A stretch of DNA of 46,856 nt, taken from Candidatus Zixiibacteriota bacterium. Lineage in GTDB: Bacteria > JAAXHH01. A program made the translations under genes and the position numbers. Location: the NCBI GenBank assembly GCA_016867335.1, contig VGJU01000007.1:1-46856 (forward strand), given 5' to 3'. This document shows positions 1-46,856 of the stretch, one piece after another. Below the pieces are notes generated by a model that worked only from the letters and a program-made list of their open reading frames with translations, was not told the DNA's origin and made no database searches. Positions within the stretch are counted from its first letter, which is position 1. Each line of letters starts with the position of its first letter.

Positions 1-88
1 ATCGCTGCGCAGAACATCCGCAGGGCCGCTATCAACCGGCCCATCGTGGACAACGCCTTTGGTGTTGAACTACAAACCCCGTTGCTTG

Positions 89-2356
89 CTACGGGGTAGT
101 TGATGGGGACTCCGTAATATGTTTGAGAAAGGTTTCGACCTGTGGAAGCAACATAGGGTCGGTGACAAGGGAAATATATTTCCGGATGGCGGCTTGTGCT
201 TCTGTCATGCGACCGATCCGGTAGCGTGCGATCCCGAGACGAAAATGGACGGCTGGTGCGTCGGGTGCGAGTGCGGCGGCTTGTTCGTAGGCGGCGATGG
301 CCTCCGGGTAGCGGTGCATGATGTCCTGAAGAACACCGAGATTGAAATGGGCTTTGGGAAAATCGGGACGTAGTTTGATGGCGGTTTCGAGCGCGGGAAA
401 CGCCTGATCGGCGTATTCCTGCCGGGGGCGGACGGTTTCGAGTGCGGTTTTGCATCCGGCTCGGTCGCCCTCTTCGGCGTATTTTACGGTTTCTTCCCAT
501 GTTTTTACCGCTTCTCGGTAACTGCCCCCCATGGCTTGCGCTATGGCAAGCAATCCGTATCCGAGCGGATCGGACGGATCGAGACGGAGGGCTTTTTGCA
601 AGGTTTGGGATGCCGATCCGTAACGGTCTTGTGCCATAAGCGTCGCCCCTGCGGCCAAGAGCGGCGCAGACCAGCTGGGTTGCGTATCGAGCGCCGTCTC
701 AAACGCGGCGAGCGCTTCGTCAAACCGGCCGCGATAGGCATGTTCGACACCGGTGTAGTAGCGGTCTCGCGCTACGCCGCCGATCGCCGACGAACCTGCC
801 GGCATCCGGCGGAGCAACAGCCATCCGGCGCGTCCGGCCCGGTCGTCGCCTGCCCACCGCGCGGTAAAGGTGCGCCAGATATCCACCACGTCGTCGATGG
901 ACGCACGCTGTCCATAGGCCAAGCCGAGATTGTTGTAGGCTTCGGGAAAGTTTTTGCGCAACCCGATCGCTTTTTTGCTCTGGGTGATGGCTTCTTCGAA
1001 TCTGCCCTGCTGGAGATAAATCATGGCCAGATTGTTGTGCGCCTCCGCCACGCCGGCTTCGGCACGGATCACTTTTGTGTATTCTGCGACTGCTTCGTCA
1101 AGACGACCGGCTTCGGCGTAGAGCAGGCCAAGGTTGGTTCGCGCATCAAAAAAGCGGTCGTCGAGCGCAAGCGCCTGACGATAGGCGGTCATGGACTGTT
1201 CGAATTGGCCGGTCTCCGCGTAGATACTGCCGAGATTGTTATAGGCTTCGACAAACAGCGAATCGGCGCGAACGGCGGATTTATAGGCTTCTATGGCATC
1301 TTGCAGACGGTCTTCGCGCACCCGCAGGTTACCGATGTAAAGATAGGCTTCGGCGAGCGACGGGTCTTCTGTGAGCGCGCGCTTGAAGGCATCTATCGCG
1401 GCCTCCGTATTGCCTTGCTCGTAGTAGGTCAAACCGAGTGCGTAGGTATAGGGGGGGTGACGGACCATGTGGGGCGTCTGCGGCGCGCCTGTCCCGCCCA
1501 TCCGGCCAAATTGCGAACGAAACGCCGTGATTTGCGTCGCGCGGCTTCGTCCTACCGTATTTAGCGCACTGCCTTCGATACCGCCGATTTTTCCCGCCAA
1601 CCCCGGCGTGGAGGAAAATAAGGAAATCGCCTGATCGAAGCGACCGGTTCGGGCCAACACCAGTCCGAGGTTGTAGCGGGACATGGTGTGGGTCGAGTCG
1701 GCGGCAAGCGCCTGCCGGTAGATTTCTTCCGCTTTTTCGTACGCTTGTCGCCGAAAATGGATATTGCCCACACCGGCAAGAAGTTCCACATCGCCGGGGG
1801 CGAACACGATCGCCTCGCGATAGGCATCGAGCGCCTGGTCGTATTTTTCCGCCAGTTCGCAGGCGCGGCCATAGCCGATCAACGCGCTGCGGAGCATGTT
1901 CCGGTTATCGTCTTTGAGTCTTCTGGCGAGTTCTACCGCGCCCTGATACGCCGTAACGGCGCGTTCCATATCGCCTTTGCGGGAATAGGCCGCGCCGAGA
2001 TTGAACCGCCAGTTGAGTTCGCCCGGTGCCATGACTACCGCCTGGTGTGCTTCGCGGACCGCCGCATCGTAGCGGTTCAGATAATAATACGCGACGCTCA
2101 GGTTGCCATGCGCCTCTGCCGAAGTAACGTCCATCGCCAGCGCGCGTTCGTACTGGGCGATAGCGGCTTCGTACTGGCCACCGGCCACAAGCACGTTGCC
2201 GGCATGGATCAGTTTCTCGACCGTTACCGTTCCGGTTTTTTGTGGAACGGCGACGGGCGCACAGGCTGTGGAAAACGCCACGAACAAGGCAAAAATGGGG
2301 ACGGTATATCGGCATCCGAACGTTGAGCGGACCGTGGCCATGGTGCCTCCCTGCAA
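89..2356 (-). CDS. TPR-repeat lipoprotein (probable start at the internal MATVRS... methionine)
   Basis: 755-aa ORF with many TPR motifs (AEAHNNLAMIYLQQGRFEEAI etc.); N-terminal signal ending in a lipobox-like FSTAC. Confidence 0.85.
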   Translation of the reverse strand: MQGGTMATVRSTFGCRYTVPIFALFVAFSTACAPVAVPQKTGTVTVEKLIHAGNVLVAGGQYEAAIAQYERALAMDVTSAEAHGNLSVAYYYLNRYDAAVREAHQAVVMAPGELNWRFNLGAAYSRKGDMERAVTAYQGAVELARRLKDDNRNMLRSALIGYGRACELAEKYDQALDAYREAIVFAPGDVELLAGVGNIHFRRQAYEKAEEIYRQALAADSTHTMSRYNLGLVLARTGRFDQAISLFSSTPGLAGKIGGIEGSALNTVGRSRATQITAFRSQFGRMGGTGAPQTPHMVRHPPYTYALGLTYYEQGNTEAAIDAFKRALTEDPSLAEAYLYIGNLRVREDRLQDAIEAYKSAVRADSLFVEAYNNLGSIYAETGQFEQSMTAYRQALALDDRFFDARTNLGLLYAEAGRLDEAVAEYTKVIRAEAGVAEAHNNLAMIYLQQGRFEEAITQSKKAIGLRKNFPEAYNNLGLAYGQRASIDDVVDIWRTFTARWAGDDRAGRAGWLLLRRMPAGSSAIGGVARDRYYTGVEHAYRGRFDEALAAFETALDTQPSWSAPLLAAGATLMAQDRYGSASQTLQKALRLDPSDPLGYGLLAIAQAMGGSYREAVKTWEETVKYAEEGDRAGCKTALETVRPRQEYADQAFPALETAIKLRPDFPKAHFNLGVLQDIMHRYPEAIAAYEQAAALAPDAPAVHFRLGIARYRIGRMTEAQAAIRKYISLVTDPMLLPQVETFLKHITESPSTTP

Positions 2357-2528
2357 GAGTCTGTATGGCTTTGCCGTTTGCCGTAATCAAGGTACGGACA
2401 GCGCCTATTTCTGTCCACCGGGAAATAGGCAAATTTCTTTACATTTTGCTGTGTCGGTCATAATTTTTTCGAGATTTTTGCATCGGCGATGACTGTGGAA
2501 GAAAATCGATCCTGTGTTCAAAAAAGAC

Positions 2529-2557
2529 TTGAAATCTAAACATAGGTTTAGTATATT
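2529..2557 (+). promoter_or_regulatory. recA promoter: TTGAAA (2529-2534), 17-nt spacer, TATATT (2552-2557), with palindrome CTAAAC-ATAG-GTTTAG (2536-2551) in the spacer; candidate LexA/SOS box
   Basis: -35/-10 hexamers at 17-bp spacing upstream of recA; 6-bp-arm inverted repeat lies in the spacer. Confidence 0.6.
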
Positions 2558-2679
2558 GGGTGCATAATTTTCGAGCGCTTCCTCGATCAGAGGGTGGTCG
2601 GTCGGGGGCGAACAAACGCCGCTTCTTTGGGGTTGGGGCTGTCTCGGCTAGAAGCGGTTATACCAAAAAGGGGGGTATT

Positions 2680-3780
2680 GTGGCGGCAAGCAACGGTATA
2701 GATGTAGAGCGTGAGAAGGCGTTGAGCGGGGCGATCATGCAAATCGAGCGGCAGTTTGGCAAAGGCTCGATCATGCGGCTGGGTGACGATAATCCGTTGT
2801 TTTCGGTGGAAGTTATTCCGACAGGGTCGTTGACGCTCGATCTTGCGCTGGGTATCGGCGGAGTGCCGCGCGGGCGCATCGTGGAAATCTACGGTTCGGA
2901 GTCTTCGGGTAAGACGACGCTGGCCTATCATATCATCGCCGAGGCGCAGAAACGCGGAGGCATCGCCGCGTTTATCGACGCGGAACACGCGGTAGACGCC
3001 CGGTACGCGCAGACCCTGGGGGTCGATGTAAACAATCTGTTGGTGCATCAACCGGATACCGGCGAACAGGCGCTGGATGTGGCGGAAACGCTGGTCCGCA
3101 GTGGCGCGATCGACGTGATCGTCATCGACTCGGTAGCCGCGCTTGTCCCCAAAGCCGAAATCGAAGGCGAAATGGGCGACTCACACGTAGGTCTTCAAGC
3201 GCGTCTCATGTCGCAGGCGCTCAGAAAACTCACCGCTGCCATCAGCCGGTCGCGTACCTGTCTTGTCTTTATCAACCAGATTCGCCAGAAAATCGGGGTC
3301 ATGTATGGCAACCCGGAGACGACGACGGGCGGGCTGGCGCTAAAATTCTACGCTTCCGTGCGTATAGAGGTACGCCGCGTCGGCGTGATCAAAGGCGATG
3401 AGGTCTCCGCCGGTATTCAGGTCAAGGGGTCGATCAAGAAAAACAAAATGGCGCCCCCGTTCCGCGAAGCCCAGTTCGATATCATCTATGGCGAGGGTAT
3501 TTCAAAAGAAAGCGACCTGATCGAATTGGGGGTCAACAACGGCATCATCGAAAAAAGTGGCACTTGGTTTTCCTATAGCGGCGAGCGGTTGGGGCAGGGA
3601 CGCGAAAACCTGCGTTTGTTGCTCAAAGAGCGGGTCGAGTTGGCCGCCGAGATCGAGCAAAGGGTGCGTGCCCTTTTTGCCGGCACCGGAGCCAGTGGGC
3701 TTGCCGGATCGAACGGTGCGGGCGAGGAAGAAGAGGAGTCGGCACCGGCTCCCGCCTCCGCAGGCGGACGAAAGAAATAA
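2680..3780 (+). CDS. recA: Recombinase RecA (GTG start preferred over the 2560 start in the ORF track)
   Basis: [92 protein letters not shown]; purine-rich RBS before GTG 2680. Confidence 0.97.
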
Positions 3781-3840
3781 GCCGGGTCTTGGACACCTGC
3801 ACGGGATTGTCCAAACGCCGATAGTTTTCTGTGGTAACCC

Positions 3841-3878
3841 AAAGCCCGCCGGGGATTGTTTCCCCGGCGGGCTTTTGT
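3841..3878 (+). terminator. Rho-independent terminator after recA
   Basis: Perfect 15-bp stem AAAGCCCGCCGGGGA / TCCCCGGCGGGCTTT with TTGTT loop and trailing T-rich tract. Confidence 0.85.
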
Positions 3879-4535
3879 GTGGAGTGTAGAGTTGCCCCGT
3901 TGGGATGGACGTTGTGATTTGGCTGCGTTGTCGATTCCAATCGCTTTGCCGCATCCAGTTTCGCCTGCCCGATTCACTGGCGGATAGGGCGGCGGCATGA
4001 ACGCTCGCCAAAGCGCTAACGCGAACGGTCGTTTAGGGGAGGGGAACGGGTTTGGGAACCATGAGCAACATTCCCTTTGTGTAAAACCTGGAAAACTTAT
4101 AGATTAGGTGGTAATTTCCTATCAAACAGGAGCGTTAACACCAGAAAAATGGTCTTGCTGATCTCCACAGTCGAAACCACGGCTGAAAAGGCTGCCTGAC
4201 TTGCGTTCGCCGAGGTATTCAGCCTAACGGGTGCCTTTGGCCCTGTTACACCGCCTTCGGACGGCCTAACATCCTCGTGGGGGAATGGTATCAGGAAAGC
4301 AGGTAAGAATAATTTCCGCCACAGAAGATTAGACAGAAACAGGCGGTCACCGCCTCGAAGGGCTGCGGGATAACAGCCATCTTGGGGTGTTAGGCTGGGG
4401 ATCGTTGTGATCATCATACCGTGTGATCGGTCAGGTGGACATCCAGCGGGATAATCAGTCGTTTAGAATCGTTAGGTAAGAACTGTTTTCCATTATTCAG
4501 TATACACATTAGTTGGGCGGCATTCTTCGGTAGCC

Positions 4536-5360
4536 ATGATGCATGAGACCATGTATTCACTCGACGAGGTCATAGAGAGTTATAAGCGCTATCTTAAGAA
4601 GCAATACCCTATTCACCATCAGGCATTCTGTAACCGAGAACAGGCCAATCCTGAGAGTGCACGCGCCGAAGCCGCAGTCTTTGCGATGTTGCGAATGGAG
4701 AGGATTGACGTATCCATCTTTGAGAAGCCAAGTAGTGGAGGAGCCGATTTTCTTTGTACCAGCCTGGATGGCTCATTTCTGGTGGAAGTGTCCAGTTTGA
4801 CCAAAGAGTCAGTCACCGAGCAGCCTGGTCTCAGTCACGTGCCGGCTGAATCGTGTTCTTCATTTGGCTTCCTCACTCACATGATCCGAACGCGGGCTTC
4901 AAAGAAAGCCCCGCAGTTATCGACGGTTCAAATGCCTCGACTTCTCGCGGTGACGACTGAACATGAGTGGGGTGCAGCCTTGTTAGGGACACTCGCAGCT
5001 GAGGCTACTTTGGTCGGCAATCTGAAAATTGGGTTTACGCAAAATTCCTCCGATCCCGAGCTCAAATCGATGACCGAGTTAGAGGAGGCTGCTTTCTTTC
5101 GTTTCACTCACGAGGGTACTGTGGAGGCCTGTCGGCAGAGTATCTCAGGGCTTCTCCTGATCCATATCCTTGCTGATGAGTGCATGGTGCTGGGCATCCT
5201 CCATCCGGAGCCACGCTTTAAGTTTGCGATCCAGCATCTCTCTCAGATTCCTTTTTTACGAGTGTGCTGCTGGCCGCCTGTTCAAGGGAGGATTGAGATT
5301 GAATGGGTAATCGGTCATCCTCAACCGATTTCAGTGATGCACTGGATAATTGATGAGTAA
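4536..5360 (+). CDS. Hypothetical protein in the cassette region, possible PD-(D/E)XK-like fold
   Basis: 274-aa intact ORF; GGADFLCTSLDGSFLVEVSSL resembles a D...ExK-type core (E-V-S rather than E-x-K); no family recognised with confidence. Confidence 0.55.
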   Translation: MMHETMYSLDEVIESYKRYLKKQYPIHHQAFCNREQANPESARAEAAVFAMLRMERIDVSIFEKPSSGGADFLCTSLDGSFLVEVSSLTKESVTEQPGLSHVPAESCSSFGFLTHMIRTRASKKAPQLSTVQMPRLLAVTTEHEWGAALLGTLAAEATLVGNLKIGFTQNSSDPELKSMTELEEAAFFRFTHEGTVEACRQSISGLLLIHILADECMVLGILHPEPRFKFAIQHLSQIPFLRVCCWPPVQGRIEIEWVIGHPQPISVMHWIIDE

Positions 5361-5382
5361 GCGAGAAAAGGTGAGGAATGCC

Positions 5383-5389
5383 GTCTAAC
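5383..5389 (+). repeat. Candidate attC half-site (GTCTAAC, RYYYAAC-type), right half not found
   Basis: GTCTAAC shortly after the stop of the 4536-5360 ORF, followed by ATAGGCCCTGAGGTGGACGGC; no convincing partner GTTRRRY. Confidence 0.3.
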
Positions 5390-5509
5390 ATAGGCCCTGA
5401 GGTGGACGGCAAGTGCATTTTCCGTTTTTGCGATCGTTTTGAGCAGGGTTGATCCTTTCTCCTGCAAGGCCATAAGGTATCCGGATTCATCATAGGGCGT
5501 TGCGTTTTT

Positions 5510-5923
5510 CCAGCATCTGAAGCGGCTTTCCGACATCCTGAAATTTTCGGCAATGTGCTCTCTCAGTCCGGCTCCTTCTGGTGGAAACCTGACTTCCAGA
5601 AGCATCCGGACGTTGACACGGAATACGAATGACTGACTCAGCAATTTGTCGCCAGTCCCATACTCCCTGTGAGATTTTACCTCGATGTAGGACTACTTGA
5701 AAGTGGCTATGCATCAAATAATGTGCCCAGTATGGTGGTTGTGAATCGGCACGTGCGGAATATTTTGCGACTCAAGGGTTATCAGGTCCACTATGCGGAA
5801 TTTAGCGGAGGCCACGATTACATCTGCTGGCGTGGTACCTTGGCCGATGGCTTGATCGCGCTCATTGGAACGCGCAAGGAAGCGACCAGTGGAGCCGGGA
5901 AAGCGATGCAACGCGGCAAGTAA
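5510..5923 (+). pseudogene. 3' fragment of enterochelin/ferri-siderophore esterase (Fes-like) with in-frame TGA at 5630-5632
   Basis: Frame reads ASEAAFRHPEIFGNVLSQSGSFWWKPDFQKHPDVDTEYE*LTQQFVASPILPVRFYLDVGLLESG...NRHVRNILRLKGYQVHYAEFSGGHDYICWRGTLADGLIAL; N-terminal domain absent. Confidence 0.75.
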
Positions 5924-5938
5924 TATCCACCTCAGACC

Positions 5939-5957
5939 GCCTAACAAGAGATTAGAT
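5939..5957 (+). repeat. Candidate degenerate or deleted attC remnant (GCCTAAC...ATTAGATA)
   Basis: GCCTAAC 5939-5945 followed after 6 nt by ATTAGATA, immediately before the brnT start; far shorter than a normal attC. Confidence 0.3.
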
Positions 5958-5961
5958 ATCC

Positions 5962-6237
5962 TTGAATTTTGTATGGGATGCTGAAAAGGCAGAAAACAAC
6001 TTCAAAAAACACCAGGTGAGTTTTGAAGAAGCGACTACTGTTTTCAGCGATCCATTGTCATTGACGGTTCCTGATCCTGAGCATTCCATCGGCGAGGAAC
6101 GCTACGTTGACATAGGTCGTTCCAATAATGGACGTATTTTGATCGTCGTTTATTCCGAACGTGAAGGCAATATACGCATTATCAGTTGTCGGAGAGCTAC
6201 CCGACGAGAACGGAGGTTTTATGAAGAAGCAGAATAA
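5962..6237 (+). CDS. brnT: BrnT-family toxin
   Basis: NFVWDAEKAENNFKKHQVSFEEATTVFSDPLSLTVPDPEHSIGEERYVDIGRSNNGRILIVVYSEREGNIRIISCRRATRRERRFYEE; TTG start. Confidence 0.85.
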   Translation: MNFVWDAEKAENNFKKHQVSFEEATTVFSDPLSLTVPDPEHSIGEERYVDIGRSNNGRILIVVYSEREGNIRIISCRRATRRERRFYEEAE

Positions 6238-6511
6238 AGTATCTAATGGAAATGACGAGCCTAAGAAGGCGGAATATGATTTTTCTGAAGGGGTGCGTGG
6301 TAAACATTATCATGCGCTAAAAGCAGGATATAGTATCACGGTTCATCATGAAGATGGCACGGTAGAGGTTAAAGAAATAAAGCCCATCGAAGGTGCGGTC
6401 ACGTTGGATCCCGATGTCCGTGCCTATTTTCCGGATTCGGAATCGGTTAATGAGGCATTGCGAGGTCTCATTCGTCTCATTCCTGCTGAACGGAAAGAGG
6501 AAGTCATTTAA
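6221..6511 (+). CDS. Putative antitoxin partner of BrnT (overlapping start)
   Basis: ATG 6221 with GGAGG RBS inside the 3' end of brnT; AEYDFSEGVRGKHYHALKAGYSITVHHEDGTVEVKEI...LDPDVRAYFPDSESVNEALRGLI, a type often seen downstream of brnT. Confidence 0.7.
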   Translation: MKKQNKVSNGNDEPKKAEYDFSEGVRGKHYHALKAGYSITVHHEDGTVEVKEIKPIEGAVTLDPDVRAYFPDSESVNEALRGLIRLIPAERKEEVI

Positions 6512-6530
6512 CGGATTCTTGATACCTGTC

Positions 6531-6593
6531 GCCTAACAACTGCCAGGATCAGACCTCGCTACGCTCGGCTGATCAGGCGAAAGACGTTAGAGC
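6531..6593 (+). repeat. attC-like site 1
   Basis: GCCTAAC (R'') ... GCC-A-GGATCAG / CTGATC-A-GGC stem, CTCGCTACGCTCGG loop, GTTAGAGC (R'); 63 bp. Confidence 0.65.
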
Positions 6594-6633
6594 GCATGTG
6601 TGGCTGGCGAACCGAGAGAGGAGGGTCATCGAA

Positions 6634-6995
6634 GTGATACGACTTGTCGGCTGGGTGCTTATCACCACTCCGTTCCTCTTTGGAACTCTAAGGCTCATCA
6701 CGACCTCCTGCGAGGATTCGCGCTACTTGATTATCGCGGCGGCTGCGTTTGGAGCGACGGGCAGTGTCTTCCCGCGTGCCTTCGCCGCGATGCGGTCGCG
6801 AGTGCTCCGCGCAGCGCTCGCCGCTCTTCTTGGAGCGGCCACAGCTGTCGTGACGGCCTTAGTTCTCGGGCACGCTCCGCTCCAGCTGTGGTGGTAGTGG
6901 CGATTGGTTTCGCAGGGTGTATCTCGCTCGGGCTCTTCCTGCTCTGGAGTGCCGCACCCTCCGCGGGCTCCCCTCCCGGCGGGAGCATCGGCTAA
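6634..6995 (+). pseudogene. Small membrane protein gene disrupted by a 5-bp tandem duplication (GCTCC x2 at 6874-6883)
   Basis: Frame 1 VIRLVGWVLITTPFLFG...VVTALVLGHAP shifts at GCTCCGCTCC; removing one GCTCC gives ...LGHAPAVVVVAIGFAGCISLGLFLLWSAAPSAGSPPGGSIG ending at the TAA inside attC core GGCTAAC. Confidence 0.65.
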
Positions 6996-7084
6996 CGACG
7001 GCTGGTACTGACCGCCGTAGCTTCGGTGGCGGCCCCGCCACCGCGAGTGTATGAACGGCAGCCGCAAAGCCCAACGTTAGGTGC
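6990..7084 (+). repeat. attC-like site 2
   Basis: GGCTAAC ... CGGCTG/CAGCCG stem, central GGTGGCGGCCCCGCCACC hairpin ... GTTAGGTGC; 95 bp. Confidence 0.65.
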
Positions 7085-7125
7085 TTCCTGTCGGTATTTG
7101 TCTGATCCGGCAAAACCCAAAGTAC

Positions 7126-7155
7126 TTGACGAAAATAAACTTTTTGTTTATTTTC
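7126..7155 (+). promoter_or_regulatory. Putative promoter/operator of the higBA cassette
   Basis: TTGACG followed by perfect 10-bp-arm inverted repeat GAAAATAAAC-TTTTT-GTTTATTTTC (7131-7155) just upstream of the higB GTG. Confidence 0.5.
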
Positions 7156-7161
7156 TTCCAT

Positions 7162-7443
7162 GTGATTCGCTCATTTGGCGATACCGAACCCCAACGATTC
7201 TTTACTACCGGAAAGTCGCGCCGTTATCCGCCCTCTATTTTGACCAGGGCAGCGATGCGTCTCACGCAGGTGGACTCTGCTACGCAATTGGACGACCTGT
7301 GACTACCGAAGTCGAATCACTTGGAAGCTTTGAAAGGTGACCGCGTAGGATTGTGGAGCATCCGTATTAACGACCAGTGGCGGGTATGTTTCCGGTTTGA
7401 AGGTGGGGAAGTTTTCGAGGTTGAAATCGTCGATTACCACTGA
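7162..7443 (+). pseudogene. HigB-type (RelE superfamily) toxin gene with in-frame TGA at 7300-7302
   Basis: VIRSFGDTEPQRFFTTGKSRRYPPSILTRAAMRLTQVDSATQLDDL*LPKSNHLEALKGDRVGLWSIRINDQWRVCFRFEGGEVFEVEIVDYH; homologous on both sides of the TGA in the same frame. Confidence 0.8.
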
Positions 7444-7456
7444 TTGGAGTGTTGTT

Positions 7457-7753
7457 ATGAATAAGAACGGATTGCCACCGATTCATCCCGGCATGTTTCT
7501 ACGGGAAATACTGGATGAGTTAGATATAACTCAAGCGGCATTTGCTCGTACGATCGGCGTTTCCTCGATGCGCATATCGCATGTCGTAAACGGCTCACGG
7601 CCGGTGACAGCAGAACTTGCGCTCTTGTTCGGTCAGGCGTTCGGACAGTCGGCGCAATATTGGCTCAATTTGCAGACGGCTTATGATTTGAAGACGACGG
7701 AGACAGCTATAGCCGAACAATTGAGAACTGTTCCCCGGTTGTCGCATGTTTGA
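7457..7753 (+). CDS. higA: HigA-family antitoxin (XRE HTH)
   Basis: MNKNGLPPIHPGMFLREILDELDITQAAFARTIGVSSMRISHVVNGSRPVTAELALLFGQAFGQSAQYWLNLQTAYDL. Confidence 0.9.
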   Translation: MNKNGLPPIHPGMFLREILDELDITQAAFARTIGVSSMRISHVVNGSRPVTAELALLFGQAFGQSAQYWLNLQTAYDLKTTETAIAEQLRTVPRLSHV

Positions 7754-7823
7754 AGAAGCGGCAGTTCCTCGGTATGGGGTGAACTGCCGTCCCATAGAGC
7801 TTATCTTAAAACGGATGATTCAA

Positions 7824-7932
7824 GCACCTAACATCCACTGCAACGACTGTAGCCGACGCCGATGGCTATCGCGTCCGGTTCCCTCACTCTCTTTGCTCGT
7901 TCGGCACGGCTAAACGGCAGGGCGTTATACAT
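7824..7932 (+). repeat. attC-like site 3
   Basis: GCACCTAAC is the exact 9-nt reverse complement of GTTAGGTGC (7076-7084), which begins this cassette; GTAGCCG/CGGCTA and CTGC/GGCAG pairing; ends GTTATACAT. Confidence 0.7.
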
Positions 7933-7963
7933 TAAAAAACATCACCATAATCAGAGTGATTTT

Positions 7964-8565
7964 ATGACAAAAACCATCATTTAATTCTTGCGACTTTAAC
8001 GTTTGGAGTTGTCGGTGGGTGGGCTGAGGAGGAAGATGATCAAAACGAATCTGTAGTCGGATGTGAAGGCTAATATCCTAATCAAAAGAATTCGTTGTAC
8101 ATTTTTCCATATTCCGTGGGTTCCAGTTTTGTTGTAGGGCAGGGAAATTGTACCGATGGATCTCACAGTGATGATCAGAAATATGCATACGATTTTGATA
8201 TGCCTGTAGGTTCTAAGGTCATTGCGTCGCGTGCTGGTACCGTCCTTGCGGTTGAAGAAAGATTTGTTGACGGAAATCGAACTCCTGGTAAGGAAAACTT
8301 TGTGCTAATCCAACATAGCGATGGGACAGTCGCAGGATACTATCACCTCACACAAAATGGAGCGTTAGTCGAAGAAGGGAGCTGTGTAGATTTAGGTTCT
8401 GAAATTGCCATTAGCGGAGATACCGGAGATAGCTCTGAGCCGCACCTTCATTTTGAAGTTCTTGATTGTCGAGACGGTGATACACAACCCATAAACTTTC
8501 GAAATACCCGTGCCCACACAAATGGTCTTTTTGAAGGACAAAGTTATGAGGCGCTTCCTTTCTAA
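7964..8565 (+). pseudogene. M23-family peptidase, signal peptide region disrupted by frameshift (about 7980) and TAA (8071-8073)
   Basis: ATG ACA AAA ACC ATC ATT TAA; adding one T restores MTKTIILILATLTFGVVGGWAEEEDDQNESVVGCEG*YPNQKNSLYIFPYSVGSSF; downstream PVGSKVIASRAGTVLAVEE...LIQHSDGTVAGYYHL...GDTGDSSEPHLHFEV is M23/LytM-like. A TTG start at 8095 could still give a truncated protein. Confidence 0.65.
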
Positions 8566-8567
8566 AT

Positions 8568-8638
8568 ATGTATAACAAGTTGATCAACTCTTACGCTAAA
8601 GCATGCTGGAACACCGCTACGCGGCGCCCGTTATCTCC
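8568..8638 (+). repeat. attC-like site 4
   Basis: ATGTATAAC is the exact 9-nt reverse complement of cassette start GTTATACAT (7924-7932); CCGCTACGCGG loop; ends GTTATCTCC. Confidence 0.6.
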
Positions 8639-8812
8639 ACGTTGGGTACCCCACTTACACAACGGGAGGGAACAATATGGGCTGGAGACGGATCATCCTT
8701 CTTATGGCAGTGCTGGGTACATGGAGGGCGCGCCCGCGCCGCAGGTACCGACCACGGTCCAGTGGAGCGACACCGCGGCGAAAGAAGGGCAATGACGGGA
8801 GGAATTTGATTT

Positions 8813-9883
8813 GTGATCACCGATATTTCCGATCGCGCGTTTTCTTTTCATAAGCAGTATTCCATCTGTGACATGTTAGGGCTTAACCTGACACATCCAC
8901 GATTTCTCATCGACCACATTGACCTTGGTCGGCGTCAGAACGATACTTGTCGGGGAGATTTTATCAAGTTTAGGGAATGGGGTGTCGGGGTCGTCATGTG
9001 CAAAGGCGGTCCGGCGCTGTATGACGGCAATTTCGCTTCCGTCTGGCCCTCTCTGCCGGAATACCGTCCGGGGCGCGAAAACCGCGAACCCATGTATCTT
9101 TCTTCCGCGTTTAAAAATCCGACGCTGGTAACGCTTGCCGTGCTCGACCGATTTTTGTGCGATGTCGAACGTCATCCGGATAAAGTGACACTGGTTCGAT
9201 GTTATCAGGATATCGAGACCGCGCGCCGCGAGGGGAAGACCGCCGTGCTCATGGGATCCAACCGAAGCGACTGGTTTGGCGACGCACCGGGTGTGTTGCG
9301 TATGTTTGCCCGTTTGGGGTTGCGCATGATCACCCTCAATCAGTCGGGGCGCGAGATCGGATACGACGGGTACGACGACGCCCGTTCCGGCGGAAGGCTT
9401 ACCGAGACGGGCGTATGCATGATACGGGAGATGAACCGCTGTGGTATTCTGATCGATCTGGCGCATACCGGCGACGTATGCAGTCTCGACATCGTCGAAA
9501 CGTCGGAAAAGCCGGTGGTAGATACGCATTCCAACCCACGGACACTGGATCCGTCGCCTCGCAACACGTCCGACGAGGTCATGAAAGCCATCGCGGCTTC
9601 CGGCGGCATGCTCGGTATCATGCCGCCTATCTCACGGCCTCCGGGTGAGCGACCCTACGAAGGCGTGGCCGTCCATGAACTCGAAAAAACTCTGCGGTAT
9701 ATTCGGTATGCGGTGGATGTGATGGGGATCGAAGGAGTAGGAATCGGCACACATTTCAACACGGCCTGTATGTCGTGGATTACCGATGCGCTACTGAGAG
9801 ATGGGTTTACGGACCGGGATGTCGCCCGGATCATGGGTGAGAATTATCTACGGGTGCTCCAGGAGATTCTACCGGATGCCTGA
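8813..9883 (+). CDS. Membrane (renal) dipeptidase, peptidase M19 family
   Basis: 356-aa ORF: MITLNQSGREIGYDGYDD, GVCMIREMNRCGILIDLAHTGDVCSLDIVETSEKPVVDTHSNPRTL, GIGTHFN. Confidence 0.85.
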   Translation: MITDISDRAFSFHKQYSICDMLGLNLTHPRFLIDHIDLGRRQNDTCRGDFIKFREWGVGVVMCKGGPALYDGNFASVWPSLPEYRPGRENREPMYLSSAFKNPTLVTLAVLDRFLCDVERHPDKVTLVRCYQDIETARREGKTAVLMGSNRSDWFGDAPGVLRMFARLGLRMITLNQSGREIGYDGYDDARSGGRLTETGVCMIREMNRCGILIDLAHTGDVCSLDIVETSEKPVVDTHSNPRTLDPSPRNTSDEVMKAIAASGGMLGIMPPISRPPGERPYEGVAVHELEKTLRYIRYAVDVMGIEGVGIGTHFNTACMSWITDALLRDGFTDRDVARIMGENYLRVLQEILPDA

Positions 9884-9890
9884 TGTTTTC

Positions 9891-9910
9891 ACGGCGGTTG
9901 CGCCGTTTTT
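9891..9910 (+). terminator. Rho-independent terminator after the dipeptidase gene
   Basis: ACGGCG-GTTG-CGCCGTTTTT. Confidence 0.6.
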
Positions 9911-9960
9911 AGAACCTATTGGCAACTGTGAAACCCATCCGTCTGAGTCGTTCGGGTTTT

Positions 9961-11109
9961 CTACCTTGTGAATTTGGGCAGTACTTCGGTACCGAACCAC
10001 GCCAGATCCCGAAGGATGATGTCAGGGGGCATCGCCATGGCTCCGGCGCCAACAACGATTCGCTCCAGACCGGGAAACCGGTTTTCGATTTCGGATAGGC
10101 ATTCGAATACATGCTCCGGAGGACCGCATATCCAACTTCCTGCGCGGACCATGTCCCGGATGGTCGGAAGACCCGCTGTCGGCGCCTGTAAAGGGTCGAA
10201 AGTCGCCTGAATCTGCGTTTCGGTGAGACCGGGCATCATGCGTAGCGGGGCCAGCACTTTGACCTGTTCTTCGTACCATGTGGTCGCCTCTCGGATCGCC
10301 TGTTCCTGCGTGTCGGCTAAATGCACCTGCACCACGATAGCCAACCCTTCGCCCGGCAGCGTTTCGCGCCCGGCGCGGTGTAGCGCTTCCCGCCATTTCT
10401 TGACGATCTCATCCATGCGTCCCCCACTCGGTACGACCCCCTTGATGCCATGCCGAATCATAAAGTCGATGCCACGCGGACTGACGCTGACGATGGGCTG
10501 CCAGCATTCCACGGGACCACGAGGACGCGGCACCAAGGCGATTTCTTCTAGGATCCTCCCCCGGTGGACCACTTCGGGGGGAAGACGGTAGTATGTGCCG
10601 TGATGCGAAAACGACGGGTTGTTCCATGCCTTGAAAACGATTTCCACCTGTTCCTCGAAAAGCGCGCGATTGGCTTGGTCGTCGTCGAGGGGCGAGCCGA
10701 GCGTTTCGACTTCGCGGGGGATATAGCCGCGTCCGATTCCAAAACGAATCCGTCCTCCGGTAAGCCGGTCCGCCATGGCAAAATCTTCGGCAAGTCGAAG
10801 CGGATGCCATGCGGGAACGATGTTGAACATGCTACCGAAACGGAGTTGTTGCGTCTTTCCAGCCAGATACACGGCCAGCATCGGTATGTTGGGTATTATA
10901 CCGTATCCTTCGCGCTGAAAATGATGTTCGGCAAACCACAGCGTATCGTATCCGGCACGGTCCATCGTCCGCGCAAGATCGAGCGCTATGTCGAAGACCG
11001 AGGCGAGGTGTTCGTCGGATTCGCTTCGTTCGTCTACAGGAAGCCCGGCAAATCCGATATTCTGCAGGGCGACATGGCCGCCGTAAAAGTAGTCGAATCG
11101 CATCGTCAT
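9961..11109 (-). CDS. LLM-class flavin-dependent oxidoreductase (luciferase-like monooxygenase)
   Basis: RFDYFYGGHVALQ...ARTMDRAGYDTLWFAEHHFQREGYGIIPNIPMLAVYLAGKTQQLRFGSMFNIVPAWHPLRLAEDFAMADRLTGGRIRFGIGRGY. Confidence 0.9.
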   Translation of the reverse strand: MTMRFDYFYGGHVALQNIGFAGLPVDERSESDEHLASVFDIALDLARTMDRAGYDTLWFAEHHFQREGYGIIPNIPMLAVYLAGKTQQLRFGSMFNIVPAWHPLRLAEDFAMADRLTGGRIRFGIGRGYIPREVETLGSPLDDDQANRALFEEQVEIVFKAWNNPSFSHHGTYYRLPPEVVHRGRILEEIALVPRPRGPVECWQPIVSVSPRGIDFMIRHGIKGVVPSGGRMDEIVKKWREALHRAGRETLPGEGLAIVVQVHLADTQEQAIREATTWYEEQVKVLAPLRMMPGLTETQIQATFDPLQAPTAGLPTIRDMVRAGSWICGPPEHVFECLSEIENRFPGLERIVVGAGAMAMPPDIILRDLAWFGTEVLPKFTR

Positions 11110-12296
11110 GGTTGTTTCACGATTTGTACGGCGTTTCGGGTCTGTTCGTCCCAGTCCGGCTCCGCCGGGTGTCGGGGTGCCCACGCTACGGACATATAGC
11201 CGTTTTCGACTACGAGCGTTCCTTGACAGGTAAGATCGGTCTCGGCAGGGCGAGGTTGAAGTCCCATGTACGCCTCGAAAACCGGGTCGTTGCCGCTTGC
11301 CAGAATGACGTGAGGATCGCCGCCGTGGACGGGTACGCCAAAGGATTCGGCAAGTTGCGCCTGTTTGACCTGGCCTGTGATCCCGATGCCGCGCTGACGG
11401 ACGATGTCCGCGGCTTGCAAGGCAAGATACGGGGCGGTGTTAAAGGGCTGACCACCGATCGCACCAATCCATTCGAGCGTAAGCACGGGCAGGTCCAGCG
11501 CCGCGCACAGCTTGCGCAAGCTCATGATGTCGTAGTCCTGAAGCGGTTCTTCGATCCATTCGTACTGAAGCCGCTCCAACGCGCGTCCTATACGGATCGC
11601 CTCTTCGCAGGTGTACGACTCCACCGGATCGTGAAACAGCATAAATCCCTTGCCCATCGCGGCACGCAGTTCGGTCGCCATCTCGATGTTGTTTTTGACG
11701 CCTCGATACCAGTGGTCCTTACCCCCCTTGAACCCCTGTTCACGGCACCGGACCGCACTCGTCACGATATCGTCTATCGTAGTGCCACCGATAAGTCCGT
11801 AGGCGGGGACCTGTTCTCGGCACCCTCCCAGGAGTTTGTAGATCGGGAGACAAGCATAGCGGCTTGCCAAGTCCCAGAGCATTCGGTCGATGACGTCCAA
11901 CAACCGTCGGCCGGTATAGTGAAACCGCTGTGCCATCCAGAACCGTTGCCAGACCAGTTCGCGGTCAAAAACATCGACGTCTATGAGCATGTGTCCGTAG
12001 CGGGCATGAAAGGCGTGGGCTTCCCACACCAGTTCTTCGACGCTGAACCCCCATGAATAGGTCGTGTAGGCGTCCATGTCTCCGTCGGTGATTAGTCTAA
12101 GCGTCATGACATAGCTTCGGGATGGGGCGTCTGCTTTGATTTCGATGTCCGGCGAGGGCAGACCTGCTCCGCCGGAATGGGTGAATACACCCGAATATCC
12201 GGGTGCTACGGGCATGATAAACCCGCGCACTGCCGATTCGGAACGGAGAACAGGTGTCGTTTCCGTGATATAAAAGACAATATCTTTGATCAGCAT
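11106..12296 (-). CDS. Mandelate racemase/muconate lactonizing enzyme (enolase superfamily)
   Basis: LWDLASRYACLPIYKLLGG, GFKGGKDHWYRG, EWIEEPLQDYD, GITGQVKQAQLAESFGVPVHGGDP; 4-nt overlap with the LLM gene. Confidence 0.85.
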   Translation of the reverse strand: MLIKDIVFYITETTPVLRSESAVRGFIMPVAPGYSGVFTHSGGAGLPSPDIEIKADAPSRSYVMTLRLITDGDMDAYTTYSWGFSVEELVWEAHAFHARYGHMLIDVDVFDRELVWQRFWMAQRFHYTGRRLLDVIDRMLWDLASRYACLPIYKLLGGCREQVPAYGLIGGTTIDDIVTSAVRCREQGFKGGKDHWYRGVKNNIEMATELRAAMGKGFMLFHDPVESYTCEEAIRIGRALERLQYEWIEEPLQDYDIMSLRKLCAALDLPVLTLEWIGAIGGQPFNTAPYLALQAADIVRQRGIGITGQVKQAQLAESFGVPVHGGDPHVILASGNDPVFEAYMGLQPRPAETDLTCQGTLVVENGYMSVAWAPRHPAEPDWDEQTRNAVQIVKQP

Positions 12297-12317
12297 GAAG
12301 CCCTGCTCCCTTTCCCA

Positions 12318-13244
12318 TTAGATATTATGTTCTATTTTCCCGAATGTGTTTTCGAGACATTGGCGAACTCTTTCCACTCCGTCCATATCGCGTGGCTGAA
12401 ACGGCGACGTAAAAGCGTCAGGATACAACCCGTACAGGTATAGCGCCGCCTTGACGCTAAACAACCAACCTAACTCAACGGCTTTGCCAAGCCACGGGTC
12501 TTCATACCGGAAGACCATCTGCCAAGCGTCGTCATATCGGCGCTCGACAAGCAGACGATAAAACGTTAGCGCGATATCGGGGCGAAACGGCGCGATAGGA
12601 CACAAATATGCGGGCGAACCGATCTGATAGCCAAAGGCAAAATTGCGCATCTGACCGCCGCTAATCACCGCAAAATCGCAACCTGTCGTTGCCCGGATAC
12701 AGTCGTAGTAATAGTAAAACTGGTCTTCGTCGTTTTTCATGCCCACGATATGGGGGCGTTTGGCCAGCGCCGCCACGACATCCACCGGAACCGCGCCGCC
12801 TCCCCCGCTGTTGCACCACAGCAACAACGGAATCGACGAGGCATCCTCTATCGCGTCGAAATATCCGACAAATCGGACGGGATCCGATTGCACTCCCCAT
12901 GGGTTGATCTGCACCTTTACTGCGTCGGCGCCGACACGGTCCGCATGGGCGAGAAAATTTTGGCAGGTCTTGGGCGGCCACAATCCGGTAGCGGTAATAA
13001 ACAGCGCCCGTCCGTCAATCTCCTCGGCCAACTCGGCGGTCAATCGATAGATGTCCTCGTCGCTGATCCACGCATACTCGCTGCTTCCATACGTCAGCAA
13101 CAACACCGGAACGCCCTGCTCGCACAGCCAGGCGGCATACCTCCGCACCGCCCCGTAATCGACTTCGCCATCGGGTGTAAAACACAGATTGATCGGAACC
13201 ACCGGTCCTTTGAGCCGGTTTACTACTTGAATACCTCGATCCAT
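12318..13244 (-). CDS. Dihydrodipicolinate synthase/N-acetylneuraminate lyase family (DapA superfamily) aldolase
   Basis: GPVVPINLCFTPDGEVDYGAVRRYAAWLCEQGVPVLLLTYGSSEYAWISDEDIYRLTAELAEE, ADAVKVQINPW, IVGMKNDEDQF; RBS AGGAGAGGA before ATG 13244. Confidence 0.8.
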   Translation of the reverse strand: MDRGIQVVNRLKGPVVPINLCFTPDGEVDYGAVRRYAAWLCEQGVPVLLLTYGSSEYAWISDEDIYRLTAELAEEIDGRALFITATGLWPPKTCQNFLAHADRVGADAVKVQINPWGVQSDPVRFVGYFDAIEDASSIPLLLWCNSGGGGAVPVDVVAALAKRPHIVGMKNDEDQFYYYYDCIRATTGCDFAVISGGQMRNFAFGYQIGSPAYLCPIAPFRPDIALTFYRLLVERRYDDAWQMVFRYEDPWLGKAVELGWLFSVKAALYLYGLYPDAFTSPFQPRDMDGVERVRQCLENTFGKIEHNI

Positions 13245-13267
13245 AGCATTTCCTCTCCTGTTTTGGG

Positions 13268-13633
13268 TCAAAACCCACCCGTCGAAAGCAACACAAGCGT
13301 ACAGGCTTCCTCCACCCGGATACCTTTCTGTTCCAGTCGTTTCATCAGAACCGGATTCTCAGCGCCGGGGTTGAAAATCACCCGTCCGGGACGCAGATGC
13401 AAGATAGCCTCGGCAACCGACATCGAAGCCTCCAAAGACACATACACGGTCAGGGTATCGACCGGCTCGGTTACCTCATCCAAAGAAGATACGACAGGAA
13501 GTCCTTCGATGATCTTCTCGACAGGATGCACCGGCGTCACCCGGTAGTCACGTTGCAACAGCATCCGCACCGCCCGGTTGGCGTATCGCTCCGGTTTCGA
13601 ACTTGCGCCTAAGACTACAATATGGCGTTTCAT
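13268..13633 (-). CDS. CoA-binding domain protein (YccU-like)
   Basis: VVLGASSKPERYANRAVRMLLQRDYRVTPVHPVEKIIEGLPVVSSLDEVTEPVDTLTVYV...RPGRVIFNPGAENPVLMKRLEQKGIRVEEACTLVLL. Confidence 0.85.
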   Translation of the reverse strand: MKRHIVVLGASSKPERYANRAVRMLLQRDYRVTPVHPVEKIIEGLPVVSSLDEVTEPVDTLTVYVSLEASMSVAEAILHLRPGRVIFNPGAENPVLMKRLEQKGIRVEEACTLVLLSTGGF

Positions 13634-13653
13634 AGGAGTTTTACGGTTGAAAA

Positions 13654-14319
13654 TCAGTACGTCCCGCCCTCGTGTGTTCCGGCGGGGCAGTACAGACAGA
13701 CGATGTTGCGCCGGGGAAGACCGTTTACCAAGTTCTCGCCCCGGTGGGGTAGATGGCTGATTAAGATAACAACGTCTCCCGCTGCCGGATATAGTTTTAC
13801 TTCGGGACCAAACGGCGCGTCTCCGGTATCGGGTCGAAACGCCGGGGCAGTCAACACTTCCGGACGACGGTGCGCGCCGGGTGGTACTTTGAGAAACCCC
13901 GTCTCCGGTGTCAGCGTATCCAGATAAAAGGTGGTATGCGCGCAAACGTGAGGCGGGTGGACCGGTCGCTGGTCCGGCGGCAACGAACCGTATGCTATCC
14001 AGCGGGCGTCGTCCCAATGCCACGGCTGACAGTACGCACCGGGCGTTTTATGCCCCGCCAGCCGGTAGAAAACATAATCTGCCTTTAGCGTGTGAGCCAG
14101 TATGCCATTCACCCCCGGGTGACGGATCAGCTCCGCAAACACCGGATCACGGAACGACGCATGCGTATATACTTCGTTGCCGTCACCTGCGCGCCGATCG
14201 GGCTGTCCTATGGCGTCATAGGCGTTCCGGATGCGTTCTAACTGGTCGGCAGACAGCGCCCCTCGGACCACAAGATACCCATCCTGCCAAAGTCGCTCGG
14301 CATATTCGGTGTCGGTCAT
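13654..14319 (-). CDS. Phytanoyl-CoA dioxygenase (PhyH) family protein
   Basis: LWQDGYLVVRGALSADQLERIRNAYDAIG, QPWHWDDARWIAYG, GFLKVPPGAHRRPEV, GDVVILISHLPHRGENLV. Confidence 0.85.
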   Translation of the reverse strand: MTDTEYAERLWQDGYLVVRGALSADQLERIRNAYDAIGQPDRRAGDGNEVYTHASFRDPVFAELIRHPGVNGILAHTLKADYVFYRLAGHKTPGAYCQPWHWDDARWIAYGSLPPDQRPVHPPHVCAHTTFYLDTLTPETGFLKVPPGAHRRPEVLTAPAFRPDTGDAPFGPEVKLYPAAGDVVILISHLPHRGENLVNGLPRRNIVCLYCPAGTHEGGTY

Positions 14320-14381
14320 CTCAGCACGCTCCCGGAACCTATCCGTTGATGTTACCCTTATACTTCAATCCAAAATCCCTA

Positions 14382-15163
14382 TCACGCTTTCTCCGGAAAA
14401 GGTAGTCCCACGCGCGCCCGCACATTGGGCGGTCTCAGAATGGCACGCTGAAGATCGGTCGTCGCCAGATCGCGGTAGTGCGCAATGGTGTCAAAACTCT
14501 CCCATGCGGCATGCCCCGGCGCGTATTTGTACAACAGCGCCCGAAAACGACGATCCGACTCCCATCGGCGAAGCCCAAAAGAAAGCGCTTCCGTATAGAT
14601 CAGCGCATCGCCCGCCCGAAGAACCGGATTTACGACCAAGTGCGAGTCGATGGAAGGGCGGTAATGTACGTTGGCCTTATGGCTCCCCGGCACACAAACA
14701 AATCCGCCTGTACCGCCGTCCTCCGGCTCAAGCACGTACATCACGACGATCATGCCGTGTACATACGTCCGTTCGTTCCCGGGTTAGGCGGAGCGTCGCC
14801 CGGCGGATAGGCGGATACCCACTGATACTCGTGCTGGCCATGATCGGACCTTGATCCGGTCGTCAGATGGCCCGAAGCCTCGCTTGACCGGGTCATCTCG
14901 ATGCCATAGGCATGGTCGAGCCGGAGCCAGTTGTTGAGCATATGATGGATGATCCACAGGGTCCGGGGGCGAGCCATCAGGTCCATAAAAAACGAATCGC
15001 GTTCCATAAACCCGAACGAGTACGGATAGTGGGGATACGGGGTCTTCTCCTGTGGACAATCCCCCAGAATATCGCCGCTCCGGCGTACTTCCTCCGGCGA
15101 CAACATCTCCCGATAGACGATATAGCCGTTCAGATCGAATTCGTATATCTCCGCTTCGGTCAT
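14382..15163 (-). pseudogene. PhyH family dioxygenase split by an apparent 1-bp deletion near 14757
   Basis: ORF 14750-15163 ends GRMYTA*; ORF 14382-14753 starts MIVVMYVLEPEDGGTGGFVCVPGSHK; one extra A in ATGTACACGGC restores GRMYNGMIVVMYVLEPEDGG. Confidence 0.75.
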
Positions 15164-15393
15164 ATAGAAGTCTCGTCTGTTAGAAAATGTGCGTAAGGGG
15201 ACGGATGGTACAGAACCTCGATGGTCTTAGCCTGGAGCAAAAGGCCGGAAAATACCATAAAACTACCCTTCCCTTATGTCAACAGGAAACGCGGTTTGGG
15301 GCGCGCGATACAACGGGTTGGAGCTTGACACGAGAGGCTACAAGGCGCTTTTTAGCCCAAAATTCAAATTCAAAAATCCAAAATGGACCTATT

Positions 15394-17100
15394 ATGCTCA
15401 ACACCTCTCCTTTTCGTCTCGAAGCGCTTGTAGATTTTCCCGACGACGCTCTTGCCGCCGGACAACCACTGACACCTGCCCACCTCGACGCCATGATGGC
15501 CCGCCTGGCGGCGTGCGGCGTGCGCCGGGTAAGCTGGGCCACCTACGGCGACGGTCACGGCGGATATTTTATTCCGAGCGGGCTTGATGCCCAGTGGGCC
15601 CAATACGCGGAAACACTGCGGATACTGGAAAACCCGCTTCGCGTGGCCGTAGAGGCCGGTCATCGACACGGCATAGAGGTATACGGCTATTTTAAACCCT
15701 ATGAGACCGGTGCGGCGCTTGTTTTTCCCGACGGATCCCCGGAAGCGCGCACCTATGGGCGTCTCTGGCAGGTAGGCGGATACCTGACTTGGCTCGACCC
15801 GTTTGTCGTCAATCACCCCGATCTACGTATCCGGCGGCGGACCGGCGACTTGCGTCCCGGTGTCGAACATGCGCCTGTATGCGCCATCCGGCTTGCCAAA
15901 CAGGACGACAGCCCGACACGGCTCACCGGCGAACGTCTCCAAATATGGACCAGCCCTCAAAATTATCGCTATCGCCGAGCGGATGTCTCCTTCCAAACCC
16001 GTGAAGCCATAGAACCCGCTCCTGCCGACGTATACGATGTGGACGGCAACATAGTCACCCGAAAAGACGCACCTGTCCGCACCTTGACCCTGTCCGGTTT
16101 TACGCTTGAAGATCCCTATATTCTCATCACGACTGATTTCAAAGATGGCTCCGGTGATTTTAAAAACACAGGGTTGGCCCTTATGACCGCCTTTGACGCC
16201 CAAGGGCGCGAGATTCCCGGCGTGTTTGCCTCGGGCGCGGCCATCTGGGAAGGCGACCGTGTGGACTTCCGATCATGGGGGTTGATTTTCGATATGGGTT
16301 GGACGCGCCAGACGGTCTGTCTGGATACCCCAAACGATGGCGCATCGGAAAAGGTGGGTTACGGGGCGGGGCGTAGCGGTCTTATCGCCTTTTCACGCGG
16401 TCGCAACGAATATCTGCCCGGTGCGTTGTGCGAAACCGATCCCGATGTGCAGGCGTTCTGGCTTTCATGGGTCGACGAGATGATCGCCGCCGGTGTCGAC
16501 GGAGTGGATATGCGGGTCGAAAACCACAGCACGCATACCGATTACCCGGAAGAGTACGGGTTCAACCCGGTTGTGCTCGACCTTGCGGAACGCCGCAATC
16601 CCAACAACCCGTATGCAACGGTTCCGGAGGTGCGCGGCGACGCCTATACAGCTTTTCTCCGCGAAGCGAAACGACGGATACACAGCGCCGGAAAACGTAT
16701 GCGAATCAATCTCAACGTGGACTTTTTCCGCCCCGACCCGCCTGCTAGCCGGTTACCCGCCTATCCGCTCAACATCCGCTTTGACTGGATGCGGTGGGTC
16801 GAAGAGGGATTGCTGGATGAGGCCATCCTACGGTTTTTTCATCTGCCGTTTGATGGTATTTTTGACGATTCCGTGGCACGGGCGATGTGCGATGCCTGTA
16901 GCCGTAAACATATTCCTGTTGTGGTAAATCGATATGTCAACGATCGCTACGAAGAGGAGTTCGACCAAATCACACAGTCAGGTCGTTTTGACGGATTTAT
17001 CCTATATGAAACGGCCGTTTTTCTCAAATTAGAAGAAACGGGCTGGCAGATGACAAGCGTTCCGGTGGAAAAGGTTTGTCGGAAAATGTCACGCACATAG
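15394..17100 (+). CDS. TIM-barrel glycoside-hydrolase-like protein
   Basis: 568 aa from ATG 15394; GVRRVSWATYGDGHG, AVEAGHRHGIEVYGYFKPYETG, MIAAGVDGVDMRVENHSTHTDYPEEYGFNPVV, FLREAKRRIHSAGKRMRINLNVDFF. Confidence 0.6.
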   Translation: MLNTSPFRLEALVDFPDDALAAGQPLTPAHLDAMMARLAACGVRRVSWATYGDGHGGYFIPSGLDAQWAQYAETLRILENPLRVAVEAGHRHGIEVYGYFKPYETGAALVFPDGSPEARTYGRLWQVGGYLTWLDPFVVNHPDLRIRRRTGDLRPGVEHAPVCAIRLAKQDDSPTRLTGERLQIWTSPQNYRYRRADVSFQTREAIEPAPADVYDVDGNIVTRKDAPVRTLTLSGFTLEDPYILITTDFKDGSGDFKNTGLALMTAFDAQGREIPGVFASGAAIWEGDRVDFRSWGLIFDMGWTRQTVCLDTPNDGASEKVGYGAGRSGLIAFSRGRNEYLPGALCETDPDVQAFWLSWVDEMIAAGVDGVDMRVENHSTHTDYPEEYGFNPVVLDLAERRNPNNPYATVPEVRGDAYTAFLREAKRRIHSAGKRMRINLNVDFFRPDPPASRLPAYPLNIRFDWMRWVEEGLLDEAILRFFHLPFDGIFDDSVARAMCDACSRKHIPVVVNRYVNDRYEEEFDQITQSGRFDGFILYETAVFLKLEETGWQMTSVPVEKVCRKMSRT

Positions 17101-17124
17101 TCCTGCCGCCGATGATGGCCCGAC

Positions 17125-17913
17125 CTAATACGTGGCCCTGCCGCCGCTGAGATCGAATACGAAACCCGTGTTGAAACTCGCCTCTTTTGAGACGATCCAT
17201 GCGCTCAGCGAGGCGACTTCTTCCAGAAGTCCCAGCCGTTTCATGGGAATCTTGTCGGTCATGTATTTGATCTGCTCCGGTGGAATATCGTCCAACATGG
17301 CGGTTTTGATCACCGCCGGGGCCAACCCGTTGACCGTGATACCGGTTTCGGCAAACTCTTTGCCAGTCGCCTTGACCAGTCCGACGACACCTGCCTTGCT
17401 GGTCGAATACGCCGACATCCCGGCGTTGCCTTCTTTGCCCGCAATGGAGGCGATAAGCAGGATACGCCCGTAGTTACGCGGGATCATGACCCGCAAGGCA
17501 TGTTTGGTCATAAAAAACGACCCGATCGTGTTGACCCGAACGACCCATTCGAAACCGTCGCCATCTACTTCCGAGGTTTTGATACCGGATGGTCCTACGA
17601 TACCCGCGCAGTTGACCATGATATCGACCTGCCCGTGCCGGGTCATCACCTCACGAAATCCGGCCTCTACCGAAGTCTCGTCCGATACGTCCACTACATG
17701 ACAAGAGACCGAAACGCCCTGGGCGGTTAGGTCTTTCTCCGCCGCGATCATTTTGGCTTCGTTGACGTCGAACAGGGCGATGGCTCCGCCCTCCGCGCCG
17801 ATCCGGCCTGAGATGGCCCGGCCCAGTCCATCCGCTCCGCCCGTAATCACCGCCGTCTGTTGTACGAATCGTCGCTCCACATCCTTCTCCTTTGTACCTG
17901 TTGCTCCGTCCAT
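17125..17913 (-). CDS. SDR-family oxidoreductase (start possibly GTG near 17880)
   Basis: TAVITGGADGLGRAISGRIGAEGGAIALFDVNE, VDIMVNCAGIVG, GRILLIASIAGKEGNAGMSAYSTSKAGVVGLVKATGKEFAETGITVN. Confidence 0.92.
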   Translation of the reverse strand: MDGATGTKEKDVERRFVQQTAVITGGADGLGRAISGRIGAEGGAIALFDVNEAKMIAAEKDLTAQGVSVSCHVVDVSDETSVEAGFREVMTRHGQVDIMVNCAGIVGPSGIKTSEVDGDGFEWVVRVNTIGSFFMTKHALRVMIPRNYGRILLIASIAGKEGNAGMSAYSTSKAGVVGLVKATGKEFAETGITVNGLAPAVIKTAMLDDIPPEQIKYMTDKIPMKRLGLLEEVASLSAWIVSKEASFNTGFVFDLSGGRATY

Positions 17914-18038
17914 GTTGTATGGCTACAACCTGTTTGCTATCTGGCTGTAGCGTCCTATCTCCGCGTATCGTCCGTTGTCGCTTATCAATCGCTTGTCGGT
18001 ACGTCTTCGATACAGACGTGGGAAAACGCCACCGGTGT

Positions 18039-18827
18039 CTATCGTTCGGGTTTGTGGTTGTCGTTGGAGCCGATCGGTCCCCACGCCCAGCCGACGCCGG
18101 TTTTCCCGCCGTTCAGGTGTAGTTGCTGGTAACGCGCAAAAAAGATGCGCCATACGTCTCCATCCTGTGGCGGCAGGGGTCTGCCGTTGGCCAGCCATCC
18201 CATCCCCGACCACGGAAACGCCAGTTCCGCCGTCCATCCGCGGTGCGGTTCGGTGGTATCGTTGATCCGGCCGTCTATATGTACCGCTGTTCGAAGCCCC
18301 GGAAAGTCCCAGTCAGGAAAGGCCCAACGGTTACCGCGTGGATGACTGCCACGCCAGAAATGCTCGCCGCTCCGGTCGTGGTTACCTCCGAAAGTGACGG
18401 CTTCGGGGCGGAATACGTCGAATTCCGGCACATCAAACTTGCCGCCACGGTGGTAGGCGTCTTTCCAGATAAAGAACACATAGTAGACCGTTCCGAGCGC
18501 GTTCATTTCAAACTCGTAATAGGTGTCGCCGCCGTCGATAAAAACCTCGATGTCGTTTTCAAGAAAAATGATCGCGTCGCGCTGGGTCATGCGGGCTTCC
18601 GGGTAAGGTTCTTCCACCCGGAAGGCGATGTATAGATAGGTATCGTCCCACAGCGCGGCGACACGCGTGTCGTATACGGCGGGATGGCCGTCGATCACGT
18701 CGCAAAACCGCGGCGACCAGATGGCGTGTTGCCAGACGTCCTTGTCGAGACGTCCGTCGATATGAATCGGCCGGCGGGTGCGGTAACACCGATAGGGCGT
18801 TGTGTCGGTATCGGAAGAAAGCGACAT
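18039..18827 (-). CDS. Carbohydrate-binding family 9-like domain protein
   Basis: IDGRLDKDVWQHAIWSPRFCDVIDG, RVAALWDDTYLYIAFRVEEPYPEA, ENDIEVFIDGGDTYYEFEMNALGTVYYVFFIW. Confidence 0.8.
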   Translation of the reverse strand: MSLSSDTDTTPYRCYRTRRPIHIDGRLDKDVWQHAIWSPRFCDVIDGHPAVYDTRVAALWDDTYLYIAFRVEEPYPEARMTQRDAIIFLENDIEVFIDGGDTYYEFEMNALGTVYYVFFIWKDAYHRGGKFDVPEFDVFRPEAVTFGGNHDRSGEHFWRGSHPRGNRWAFPDWDFPGLRTAVHIDGRINDTTEPHRGWTAELAFPWSGMGWLANGRPLPPQDGDVWRIFFARYQQLHLNGGKTGVGWAWGPIGSNDNHKPER

Positions 18828-18930
18828 GCGGTCTCCTTGGGAACGGGGTGGGGTGGCCGCGGATAAAGGACCGCTTACCGGAGTCTATAAAAAAACCGCC
18901 CGTTTCGATGTTGTCAACGGGCGGCGGGAG

Positions 18931-19004
18931 GGTGGACAACGGGAGTCGAACCCGTGACCTTCAGAGCCACAGTCTGACGCTCTAACCAACTGAGCTATGC
19001 CCAC
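18931..19004 (-). tRNA. tRNA-His (GTG anticodon)
   Basis: Reverse complement GTGGGCATAGCTCAGTTGGTTAGAGCGTCAGACTGTGGCTCTGAAGGTCACGGGTTCGACTCCCGTTGTCCACC folds as a cloverleaf; G at position -1 (19005) and C73; CCA not encoded. Confidence 0.93.
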
Positions 19005-19207
19005 CACGAAAGGGTGTCTGCTACACACGATGGCCGTCTAATATAGCAGGCGACGATGCGCCATGTCAAGCATTTTCTTCCCGCAACAGAACGGCGGTCC
19101 GCTCAGTTGGGCACGTTTGCCGGACAGGGCGGCGGATAACGTTTGGTGTGTCTATTGCGGGTGTTCGTCTGTGGGTTTGCGTATCGAAAAGACGCGGGAT
19201 TACAGGG

Positions 19208-20014
19208 TTAGTACAGCCAGTTTACGGCTTCGCGCATCGGGAGCCGGAGCGCCGTCTTCGCCGGTGTAACGGTAACGTCGGCCACGGTAATACCGGCGTT
19301 GAGGGTTTGCGTGTCGTAGTGCAGATCGAAGACGTCTTCTGTTCCGCCGATGCGGGAGATGCGTATACGGGAGGGTCGCCAGACGTTTTTACGTTTTACA
19401 TACTCCTCGAACGATGTGACGCTCGACACGCCCCCGTCGGTCATCTCCTCACGCATGACGACGGATCGGGCGGGGTCTATCCATAGCCGACGCGAGACAT
19501 CGGTCGCCGAGTCCCGTACGGAAATACAGGCCAACGGCGGCTCCCATCGGTATTCGGCAATAGGCCCGGTATATCTGGAAAGATCGATCAGACCGATGGT
19601 CGCCGTTTTAAGATCGGCCGCCGGGAGGTCGAGACCCGGTATGGGGGTCGTTCGGTCGTCAGGGTGGCTTTCGAATACGACGTTCTGAGAGGGATAATAG
19701 AGCCGGACCCGGTCGTTTTCCATCGTAAGGATGGCCATGATTTGAAAAAGCGGACCGGGAATGTCGATACGAAGATGATCGGGGTGCCGGTACTGGATAC
19801 GCGCGGCCACCTGGCCTTTGTAACCGTTGAATCGTGCGTTTACGCGGGCGCTGCCTTTGAAGTCCCGGAGACGTTCCGATTCTCGACGGACTCTTTGCAG
19901 CAACACGTCGGGCGATACCGGTTCCGGACTGAGGGGTTGGGAAGTACACCCGAAAAGGGTCAGTGCCAAAAACGGTAACAACCAACACCGGAGCATATTA
20001 GCGTTGTTCGGCAT
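19208..20014 (-). CDS. Lipoprotein, LolA/LolB- or DUF4292-like
   Basis: Lipobox ALTLFGCTSQ; LRDFKGSARVNARFNGYKGQVAARIQYRHPDHLRIDIPGPLFQIMAILTMENDRVRLYYPSQNVVFE. Confidence 0.7.
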   Translation of the reverse strand: MPNNANMLRCWLLPFLALTLFGCTSQPLSPEPVSPDVLLQRVRRESERLRDFKGSARVNARFNGYKGQVAARIQYRHPDHLRIDIPGPLFQIMAILTMENDRVRLYYPSQNVVFESHPDDRTTPIPGLDLPAADLKTATIGLIDLSRYTGPIAEYRWEPPLACISVRDSATDVSRRLWIDPARSVVMREEMTDGGVSSVTSFEEYVKRKNVWRPSRIRISRIGGTEDVFDLHYDTQTLNAGITVADVTVTPAKTALRLPMREAVNWLY

Positions 20015-22322
20015 CCTTTATTTTCTGGCGGATTTTTTGTATCTGTTCTTCGGTAGCGTCGAGTTTCAGCGCTTGTTCCCAGTGTTTGACGGCGTGGCGC
20101 GGAGAACCCAGGTCGTTGACGATATCGCCCATGTGGTCGTGGATGGTGGCGCTTTCCCCGTCGTATTGCAACGCTTTCTCGATATATTTGCGTGCTTTTT
20201 TAGCCTGCCCCAGTCGATAGTACACCCAGCCGAGACTATCCAAAAAAGCACCGTTGTCCGGTGTCTGCTCAACGGCTTTTTCGATCATCACCCGCGCTTC
20301 TTCGAGACGAAGCCCTTTATCCGCCAGAATATAACCCAGATAGTTGAGCGTATAGGGATCGTTCGGTTCCGTTTTTAGCGCGGATTCGAAGGTGGCTACC
20401 GCCTGGTCGAACTGCCCGGACTGGTCGTACGATTGTCCCAAAAGAAACAGAATGCGTGGGTTGTCGGGAAATTTCTCCAGTCCCGCTCGGGCGACTTCAA
20501 TGGCTTCCGTATACTTCTTTTGTTCGGTATGGGCGTAGCCCAGATAAAACCAGAGTTCAGGATCGTTGGGAACCGCTACCGTGCCCTTTCGAAAAATCTC
20601 TATACTGGTATCGTAGTTTTTTTGGCGCATCTGGACGACCCCGAGATTTACCCATGCACGGGAGTCGCCGCGATTTCGTTCGATGACCCGCTCAAACTGC
20701 GCCGTTGCCTGATCGTAGTTTTTCCGGGACATATAGCTCACGCCGAGATACAGGTTCAAGTCCGGGTGATCGGGCAAATAGGTCATGGCCTGTTGGATGA
20801 TGTTTTCCGCCTCGGTGTGTTTTTCTTGTCGCATGTAGGCAAGGCTCAGGTTGATCCAGCCACGGGTATCCGTTTTGTCGAGACTGATCACCCGCTGAAA
20901 CTGTTCTATCGCCGGGGCGTAGTGGTTGTCGTCCAAATATACGTCCGCCAAGTTGAGCCGAAGGTCCACATTTTGCGGCAATACGGACAACCCTTCTTCA
21001 AACGTTTTGATGCCTTGTTTTCGGTTTCCCTGATCGATATAGGCATAGGCCAGCGACATCCAACTCCGGGGATATTTTTTGTCTATAACGAGCGCATTTT
21101 TGAACTGTTGTATGGCCTGTTTATGATTTTTGTCGTCCAAGTAGACCGATCCGAGATAAAGAAACAGGTCGGGGTCGGTGGGGATCAGCTTGATGGCCTG
21201 ATGCAACACGGATATCGCTTCGCTTTTGCGTTCCTGTCTGCGGTAGACCAGACTCAGATTGATCCAGCTTCCCGCGTCCGCCGAGTTGAGGTTCGCGGCC
21301 TCTTGAAATTCCAGCGCGGCACGGTCCAGTTTTTCCTTCTCCAAAAACACAAGTCCGAGCGTTCCGTGCAAGTCGGCGTTGCGCGGCATTTTTTGAAGCC
21401 CTTCGAACAACAGCGTTTCGGCTTCTTCCAACCGCTCATTGCGTCGGTATGCGTTTGCCAGATCGAGCCAGTGACGCGGTGTCGCCGGATCGTGGTCCAA
21501 CACTTGGCGAAATTCCGTTATGGCTTCGTTTGTGCGACGCATAAACGTCAACACTTCGCCGAGTCGTTGACGGATCGCCATTTCGTTGTTGGGTTTCAAC
21601 GCGAGTATCTCCCGGTATTCGTCGATGGCCTTGCCCCACTGTTGTTGTTTTTCGTAAATCTGGGTCAGACCGATATGCGCGCGCAGCGAGTTGGGGTATT
21701 CGTCGAGCACTTTCTGAAACGCGACGATCGCCTTGTCCGGCATGTTGTGCGATAGATAGGTTTCGGCCAAACGGAAATGAAGATCGGCGGATCGGGGAAT
21801 CAGTCGTCCCAGTGCTTCGAGCGATTTCAACAATAGCGTGTCGTCTTTTGCGGTTTCAGCGATTTCGGCGAGGGCAAAATGCGCCTCCACATTGTCCGGA
21901 TCGAGCGCGGTTACCCGTTTGAATGCCTGACGCGCTTGCTCGGTACGGCGAAGATCGTTATGACATTTGGCAAGGACGAGCAGGGCCGCCACGTTGTCAG
22001 GGTCCAGCAAAAGGGTTTTTTCGGCGTAGGCCTGTGCTTCCTTGCGTTGCCCGGTTTGATAGTAATCGACAGCAAGCGCGGAAAAGATGGCGGGCGACGA
22101 AGAGTCGTAGCGTACAGCTTCGAGATATTCCCGGATGGCGCTTACCAGATCGTTCTGGGCATCGAAAAGACCGCCCCGACCAAAATGTTCAAAGGCGCGT
22201 GCCGCGGCGTCTTCTTGGGCCAGCACCGGAGGCGCCGAAAAACTATGTGCCGTCCACAAGCAGATCGCCATGACAAGCGTCGATACGATCCCGCGCACCC
22301 GCCCATTCTGTATCGCGCTCAT
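19998..22322 (-). CDS. Large TPR-repeat protein
   Basis: Long run of TPR motifs (DNVEAHFALAEIAETAKDD..., NYDQATAQFERVIERNRGDSRAWVNLGVVQMRQKNYDTSIEIF); signal peptide after the internal MSAIQNGRV start. Confidence 0.85.
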   Translation of the reverse strand: MSAIQNGRVRGIVSTLVMAICLWTAHSFSAPPVLAQEDAAARAFEHFGRGGLFDAQNDLVSAIREYLEAVRYDSSSPAIFSALAVDYYQTGQRKEAQAYAEKTLLLDPDNVAALLVLAKCHNDLRRTEQARQAFKRVTALDPDNVEAHFALAEIAETAKDDTLLLKSLEALGRLIPRSADLHFRLAETYLSHNMPDKAIVAFQKVLDEYPNSLRAHIGLTQIYEKQQQWGKAIDEYREILALKPNNEMAIRQRLGEVLTFMRRTNEAITEFRQVLDHDPATPRHWLDLANAYRRNERLEEAETLLFEGLQKMPRNADLHGTLGLVFLEKEKLDRAALEFQEAANLNSADAGSWINLSLVYRRQERKSEAISVLHQAIKLIPTDPDLFLYLGSVYLDDKNHKQAIQQFKNALVIDKKYPRSWMSLAYAYIDQGNRKQGIKTFEEGLSVLPQNVDLRLNLADVYLDDNHYAPAIEQFQRVISLDKTDTRGWINLSLAYMRQEKHTEAENIIQQAMTYLPDHPDLNLYLGVSYMSRKNYDQATAQFERVIERNRGDSRAWVNLGVVQMRQKNYDTSIEIFRKGTVAVPNDPELWFYLGYAHTEQKKYTEAIEVARAGLEKFPDNPRILFLLGQSYDQSGQFDQAVATFESALKTEPNDPYTLNYLGYILADKGLRLEEARVMIEKAVEQTPDNGAFLDSLGWVYYRLGQAKKARKYIEKALQYDGESATIHDHMGDIVNDLGSPRHAVKHWEQALKLDATEEQIQKIRQKIKDAEQR

Positions 22323-22341
22323 GAAAAGCTCCCTGTAAAGA

Positions 22342-23661
22342 CTACCGCAGAATGCGGGAGACGTCGTTATATAGCACGAAAACCATGATGACAAGCAGCA
22401 GGGCCATGCCGGTCTGCTGCCAGATGAGTCGTTGACGCAACGAAAGCGGACGACGGATCAACCCTTCGACACCGAGGATGAGCAACTGGCCGCCGTCCAG
22501 CGCCGGAATGGGCAAAAGATTGAGTATGGCCAGATTGATGCTCAGAAAAGCCATAAAACCGAAAAGGCTTCCCGCACCCCGCTGTGCGCTTTCGCCGGCC
22601 ATCTTGGCAATAGCAAGCGGTCCCCCTACCGTATCCGTGGAAACTTCCCTACTCACCAGTTTTTTGACAAAGGTGATGATAGTCCACGAAACACCGACCA
22701 CCTGAAGACCTGCATATTGTATCGCTTCTATCGGACCCACTGGGCTCATGTGCAGATGGTCTTCCTGGGTGATCCCGATCCTGCCCACCTTCATCATTTC
22801 GCCGTTTTCGGGGTTTACATCGTCGGCTATATCGGGCACGATGCTTGCCTCGAAGGGTTTTCCGTCTCTACGCCATGCGATGACCGTCTCGATACCCGGT
22901 CTGGTTTTTATCATATTGACCATTTCATACCATTGCGTAATTGGCTGACCGTCCACCGAGACGATCGTATCGCCGGGCCGCAGGTCCGCCCTCTCCGCAG
23001 GAGAACCCGACAAAACGGTGCTGACCGTCGATGCCCTGAAATAATCCAATCCTTTAAGACGCGCCGCCGGATCCGACAGGGTCCCGAAATCGACCGTCGT
23101 CGTCGTTTCGACCCCCGCTCGCGCATAACGGACCGAAAAACGCGATAGCGTGGATTCTGCGAATCCTTTCTGCACCTCGTCCCATGTCGTTACCGGTTTT
23201 CCGGCAATCTGCGTAATCCGGTCGCTCACCGTCAACCCCGCCGCATCATACGGGCTTCCCCCGTTGACGCGACCGATAGTAGTTGTGTCGATCAGGGCAA
23301 CTCCGACAAAAGTGAGAAATATCCAAAAGACAACAAAGGCCAACAGGAAGTTCATCATTGGACCGGCGGCGATGACAAACGCACGGGCGCTCAACGACTT
23401 TGACTGAAATTCCCACGGTTCGCCCTTCATATCCTCCGAGTCGGGATGTTCACCGGCCATTTTGACGTACCCGCCAAGCGGAACCCACGAAATACAGTAC
23501 TCCGTATCACCTACAGTCTTACCGATCATTTTGGGTGGAAAACCGAGCGAAAATCGCTCGACTTTGATCCCCATGCGTTTTGCCGCCAGAAAGTGGCCGA
23601 GTTCGTGTACGAATACGAGCAATCCAAGCACAAACACGGCCGACAAAATCGTAATCAACAT
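22342..23661 (-). CDS. rseP: RIP metalloprotease RseP (site-2 protease)
   Basis: VFVHELGHFLAAKRMGIKVERFSLGFPPK, two PDZ-like regions, NLLPIPALDGGQLLILGVEGL. Confidence 0.95.
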   Translation of the reverse strand: MLITILSAVFVLGLLVFVHELGHFLAAKRMGIKVERFSLGFPPKMIGKTVGDTEYCISWVPLGGYVKMAGEHPDSEDMKGEPWEFQSKSLSARAFVIAAGPMMNFLLAFVVFWIFLTFVGVALIDTTTIGRVNGGSPYDAAGLTVSDRITQIAGKPVTTWDEVQKGFAESTLSRFSVRYARAGVETTTTVDFGTLSDPAARLKGLDYFRASTVSTVLSGSPAERADLRPGDTIVSVDGQPITQWYEMVNMIKTRPGIETVIAWRRDGKPFEASIVPDIADDVNPENGEMMKVGRIGITQEDHLHMSPVGPIEAIQYAGLQVVGVSWTIITFVKKLVSREVSTDTVGGPLAIAKMAGESAQRGAGSLFGFMAFLSINLAILNLLPIPALDGGQLLILGVEGLIRRPLSLRQRLIWQQTGMALLLVIMVFVLYNDVSRILR

Positions 23662-23800
23662 ATACCTCCTGCGGTTTCTCTAAGACACATCCGACCATTT
23701 GTAAGGTAACACCCGACATAACGGGTTGCCAAACCGTTTTTATACTAACGCCCACCTATGGCTTTGGGTTTCCGGTTTTTTGCCGACATCCAGACGACGG

Positions 23801-24973
23801 TTAGGTTTTCCCGGTGTGCAGTCGTTCGCGACAAAAGGTGCGTGCCCATGCGTCCGCCGTCATGACGTCGTCGAGCGTCAACCCGTTTCCCGTGGAAGAC
23901 GGATAGGTTCGAGTATAGACGGACAACGCCTCGTCGATCAAAGCAGGTATTTGGGTAAAGTTGGCCTCCTGCTCCAGAAAGGCGCTGACGGCGATTTCGT
24001 CGGCGGCGCTCAACACGGCGGGCAAAGTATGGCCTGCCTGTCCGGCGCGATAGGCGAGGTCCAAACAAGGAAATTTTTCTCTGTCCGGCGGTTGAAAAGT
24101 CAGTTGCCATGTCTGTCTGAGATCGAAACGGGGCCAACCCGCCTCCAGCCGTTCGGGATAGGCCAGCGCATACTGGATGGGAAGCCGCATGTCCGGCACG
24201 CCGAGTTGCGCCAGAATCGCCCCGTCCTCCATCTCCACCATGGAATGGATGATCGACTGAGGATGGATTACCACGTCGATGCGGGAAAACGGAAGCCCGA
24301 ACAACCAGTGGGCTTCCAAGACCTCGAAACCTTTGTTCATAAGCGTAGCCGAGTCGATGGTCACTTTGCGGCCCATGGCCCATGTAGGATGCGCCAACGC
24401 CTCGCCAGGGGACATGCGGGTCAGGTGTGCAGGATCGGTACGCAGAAACGGCCCACCCGATGCCGTCAAGATGATCCGGTGTATTCGGTCCCGGTCCTGA
24501 CCGGCCAGACACTGGTGAATCGCGCTATGTTCGCTGTCTACCGGCAGAATCTCCACCCCCGCCCGGCGTGCGGCAGCGGTTACGATCTCGCCTGCCATCA
24601 CGAGAATTTCCTTGTTGGCAAGCGCAATGGTCTTTTTAGCCTCGATGGCGCGTAGGGTAGGGAGAAAACCGGCACTTCCAGGCAATGCGCTGACGACGAT
24701 GTCCACCTCCGGATGTGTCACCACGTCGATCAAGCCCTCAAGACCGGTACGAACAGACGGACGGCCATGATAATTCGGTAGTTCCGCTGCAAAACGCTCT
24801 TCCATGACAGCAGCGATTTGGGGTCGAAACCGGGCGATCTGCTCGCTAAGGAGTGCGGATCGGCTGTTGGCGGTCAAACCGACGACCGTGAACCGGTCGG
24901 GGAATCGGGCGATCACGTCAAGGGTCTGTACGCCCACCGAACCTGTGGAACCGAGGATGGCGATACGCTTCAT
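23801..24973 (-). CDS. dxr: 1-deoxy-D-xylulose 5-phosphate reductoisomerase
   Basis: IAILGSTGSVGVQTLDVIARFPDRF, ANKEILVMAGEIV, LPVDSEHSAIHQCL, TMGRKVTIDSATLMNKGFEVLEAHWLF-type motif (AMGRKVTIDSATLMNKG), IHPQSIIHSMVE. Confidence 0.97.
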   Translation of the reverse strand: MKRIAILGSTGSVGVQTLDVIARFPDRFTVVGLTANSRSALLSEQIARFRPQIAAVMEERFAAELPNYHGRPSVRTGLEGLIDVVTHPEVDIVVSALPGSAGFLPTLRAIEAKKTIALANKEILVMAGEIVTAAARRAGVEILPVDSEHSAIHQCLAGQDRDRIHRIILTASGGPFLRTDPAHLTRMSPGEALAHPTWAMGRKVTIDSATLMNKGFEVLEAHWLFGLPFSRIDVVIHPQSIIHSMVEMEDGAILAQLGVPDMRLPIQYALAYPERLEAGWPRFDLRQTWQLTFQPPDREKFPCLDLAYRAGQAGHTLPAVLSAADEIAVSAFLEQEANFTQIPALIDEALSVYTRTYPSSTGNGLTLDDVMTADAWARTFCRERLHTGKT

Positions 24974-24994
24974 CTTATTGTCCGGGGTTTCGGG

Positions 24995-25831
24995 CTATAG
25001 AGAGACACGGACGGCAAATTCCGTAAGATAGTAATATACACACGGGGCGACAAATAACACACTGTCAAAGCGGTCCAGCACACCCCCGTGACCGGGGATG
25101 ATATGCGATGAGTCTTTGATGCCTGCGTCGCGTTTGAGCACCGACTCGGCAAGGTCGCCCGTCTGAGCCACCACGCTACCGATCGTGCCGAGCAGCAGAC
25201 ATTCGGATGGGCTCAGAAAAGGAAACAGCACCGGTCTCAGGGCAAACAATCCCAGCACCGTGCCTACCGTTCCCCCGATAGCGCCTTCTACGGTTTTTCC
25301 GGCGCTTACGCGGGGAATAAGTTTATGGCGTCCGACAAAACGCCCCGTAAAATACGCCGCTGTGTCGCAAAACCAAGGGATGACAAAGGCCAGCAACACA
25401 GCTCCCATGCCTCGGTTATCGTATTCGGGGGTATCGAGATTGTCCAGCAGAATCAGATGGCTTAACAAACCGCCTGTATACACCACGCCAAACAGACCGG
25501 CTCCCGTGTTGAGAAGCGGCGAACGGCTGTCCGTAAGGAAAATCTCGATGGCGGCGGAGAAGAGAACAAAAAACACCAGAATCGGAAGCGCGTGCTGTCC
25601 CTCGTTTTGCCATGCGTCCACACACAGCAGACATATCGCCGTCATGCCCGGCAGACGAACCGGGTTGAGCGTCTTGACACGGACGATACCGTAAAACTCC
25701 CACAGACCGACAACCGCTACGAGGGTGACAAAACCAAAGACATAAACGCCTCCCGCCCACGTCAGGGCCACGATTCCGGGAATAAAAGCAAGCCCCACCA
25801 GAATACGGACCCACACGTTGGAAACGGTCAC
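24995..25831 (-). CDS. cdsA: Phosphatidate cytidylyltransferase
   Basis: WFCDTAAYFTGRFVGRHKLIPRVSAGKTVEGAIGG, VVAQTGDLAESVLKRDAGIKDSSHIIPGHGGVLDRFDS. Confidence 0.95.
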   Translation of the reverse strand: MTVSNVWVRILVGLAFIPGIVALTWAGGVYVFGFVTLVAVVGLWEFYGIVRVKTLNPVRLPGMTAICLLCVDAWQNEGQHALPILVFFVLFSAAIEIFLTDSRSPLLNTGAGLFGVVYTGGLLSHLILLDNLDTPEYDNRGMGAVLLAFVIPWFCDTAAYFTGRFVGRHKLIPRVSAGKTVEGAIGGTVGTVLGLFALRPVLFPFLSPSECLLLGTIGSVVAQTGDLAESVLKRDAGIKDSSHIIPGHGGVLDRFDSVLFVAPCVYYYLTEFAVRVSL

Positions 25832-25846
25832 GGAAGGGGGTCTCCG

Positions 25847-26629
25847 TCAGGAGGAATGCCGAACTTGGTCGCCGGTCAGCCCGAATCGCCGCTCCCGGAG
25901 TTGATAGTCGAGAATGGCTTCGTAGAAATGCTGCCGAGAAAAATCGGGCCAATAAACGGGAGAAACCACAATTTCGGTATAGGCAAGCTGGTACAGCAGA
26001 AAATTGCTGATCCGCATTTCGCCGCTGGTGCGGATAAAAAGGTCCGGGTCGAGTAGCCCAGCCGTCTGAAGATATTTTTCAAATAAGTTTTCGTCTATGG
26101 CTTCAGGTGGGAATTTACCGTCAAGCACGTCGCGGGAGATACGCTGGGCAGCCTCTATCAGTTCTCTGCGTCCGCCGTAATTGAGCGCCAGATTGAGTCG
26201 CAACCCCGAATTGCCAGCCGTCTGCTCGATCGCGTATCCTATCGCTTCTCGTGTCGCATCTGGCAGTTCGTCCCACCGACCGCTTACGGTGATACGCACA
26301 TTGCTCCGATTGATTTCTTTTACTTCACTACGAACCGTCTGGACGAGAAGCCGCATGAGCGCGTTTACTTCCCATTGAGGACGTTTCCAGTTTTCGGTGG
26401 AAAAGGCAAACAGCGTCAACGTCTCCAATCCCAGTTCGCCAGAGGCTCGGACGATCTCTCGAACCGTATTGACGCCGGCGCGATGTCCTACTTGGCGGGG
26501 CAGACCGCGCCGTTTGGCCCAGCGTCCGTTGCCGTCCATGACGATTGCAATATGCCGGGGTAGCCGTTTGCGGTCGATCCGGGCAAGAAGAACTTCTTCT
26601 GATGGGGAATCCTGATTCATTCGGCTCAA
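25847..26629 (-). CDS. uppS: Isoprenyl transferase (undecaprenyl diphosphate synthase)
   Basis: PRHIAIVMDGNGRWAKRRGLPRQVGHRAGVNTVREIV, TLFAFSTENWKRPQWEVNALM, DLFIRTSGEMRISNFLLYQLAYTEIVVSPVYWPDF. Confidence 0.97.
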   Translation of the reverse strand: MSRMNQDSPSEEVLLARIDRKRLPRHIAIVMDGNGRWAKRRGLPRQVGHRAGVNTVREIVRASGELGLETLTLFAFSTENWKRPQWEVNALMRLLVQTVRSEVKEINRSNVRITVSGRWDELPDATREAIGYAIEQTAGNSGLRLNLALNYGGRRELIEAAQRISRDVLDGKFPPEAIDENLFEKYLQTAGLLDPDLFIRTSGEMRISNFLLYQLAYTEIVVSPVYWPDFSRQHFYEAILDYQLRERRFGLTGDQVRHSS

Positions 26630-26694
26630 GGGGGAAGGGGGCCGAAAACGGGCAAAAAAAGGGAAGTATCCGAAAGACGCCGTGCTTGCGGCGG

Positions 26695-27255
26695 TCAGAT
26701 CTCCATGATCTCGGCTTCTTTACGCTGGATGACGTGGTCTACGTCCTGAATATGACGGTCCGTCGCCTCCTGAATCGTCTTCTGGAAACGCTTGCTTTCA
26801 TCTTCGGAAATGGCACCGTCCTTTTCTTCTTTCTTGAGCCGGTCGAGACTGTCCCGGCGGACGTTACGAACGCTGACCTTGATCTCCTCACCCAGCTTAC
26901 GGATCAGTTTGACGTATTCTTTGCGTCGCTCTTCGGTCAAAGCCGGAACCGGGATGTGCAAGACGTTGCCGTCGCTGCGAGGCATGAGACCGAGTTCCGA
27001 TTTTTGAATGGCCCGCTCGATCAAGGGAATCGATTTTTTATCCCACGGTTGTACCTGAATTGTCTTGGGATCGGGCGTGGTCACGCTGGCTACCTGATTG
27101 AGTGGGACCATGGCTCCGTAGGCTTCTACCCGAATGTTGTCGAGAAGCGCCGGGCTGGCCTTGCTCGTCCGAATGCCGGCAAGTTCCTTGCGCAACATCT
27201 CCATCGAGTGGTCCATCTTGTGGGTCATCTCGGAAAGAATCTGTTTGGCGTCCAT
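26695..27255 (-). CDS. frr: Ribosome recycling factor
   Basis: MDHSMEMLRKELAGIRTSKASPALLDNIRVEAYGAMVPLNQVASVTTPDPKTIQVQPWDK. Confidence 0.97.
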   Translation of the reverse strand: MDAKQILSEMTHKMDHSMEMLRKELAGIRTSKASPALLDNIRVEAYGAMVPLNQVASVTTPDPKTIQVQPWDKKSIPLIERAIQKSELGLMPRSDGNVLHIPVPALTEERRKEYVKLIRKLGEEIKVSVRNVRRDSLDRLKKEEKDGAISEDESKRFQKTIQEATDRHIQDVDHVIQRKEAEIMEI

Positions 27256-27267
27256 GCCCGGTCTCCT

Positions 27268-27864
27268 CTATTCGCTACCCAACTCGTACCGGATAAAACG
27301 GCGCACCACGATGTTTTCTCCCAACGTGGCGACGGCGTCCGTAATCAGATCTTTTACCGTCTTGTCGGTATCACGGATAAAGGGCTGTTCAAGCAGACAA
27401 TTTTCCTGATAGAATTTCTCCAAACGCCCCTGAACGATACGTTCGACGATTTGGGCCGGTTTGCCTTCATTGAGGGCTTGATTTCGGAAAATGTCCATTT
27501 CCTTTTCCGCGGCTTCCTGCGGTACGTCGGCGCGTTCGACCGCAAGCGGCTTGGTGGCGGCTACCTGCATGGCGATATCCCGTGCCAGCGTCTGAAACGA
27601 TTCGTTGCGTGCTACAAAGTCCGTTTCGCAGTTGATCTCCACCATGGTGGCAATGCGGCTTCCGGGGTGGACATAGGTATGGATGATACCTTCCTTCGCC
27701 TCGCGGGAGCTTTTTTTTGTAGCCGACATGATCCCTTTTTCACGGAGAAAGGTGATGGCCTTTTCCATATCGCCGTCCGATGATTCGAGCGCCTTCTTGC
27801 AATCCATCATTCCCGCGCCGGTTTTGTCCCGTAGGGCTTTTACATCTGCTGCCGATACTGCCAT
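27268..27864 (-). CDS. tsf: Elongation factor Ts
   Basis: VSAADVKALRDKTGAGMMDCKKALESSDGDMEKAITFLREKG, VEINCETDFVARNESFQTLARDIAMQVAA. Confidence 0.97.
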   Translation of the reverse strand: MAVSAADVKALRDKTGAGMMDCKKALESSDGDMEKAITFLREKGIMSATKKSSREAKEGIIHTYVHPGSRIATMVEINCETDFVARNESFQTLARDIAMQVAATKPLAVERADVPQEAAEKEMDIFRNQALNEGKPAQIVERIVQGRLEKFYQENCLLEQPFIRDTDKTVKDLITDAVATLGENIVVRRFIRYELGSE

Positions 27865-27947
27865 GAATGCGTCTGTTTAAGCGCCGGTAATCCGGGCGCT
27901 ATGGCCGCCTTTCCTCAGCCCGTTGACCGATTCGGTCACTCACCCTA

Positions 27948-28697
27948 TCAGGTCGTCTCTTCCTGTTCTGTCTCGTCGTCGTCTTTCTTTTCCTGCATCA
28001 ACTGCTCGCGTCCGGTGCGCCGTGTTCCGTCTTCCGCGGCATCCGCGATGATTTTCGTGATCAGACTGATCGAACGCAACGCATCGTCGTTGCCGGGCAC
28101 AGGATAGGTGATCAGATCGGGATCGCAGTTGGTATCCAGAATGCTGACGACCGGAATATCCAGCGCATTGGCTTCCGCCACCGCGATTCGCTCTTTACGG
28201 GCATCCACGACAAAGAGTATACCCGGCAGACGACGCATATTCCGAATGCCGCCCAGTACGCGCTCCATGCGGTCGCGTTCTTTTTCGAGTCCTGCAGCTT
28301 CTTTCTTGGTCAGCGCGTCGAAGATGCCGTGCTCTTTCATCTTCTCCAACTCTTCAAGCCGCTTGATACTGGACTGGATCGTCGTAAAATTGGTCAACAT
28401 CCCGCCCAGCCAACGTTCGGTGACATAAAACATCCCACACCGAACCGCTTCTTCCGTGATGACCGGTCGCGCTTGTTTTTTCGTGCCGACAAAAAGTACG
28501 GAATCTCCGTTTTCGACCGCCGTGCGGACCGCTTGATAGGCCTGCTCGATATTTCTGAGTGTCTTCTGCAGATCGATGATGTAGATGCCGTTGCGCTCCG
28601 CAAAGATGAATTTTTTCATCTTGGGATTCCAGCGCCGCGTCTGATGACCGAAATGAACGCCTGCCTCCAGCAAGTCCTGCATAGTCGGAATAGCCAT
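27948..28697 (-). CDS. rpsB: Ribosomal protein uS2
   Basis: [71 protein letters not shown]. Confidence 0.97.
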
Positions 28698-28794
28698 ACC
28701 CGGTTGCCGTCTCCTTGTTCGCGTTCCCGCCCTCTTTGCCGCCGCCGGTCTTATGCGACCGAAAACAAGAGCAAGGATTCGGGAACAGCCATGA

Positions 28795-29199
28795 TTAACG
28801 TTTCGAGAACTGGAATCGTTTGCGTGCGCCTGCCATACCGTATTTCTTGCGTTCTTTTTCACGCGGGTCACGGGTCAGCATGCCATGCGCCCGCAGCGTC
28901 CCGTGAAGCGTCTCGTCCATCCGTTGCAGGGCTCTGGCAATACCCAGACGCAACGCGCCCGCCTGTCCTGACAGGCCACCACCGAGCGTTTCGGCGACCA
29001 CCACCACCCTGTCGCCGACACCGGCCACGTTCAACGGCTCCTGAATCGCCGCTACAAGACCCGGACGGTTGAAATAAACCAGCAAGTCCTTGCCATTTAC
29101 CGAATGCGCGACATCGCCTTTGCTCGGACGCAGCCATACTTTGGCAATGGCGCTTTTACGCTTTCCTACCGCATGAAAGCCCTCTTTCTGAGCATCCAT
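28795..29199 (-). CDS. rpsI: Ribosomal protein uS9
   Basis: [67 protein letters not shown]. Confidence 0.97.
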
Positions 29200-29219
29200 C
29201 TACACCGACCTCCCCATAG

Positions 29220-29648
29220 TTAGAGTTCTTTCGATTCCGGGCGCTGCGCATCGTGCGGATGGGCAGCGCCGTTGTATACGCGAAGTTTTCGATACATCTG
29301 CCGACCCAAAATGTTGTGCGGAAGCATGCCTTTGATCGCCATCCGCACCACACGCTCCGGGTTCCGGGAAAACAACTGCTCGTAAGAAACGGTTTTCAAT
29401 CCTCCCGGATAACCACTGTGGTGACGGTACAGCTTGTCCTGCGCCTTGTTCCCCGTCACCCGTATTTTGCTTGCGTTGACGACGATCACATGATCGCCGT
29501 TATCGACGTCCGGCGCATACAGCGGTTTGTGTTTGCCTCGCAGAATCTGGGCGACCGCGCTGGCCAACCGGCCCAGCACCATGCCGCTTGCATCGACGAC
29601 GTGCCAGTTGTGCTGCACGTCCTGCTGTCGTACGGTCGGTGTTTTCAT
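29220..29648 (-). CDS. rplM: Ribosomal protein uL13
   Basis: HVVDASGMVLGRLASAVAQILRGKHKPLYAPDVDNGDHVIVVNASKIRVTGNKAQDKLYRHHSGYPGGLK. Confidence 0.97.
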   Translation of the reverse strand: MKTPTVRQQDVQHNWHVVDASGMVLGRLASAVAQILRGKHKPLYAPDVDNGDHVIVVNASKIRVTGNKAQDKLYRHHSGYPGGLKTVSYEQLFSRNPERVVRMAIKGMLPHNILGRQMYRKLRVYNGAAHPHDAQRPESKEL

Positions 29649-29748
29649 GGTCTTTACATGCACTCCTTGTAGATGAAATATGAACGTAACGATACTGTTT
29701 TTTCTTTAATCCGTGCGGTAGCGAATCTTTCTTTACTTTTCAAATCGT

Positions 29749-30795
29749 CTATCCGCTCATCAGAGCGGCCAGACTTTTATCGTACGGAAAACGGGCGACC
29801 CCCCGTTCCGTAACGATGGCGCTTACATAAGCCGCCGGTGTAACGTCAAAAGCCGGGTTATACACCCGCACACCGTCCGGAGCCGTGCGCCGACCCAACC
29901 CTTCGGTTACCTCCGAGGCATGACGCTCCTCGATGGGAATAGACACTCCGGTCCGTATCGTCATGTCGATGGTGGTACTGGGAGCCGCTACGTACACGGG
30001 GATGTCGTGCGCGCGAGCCAGCACCGCCACGCCATACGTTCCGATCTTGTTGGCTACGTCTCCGTTGGCGGCAATACGATCCGCACCGACGACCACGCAA
30101 TCGATTTTGCCTTCTTTCATGACCTGCGCCGCCATGTTGTCGCAGATCAGCGTCACGTCGATGCCTTCTTGAACCAGCTCCCATGCCGTAAGACGCGCGC
30201 CTTGAAGAACGGGCCGAGTTTCATCGGCAAAAACGCGGATGTTTTTTCCTTCTCGATGCGCCTGATAGATGACCGAAAGCGCCGTTCCTGTGCCTGCCGT
30301 CGCCAGCGCCCCGGCGTTGCAATGGGTAAGCACTGTTTGCCCCGTTTCGATCAGCACCGCTCCGTGAATACCGATATGTCGGCACATGGCTTCGTCTTCC
30401 GCGCGGATGGCGAGGGCCTCGCGGGTCAGTACGGTTTTGACGGCCTCTATTCCGTTCGCAGCGTTTTCGTCGGCCACGCGGCGCATACGTTCCAGCGCCC
30501 AGAACAGATTGACTGCGGTTGGGCGCGTGGCCGCCAGCACGGCGACTACGGTATTCAGTTCCTCTTTGAACGCCGCGTACGAACCAGCCCGCGAGTCTTG
30601 GACGCCGAGTACGACGCCAAATGCCGCTGCCACGCCGATCGCCGGTGCGCCGCGAACCTTGAGCGTCTTGATCGCCGTCTCCATCTCCCGATAATCCCGA
30701 TAGGTCTCGTATACCACCTCGCCGGGCAGACGGGTCTGGTCCAAAAGCGTACAAGTTCTATCCGCTTCGTTCCATCGTATCGTCGTAAATTTCAT
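29749..30795 (-). CDS. mtnA: S-methyl-5-thioribose-1-phosphate isomerase (start MKFTTIRWNEA; ORF track extends to 30810)
   Basis: LKVRGAPAIGVAAAFGVVLG, LTHCNAGALATAGTGTALSVIYQAHREGKNIRVFADETRPVLQGARLTAWEL, VVVGADRIAANGDVANKIGTYGVAVLA. Confidence 0.93.
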   Translation of the reverse strand: MKFTTIRWNEADRTCTLLDQTRLPGEVVYETYRDYREMETAIKTLKVRGAPAIGVAAAFGVVLGVQDSRAGSYAAFKEELNTVVAVLAATRPTAVNLFWALERMRRVADENAANGIEAVKTVLTREALAIRAEDEAMCRHIGIHGAVLIETGQTVLTHCNAGALATAGTGTALSVIYQAHREGKNIRVFADETRPVLQGARLTAWELVQEGIDVTLICDNMAAQVMKEGKIDCVVVGADRIAANGDVANKIGTYGVAVLARAHDIPVYVAAPSTTIDMTIRTGVSIPIEERHASEVTEGLGRRTAPDGVRVYNPAFDVTPAAYVSAIVTERGVARFPYDKSLAALMSG

Positions 30796-30806
30796 GCGTG
30801 TGTCCA

Positions 30807-31706
30807 TCAAATGCGAAGCATGTTGAAAAATCGTTCCAAGCGATGCTCGATTTCGTGCGTCATCAGCATTTCGAGCCGGCGAACGGAAAAGTCTTCTACG
30901 TTGAACGACGCCATGACCGAGCCGTGAACCATCGCCTTTTTCAGTCCATCGTCTCCCGTGTCTGCGGATCGGGCCAGATACCCGACAAACCCGCCGGCAA
31001 ACGAATCGCCGGCCCCGGTAGGATCGGTCACGGAAAGCACCGGAAATGCGGGAACGGCAAAATAGGTGTCGCCGGTGACCAGAGTCGCACCGTGTTCCCC
31101 GCGTTTTATCACCACGGCACGCGGTCCCAAAGCCAGAATTTTGTGCGCGGCGCGTGCAAGGTTATGGTCTTCCACAAGCTGACGCGTTTCGCTATCGTTG
31201 AGAATCAGCACGTCCACACGGGAAAGCGTTTGCATCAGGACGTCTTTTTTTCCGGTGATCCAAAAATCCATCGTGTCGCATACCACAAGCTCCGGTGCGG
31301 CCACCTGTTCCAACACCCGCCCTTGAAGTTCGGGGTCTATATTGGCCAGAAAAACGTACGGTCGTTCACGGTGACGATCCGACAGTACCGGTCGAAAATC
31401 CGCAAACACGTTGAGTTGTGTATCGAGCGTCCGGCGGTCGTTCATGTTGGGTTCGTATTCACCCGCCCACCGGAACGTTCGTCCTTCTACCGTCTGAAGC
31501 CCGGACAGATCGACGTCTCGTTGCCGTAGGAACGAAAGCAGGTCGTGCGGGAAATCCTGTCCCACCACGGCTACGATATCGACGGGAGCAAAAAAACTGG
31601 CCGCCGCCGAGAAATAGGTCGCCGATCCGCCTATCGCCTCTTCTACTCCCCCAAAGGGTGTTTTGACCGAGTCAAACGCTACAGAACCCACGACCAATAT
31701 GCTCAA
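30807..31706 (-). CDS. PfkB-family sugar/nucleoside kinase
   Basis: ILVVGSVAFDSVKTPFGGVEEAIGGSATYFSAAASFFAPVDIVAVVG, VTDPTGAGDSFAGGFVGYLA. Confidence 0.9.
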   Translation of the reverse strand: MSILVVGSVAFDSVKTPFGGVEEAIGGSATYFSAAASFFAPVDIVAVVGQDFPHDLLSFLRQRDVDLSGLQTVEGRTFRWAGEYEPNMNDRRTLDTQLNVFADFRPVLSDRHRERPYVFLANIDPELQGRVLEQVAAPELVVCDTMDFWITGKKDVLMQTLSRVDVLILNDSETRQLVEDHNLARAAHKILALGPRAVVIKRGEHGATLVTGDTYFAVPAFPVLSVTDPTGAGDSFAGGFVGYLARSADTGDDGLKKAMVHGSVMASFNVEDFSVRRLEMLMTHEIEHRLERFFNMLRI

Positions 31707-31719
31707 TCGCTTCTCCTCG

Positions 31720-32136
31720 CTATCCGCCTGCCTGCTGTTCCTGTACGCCGGCCTCTGTCATTCGGAGGATTTCTCCCGTGACCGGATCCAACTCGAAGCG
31801 AATCGACGGCGCGTCTCCCCACAACCGTTCCAAACCGTAAAAATGCCGCACTTCGGACCGGAAGACATGCACCACTACGTCGACATAGTCGATAAGAACC
31901 CAGCGCGAGGTCTGTGTTCCCTCCACATGCCAGGGGCGCACACCCGTCTTTTCCAGTGTTTCCGTAATCCCTTCCACTACCGCTTTGAGTTGCGGCTCTG
32001 ACCCCACCGATCCGATGACAAAATAATCGGCAATGGGAGAAACCCGTTGCAAGTCCAACAGACGCACGTCCGTCGCTTTTTTGTCAAGCATGGAAAGCGC
32101 CGCATGTTCTGCCACTTCAAAGGGAGTAAGGGTCAT
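31720..32136 (-). CDS. rsfS: Ribosome silencing factor
   Basis: LLDLQRVSPIADYFVIGSVGSEPQLKAVVEGITETLEKTGVRPWHVEGTQTSRWVLIDYVDVVVHVFRSEVRHFYGLERLWGDA. Confidence 0.95.
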   Translation of the reverse strand: MTLTPFEVAEHAALSMLDKKATDVRLLDLQRVSPIADYFVIGSVGSEPQLKAVVEGITETLEKTGVRPWHVEGTQTSRWVLIDYVDVVVHVFRSEVRHFYGLERLWGDAPSIRFELDPVTGEILRMTEAGVQEQQAGG

Positions 32137-32139
32137 ACG

Positions 32140-32649
32140 CTAATCATCGTAAAACAGCAACCGATCATAATCTTGTCCTATGATGGCGGTAACGTCCACC
32201 ATCCGGTCGTCGTTCCGCTGGCGGACGACGTTGGGCGTGCCAAGCGCCTGCGCTACCGCTGCCGCCGCTTCCGAAACCGTTTCCTGGCCGCTGCGGTCGA
32301 GTACTATCGTCTCCGGAAAGTTGAAATGCTCCGCATTTTCCATGTTGACAACGTCAAACCCTTGCTTTCGGAGGTATTTGAGCATCGCCTGACTGACAGC
32401 CGGGTCCCCGCACCCGTTCAAAATTTCCACCTGCACATGGACAAACGAGGGAGAGGGTTGCTCCGGCGGAGCACTCAACGGCTCAACCGGCGTATTGCCT
32501 CCCGTCATCAGCGTATACAAAAAAAAGACGTTGACACCGACCAATAAAACAATCATCCCCTCCAGCAGCCACAACCGGAACGATTTGCGTCCGGAGCCGC
32601 CGGATTTGTCATCTATCCCTGGCAGATGCCGGTTTCGCCGCCTCAGCAT
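32140..32649 (-). CDS. LytR C-terminal (LytR_C) domain protein with N-terminal TM segment
   Basis: VQVEILNGCGDPAVSQAMLKYLRKQGFDVVNMENAEHFNFPETIVLDRSGQ...AQALGTPNVVRQRNDDRMVDVTAIIGQDYD. Confidence 0.75.
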   Translation of the reverse strand: MLRRRNRHLPGIDDKSGGSGRKSFRLWLLEGMIVLLVGVNVFFLYTLMTGGNTPVEPLSAPPEQPSPSFVHVQVEILNGCGDPAVSQAMLKYLRKQGFDVVNMENAEHFNFPETIVLDRSGQETVSEAAAAVAQALGTPNVVRQRNDDRMVDVTAIIGQDYDRLLFYDD

Positions 32650-32853
32650 GGCATCTCTACGGTCGAAGACGTCACGATCCGCCTTCCGCGTTGCTGTATA
32701 GGATCAGGAATCTCGAAACCTGTCGGAGAAAGAAACGCAAAACGGGGGCCGCGCTGCGAGGAATCAAAACCTGACGTCATCCGGCATATCACACCCTTTC
32801 CACTCCAGACGGCGGTATCAGTCATCCCTGTCCGGCTAATACGATGCGGCCCC

Positions 32854-33381
32854 TCAATCCCGGAAGTTCAGGGAGGCCGGGACGGACGCATCGTCCTGCT
32901 CCCACGGGGAAGCAGCGTGCGGATAGGAACGCCCCCATCCATGCGGCTGCGATACGCTGTACCCTACGTATATCGACAGTTTTTCGCTGGGCCGGTAAAG
33001 AAACTCGAAACCGGGCAACACCCGCGTCGTGCCGCCAGAAGGCTTTGCCCCCGGGGACGTGCCGAGCAGAAAACGCTCGATCCCTACCTGTACGCGAAGC
33101 TGTGCCGAAGCAGACATCCGATAGCTGAGCGTATTCGTGTAAAGTCCCCGCAGATTGCCACCTTGGCTGCCGGACTGAAACGCCATTGTATAGCCGTGCG
33201 ACATCGAAAAACGAGCCGGATCCATCCAGCCAAATGTTTTGGTTTTTGCAGGAGACAAAAGCGAAAAGGGCGTAAAAGAACGCAGAGACCGAGGTGGGGT
33301 GGCTTCCTGTGCCGAACCGGAACCCGAAAGACAAAACAGTGCGATAAATGCCCCCACCCATCTACCCGTCGTTCTTACCAT
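32854..33381 (-). CDS. Hypothetical secreted/outer-membrane protein
   Basis: Signal peptide MVRTTGRWVGAFIALFCLSGSGSAQ; beta-rich C-terminal part (LSYRMSASAQLRVQVGIERFLLG...KLSIYVGYSVSQPHG). Confidence 0.6.
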   Translation of the reverse strand: MVRTTGRWVGAFIALFCLSGSGSAQEATPPRSLRSFTPFSLLSPAKTKTFGWMDPARFSMSHGYTMAFQSGSQGGNLRGLYTNTLSYRMSASAQLRVQVGIERFLLGTSPGAKPSGGTTRVLPGFEFLYRPSEKLSIYVGYSVSQPHGWGRSYPHAASPWEQDDASVPASLNFRD

Positions 33382-33532
33382 GATTTTCACTCCGACAACG
33401 CTTGTTTTAACCCTTGAATGCAAAAACCATTAACGGCGTAATATAACCTCTCTCGCAAGGCTTGTCAACTTTTTTTTGCTTGATAGACAAGGATATATCC
33501 GCGTCGGACGGGTTGCTTTCCGGGTGAAAATA

Positions 33533-34294
33533 TCAGACCCTCCGAGCCAGAATCGCCCCGGAAAACGCCAACTGCTCGGGCGTATTGATCCCCAGCGTTT
33601 CCTCCGGATATTCGGCGGCTATCCCCTCTACCCGATATCCCCGTTCGTGAAGAAGCCCGACCGTGTCCGTAAGATAGTATTCTCCTTGTTGGTTCAAAGG
33701 TTTGAGCAGCGTCAGCATCTCCAACAAAAGCGGTGTTTGGAAACAGTACGTGCTCGTATTGACCTCGCGGATGTTCTTTTCTTCGGGACGGGTGTCTTTT
33801 TCTTCGACGATACGCACCACTCGTCCATCGGGGTCGCGGACGATACGTCCGAAACCAAACGGTTTCTCTATCCGGGCCGTCAACAGCGTCACCGCCGCCT
33901 GTGTAAAACGGTGTCGGGTCACCATGTCGCTAAGCGTTTCGGGGCGCAAAAGCGGTGTATCCCCCGCCAACGCGAGCATATCTCCCTCATAACCCCCCAG
34001 ATACGGCGACGCCTGCATCACCGCATATCCCGTACCCAGCAGTTCGCGCTGTTCCACAAACTCCACCGGATAGCCGGCCAGTGTTTCCATGACCGCCTCC
34101 GCCTGATGCCCGACGATCGTCAAAATACGCTCCGATCCTACTGCCATAGCGGTTTCGACGACATATTGGATCATAGGACGCCCGCCTATCGGATGAAGCA
34201 CCTTGGCAAGATCGGACTTCATCCGGGTTCCCTTGCCCGCCGCCATGACGACGGTGACAAGACCGACATTACGAGATAAAGCAAGAGGGTTCAT
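33533..34294 (-). CDS. Sugar nucleotidyltransferase, GlmU N-terminal domain-like, lacking the left-handed beta-helix domain
   Basis: VTVVMAAGKGTRMKSDLAKVLHPIGGRPMIQYVVETA, EQRELLGTGYAVMQASPYL, LALAGDTPLLRPETL, GFGRIVRDPDGRVVRIVEEKD; stops after about 253 aa. Confidence 0.88.
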   Translation of the reverse strand: MNPLALSRNVGLVTVVMAAGKGTRMKSDLAKVLHPIGGRPMIQYVVETAMAVGSERILTIVGHQAEAVMETLAGYPVEFVEQRELLGTGYAVMQASPYLGGYEGDMLALAGDTPLLRPETLSDMVTRHRFTQAAVTLLTARIEKPFGFGRIVRDPDGRVVRIVEEKDTRPEEKNIREVNTSTYCFQTPLLLEMLTLLKPLNQQGEYYLTDTVGLLHERGYRVEGIAAEYPEETLGINTPEQLAFSGAILARRV

Positions 34295-34800
34295 GAACAG
34301 GACTCCCAAGAAGGGGTATACGGTTTTACCAGATCGTCTACCGGACCGAGTGACTCCAGTAGCGAAGCCACAGAACACTGCAGGACGGGATGAACGAATT
34401 CGGGGAGTATTTCGGCAAGGGGAACGAGCACAAAAGCACGTTCCGCGCAACCCGGATGCGGGAGGGTAAGATCGGGCGTGGTCACGATCCGGTCGCCGTA
34501 AAACAACAGATCGAGGTCTACGGTGCGCGGGCCGTTGGGTAGGGTTCTTACCCGCCCGGATCGTCGCTCAACGGTAAGAAGCGTCGCCAGCAAGTCGTGA
34601 GGAGAAAGAAGAGTTTCTACGGCCAACGCTCCGTTCAAAAAGCGAGGTTGCGCCGTGTATCCTAAGGGAACCGTCTCGTACCACGAGGATCGACGTACGA
34701 TGCGCAGAGTTTCATAGGTCGCAAGCAGGGTGACGGCCTGAGTAAGATTTCGAAGCCGGTCCCCGATGTTGCCTCCGATTCCGATAGCGGCGAGCGTCAT
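34291..34800 (-). CDS. folK: 2-amino-4-hydroxy-6-hydroxymethyldihydropteridine pyrophosphokinase
   Basis: AAIGIGGNIGDRLRNLTQAVTLL, SSWYETVPLGYTAQPRFLNGALAVET, GPRTVDLDLLFYGDRIVTTPDLTLPHPG. Confidence 0.96.
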   Translation of the reverse strand: MTLAAIGIGGNIGDRLRNLTQAVTLLATYETLRIVRRSSWYETVPLGYTAQPRFLNGALAVETLLSPHDLLATLLTVERRSGRVRTLPNGPRTVDLDLLFYGDRIVTTPDLTLPHPGCAERAFVLVPLAEILPEFVHPVLQCSVASLLESLGPVDDLVKPYTPSWESCS

Positions 34801-34803
34801 GGG

Positions 34804-35169
34804 TCAGGCTTTGCGGCGACGGATTTCCACCTCGATCACGCCGACAGGGCCGGGCATGCGCACCTGTGGTTTTCGGATGCGTATCATCGCCTCCAGCACC
34901 GGAAAGACACGAACGATTTCGCCGGCGATCCGTTCGGCCAGCGTTTCCATCAGCGCACAGGACGGGCCGGATACGATGTGTTCTACGATGTGGTACACCT
35001 CTACGTAATCCACCGTATCTGAAAGCGCGTCGGAAATACCCGCCTGTCGGGTATTGACGCTTAGTTCGACATCGACCTCGAATATCTGTCCGTGGGTTTT
35101 CTCGTCGACAAACACGCCGTGATGGCCAAATACGCGAATCTGCCGGATACGGATGCGGTCGTCGCTCAT
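34804..35169 (-). CDS. folB: Dihydroneopterin aldolase
   Basis: IRQIRVFGHHGVFVDEKTHGQIFEVDVELSVNT...DTVDYVEVYHIVEHIVSGPSCALMETLAERIAGEIV. Confidence 0.93.
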   Translation of the reverse strand: MSDDRIRIRQIRVFGHHGVFVDEKTHGQIFEVDVELSVNTRQAGISDALSDTVDYVEVYHIVEHIVSGPSCALMETLAERIAGEIVRVFPVLEAMIRIRKPQVRMPGPVGVIEVEIRRRKA

Positions 35170-35176
35170 GGCCGTT

Positions 35177-36400
35177 TCAAACCGGCGAGGGCTGGATAAT
35201 TCGGCGACGCAGTCGCAGACGGTTCTCCATCTTTTCCATGCGATCGGCGACGGCGCGAAATTCGACTTCCGGTGCATTGAGCGAAAGACGTACATAGCCT
35301 TCGCCGTATTCGCCCATGTAGGAACCGGGGACCACGAAAACACCGGCTTTGCGGAGCAGGACGCAAAATCGGACGGAAGAGTAGCGGGGTGGAACACTGA
35401 TCCATGCGTATACGCCACCCTTGGGTTTGCGCGGTTTCCATCCCACTTGTTGGAGATTGTCCACCAGGGTGTCGCGTCGCTGCATATAACGGGAGATGGT
35501 TTCTTCTATGGAAAAATTCAAATTCGGTTCTTCCAGTGCCGCCGCCGCCGCTCGCTGGACCGCAAGAAAAGAAGCGCTCTCCACATGCTGGGTCAGTTGC
35601 GACAACGCCGAAAGAACGGCGGAATTTCCGACCGCGACACCGATGTCCCACGGATGACCACCCAGCACGATAGAAAGCGAAAAAAGCTCGACACCTGCAT
35701 CGATACCACCCGGAGCTTGAAGCAGACTGGGGGTTTCGTAGTCGTCGTAAGCGAGAAGTGCGTGTGTGGCATCGTGACAGACGATGATGTTGTGTCTACG
35801 TGCAAAATCGACGACGTTGCGAAAAAAACTCAAATCGGCGACAGCACCCGTCGGGTTGTTGGGGTAGCTGAGAAACATGAGTTTGGCTTCGCCTGCAACC
35901 ACCGGATCGACCTGAAGCAGATTGGGCAGATAGTCGTTGCGTTCAAGCAGTGGCAAGGCATGCACACGCCCTCCGGCCATAATGGCTCCGGATCGATACG
36001 CCGGATACGCGGGGTCGGGCACGAGAACCGTTTCGCCGGGGTTGACCAGCGCCAGCGAAAGACACGAAGCGCCGATCTTGGTGTTGACAAGCGGCAGAAT
36101 TTGCGTCGCCGGATCAAGTTCTACATCGAAACGATGGACGAACCACCGGGCAAAGGCTTCGCAAAACTGCTGTGAAGCGTCCGGCAAGTCCTGGCCCGAA
36201 ACGCCAATTTCCTCGATCGCCGCGGTCATACACGCCAGTACGGGATCACGGCGTGTCCCTTCTATCTTGCCGACCGTGAGATCGATGTGACCGACGCCGC
36301 GGGCGGCAAGCCGTTGTTTATAACGGGCCAGTTCCGCTGCAGGGAACGGCGGCATCCGATGAAGCCGTTCCGCCTTTTCGATGACCATGCGTCGCCGCAT
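35177..36400 (-). CDS. Class I/II aminotransferase (LL-diaminopimelate/aspartate aminotransferase-like)
   Basis: HIDLTVGKIEGTRRDPVLACMTAA, VLVPDPAYPAYRSGAIMAGGRVHALPL, MFLSYPNNPTGAVADLSFFRNVVDFARRHNIIVCHDATHALLAYD, PKGGVYAWI. Confidence 0.88.
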   Translation of the reverse strand: MRRRMVIEKAERLHRMPPFPAAELARYKQRLAARGVGHIDLTVGKIEGTRRDPVLACMTAAIEEIGVSGQDLPDASQQFCEAFARWFVHRFDVELDPATQILPLVNTKIGASCLSLALVNPGETVLVPDPAYPAYRSGAIMAGGRVHALPLLERNDYLPNLLQVDPVVAGEAKLMFLSYPNNPTGAVADLSFFRNVVDFARRHNIIVCHDATHALLAYDDYETPSLLQAPGGIDAGVELFSLSIVLGGHPWDIGVAVGNSAVLSALSQLTQHVESASFLAVQRAAAAALEEPNLNFSIEETISRYMQRRDTLVDNLQQVGWKPRKPKGGVYAWISVPPRYSSVRFCVLLRKAGVFVVPGSYMGEYGEGYVRLSLNAPEVEFRAVADRMEKMENRLRLRRRIIQPSPV

Positions 36401-36476
36401 ATCGAGTTTCCGTATAAGAGGAGCATTTTTTCTGCGTTTGGGGCAGAAATATAGAAGAACGGATAGGGGGGTCAAG

Positions 36477-36514
36477 AAAAAAACACCCCTGCCAGTCTGG
36501 CCAGGGGTGTTTTA
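36477..36514. terminator. Strong bidirectional terminator hairpin between groL and the aminotransferase gene
   Basis: AAACACCCCTG-CCAGTCTGGC-CAGGGGTGTTT with flanking A-run and T-run. Confidence 0.75.
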
Positions 36515-36559
36515 TAGCTTTAGCTGCGGAAAAATGCGCCAATAGACAAGCCTTCGACG

Positions 36560-36596
36560 CCCCGTTCGCCCTGAGTGTGCCGAAGGACGAACGGGG
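36560..36596. repeat. Palindromic intergenic repeat element CCCCGTTCGCCCTGAGTGTGCCGAAGGACGAACGGGG
   Basis: 9-bp perfect arms CCCCGTTCG/CGAACGGGG; resembles CGTTCG...CCTGAG...CGAAGG...CGAACGG palindromes recurring in many genomes (from memory). Confidence 0.6.
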
Positions 36597-36608
36597 ATCT
36601 TGCCGGGC

Positions 36609-38234
36609 TTAGTACATCCCGCCGCCGTGCGAATGCGGCATGACCGGCGCTTTTTCTTCTTCCGGCATTTCCGCGATCAGGGCCTCGGTCGTAAGTAGCA
36701 TCCCCGCGATGCTGGAGGCATTCTGCAGGGCGACGCGCAACACCTTCGCCGGATCGATGACACCGGCATCGATAAGATCGCAGTAGACGTCGGACTCGAA
36801 ATTGTATCCGTTACCGCCGGTCGAATCTTTGACCTTCTGAACGATGATGGAGCCTTCCAAACCGGCGTTGGCGGCCAGTTGGCGGATCGGTGCTTCGAGT
36901 GCACGCCGCACGATGCCGACACCGATAGCCTCGTCACCGCTGGCTTGCACGCCTTCCAGTCCGGTCAGCGCACGTACGAATCCTACGCCACCCCCCGGCA
37001 CGACACCTTCTTCCACCGCAGCCTTGGCGTTGTTGAGCGCATCTTCGACTCGGGCCTTTTTCTCTTTCATCTCCGCTTCGGTCGCCGCACCCACCTTGAT
37101 GACCGCCACGCCACCGGCCAGTTTCGCCAGTCGCTCCTGGAGTTTCTCGCGGTCATAGTCCGATGTGGTCTCTTCGATCTGCGCGCGAATCTGCTTGATA
37201 CGTCCCTGAATGGCATCTTTTGCGCCGATTCCCTCGACGATCGTCGTATTGTCCTTGTCGATGGACACCCGCTTGGCCGTGCCAAGGTCTCTGAACGTTA
37301 CGTTTTCGAGTTTGAAACCCGCATCCTCGGAGATCAGCGTGCCACCGGTCAGAATGGCGATATCTTCGAGCATGGCCTTGCGGCGATCCCCGAAACCGGG
37401 AGCCTTGACCGCCGCCACTTTGAGCATGCCGCGCAGTTTGTTGACTACCAGCGTGGCAAGCGCTTCACCCTCTACATCCTCGGCGATGATCAAAAGGGAA
37501 CTGCCGCTCTGGGCGACTTTTTCCAGTACCGGGATGATGTCCTTGAGTGCGCTGACTTTCTTTTCGTAGATCAAAATCCTCGGATCTTCGAGCACTACCT
37601 CCATGGCCTCCGCATCGGTCACAAAGTATGGCGACAGATACCCTCGGTCGAACTGCATCCCCTCGACAACGTCCAGCGAGGTATCCATGCTTTTGGCTTC
37701 TTCTACCGTGATGACGCCGTCCTTGCCCACTTTTTCCATCGCATCGGCGATCAGATCGCCGATCGTGGAATCACCGTGCGCGGAAATCGTTGCAGATTCG
37801 GCGATTTCCTTCCGACCCGCCACAGGTTTGGCGGCACGAGAAATCTCCTTGACGACCGCATCGACGGCTTTGTCGATACCGCGCTTGAGGTCCATCGGGT
37901 TTGCGCCGGAGGTTACGTTTTTCAGACCCTCGGCAAAGATCGCCTGTGCCAGCACCGTGGCGGTTGTCGTTCCGTCGCCGGCCACATCGCTTGTCTTGGA
38001 CGCGGCTTCCTTGAGCATCTGCGCGCCCATGTTCTCGTATTTGTCCGGCAGTTCGATCTCTTTGGCGACCGTGACACCGTCGAGCGTAAACGTCGGAGAG
38101 CCAAACTTCTTGTCGAGCACTACGCAACGCCCTTTCGGCCCCATGGTGACCCGCACCGCATCGGCAAGAATATCGACACCCCGCTTTAATGCCTGGCGGG
38201 CTTCTGCATCGAATGAAAGCTGTTTAGCAGCCAT
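36609..38234 (-). CDS. groL: Chaperonin GroEL (type I)
   Basis: [80 protein letters not shown]-term [10 protein letters not shown]. Confidence 0.98.
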
Positions 38235-38293
38235 TTTACTCCTCCATGCTTATTCTTGTAACCTTTTGGTATATGAACGAATAGGCTCAAAAT

Positions 38294-38320
38294 TTGGCAA
38301 AGAAAGCCTTTGAGTGATAA
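38294..38320 (-). promoter_or_regulatory. Possible degenerate CIRCE element upstream of groL
   Basis: TTGGCAAAG-N9-GAGTGATAA versus consensus TTAGCACTC-N9-GAGTGCTAA: exact N9 spacing, right arm 8/9, left arm weak. Confidence 0.35.
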
Positions 38321-38401
38321 ATATAGCCGGGCTACCCCAAACACGCAAGTGTTTTTTTTGGCTCAGGCTTTTGCAAGACGAAGAGAAACAGAGACGAACG
38401 A

Positions 38402-39196
38402 TCAGAGGCGAAGACGAAGTGTGCCCGAACTGACGGAAATACGCGCCGAGTCGTTTTCGAGCAAAAGACTCCCGTCGTCGTTGAGACCCACGACCACGCC
38501 GGTGGTGGTCTGGGTTATGTCCGTCACCTCAACGGTGCGTCCGCACCAAGCCAGATGCTTGGACAGAGAGGGCAGAAACGGGGCAAATCCCTCGTGAAGA
38601 TATTGCTGATACACCTGTTCGAACCTTTCGATCAGCCGACACAACAGACGCTGCCGTACGACGATCTTTCCCGTCACGGTCCGGAGCGAGGTAGCGGTTT
38701 TTTGCAACTCCGGTGGAAACTGTTCGATCTCGTGGTTTACGTTGATCCCCATCCCCACGACCACGCAAGGCCCCTCGCGCGGCATCGTCTTGGCCTCTCC
38801 GAGCACGCCCGCCACTTTGCGGTCTTCGATCAGAAGGTCGTTGGGCCATTTGATACAGGAAGAAACACCGGTCGTCTCTTCGATGGCCTGCGCCGCGACA
38901 TGCGCCGCGCACAGCGTAAGCAGCGGCAGGTGTCGTCCCGAAATGCGTGGGCGAAGCAAAAAGGATACCCAAATACCGGTTCTGGGGGGCGAATACCATA
39001 CGTTGCCGCGACGACCCCGACCGGAAGTCTGCTCTTCCGCAAAGGCTATCGTGCCTTCCGGAGCGCCGCGCAACGCCATATCCATCACCCGATCGTTGGT
39101 AGAGGTTACCCGTTCCCGGAACTCCATCGGATGACCAAAACGCATCGTGTTCAGTTCGCGCCGGATTTGATTGATGTCGTAAACATCTTGTTCCAT
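38402..39196 (-). CDS. birA: Biotin-[acetyl-CoA-carboxylase] ligase (no N-terminal HTH)
   Basis: RVTSTNDRVMDMALRGAPEGTIAFAEEQTSGRGRRGNVWYSPPRTGIWVSFLLRP, CIKWPNDLLIEDRKVAGVLGE, VVVGMGINVN. Confidence 0.93.
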   Translation of the reverse strand: MEQDVYDINQIRRELNTMRFGHPMEFRERVTSTNDRVMDMALRGAPEGTIAFAEEQTSGRGRRGNVWYSPPRTGIWVSFLLRPRISGRHLPLLTLCAAHVAAQAIEETTGVSSCIKWPNDLLIEDRKVAGVLGEAKTMPREGPCVVVGMGINVNHEIEQFPPELQKTATSLRTVTGKIVVRQRLLCRLIERFEQVYQQYLHEGFAPFLPSLSKHLAWCGRTVEVTDITQTTTGVVVGLNDDGSLLLENDSARISVSSGTLRLRL

Positions 39197-39400
39197 TGTA
39201 CCGTGCTTTGCCCGAAAATCCGTCCGTTGTAGTCATATCCAAAAAGCAAACAAAGCAATATATGTCGCCTTCTCTGGTCGTCAATCGGAATCTGTGGGTG
39301 GATAGACGCTTCGTCTTTGCCCTGTCTCTTGCTTTGCGCTATATTATGCAAAACCGGCCCGAATCTTTTTACCCTTCGACATTTCTTGCAAGGAGATCCC

Positions 39401-40600
39401 GTGATACTGGACAAAGACCGTTTTATGGAAGAAGGTTATCTTGTCTTGCGCAATGTGATTCCTCCGGATCGGTTGGCCTCGCTACGCGCGGCCTACGAGA
39501 CGCTGGTGGACCGTCAGCGGGCGATTTGGGCACAATCCCCGTCGGGCAATGTCTGGGAGATTTCGCCCCAGCCGCGTCTGGCGCTCGATCTCACCCCGGA
39601 ACTGATCGACGACAAGACCGCAAACACCGTTGAATGCTGGCTGGATGACAATACCCTCGGTGTCAGCCAGGAATTGCTCGCCGCACCCGACGCGGGTGTC
39701 ACCCAGATGATGCTCATGTGCAACCCCGTCCGGGACCACGGACCGGCCAACTGGCATCGAGACGTCCATCCCATAGATACGGCTCCGCTGGAAGCCTATC
39801 TCCTCGATCTGGCCGAAAACGGTCCCCGCTATGTGCAGTGGAACATCTCCCTCTACGACGACGACGTACTCTGGGTCGTTCCCGGCAGCCATCTGCGGAT
39901 CAACACCGAAGCGGAAGACCGGTCGATTCTTGCCGATCCCAAAGCCCCCGTACCCGGCGGCGTGCAGACACATCTCAAAGGCGGCGACGGCGTCGTGTAT
40001 ATCCTCCCCATCCTGCACTGGGGCAGCAACTACAGCACCCAACTCCGTCGTACCATCCACGGCGGATACAGCAACTATACGGCGTATTCAAATTTGGCGT
40101 TTGTCCATCATCTCAGCCCGGAGTCGCGGGCGGCCTTCGAACGGTGGGCCGCCCGGACCGAACGGATGAAAGACCATACCGAAGCCGCCCTGCGCGCGGT
40201 CATCCGGCGGGACGGTCCCGCCTATCTCGAAGCGCTTGATCGGATTCATCCGGGCAGAGGCGAGCAGGGAAAACGGCTGAGCACCGTTTATCTGTGCAAG
40301 GCGGCGTTTTTCATATATCTTGCCAAACATCCCGGTCTCGAAGACATTCCGGCCCCGCTGCATCATGCGGCAAAAGGCGGACATCCCGGAACGCTGAATT
40401 GGGGACCGGATTTTGCAGGTCGGTTTTCCGTCGAAGAAGCCGATACGCTGTGGCAGAGATTCGAAATCGTGGACCGCCGACTTCAGGCCGACGAACCGTT
40501 TTTCGAACCTGGATTTCAGTCAGGCCCCATGCGGTATTTCTTCAACCGGATGCCCGACGAACTGACGGTCGATCGTTTTATCGCCGGATGGGGCGCATGA
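39401..40600 (+). CDS. Phytanoyl-CoA dioxygenase (PhyH) family protein
   Basis: GTG start after AAGGAGATCCC; FMEEGYLVLRNVIPPDRLASLRAAYETLVDRQ, NWHRDVHPIDTAPLEAY, VLWVVPGSHLRIN. Confidence 0.85.
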   Translation: MILDKDRFMEEGYLVLRNVIPPDRLASLRAAYETLVDRQRAIWAQSPSGNVWEISPQPRLALDLTPELIDDKTANTVECWLDDNTLGVSQELLAAPDAGVTQMMLMCNPVRDHGPANWHRDVHPIDTAPLEAYLLDLAENGPRYVQWNISLYDDDVLWVVPGSHLRINTEAEDRSILADPKAPVPGGVQTHLKGGDGVVYILPILHWGSNYSTQLRRTIHGGYSNYTAYSNLAFVHHLSPESRAAFERWAARTERMKDHTEAALRAVIRRDGPAYLEALDRIHPGRGEQGKRLSTVYLCKAAFFIYLAKHPGLEDIPAPLHHAAKGGHPGTLNWGPDFAGRFSVEEADTLWQRFEIVDRRLQADEPFFEPGFQSGPMRYFFNRMPDELTVDRFIAGWGA

Positions 40601-40613
40601 GAAGGGAACAGAC

Positions 40614-40976
40614 ATGACGGATTTGAAACGACAGTTGGAACACATCCGCGAAAAGTTCAGGACCAGCAGGCTGACGGAACCGGATATCGACGCGGCGCTT
40701 GCCCTGATCGGTACGGACAAACCGCCCCGCCAGAGCCTGCTATATATTCAGGCGTCTTCTACACATCCGTATTCGGGTGTCGTCGGGATCAGCATCTATG
40801 AAGAAGGAAAACATCAGGACGCGCTCGATGAAAAGGGCGAGATGCTGTACAAATCCATCCGCGAAGCGCTCGACGACGGCTGGCGTATCGTCAAGTTTCC
40901 TGAAATGGCACTGGCGATGGACGAACAAAACAACTACGGACTGGGATACGAATTTATTCTGGAACGATGGAGGTAG
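40614..40976 (+). CDS. Hypothetical protein
   Basis: 120-aa ORF with good start (AAGGGAACAGACATG), in a same-strand cluster. Confidence 0.7.
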   Translation: MTDLKRQLEHIREKFRTSRLTEPDIDAALALIGTDKPPRQSLLYIQASSTHPYSGVVGISIYEEGKHQDALDEKGEMLYKSIREALDDGWRIVKFPEMALAMDEQNNYGLGYEFILERWR

Positions 40977-41860
40977 CGACTGTGGTCTCGATGCCTTTCA
41001 ATAGAAAAATGGATTGCGCTCCGACACTTACGGACAAGGAAGTGATCAACTTCTGCCGGAACGGGTATCTGATCCTGCCGGGCGTGGTTCCCGACGAAAT
41101 CAACCGCCGGACAGTCGAGTATCTGGATACGGTGGACGACACCTACGAGCCGACACCGATCATGGAGCAGGATTGGTTTGTCGAAGGCGTGCTCATGAAT
41201 CCGCAGGCCGCTGGCGCGGTTCGCTCGCTGCTCGGTTGCGACTTTACCTTGCCGGCGATCATCAGCAACCACCGGGGGGCGCTACCCTGCGCCGGTCAAG
41301 GCTGGCATCGAGACGGCGGGTCCGTATACACCGACAAGCTGGAGTATCTCCAGGTGTTTTACATTCCGGAGACATGCACGGACGACATGGGGCCGACGGT
41401 GCTACTCCCCGGTTCGCATTTCATGCGTATCAAAGCGCCCATGATGGCGCATCTGGGCACGCTCCGGGGAACCGTATCCACCGCCGGTCCTGCCGGCTCC
41501 ATCTTTCTGACCGTATATTCGATCTGGCACAAACGTTCCGCCGCCACTTCCGGACCGCGTGGACGCAGCAAATTCCGTAACCTTCTTAAATACAACTACT
41601 GGCGTACCGAACCCCCCCGCCGCGACTGGATCGTAGAGGGTGACATCGACTTCAACGTGATCGACTTCAACCCCCCCGCCGGGTATTTCGAGCAGTTTCA
41701 GGGCGGTTTGGCCGCGGCACGCATGTTTTGCTGGCTTTCGGGCATAAGCGACGAATACGAAAAACGCGGCGGACAGTGCTGGCCTATCGTCCATACGGTA
41801 CGGAAAAAAACCAACCAGATGGGTGTTCCGCCCTCGCTCGCCAATCCGCCGACAGGCTGA
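40967..41860 (+). CDS. PhyH family dioxygenase
   Basis: EVINFCRNGYLILPGVVPDEINRRTVEYLDTV, GQGWHRDGGSVYTDKLEYLQVFYIPETCTDDMGPTVLLPGSHFM; overlaps preceding ORF end. Confidence 0.87.
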   Translation: MEVATVVSMPFNRKMDCAPTLTDKEVINFCRNGYLILPGVVPDEINRRTVEYLDTVDDTYEPTPIMEQDWFVEGVLMNPQAAGAVRSLLGCDFTLPAIISNHRGALPCAGQGWHRDGGSVYTDKLEYLQVFYIPETCTDDMGPTVLLPGSHFMRIKAPMMAHLGTLRGTVSTAGPAGSIFLTVYSIWHKRSAATSGPRGRSKFRNLLKYNYWRTEPPRRDWIVEGDIDFNVIDFNPPAGYFEQFQGGLAAARMFCWLSGISDEYEKRGGQCWPIVHTVRKKTNQMGVPPSLANPPTG

Positions 41861-41863
41861 CCC

Positions 41864-42640
41864 ATGACGCAGGACCGTCTGAGTAACCTGTTGGAGCAAC
41901 ATGCCTTTCTGTACGGCATTATATGCCGGGACGCGACCCCGATCGACATCGAACTGATGGCGCAGTCCGGGTTTCATGTGGTATGGCTCGACCGGGAGCA
42001 CAGCAGTCAGTCCATGACGGACCTGCTCGGATTGTCCAGAACGGTCGAGCATCTGGGTATGGTTTCCATGATTCGTCTTTCCGAGATCACACGCGCACAG
42101 GCGCAGACCGCGCTCGACGGCGGTATCCGGATATTGGCGGCTCCGGATGTGCGAACCGGAGAAGACGCGGCCCGGCTGGTCCGTCTTTCCAAATACCCGC
42201 CGATGGGCCGGCGCGGTGTATCGACAACCGGCGCGGGCGCGGGATATGCGCTGGGAGCGGATGCCCGTCGGACGCTGGACGAGGTCGATGCGGCCACCAA
42301 GGTGATGGTGATGATCGAAAGCGACGAAGGAAATGAAAATCTCGACGCCATTCTCGCTACCCCGGGGGTGGATATGCTCACGATCGGGCCGCTCGACTGG
42401 GGAACGAGTCTGGGGTTGTACGGAGACGCAGCCCGGACGCATCTCATGCCCAAGATCGAGCGGACGCTACGCCATGCGGTCGCTGCCGGTCGAATCGCCG
42501 CCATGTACACGCCGGATGGAGAGACCGCCCTGCGATATCGGAATTGCGGGGTTCGCATCTTTTTTGTCGGAGAAGACGTGGTGATGAAAAGACGCAATAT
42601 GGAGCAGACGCTTAGCACCTTTTCCGTCTTGCTCGGTTAA
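41864..42640 (+). CDS. HpcH/HpaI aldolase family protein
   Basis: IDIELMAQSGFHVVWLDREHSSQSMTDLLGLSRTVEHLGMVSMIRL, GGIRILAAPDVRTGEDAARLVRLSKYPPMGRRGVSTTGAGAGYALG, DMLTIGPLDWGTSLGL. Confidence 0.88.
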   Translation: MTQDRLSNLLEQHAFLYGIICRDATPIDIELMAQSGFHVVWLDREHSSQSMTDLLGLSRTVEHLGMVSMIRLSEITRAQAQTALDGGIRILAAPDVRTGEDAARLVRLSKYPPMGRRGVSTTGAGAGYALGADARRTLDEVDAATKVMVMIESDEGNENLDAILATPGVDMLTIGPLDWGTSLGLYGDAARTHLMPKIERTLRHAVAAGRIAAMYTPDGETALRYRNCGVRIFFVGEDVVMKRRNMEQTLSTFSVLLG

Positions 42641-42654
42641 CGGAGAGAGTACCC

Positions 42655-43878
42655 ATGAAAATCACCAACATCGAACTGTTTCGCATCAACCCAAAGCTGG
42701 CCGCGCGCAATGCCGGTCAAAAACCGCGTTTTTCGGGTATCGACACACAGACCGTCTACCGGGTGACGACCGACAACGGAATCAAAGGGTACGGCGATCA
42801 CCGGGGGCACGCTTCGATGTCGCCGCAGGAAATCGATCGTTTTGTCGGAACCAGTCCGTTCGACTATATCAACGCGGAACTTTCGACCGGGCTTATGGGT
42901 GCGCTGTACGACGCGATGGGCAAACATCTCGAAGTCCCCGCGTATAAATTGATGGGACAAAAGGTGCGTGAGCGTGTTCCGGTGGCGGCATGGACGCGTC
43001 CGGCGTCTCCCGAAGATCTGGCCAAAGAAGTACAACGTGCAGTGGCAGAAGGGTATATGATATTCAAGATGCATACCTGTGAGCACTACGACGTCATGGC
43101 ACAAAACCGGGCGGTGGAATCGGTGGCGCCGGAAGGGTTCCGGATGCATTACGATTTCAACCACAACCGTCCGGCCGCGGCGGTGTTCCGGCTGATAGAC
43201 GATCTGGAGAAGTCGCGTGTCGTCGGGTTTATCGAAGATCCGATTCTCTGGTCCGACCCTGCGGGTTGGCGGCGGTTGCGCGAGCAGACCAAAATTCCGC
43301 TGTTGATGCATGTTCCGCCGCTGGCAGGTGGAGAGATCGTGTTGGGGGCGGCCGATTTGTACATGATCGGGGAAATCGGTATCGGAGCGAGCATACGCCG
43401 GGGGTTTGCCTGTGCCGAAGCCAAATTGTCCACCGTTATCCAGATGACCGGCGGCACGCTGTGCAAGGCGATGGCGCTGCACCTGGGTGCGGTGATACCC
43501 CATGTCTCGCACTGCATCACGCTGGACGATCAGTATGACGAAGACGTCACCGGAGGCCGGATCGAGATCGCCGAAGGCAGTTCGCCCGTTCCCGAAGGAC
43601 CAGGGTTGGGTGTCGAAGTGGACGAGCGTGAACTCGAACGTATCGCCCGAAACCCGATTACCGTCATTCCCCGGCATATCGGCAAACTGAGGTTGCCCGG
43701 CGGGCATACCTATTATTCGATCGGGTATCCGAACGTAAACCGGGTAACCGGTTTTCCGGAAGGCAACATCCGGGGTGTCTATCTCGAAGTGTGGGACGAA
43801 GATGGTTCGCCGGAGTGGCAGGCGACCTACGAACGAATCGAAAAAAGCGGCCCTTATCTTGCCCGCACCGGAGCGTAA
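42655..43878 (+). CDS. Mandelate racemase/muconate lactonizing enzyme family (enolase superfamily)
   Basis: LYDAMGKHLEVPAYKLMGQKVRERVPVAAWTRPASPEDLAKEVQRAVAEGYMIFKMHT, FIEDPILWSDPAGWRRLREQTKIPLLMHVPP. Confidence 0.87.
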   Translation: MKITNIELFRINPKLAARNAGQKPRFSGIDTQTVYRVTTDNGIKGYGDHRGHASMSPQEIDRFVGTSPFDYINAELSTGLMGALYDAMGKHLEVPAYKLMGQKVRERVPVAAWTRPASPEDLAKEVQRAVAEGYMIFKMHTCEHYDVMAQNRAVESVAPEGFRMHYDFNHNRPAAAVFRLIDDLEKSRVVGFIEDPILWSDPAGWRRLREQTKIPLLMHVPPLAGGEIVLGAADLYMIGEIGIGASIRRGFACAEAKLSTVIQMTGGTLCKAMALHLGAVIPHVSHCITLDDQYDEDVTGGRIEIAEGSSPVPEGPGLGVEVDERELERIARNPITVIPRHIGKLRLPGGHTYYSIGYPNVNRVTGFPEGNIRGVYLEVWDEDGSPEWQATYERIEKSGPYLARTGA

Positions 43879-43916
43879 AGCCACCGACCATAAAAAGACA
43901 CCCACGAGGACCAGGT

Positions 43917-44681
43917 ATGAACGAAGAATTGGCTTCCGCGGTTACACACTTGGAAACCTACGGATACTGCGTGCTGGAGCTGCGTATCCCGGAAGAGGAC
44001 GCCCGGCGGATGGCCGCCGACTTTCTGGCGTTTCACGATAGACCGGAGTTCAAGAAATACATCCACTATGACGCCTTGTACCAGACGCTCTTTGGCATGG
44101 TCAAATTAGACGACCGGGTGTGGAATTGTATCGGTCACCCGGACGTCGGGGTGATCGCGCGTCATTTTCTCGGCCCCAACTGCCGATTTGTGGAAGCCTG
44201 TTCCAAACCTGTCTGGCCCAACGCGCCGGCGCAGACGCTTCACACAGATTCGGCGGGCGAATTTGCCGTGGTTCCGGATATTCCGTGGATGATCAATACG
44301 ATCTGGATGTTGACCGACTTTACGGTGGAAAACGGCGCCACGGGCGTGGTGCCGATGAGTCATAGATCGCGTTTGAAACGACCGCCTGTCGATTTGGATA
44401 TTACCGGTCCGCTTGTCAAACCCGTCACGGGCACGGCGGGGTCGGTCATGCTCTGGCACGGGGGACTGTTTCACATGGCGCGTGCCAACACAAGCGATAC
44501 GATTCGCGTGGGACTGAATGTCGCCTATTATCCGCGTTGGTTTAACAACTGGGTCGAGGGCGGACATCAACCGGTATGGCCGGAGACTTTCGCGCGTATG
44601 CCGGAAGATATGAAACGGCTTTGTCCGGGGCTTCAGGGTGTCTCGCGCGAAGAGCGCTACGAAAAGTATTACGGCAAATAA
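43917..44681 (+). CDS. PhyH family dioxygenase
   Basis: HLETYGYCVLELRIPEEDARRMAADFLAF, AQTLHTDSAGEFAVVPDIPWMINTIWMLTDFTVENGATGVVPMSHR, GSVMLWHGGLFHMARANTSDTIRVGLNVAYYPRW. Confidence 0.88.
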   Translation: MNEELASAVTHLETYGYCVLELRIPEEDARRMAADFLAFHDRPEFKKYIHYDALYQTLFGMVKLDDRVWNCIGHPDVGVIARHFLGPNCRFVEACSKPVWPNAPAQTLHTDSAGEFAVVPDIPWMINTIWMLTDFTVENGATGVVPMSHRSRLKRPPVDLDITGPLVKPVTGTAGSVMLWHGGLFHMARANTSDTIRVGLNVAYYPRWFNNWVEGGHQPVWPETFARMPEDMKRLCPGLQGVSREERYEKYYGK

Positions 44682-44711
44682 AAACGGACGGGCCGGATTG
44701 CCTTCCGAGCT

Positions 44712-45374
44712 TCAGCGCGTCGTTGTAACGGCCGTGGGCAGGCGTATCATTACGCAGGTTCCCGCGTTTTCATGCGAAACGACCTCCACCGTCCCGCCGG
44801 CGCCGGTTATCCATTCCCGGATCGAAAAAAGTCCCAACCCAGACCGCTCATACGGAAAGGCTTCCAACAACGTTGTGTCGAACCCTTTCCCGTTGTCTGT
44901 CACGGTGATGACAACATGCGACCCGCGACAGTCGCGCGCAATATGGATATTGGCGGCTCCCGCATGCCGACCGGCATTGTGCACTGCTTCCTGAACGGAC
45001 CGGAAAAGCAGGATGGCGTCGTCGTTTTTTAGGGTGGGACACCCAGGGGCACATGTATAGCGGACCGAGACAGTAGAGGTCTGTTCCGTTTCAAGACACA
45101 GCGCCGTAAGGGCGGCATCCAAGCCTTCGGTGTGAAGCAGGGACAAATCGAGCCGGCGTGTCTGTTTTTCCATATTGTCGAAGGCTTCTCCGAGGGTTTT
45201 GGCTATCGTCTGAAACACCGGGGCCACCGGTGGGTTTCGCAGGGCGGCATCGAAAAGCATAGGCTCCATCTGAGCGCGGGTCTGTCTAAGAAACTGCCGC
45301 AAGCTAGACGCCGTACGAAACCGAGCGTGTTCGTCCGCCAACAGACCATGTATGGCCAACGCGCGCAGTTTCAT
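44712..45374 (-). CDS. Histidine kinase-like ATPase domain protein (NarL-type sensor, non-canonical phospho-acceptor region)
   Basis: LLFRSVQEAVHNAGRHAGAANIHIARDCRGSHVVITVTDNGKGFDTTLLEAFPYERSGLGLFSIREWITGAGGTVEVVSHENAGTCVMIRLP; no ELHD-type H-box seen. Confidence 0.75.
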   Translation of the reverse strand: MKLRALAIHGLLADEHARFRTASSLRQFLRQTRAQMEPMLFDAALRNPPVAPVFQTIAKTLGEAFDNMEKQTRRLDLSLLHTEGLDAALTALCLETEQTSTVSVRYTCAPGCPTLKNDDAILLFRSVQEAVHNAGRHAGAANIHIARDCRGSHVVITVTDNGKGFDTTLLEAFPYERSGLGLFSIREWITGAGGTVEVVSHENAGTCVMIRLPTAVTTTR

Positions 45375-45806
45375 TTACCCTATCCGCATGACGGCTTCGG
45401 TCTGACGTGCATCCGATCGATCTTTGACCCGATGCAGATGGCTGTCCCTTAGCCATCCGATCCATGCGCCGGCAAGCGCCAACATCCCGGCATGGAGAAA
45501 GACACCCGCCTCTACGACCGGCGTGTCGCCGTGCCACCATCCGCAAAGAACCCATAGAAACGGCAAGCTAAAAACCCCCGCTGTGAGCCCGCCGATGACG
45601 CCGCTCATAAGTCCCGTCCACAGAACCGGAACAAAGGCCAGCGGGTGCATTTCGTCCCAACCCGTCCACAGCGCACTGGCGATGTAACCAGCCAATCCGG
45701 CTAGTATGGAGAGCCGGTTGAAGTCCACATCGGTCGAGATTTTCCATAGCAAACGCTCGGCCCTGGAGAACAACCCCTTGCGCCACCTGAGTATCGACAG
45801 CATCAA
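45375..45806 (-). CDS. Membrane protein (probable sensor/transmembrane module for the downstream kinase)
   Basis: ILAGLAGYIASALWTGWDEMHPLAFVPVLWTGLMSGVIGGLTAGVFSLPFLWVLCGWW...FLHAGMLALAGAWIGWL; TAA directly adjoins the ATG of the kinase ORF in the same frame. Confidence 0.65.
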   Translation of the reverse strand: MMLSILRWRKGLFSRAERLLWKISTDVDFNRLSILAGLAGYIASALWTGWDEMHPLAFVPVLWTGLMSGVIGGLTAGVFSLPFLWVLCGWWHGDTPVVEAGVFLHAGMLALAGAWIGWLRDSHLHRVKDRSDARQTEAVMRIG

Positions 45807-46104
45807 CGTTTTGACCCTCCGACGTATCTCGCTCCCCGCGTGTCACCAGTCTTTCGTCTCCGTTTTCGAAGGTGAGACGCTCCATATCCCCGCCAAACTC
45901 TTGCTTTCCATTTCGGTTCTCCTTTACCCGTCACCTGTTTTCCGACCTACCCCAAACACAAAAACCGTGCCAACCGTCAGAGCGCAATACGCCGACGAGG
46001 TGGGAAACCGATAAGCAGGCCGATTTTACAGGGCAAGAGAAAGAAAAGGAGAACAGGATAGGCGTGGGGAGACACGGAAAAGAGTAGGATACGCCTTGTC
46101 AGTT

Positions 46105-46145
46105 TTGTCATGACAATAAACAAAAAATACATGACAAAAATGTCA
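46105..46145. promoter_or_regulatory. Paired TGTCA/TGACA inverted repeats, putative regulator-binding region
   Basis: TTGTCATGACAA (46105-46116) and TGACA-AAAA-TGTCA (46132-46145) in an AT-rich intergenic segment. Confidence 0.4.
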
Positions 46146-46180
46146 CTTGTACGGGTCGGGCGTCAAAAATAGATAGCGGT

Positions 46181-46856
46181 CTACCCGAATTTTATCGCAT
46201 ACAGGTCGGCGTCGCGCAGGACAAACCGGAGACGGACGGGTGTGCCGACAAACCGAGCGACGTCTGTCTTTCCCTGCCACGAGACGCGCCGCGCTATGGC
46301 GTCGCCCACCAGCGTGTCACAGTCTGCCACCGTATAGCCCGGTAGCGGGTGGTTTTCCGCATCCCGGATTTCCACCTGCACGCTGCCTGCCGCGCTCGTA
46401 GCAAAGTTGATCTCCAGCGCTGCGCCGGAAAAGGTCAAAACCCGCGTAACCATTTCACCGCCGTGATAGGGTGCGTTGACGGATGCAAACCCGTCTACAC
46501 GAAGCGTATAGCGCCGGATATGCCACGTCGGTTGCGCATAATCGCGGCTTACATAGAACGACAGTTCTTCCGGTCCGGTCTGCAACAGACCGTGTACCGG
46601 AAAATTGGTCCGCGACACCCAGTTGTTCTGCCCCGGTCCCGGACGCACGAACGCTTCCATAAAGGTGCGGTCGTAGACGGTCGTTCCGGCGCGGGTGGAC
46701 ATGAATACGGCGTCCGAACAGTCGTTGTAATACACGTAGGGGCCGTACGAAGCCACTTCCATACGGGCAAGTTCGTCGTCCGACACTACCCGGCGGCCCT
46801 TCATAAAACGTGCCGGAAGCGCGACATAGATATGCGGGGCGCGAAAATAGGGTAGG
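46181..46856 (-). CDS. C-terminal part of a glycosidase-like protein (five-bladed propeller/GH32-like), open at the window edge
   Basis: Frame remains open upstream of the track's ATG: LPYFRAPHIYVALPARFMKGRRVVSDDELARMEVASYGPYVYYNDCSDAVFMSTRAGTTVYDRTFMEAFVRPGPGQNNW. Confidence 0.55.
   Translation of the reverse strand, partial: LPYFRAPHIYVALPARFMKGRRVVSDDELARMEVASYGPYVYYNDCSDAVFMSTRAGTTVYDRTFMEAFVRPGPGQNNWVSRTNFPVHGLLQTGPEELSFYVSRDYAQPTWHIRRYTLRVDGFASVNAPYHGGEMVTRVLTFSGAALEINFATSAAGSVQVEIRDAENHPLPGYTVADCDTLVGDAIARRVSWQGKTDVARFVGTPVRLRFVLRDADLYAIKFG

Follow-up and report, generated by a model that had tools for sequence, protein, structure and literature searches.

A predicted LexA box in the recA promoter of a Candidatus Zixiibacteriota bacterium and its recurrence at lexA and uvrA

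The palindrome CTAAAC-N4-GTTTAG in the recA promoter of this Candidatus Zixiibacteriota genome is, with high probability, a LexA box, the operator of a canonical SOS switch in which LexA binding, repression and induction by DNA damage are all deduced from genome sequences. Because the same box recurs at the same spot in the lexA and uvrA promoters, it is very probably a LexA site. The motif represents a form, particular to this lineage, of the LexA boxes with N4 spacing that are known from Myxococcus and, as GAAC-N4-GTTC, from Bacillus and Actinobacteria. In the proposed switch, a LexA dimer seated on CTAAAC-N4-GTTTAG between the -35 and -10 hexamers would block RNA polymerase at recA, and the same block would act at uvrA and at lexA itself, the latter as autorepression. 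DNA damage would lead to RecA filaments and these to self-cleavage of LexA, by which the recA, lexA and uvrA promoters would be freed. For a deep, uncultured lineage in which no SOS box was described in the literature searched, the result supplies one that genomes support, so that the DNA-damage regulon becomes readable from sequence. It also bears on the open question of how LexA shifts its binding motif, as a primary LexA with a shortened helix and, in genus g2, a duplicate with a second motif occur in one order.

The window, the whole stretch of 46,856 nucleotides that was analyzed, reads exactly TTGAAATCTAAACATAGGTTTAGTATATT at positions 2529-2557 upstream of recA, a layout of TTGAAA-T-CTAAACATAGGTTTAG-TATATT (Table 1). 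The TTGAAA-N17-TATATT promoter proposed by the first-pass annotation was confirmed by reading the sequence and by a promoter scan, in which it was the sole sigma-70-like site in 2330-2700 (10/12 matches versus 0.3 expected from shuffles). The palindrome had been described as exactly filling the spacer; it does lie inside the 17-nt spacer (2535-2551), with half-sites at 2536-2541 and 2546-2551, but covers 16 of the 17 positions, a single T preceding it on the 5' side. The promoter ends at 2557, 122 nt 5' of the recA GTG, and the CTTG of its -35 region is found at the same spot or no more than two bases off in all members of the order. Farther upstream lies a second conserved element, every match to which is upstream of recA; the one genome without a match to the standard form carries a variant. 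This element is probably a second, upstream recA promoter outside the LexA box, and as such would probably give LexA-independent recA expression.

Table 1. Features of the recA region, in window coordinates
Feature	Position	Strand	Basis
Conserved element TTTACA-N17-TAATTT-N3-CGAGAT, upstream of recA	2438..2475	+	one match per genome in 5/6 order genomes searched
recA -35 hexamer TTGAAA	2529..2534	+	sequence; promoter scan 10/12
Predicted LexA box CTAAAC-ATAG-GTTTAG	2536..2551	.	conservation; same box at lexA/uvrA; cross-gene matrix test
recA -10 hexamer TATATT	2552..2557	+	sequence; 93% identity, five genera
recA, 366 aa, GTG start	2680..3780	+	TIGR02012, 541.7 bits; PF00154

The first-pass annotation had made its reading depend on the presence of a lexA gene, and a canonical one is found. 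The genome encodes a single LexA with both domains (P0001; PF01726 and PF00717; TIGR00498 at 219.5 bits, where the cut-off is 111), in whose translation the AAG cleavage motif, the GDSM serine and the VKR lysine are all visible. Among solved structures, the best relative by sequence is that of Thermotoga maritima LexA, 3K2Z. The lexA promoter, TTGACA-A-CTAACCACATGTTTTG-TACATT, carries a box of the same type and in the same position as at recA, here in the asymmetric form CTAACC-N4-GTTKTG (CTAACC / GTTTTG). Genome-wide occurrences were sought by pattern searches, and a pattern joining the box to the -10 hexamer gave two exact matches in this genome, recA and lexA, both of which had been used to build it. 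Among the one-mismatch matches was the uvrA promoter, TTGCCT-T-CTAAACAGACGTAGAG-TATATT, located 71 nt before the uvrA start with the box CTAAAC-N4-GTAGAG.

Recurrence at DNA-repair genes, on which the first-pass annotation had also staked its claim, holds for lexA and uvrA, not in this genome alone but across the order, which was sampled in three families (f1, f2 and f3) and five genera. The box occupies the recA promoter spacer in 12/12 order genomes read, stands between the -35 and -10 hexamers of lexA in every member with that promoter in hand (the f3 copy, CTATTCAGGCGTTGTG, is degenerate), and precedes uvrA in this genome and in each of the nine f1 genomes tested. In the three genomes checked outside the order, neither recA nor uvrA has it upstream. 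The wider motif search proposed at the outset was borne out upstream of lexA and uvrA, but yielded no convincing CTAAAC-N4-GTTTAG-type box upstream of imuB/dnaE2, nor of dinB. What is found in the order amounts to the parts of a LexA-controlled SOS regulon: a LexA protein, an operator common to lexA and recA, and further repair genes with the box, namely uvrA and a Rad52-family ORF with the box upstream in one genome (G014).

When the recA upstreams of the five genera and three families were aligned on the box, the half-sites were 93% identical and the -10 hexamer likewise 93%, versus 55% for the central N4 and about 30% for the flanks. Across 14 boxes from recA, lexA and uvrA, positions C1, T2, A3, C6, G11, T12 and G16 are invariant, and the working consensus is CTANNC-N4-GTNNNG. 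The motif as originally given, CTAAAC-N4-GTTTAG, stands as the optimum form of this consensus, but the operative motif is looser, as the lexA and uvrA boxes illustrate. A matrix built from recA and lexA sites ranks the recA box first in the window (24.2 bits, with 13.4 for the runner-up), a ranking that is partly circular because the recA site is in the matrix. Training on one gene and testing on another avoids this circularity. With a lexA-only matrix, the recA box was the best site in 5/5 genera, and no more than 6 of 2000 shuffles scored equally well; in this genome it was the best site in the 250-nt upstream, and none of 2000 dinucleotide shuffles equaled it. The recA and lexA matrix found the uvrA box in 3/3 genera (at most 2/2000 shuffles as good). 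The reverse test, with a recA-only matrix, gave a convincing hit on the lexA box in 3/5 genera and missed it in g3 (277/2000 shuffles as good) and g5 (563/2000); lexA has weaker sites, which are also asymmetric.

The palindrome could be a chance by-product of an AT-rich spacer, its conservation being that of the promoter only. In its exact form, the 12-base palindrome is no more than moderately rare for a genome of 4.4 Mb, with a single copy (at recA, by pattern search of the 4.38-Mb genome), and matches at two mismatches are mostly background, with 58 for the 16-mer compared to 145 for its reversed control. The footprint contradicts this explanation, however, as the half-sites are conserved like the -10 hexamer and far above the central N4 and flanks, and both the occurrence of the same word in the same place at lexA and uvrA and the cross-gene shuffling tests favor a box. 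We therefore consider chance extremely improbable. It is also unlikely that the palindrome serves as the operator of some other regulator common to recA, lexA and uvrA, such as a Cro/CI-like or DdrO-like protein or a second S24 repressor. SOS repressors other than LexA do exist in other lineages, and in Bacteroidetes the similar-looking CTAA-N5-TTAG is read by an S24-domain SOS repressor not homologous to LexA (PMC8565304). The spacing here is that of canonical LexA boxes, N4 rather than N5, the letters match the Bacteroidetes box at 5/8 positions, and the repressor is a TIGR00498 LexA. Moreover, the Peptidase_S24 domain was found in only one protein of this genome, LexA P0001, whose promoter has the palindrome too in all members of the order, and the extra LexA-like frame, at C57, encodes a 77-aa winged helix without an S24 domain. 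That stand-alone frame (L221; C57:509-709 of this genome, G000) adjoins an integrase-like ORF and probably derives from a mobile element.

As a LexA box, the motif can be set beside those already described. The closest published box found is the SOS box of Myxococcus xanthus, CTRHAMRYBYGTTCAGS, as quoted in PMC9705874 (citing Campoy et al. 2003), where lexA and uvrA are among the LexA-repressed genes. Against the consensus as quoted there, the recA and lexA boxes each agree at 13/16 positions and the uvrA box at 14/16. By the same quoted consensus, both boxes are N4-spaced imperfect palindromes that start with CTA and end with AG, and a canonical LexA is present in both lineages. They differ in the right half, GTTTAG or GTTKTG in the order versus the quoted GTTCAG, and the best sites of the order are perfect palindromes. 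None of the six boxes compared matches the quoted Myxococcus box in full (12-14/16), the C of GTTCAG being replaced by T or G. CTAAAC-N4-GTTTAG itself was not found as a LexA box in the mostly open-access literature searched. Within that literature, the novelty proposed by the first-pass annotation holds for the motif as such and is tempered by the 13/16 positions that fit the Myxococcus box as quoted.

The GAAC-N4-GTTC class of LexA boxes occurs in Bacillus, as CGAACRNRYGTTYG, in Actinobacteria and in others. The class has the AAC-N4-GTT core and the in-promoter position in common with the recA box. In the order box, TAAAC-N4-GTTTA, the outer G/C of the GAAC-N4-GTTC half-site is replaced by A/T. 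The likeness to this class noted at first inspection, in geometry but not in letters, is borne out, with 6/8 core matches for recA and 5/8 for lexA and uvrA, which places the box outside the class proper. Upstream of lexA in one distant genome (L038), TTGAAC-N4-GTTCAG stands immediately before TATATT. One of the three genomes checked outside the order (G019) has a different palindrome, TAGAC-N4-GTCTA, before the recA -10, about 112 nt upstream of recA (L081), and the words AGTAGAC/GTCTAC in its lexA upstream (L044); this palindrome is possibly another unreported LexA box.

The LexA proteins of the order form one clade in the tree (support 100/98), have an invariant recognition helix, ISTRAAYDHL, and all share ISTRAAYDHLRAIEKKG. 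Their turn has one residue fewer than that of LexA in Myxococcales (STRAAYDHL in the order versus rSTNGVNDHL) and in E. coli (7ocj alignment), and this stretch aligns to 3K2Z without a gap. Three distant LexAs with the short turn (L036, L045 and L046), of which two sit on long branches, group beside the order clade (91/87); TA-type palindromes, for example GTATACAAATGTATAC, occur upstream of the corresponding lexA genes. We hypothesize that the shorter turn accompanies TA-type boxes. A broader scheme, which we offer as speculative and rather doubtful, is that a short-turn class of LexA, comprising the order and these three proteins, reads TA-type boxes of roughly (C/G)TANAC-N4-GTNTA(G/C) and not GA-type GAAC-N4-GTTC, that the turn deletion marks and perhaps caused the change of specificity, and that a LexA duplicate in a single genus later acquired a further box, CAGAC-N4-GTCTG, for its mutagenesis operon only.

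In genus g2, a second LexA heads a lexA2-imuA-imuB-dnaE2 operon (L217, 2250-2290; L219, 1830-1870; also G001, G010 and G012). The lexA2 promoter contains CAGAC-N4-GTCTG inside TTGACA..TTTTAT, and this motif lies upstream of lexA2 in 5/5 g2 genomes checked; elsewhere it does not rise above background. Duplication of lexA with divergence of its motif is a published model (PMC8565304), which a lexA2 with its own box fits. Relative to that model, the original and diverged boxes coexist in g2, and among the promoters tested each keeps to its own set.

Enrichment of the box and -10 pattern at two mismatches is modest in this genome (20 matches versus 8 in the control) and falls below the control in G002 and G015, so single loose matches are not trustworthy. 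Several further genes are leads as regulon members. The ribonucleotide reductase repressor gene nrdR has the box in its promoter spacer in f2 and f3 (L173 of G015 and L182 of G014); none was found upstream of nrdR in this genome or in f1, and nrdR was therefore rejected as a general member of the regulon. An ankyrin-repeat protein of about 95 aa has a LexA-type box upstream in two families (L065/L236, G000:C326; L166, G014:C162) and is a candidate new SOS gene. Pfam gives no match to a conserved ORF of 107 aa that lies behind two tandem box-like, half-matching sites 22 bp apart (L282, G000:C303; L283, G002:C141). With these two ORFs and nrdR, the Rad52-family ORF completes the leads. One-mismatch matches at C203, C296, C334 and C21:19727 were set aside since they appear inside longer reading frames, and a G015 ORF with a perfect box (L169), ImuB-like by eye, gave no match in Pfam. 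At C21:6361, TTGACA-A-CTAAACGCCCGTAGAG-TATAAT precedes a HicB-like ORF, in a single genome only. In f1 genomes, uvrA (L286; G000:C67 from 7248) lies in a single open frame of some 1950 codons, which contains two UvrA N-termini separated by 2.9 kb and looks like a tandem fused UvrA.
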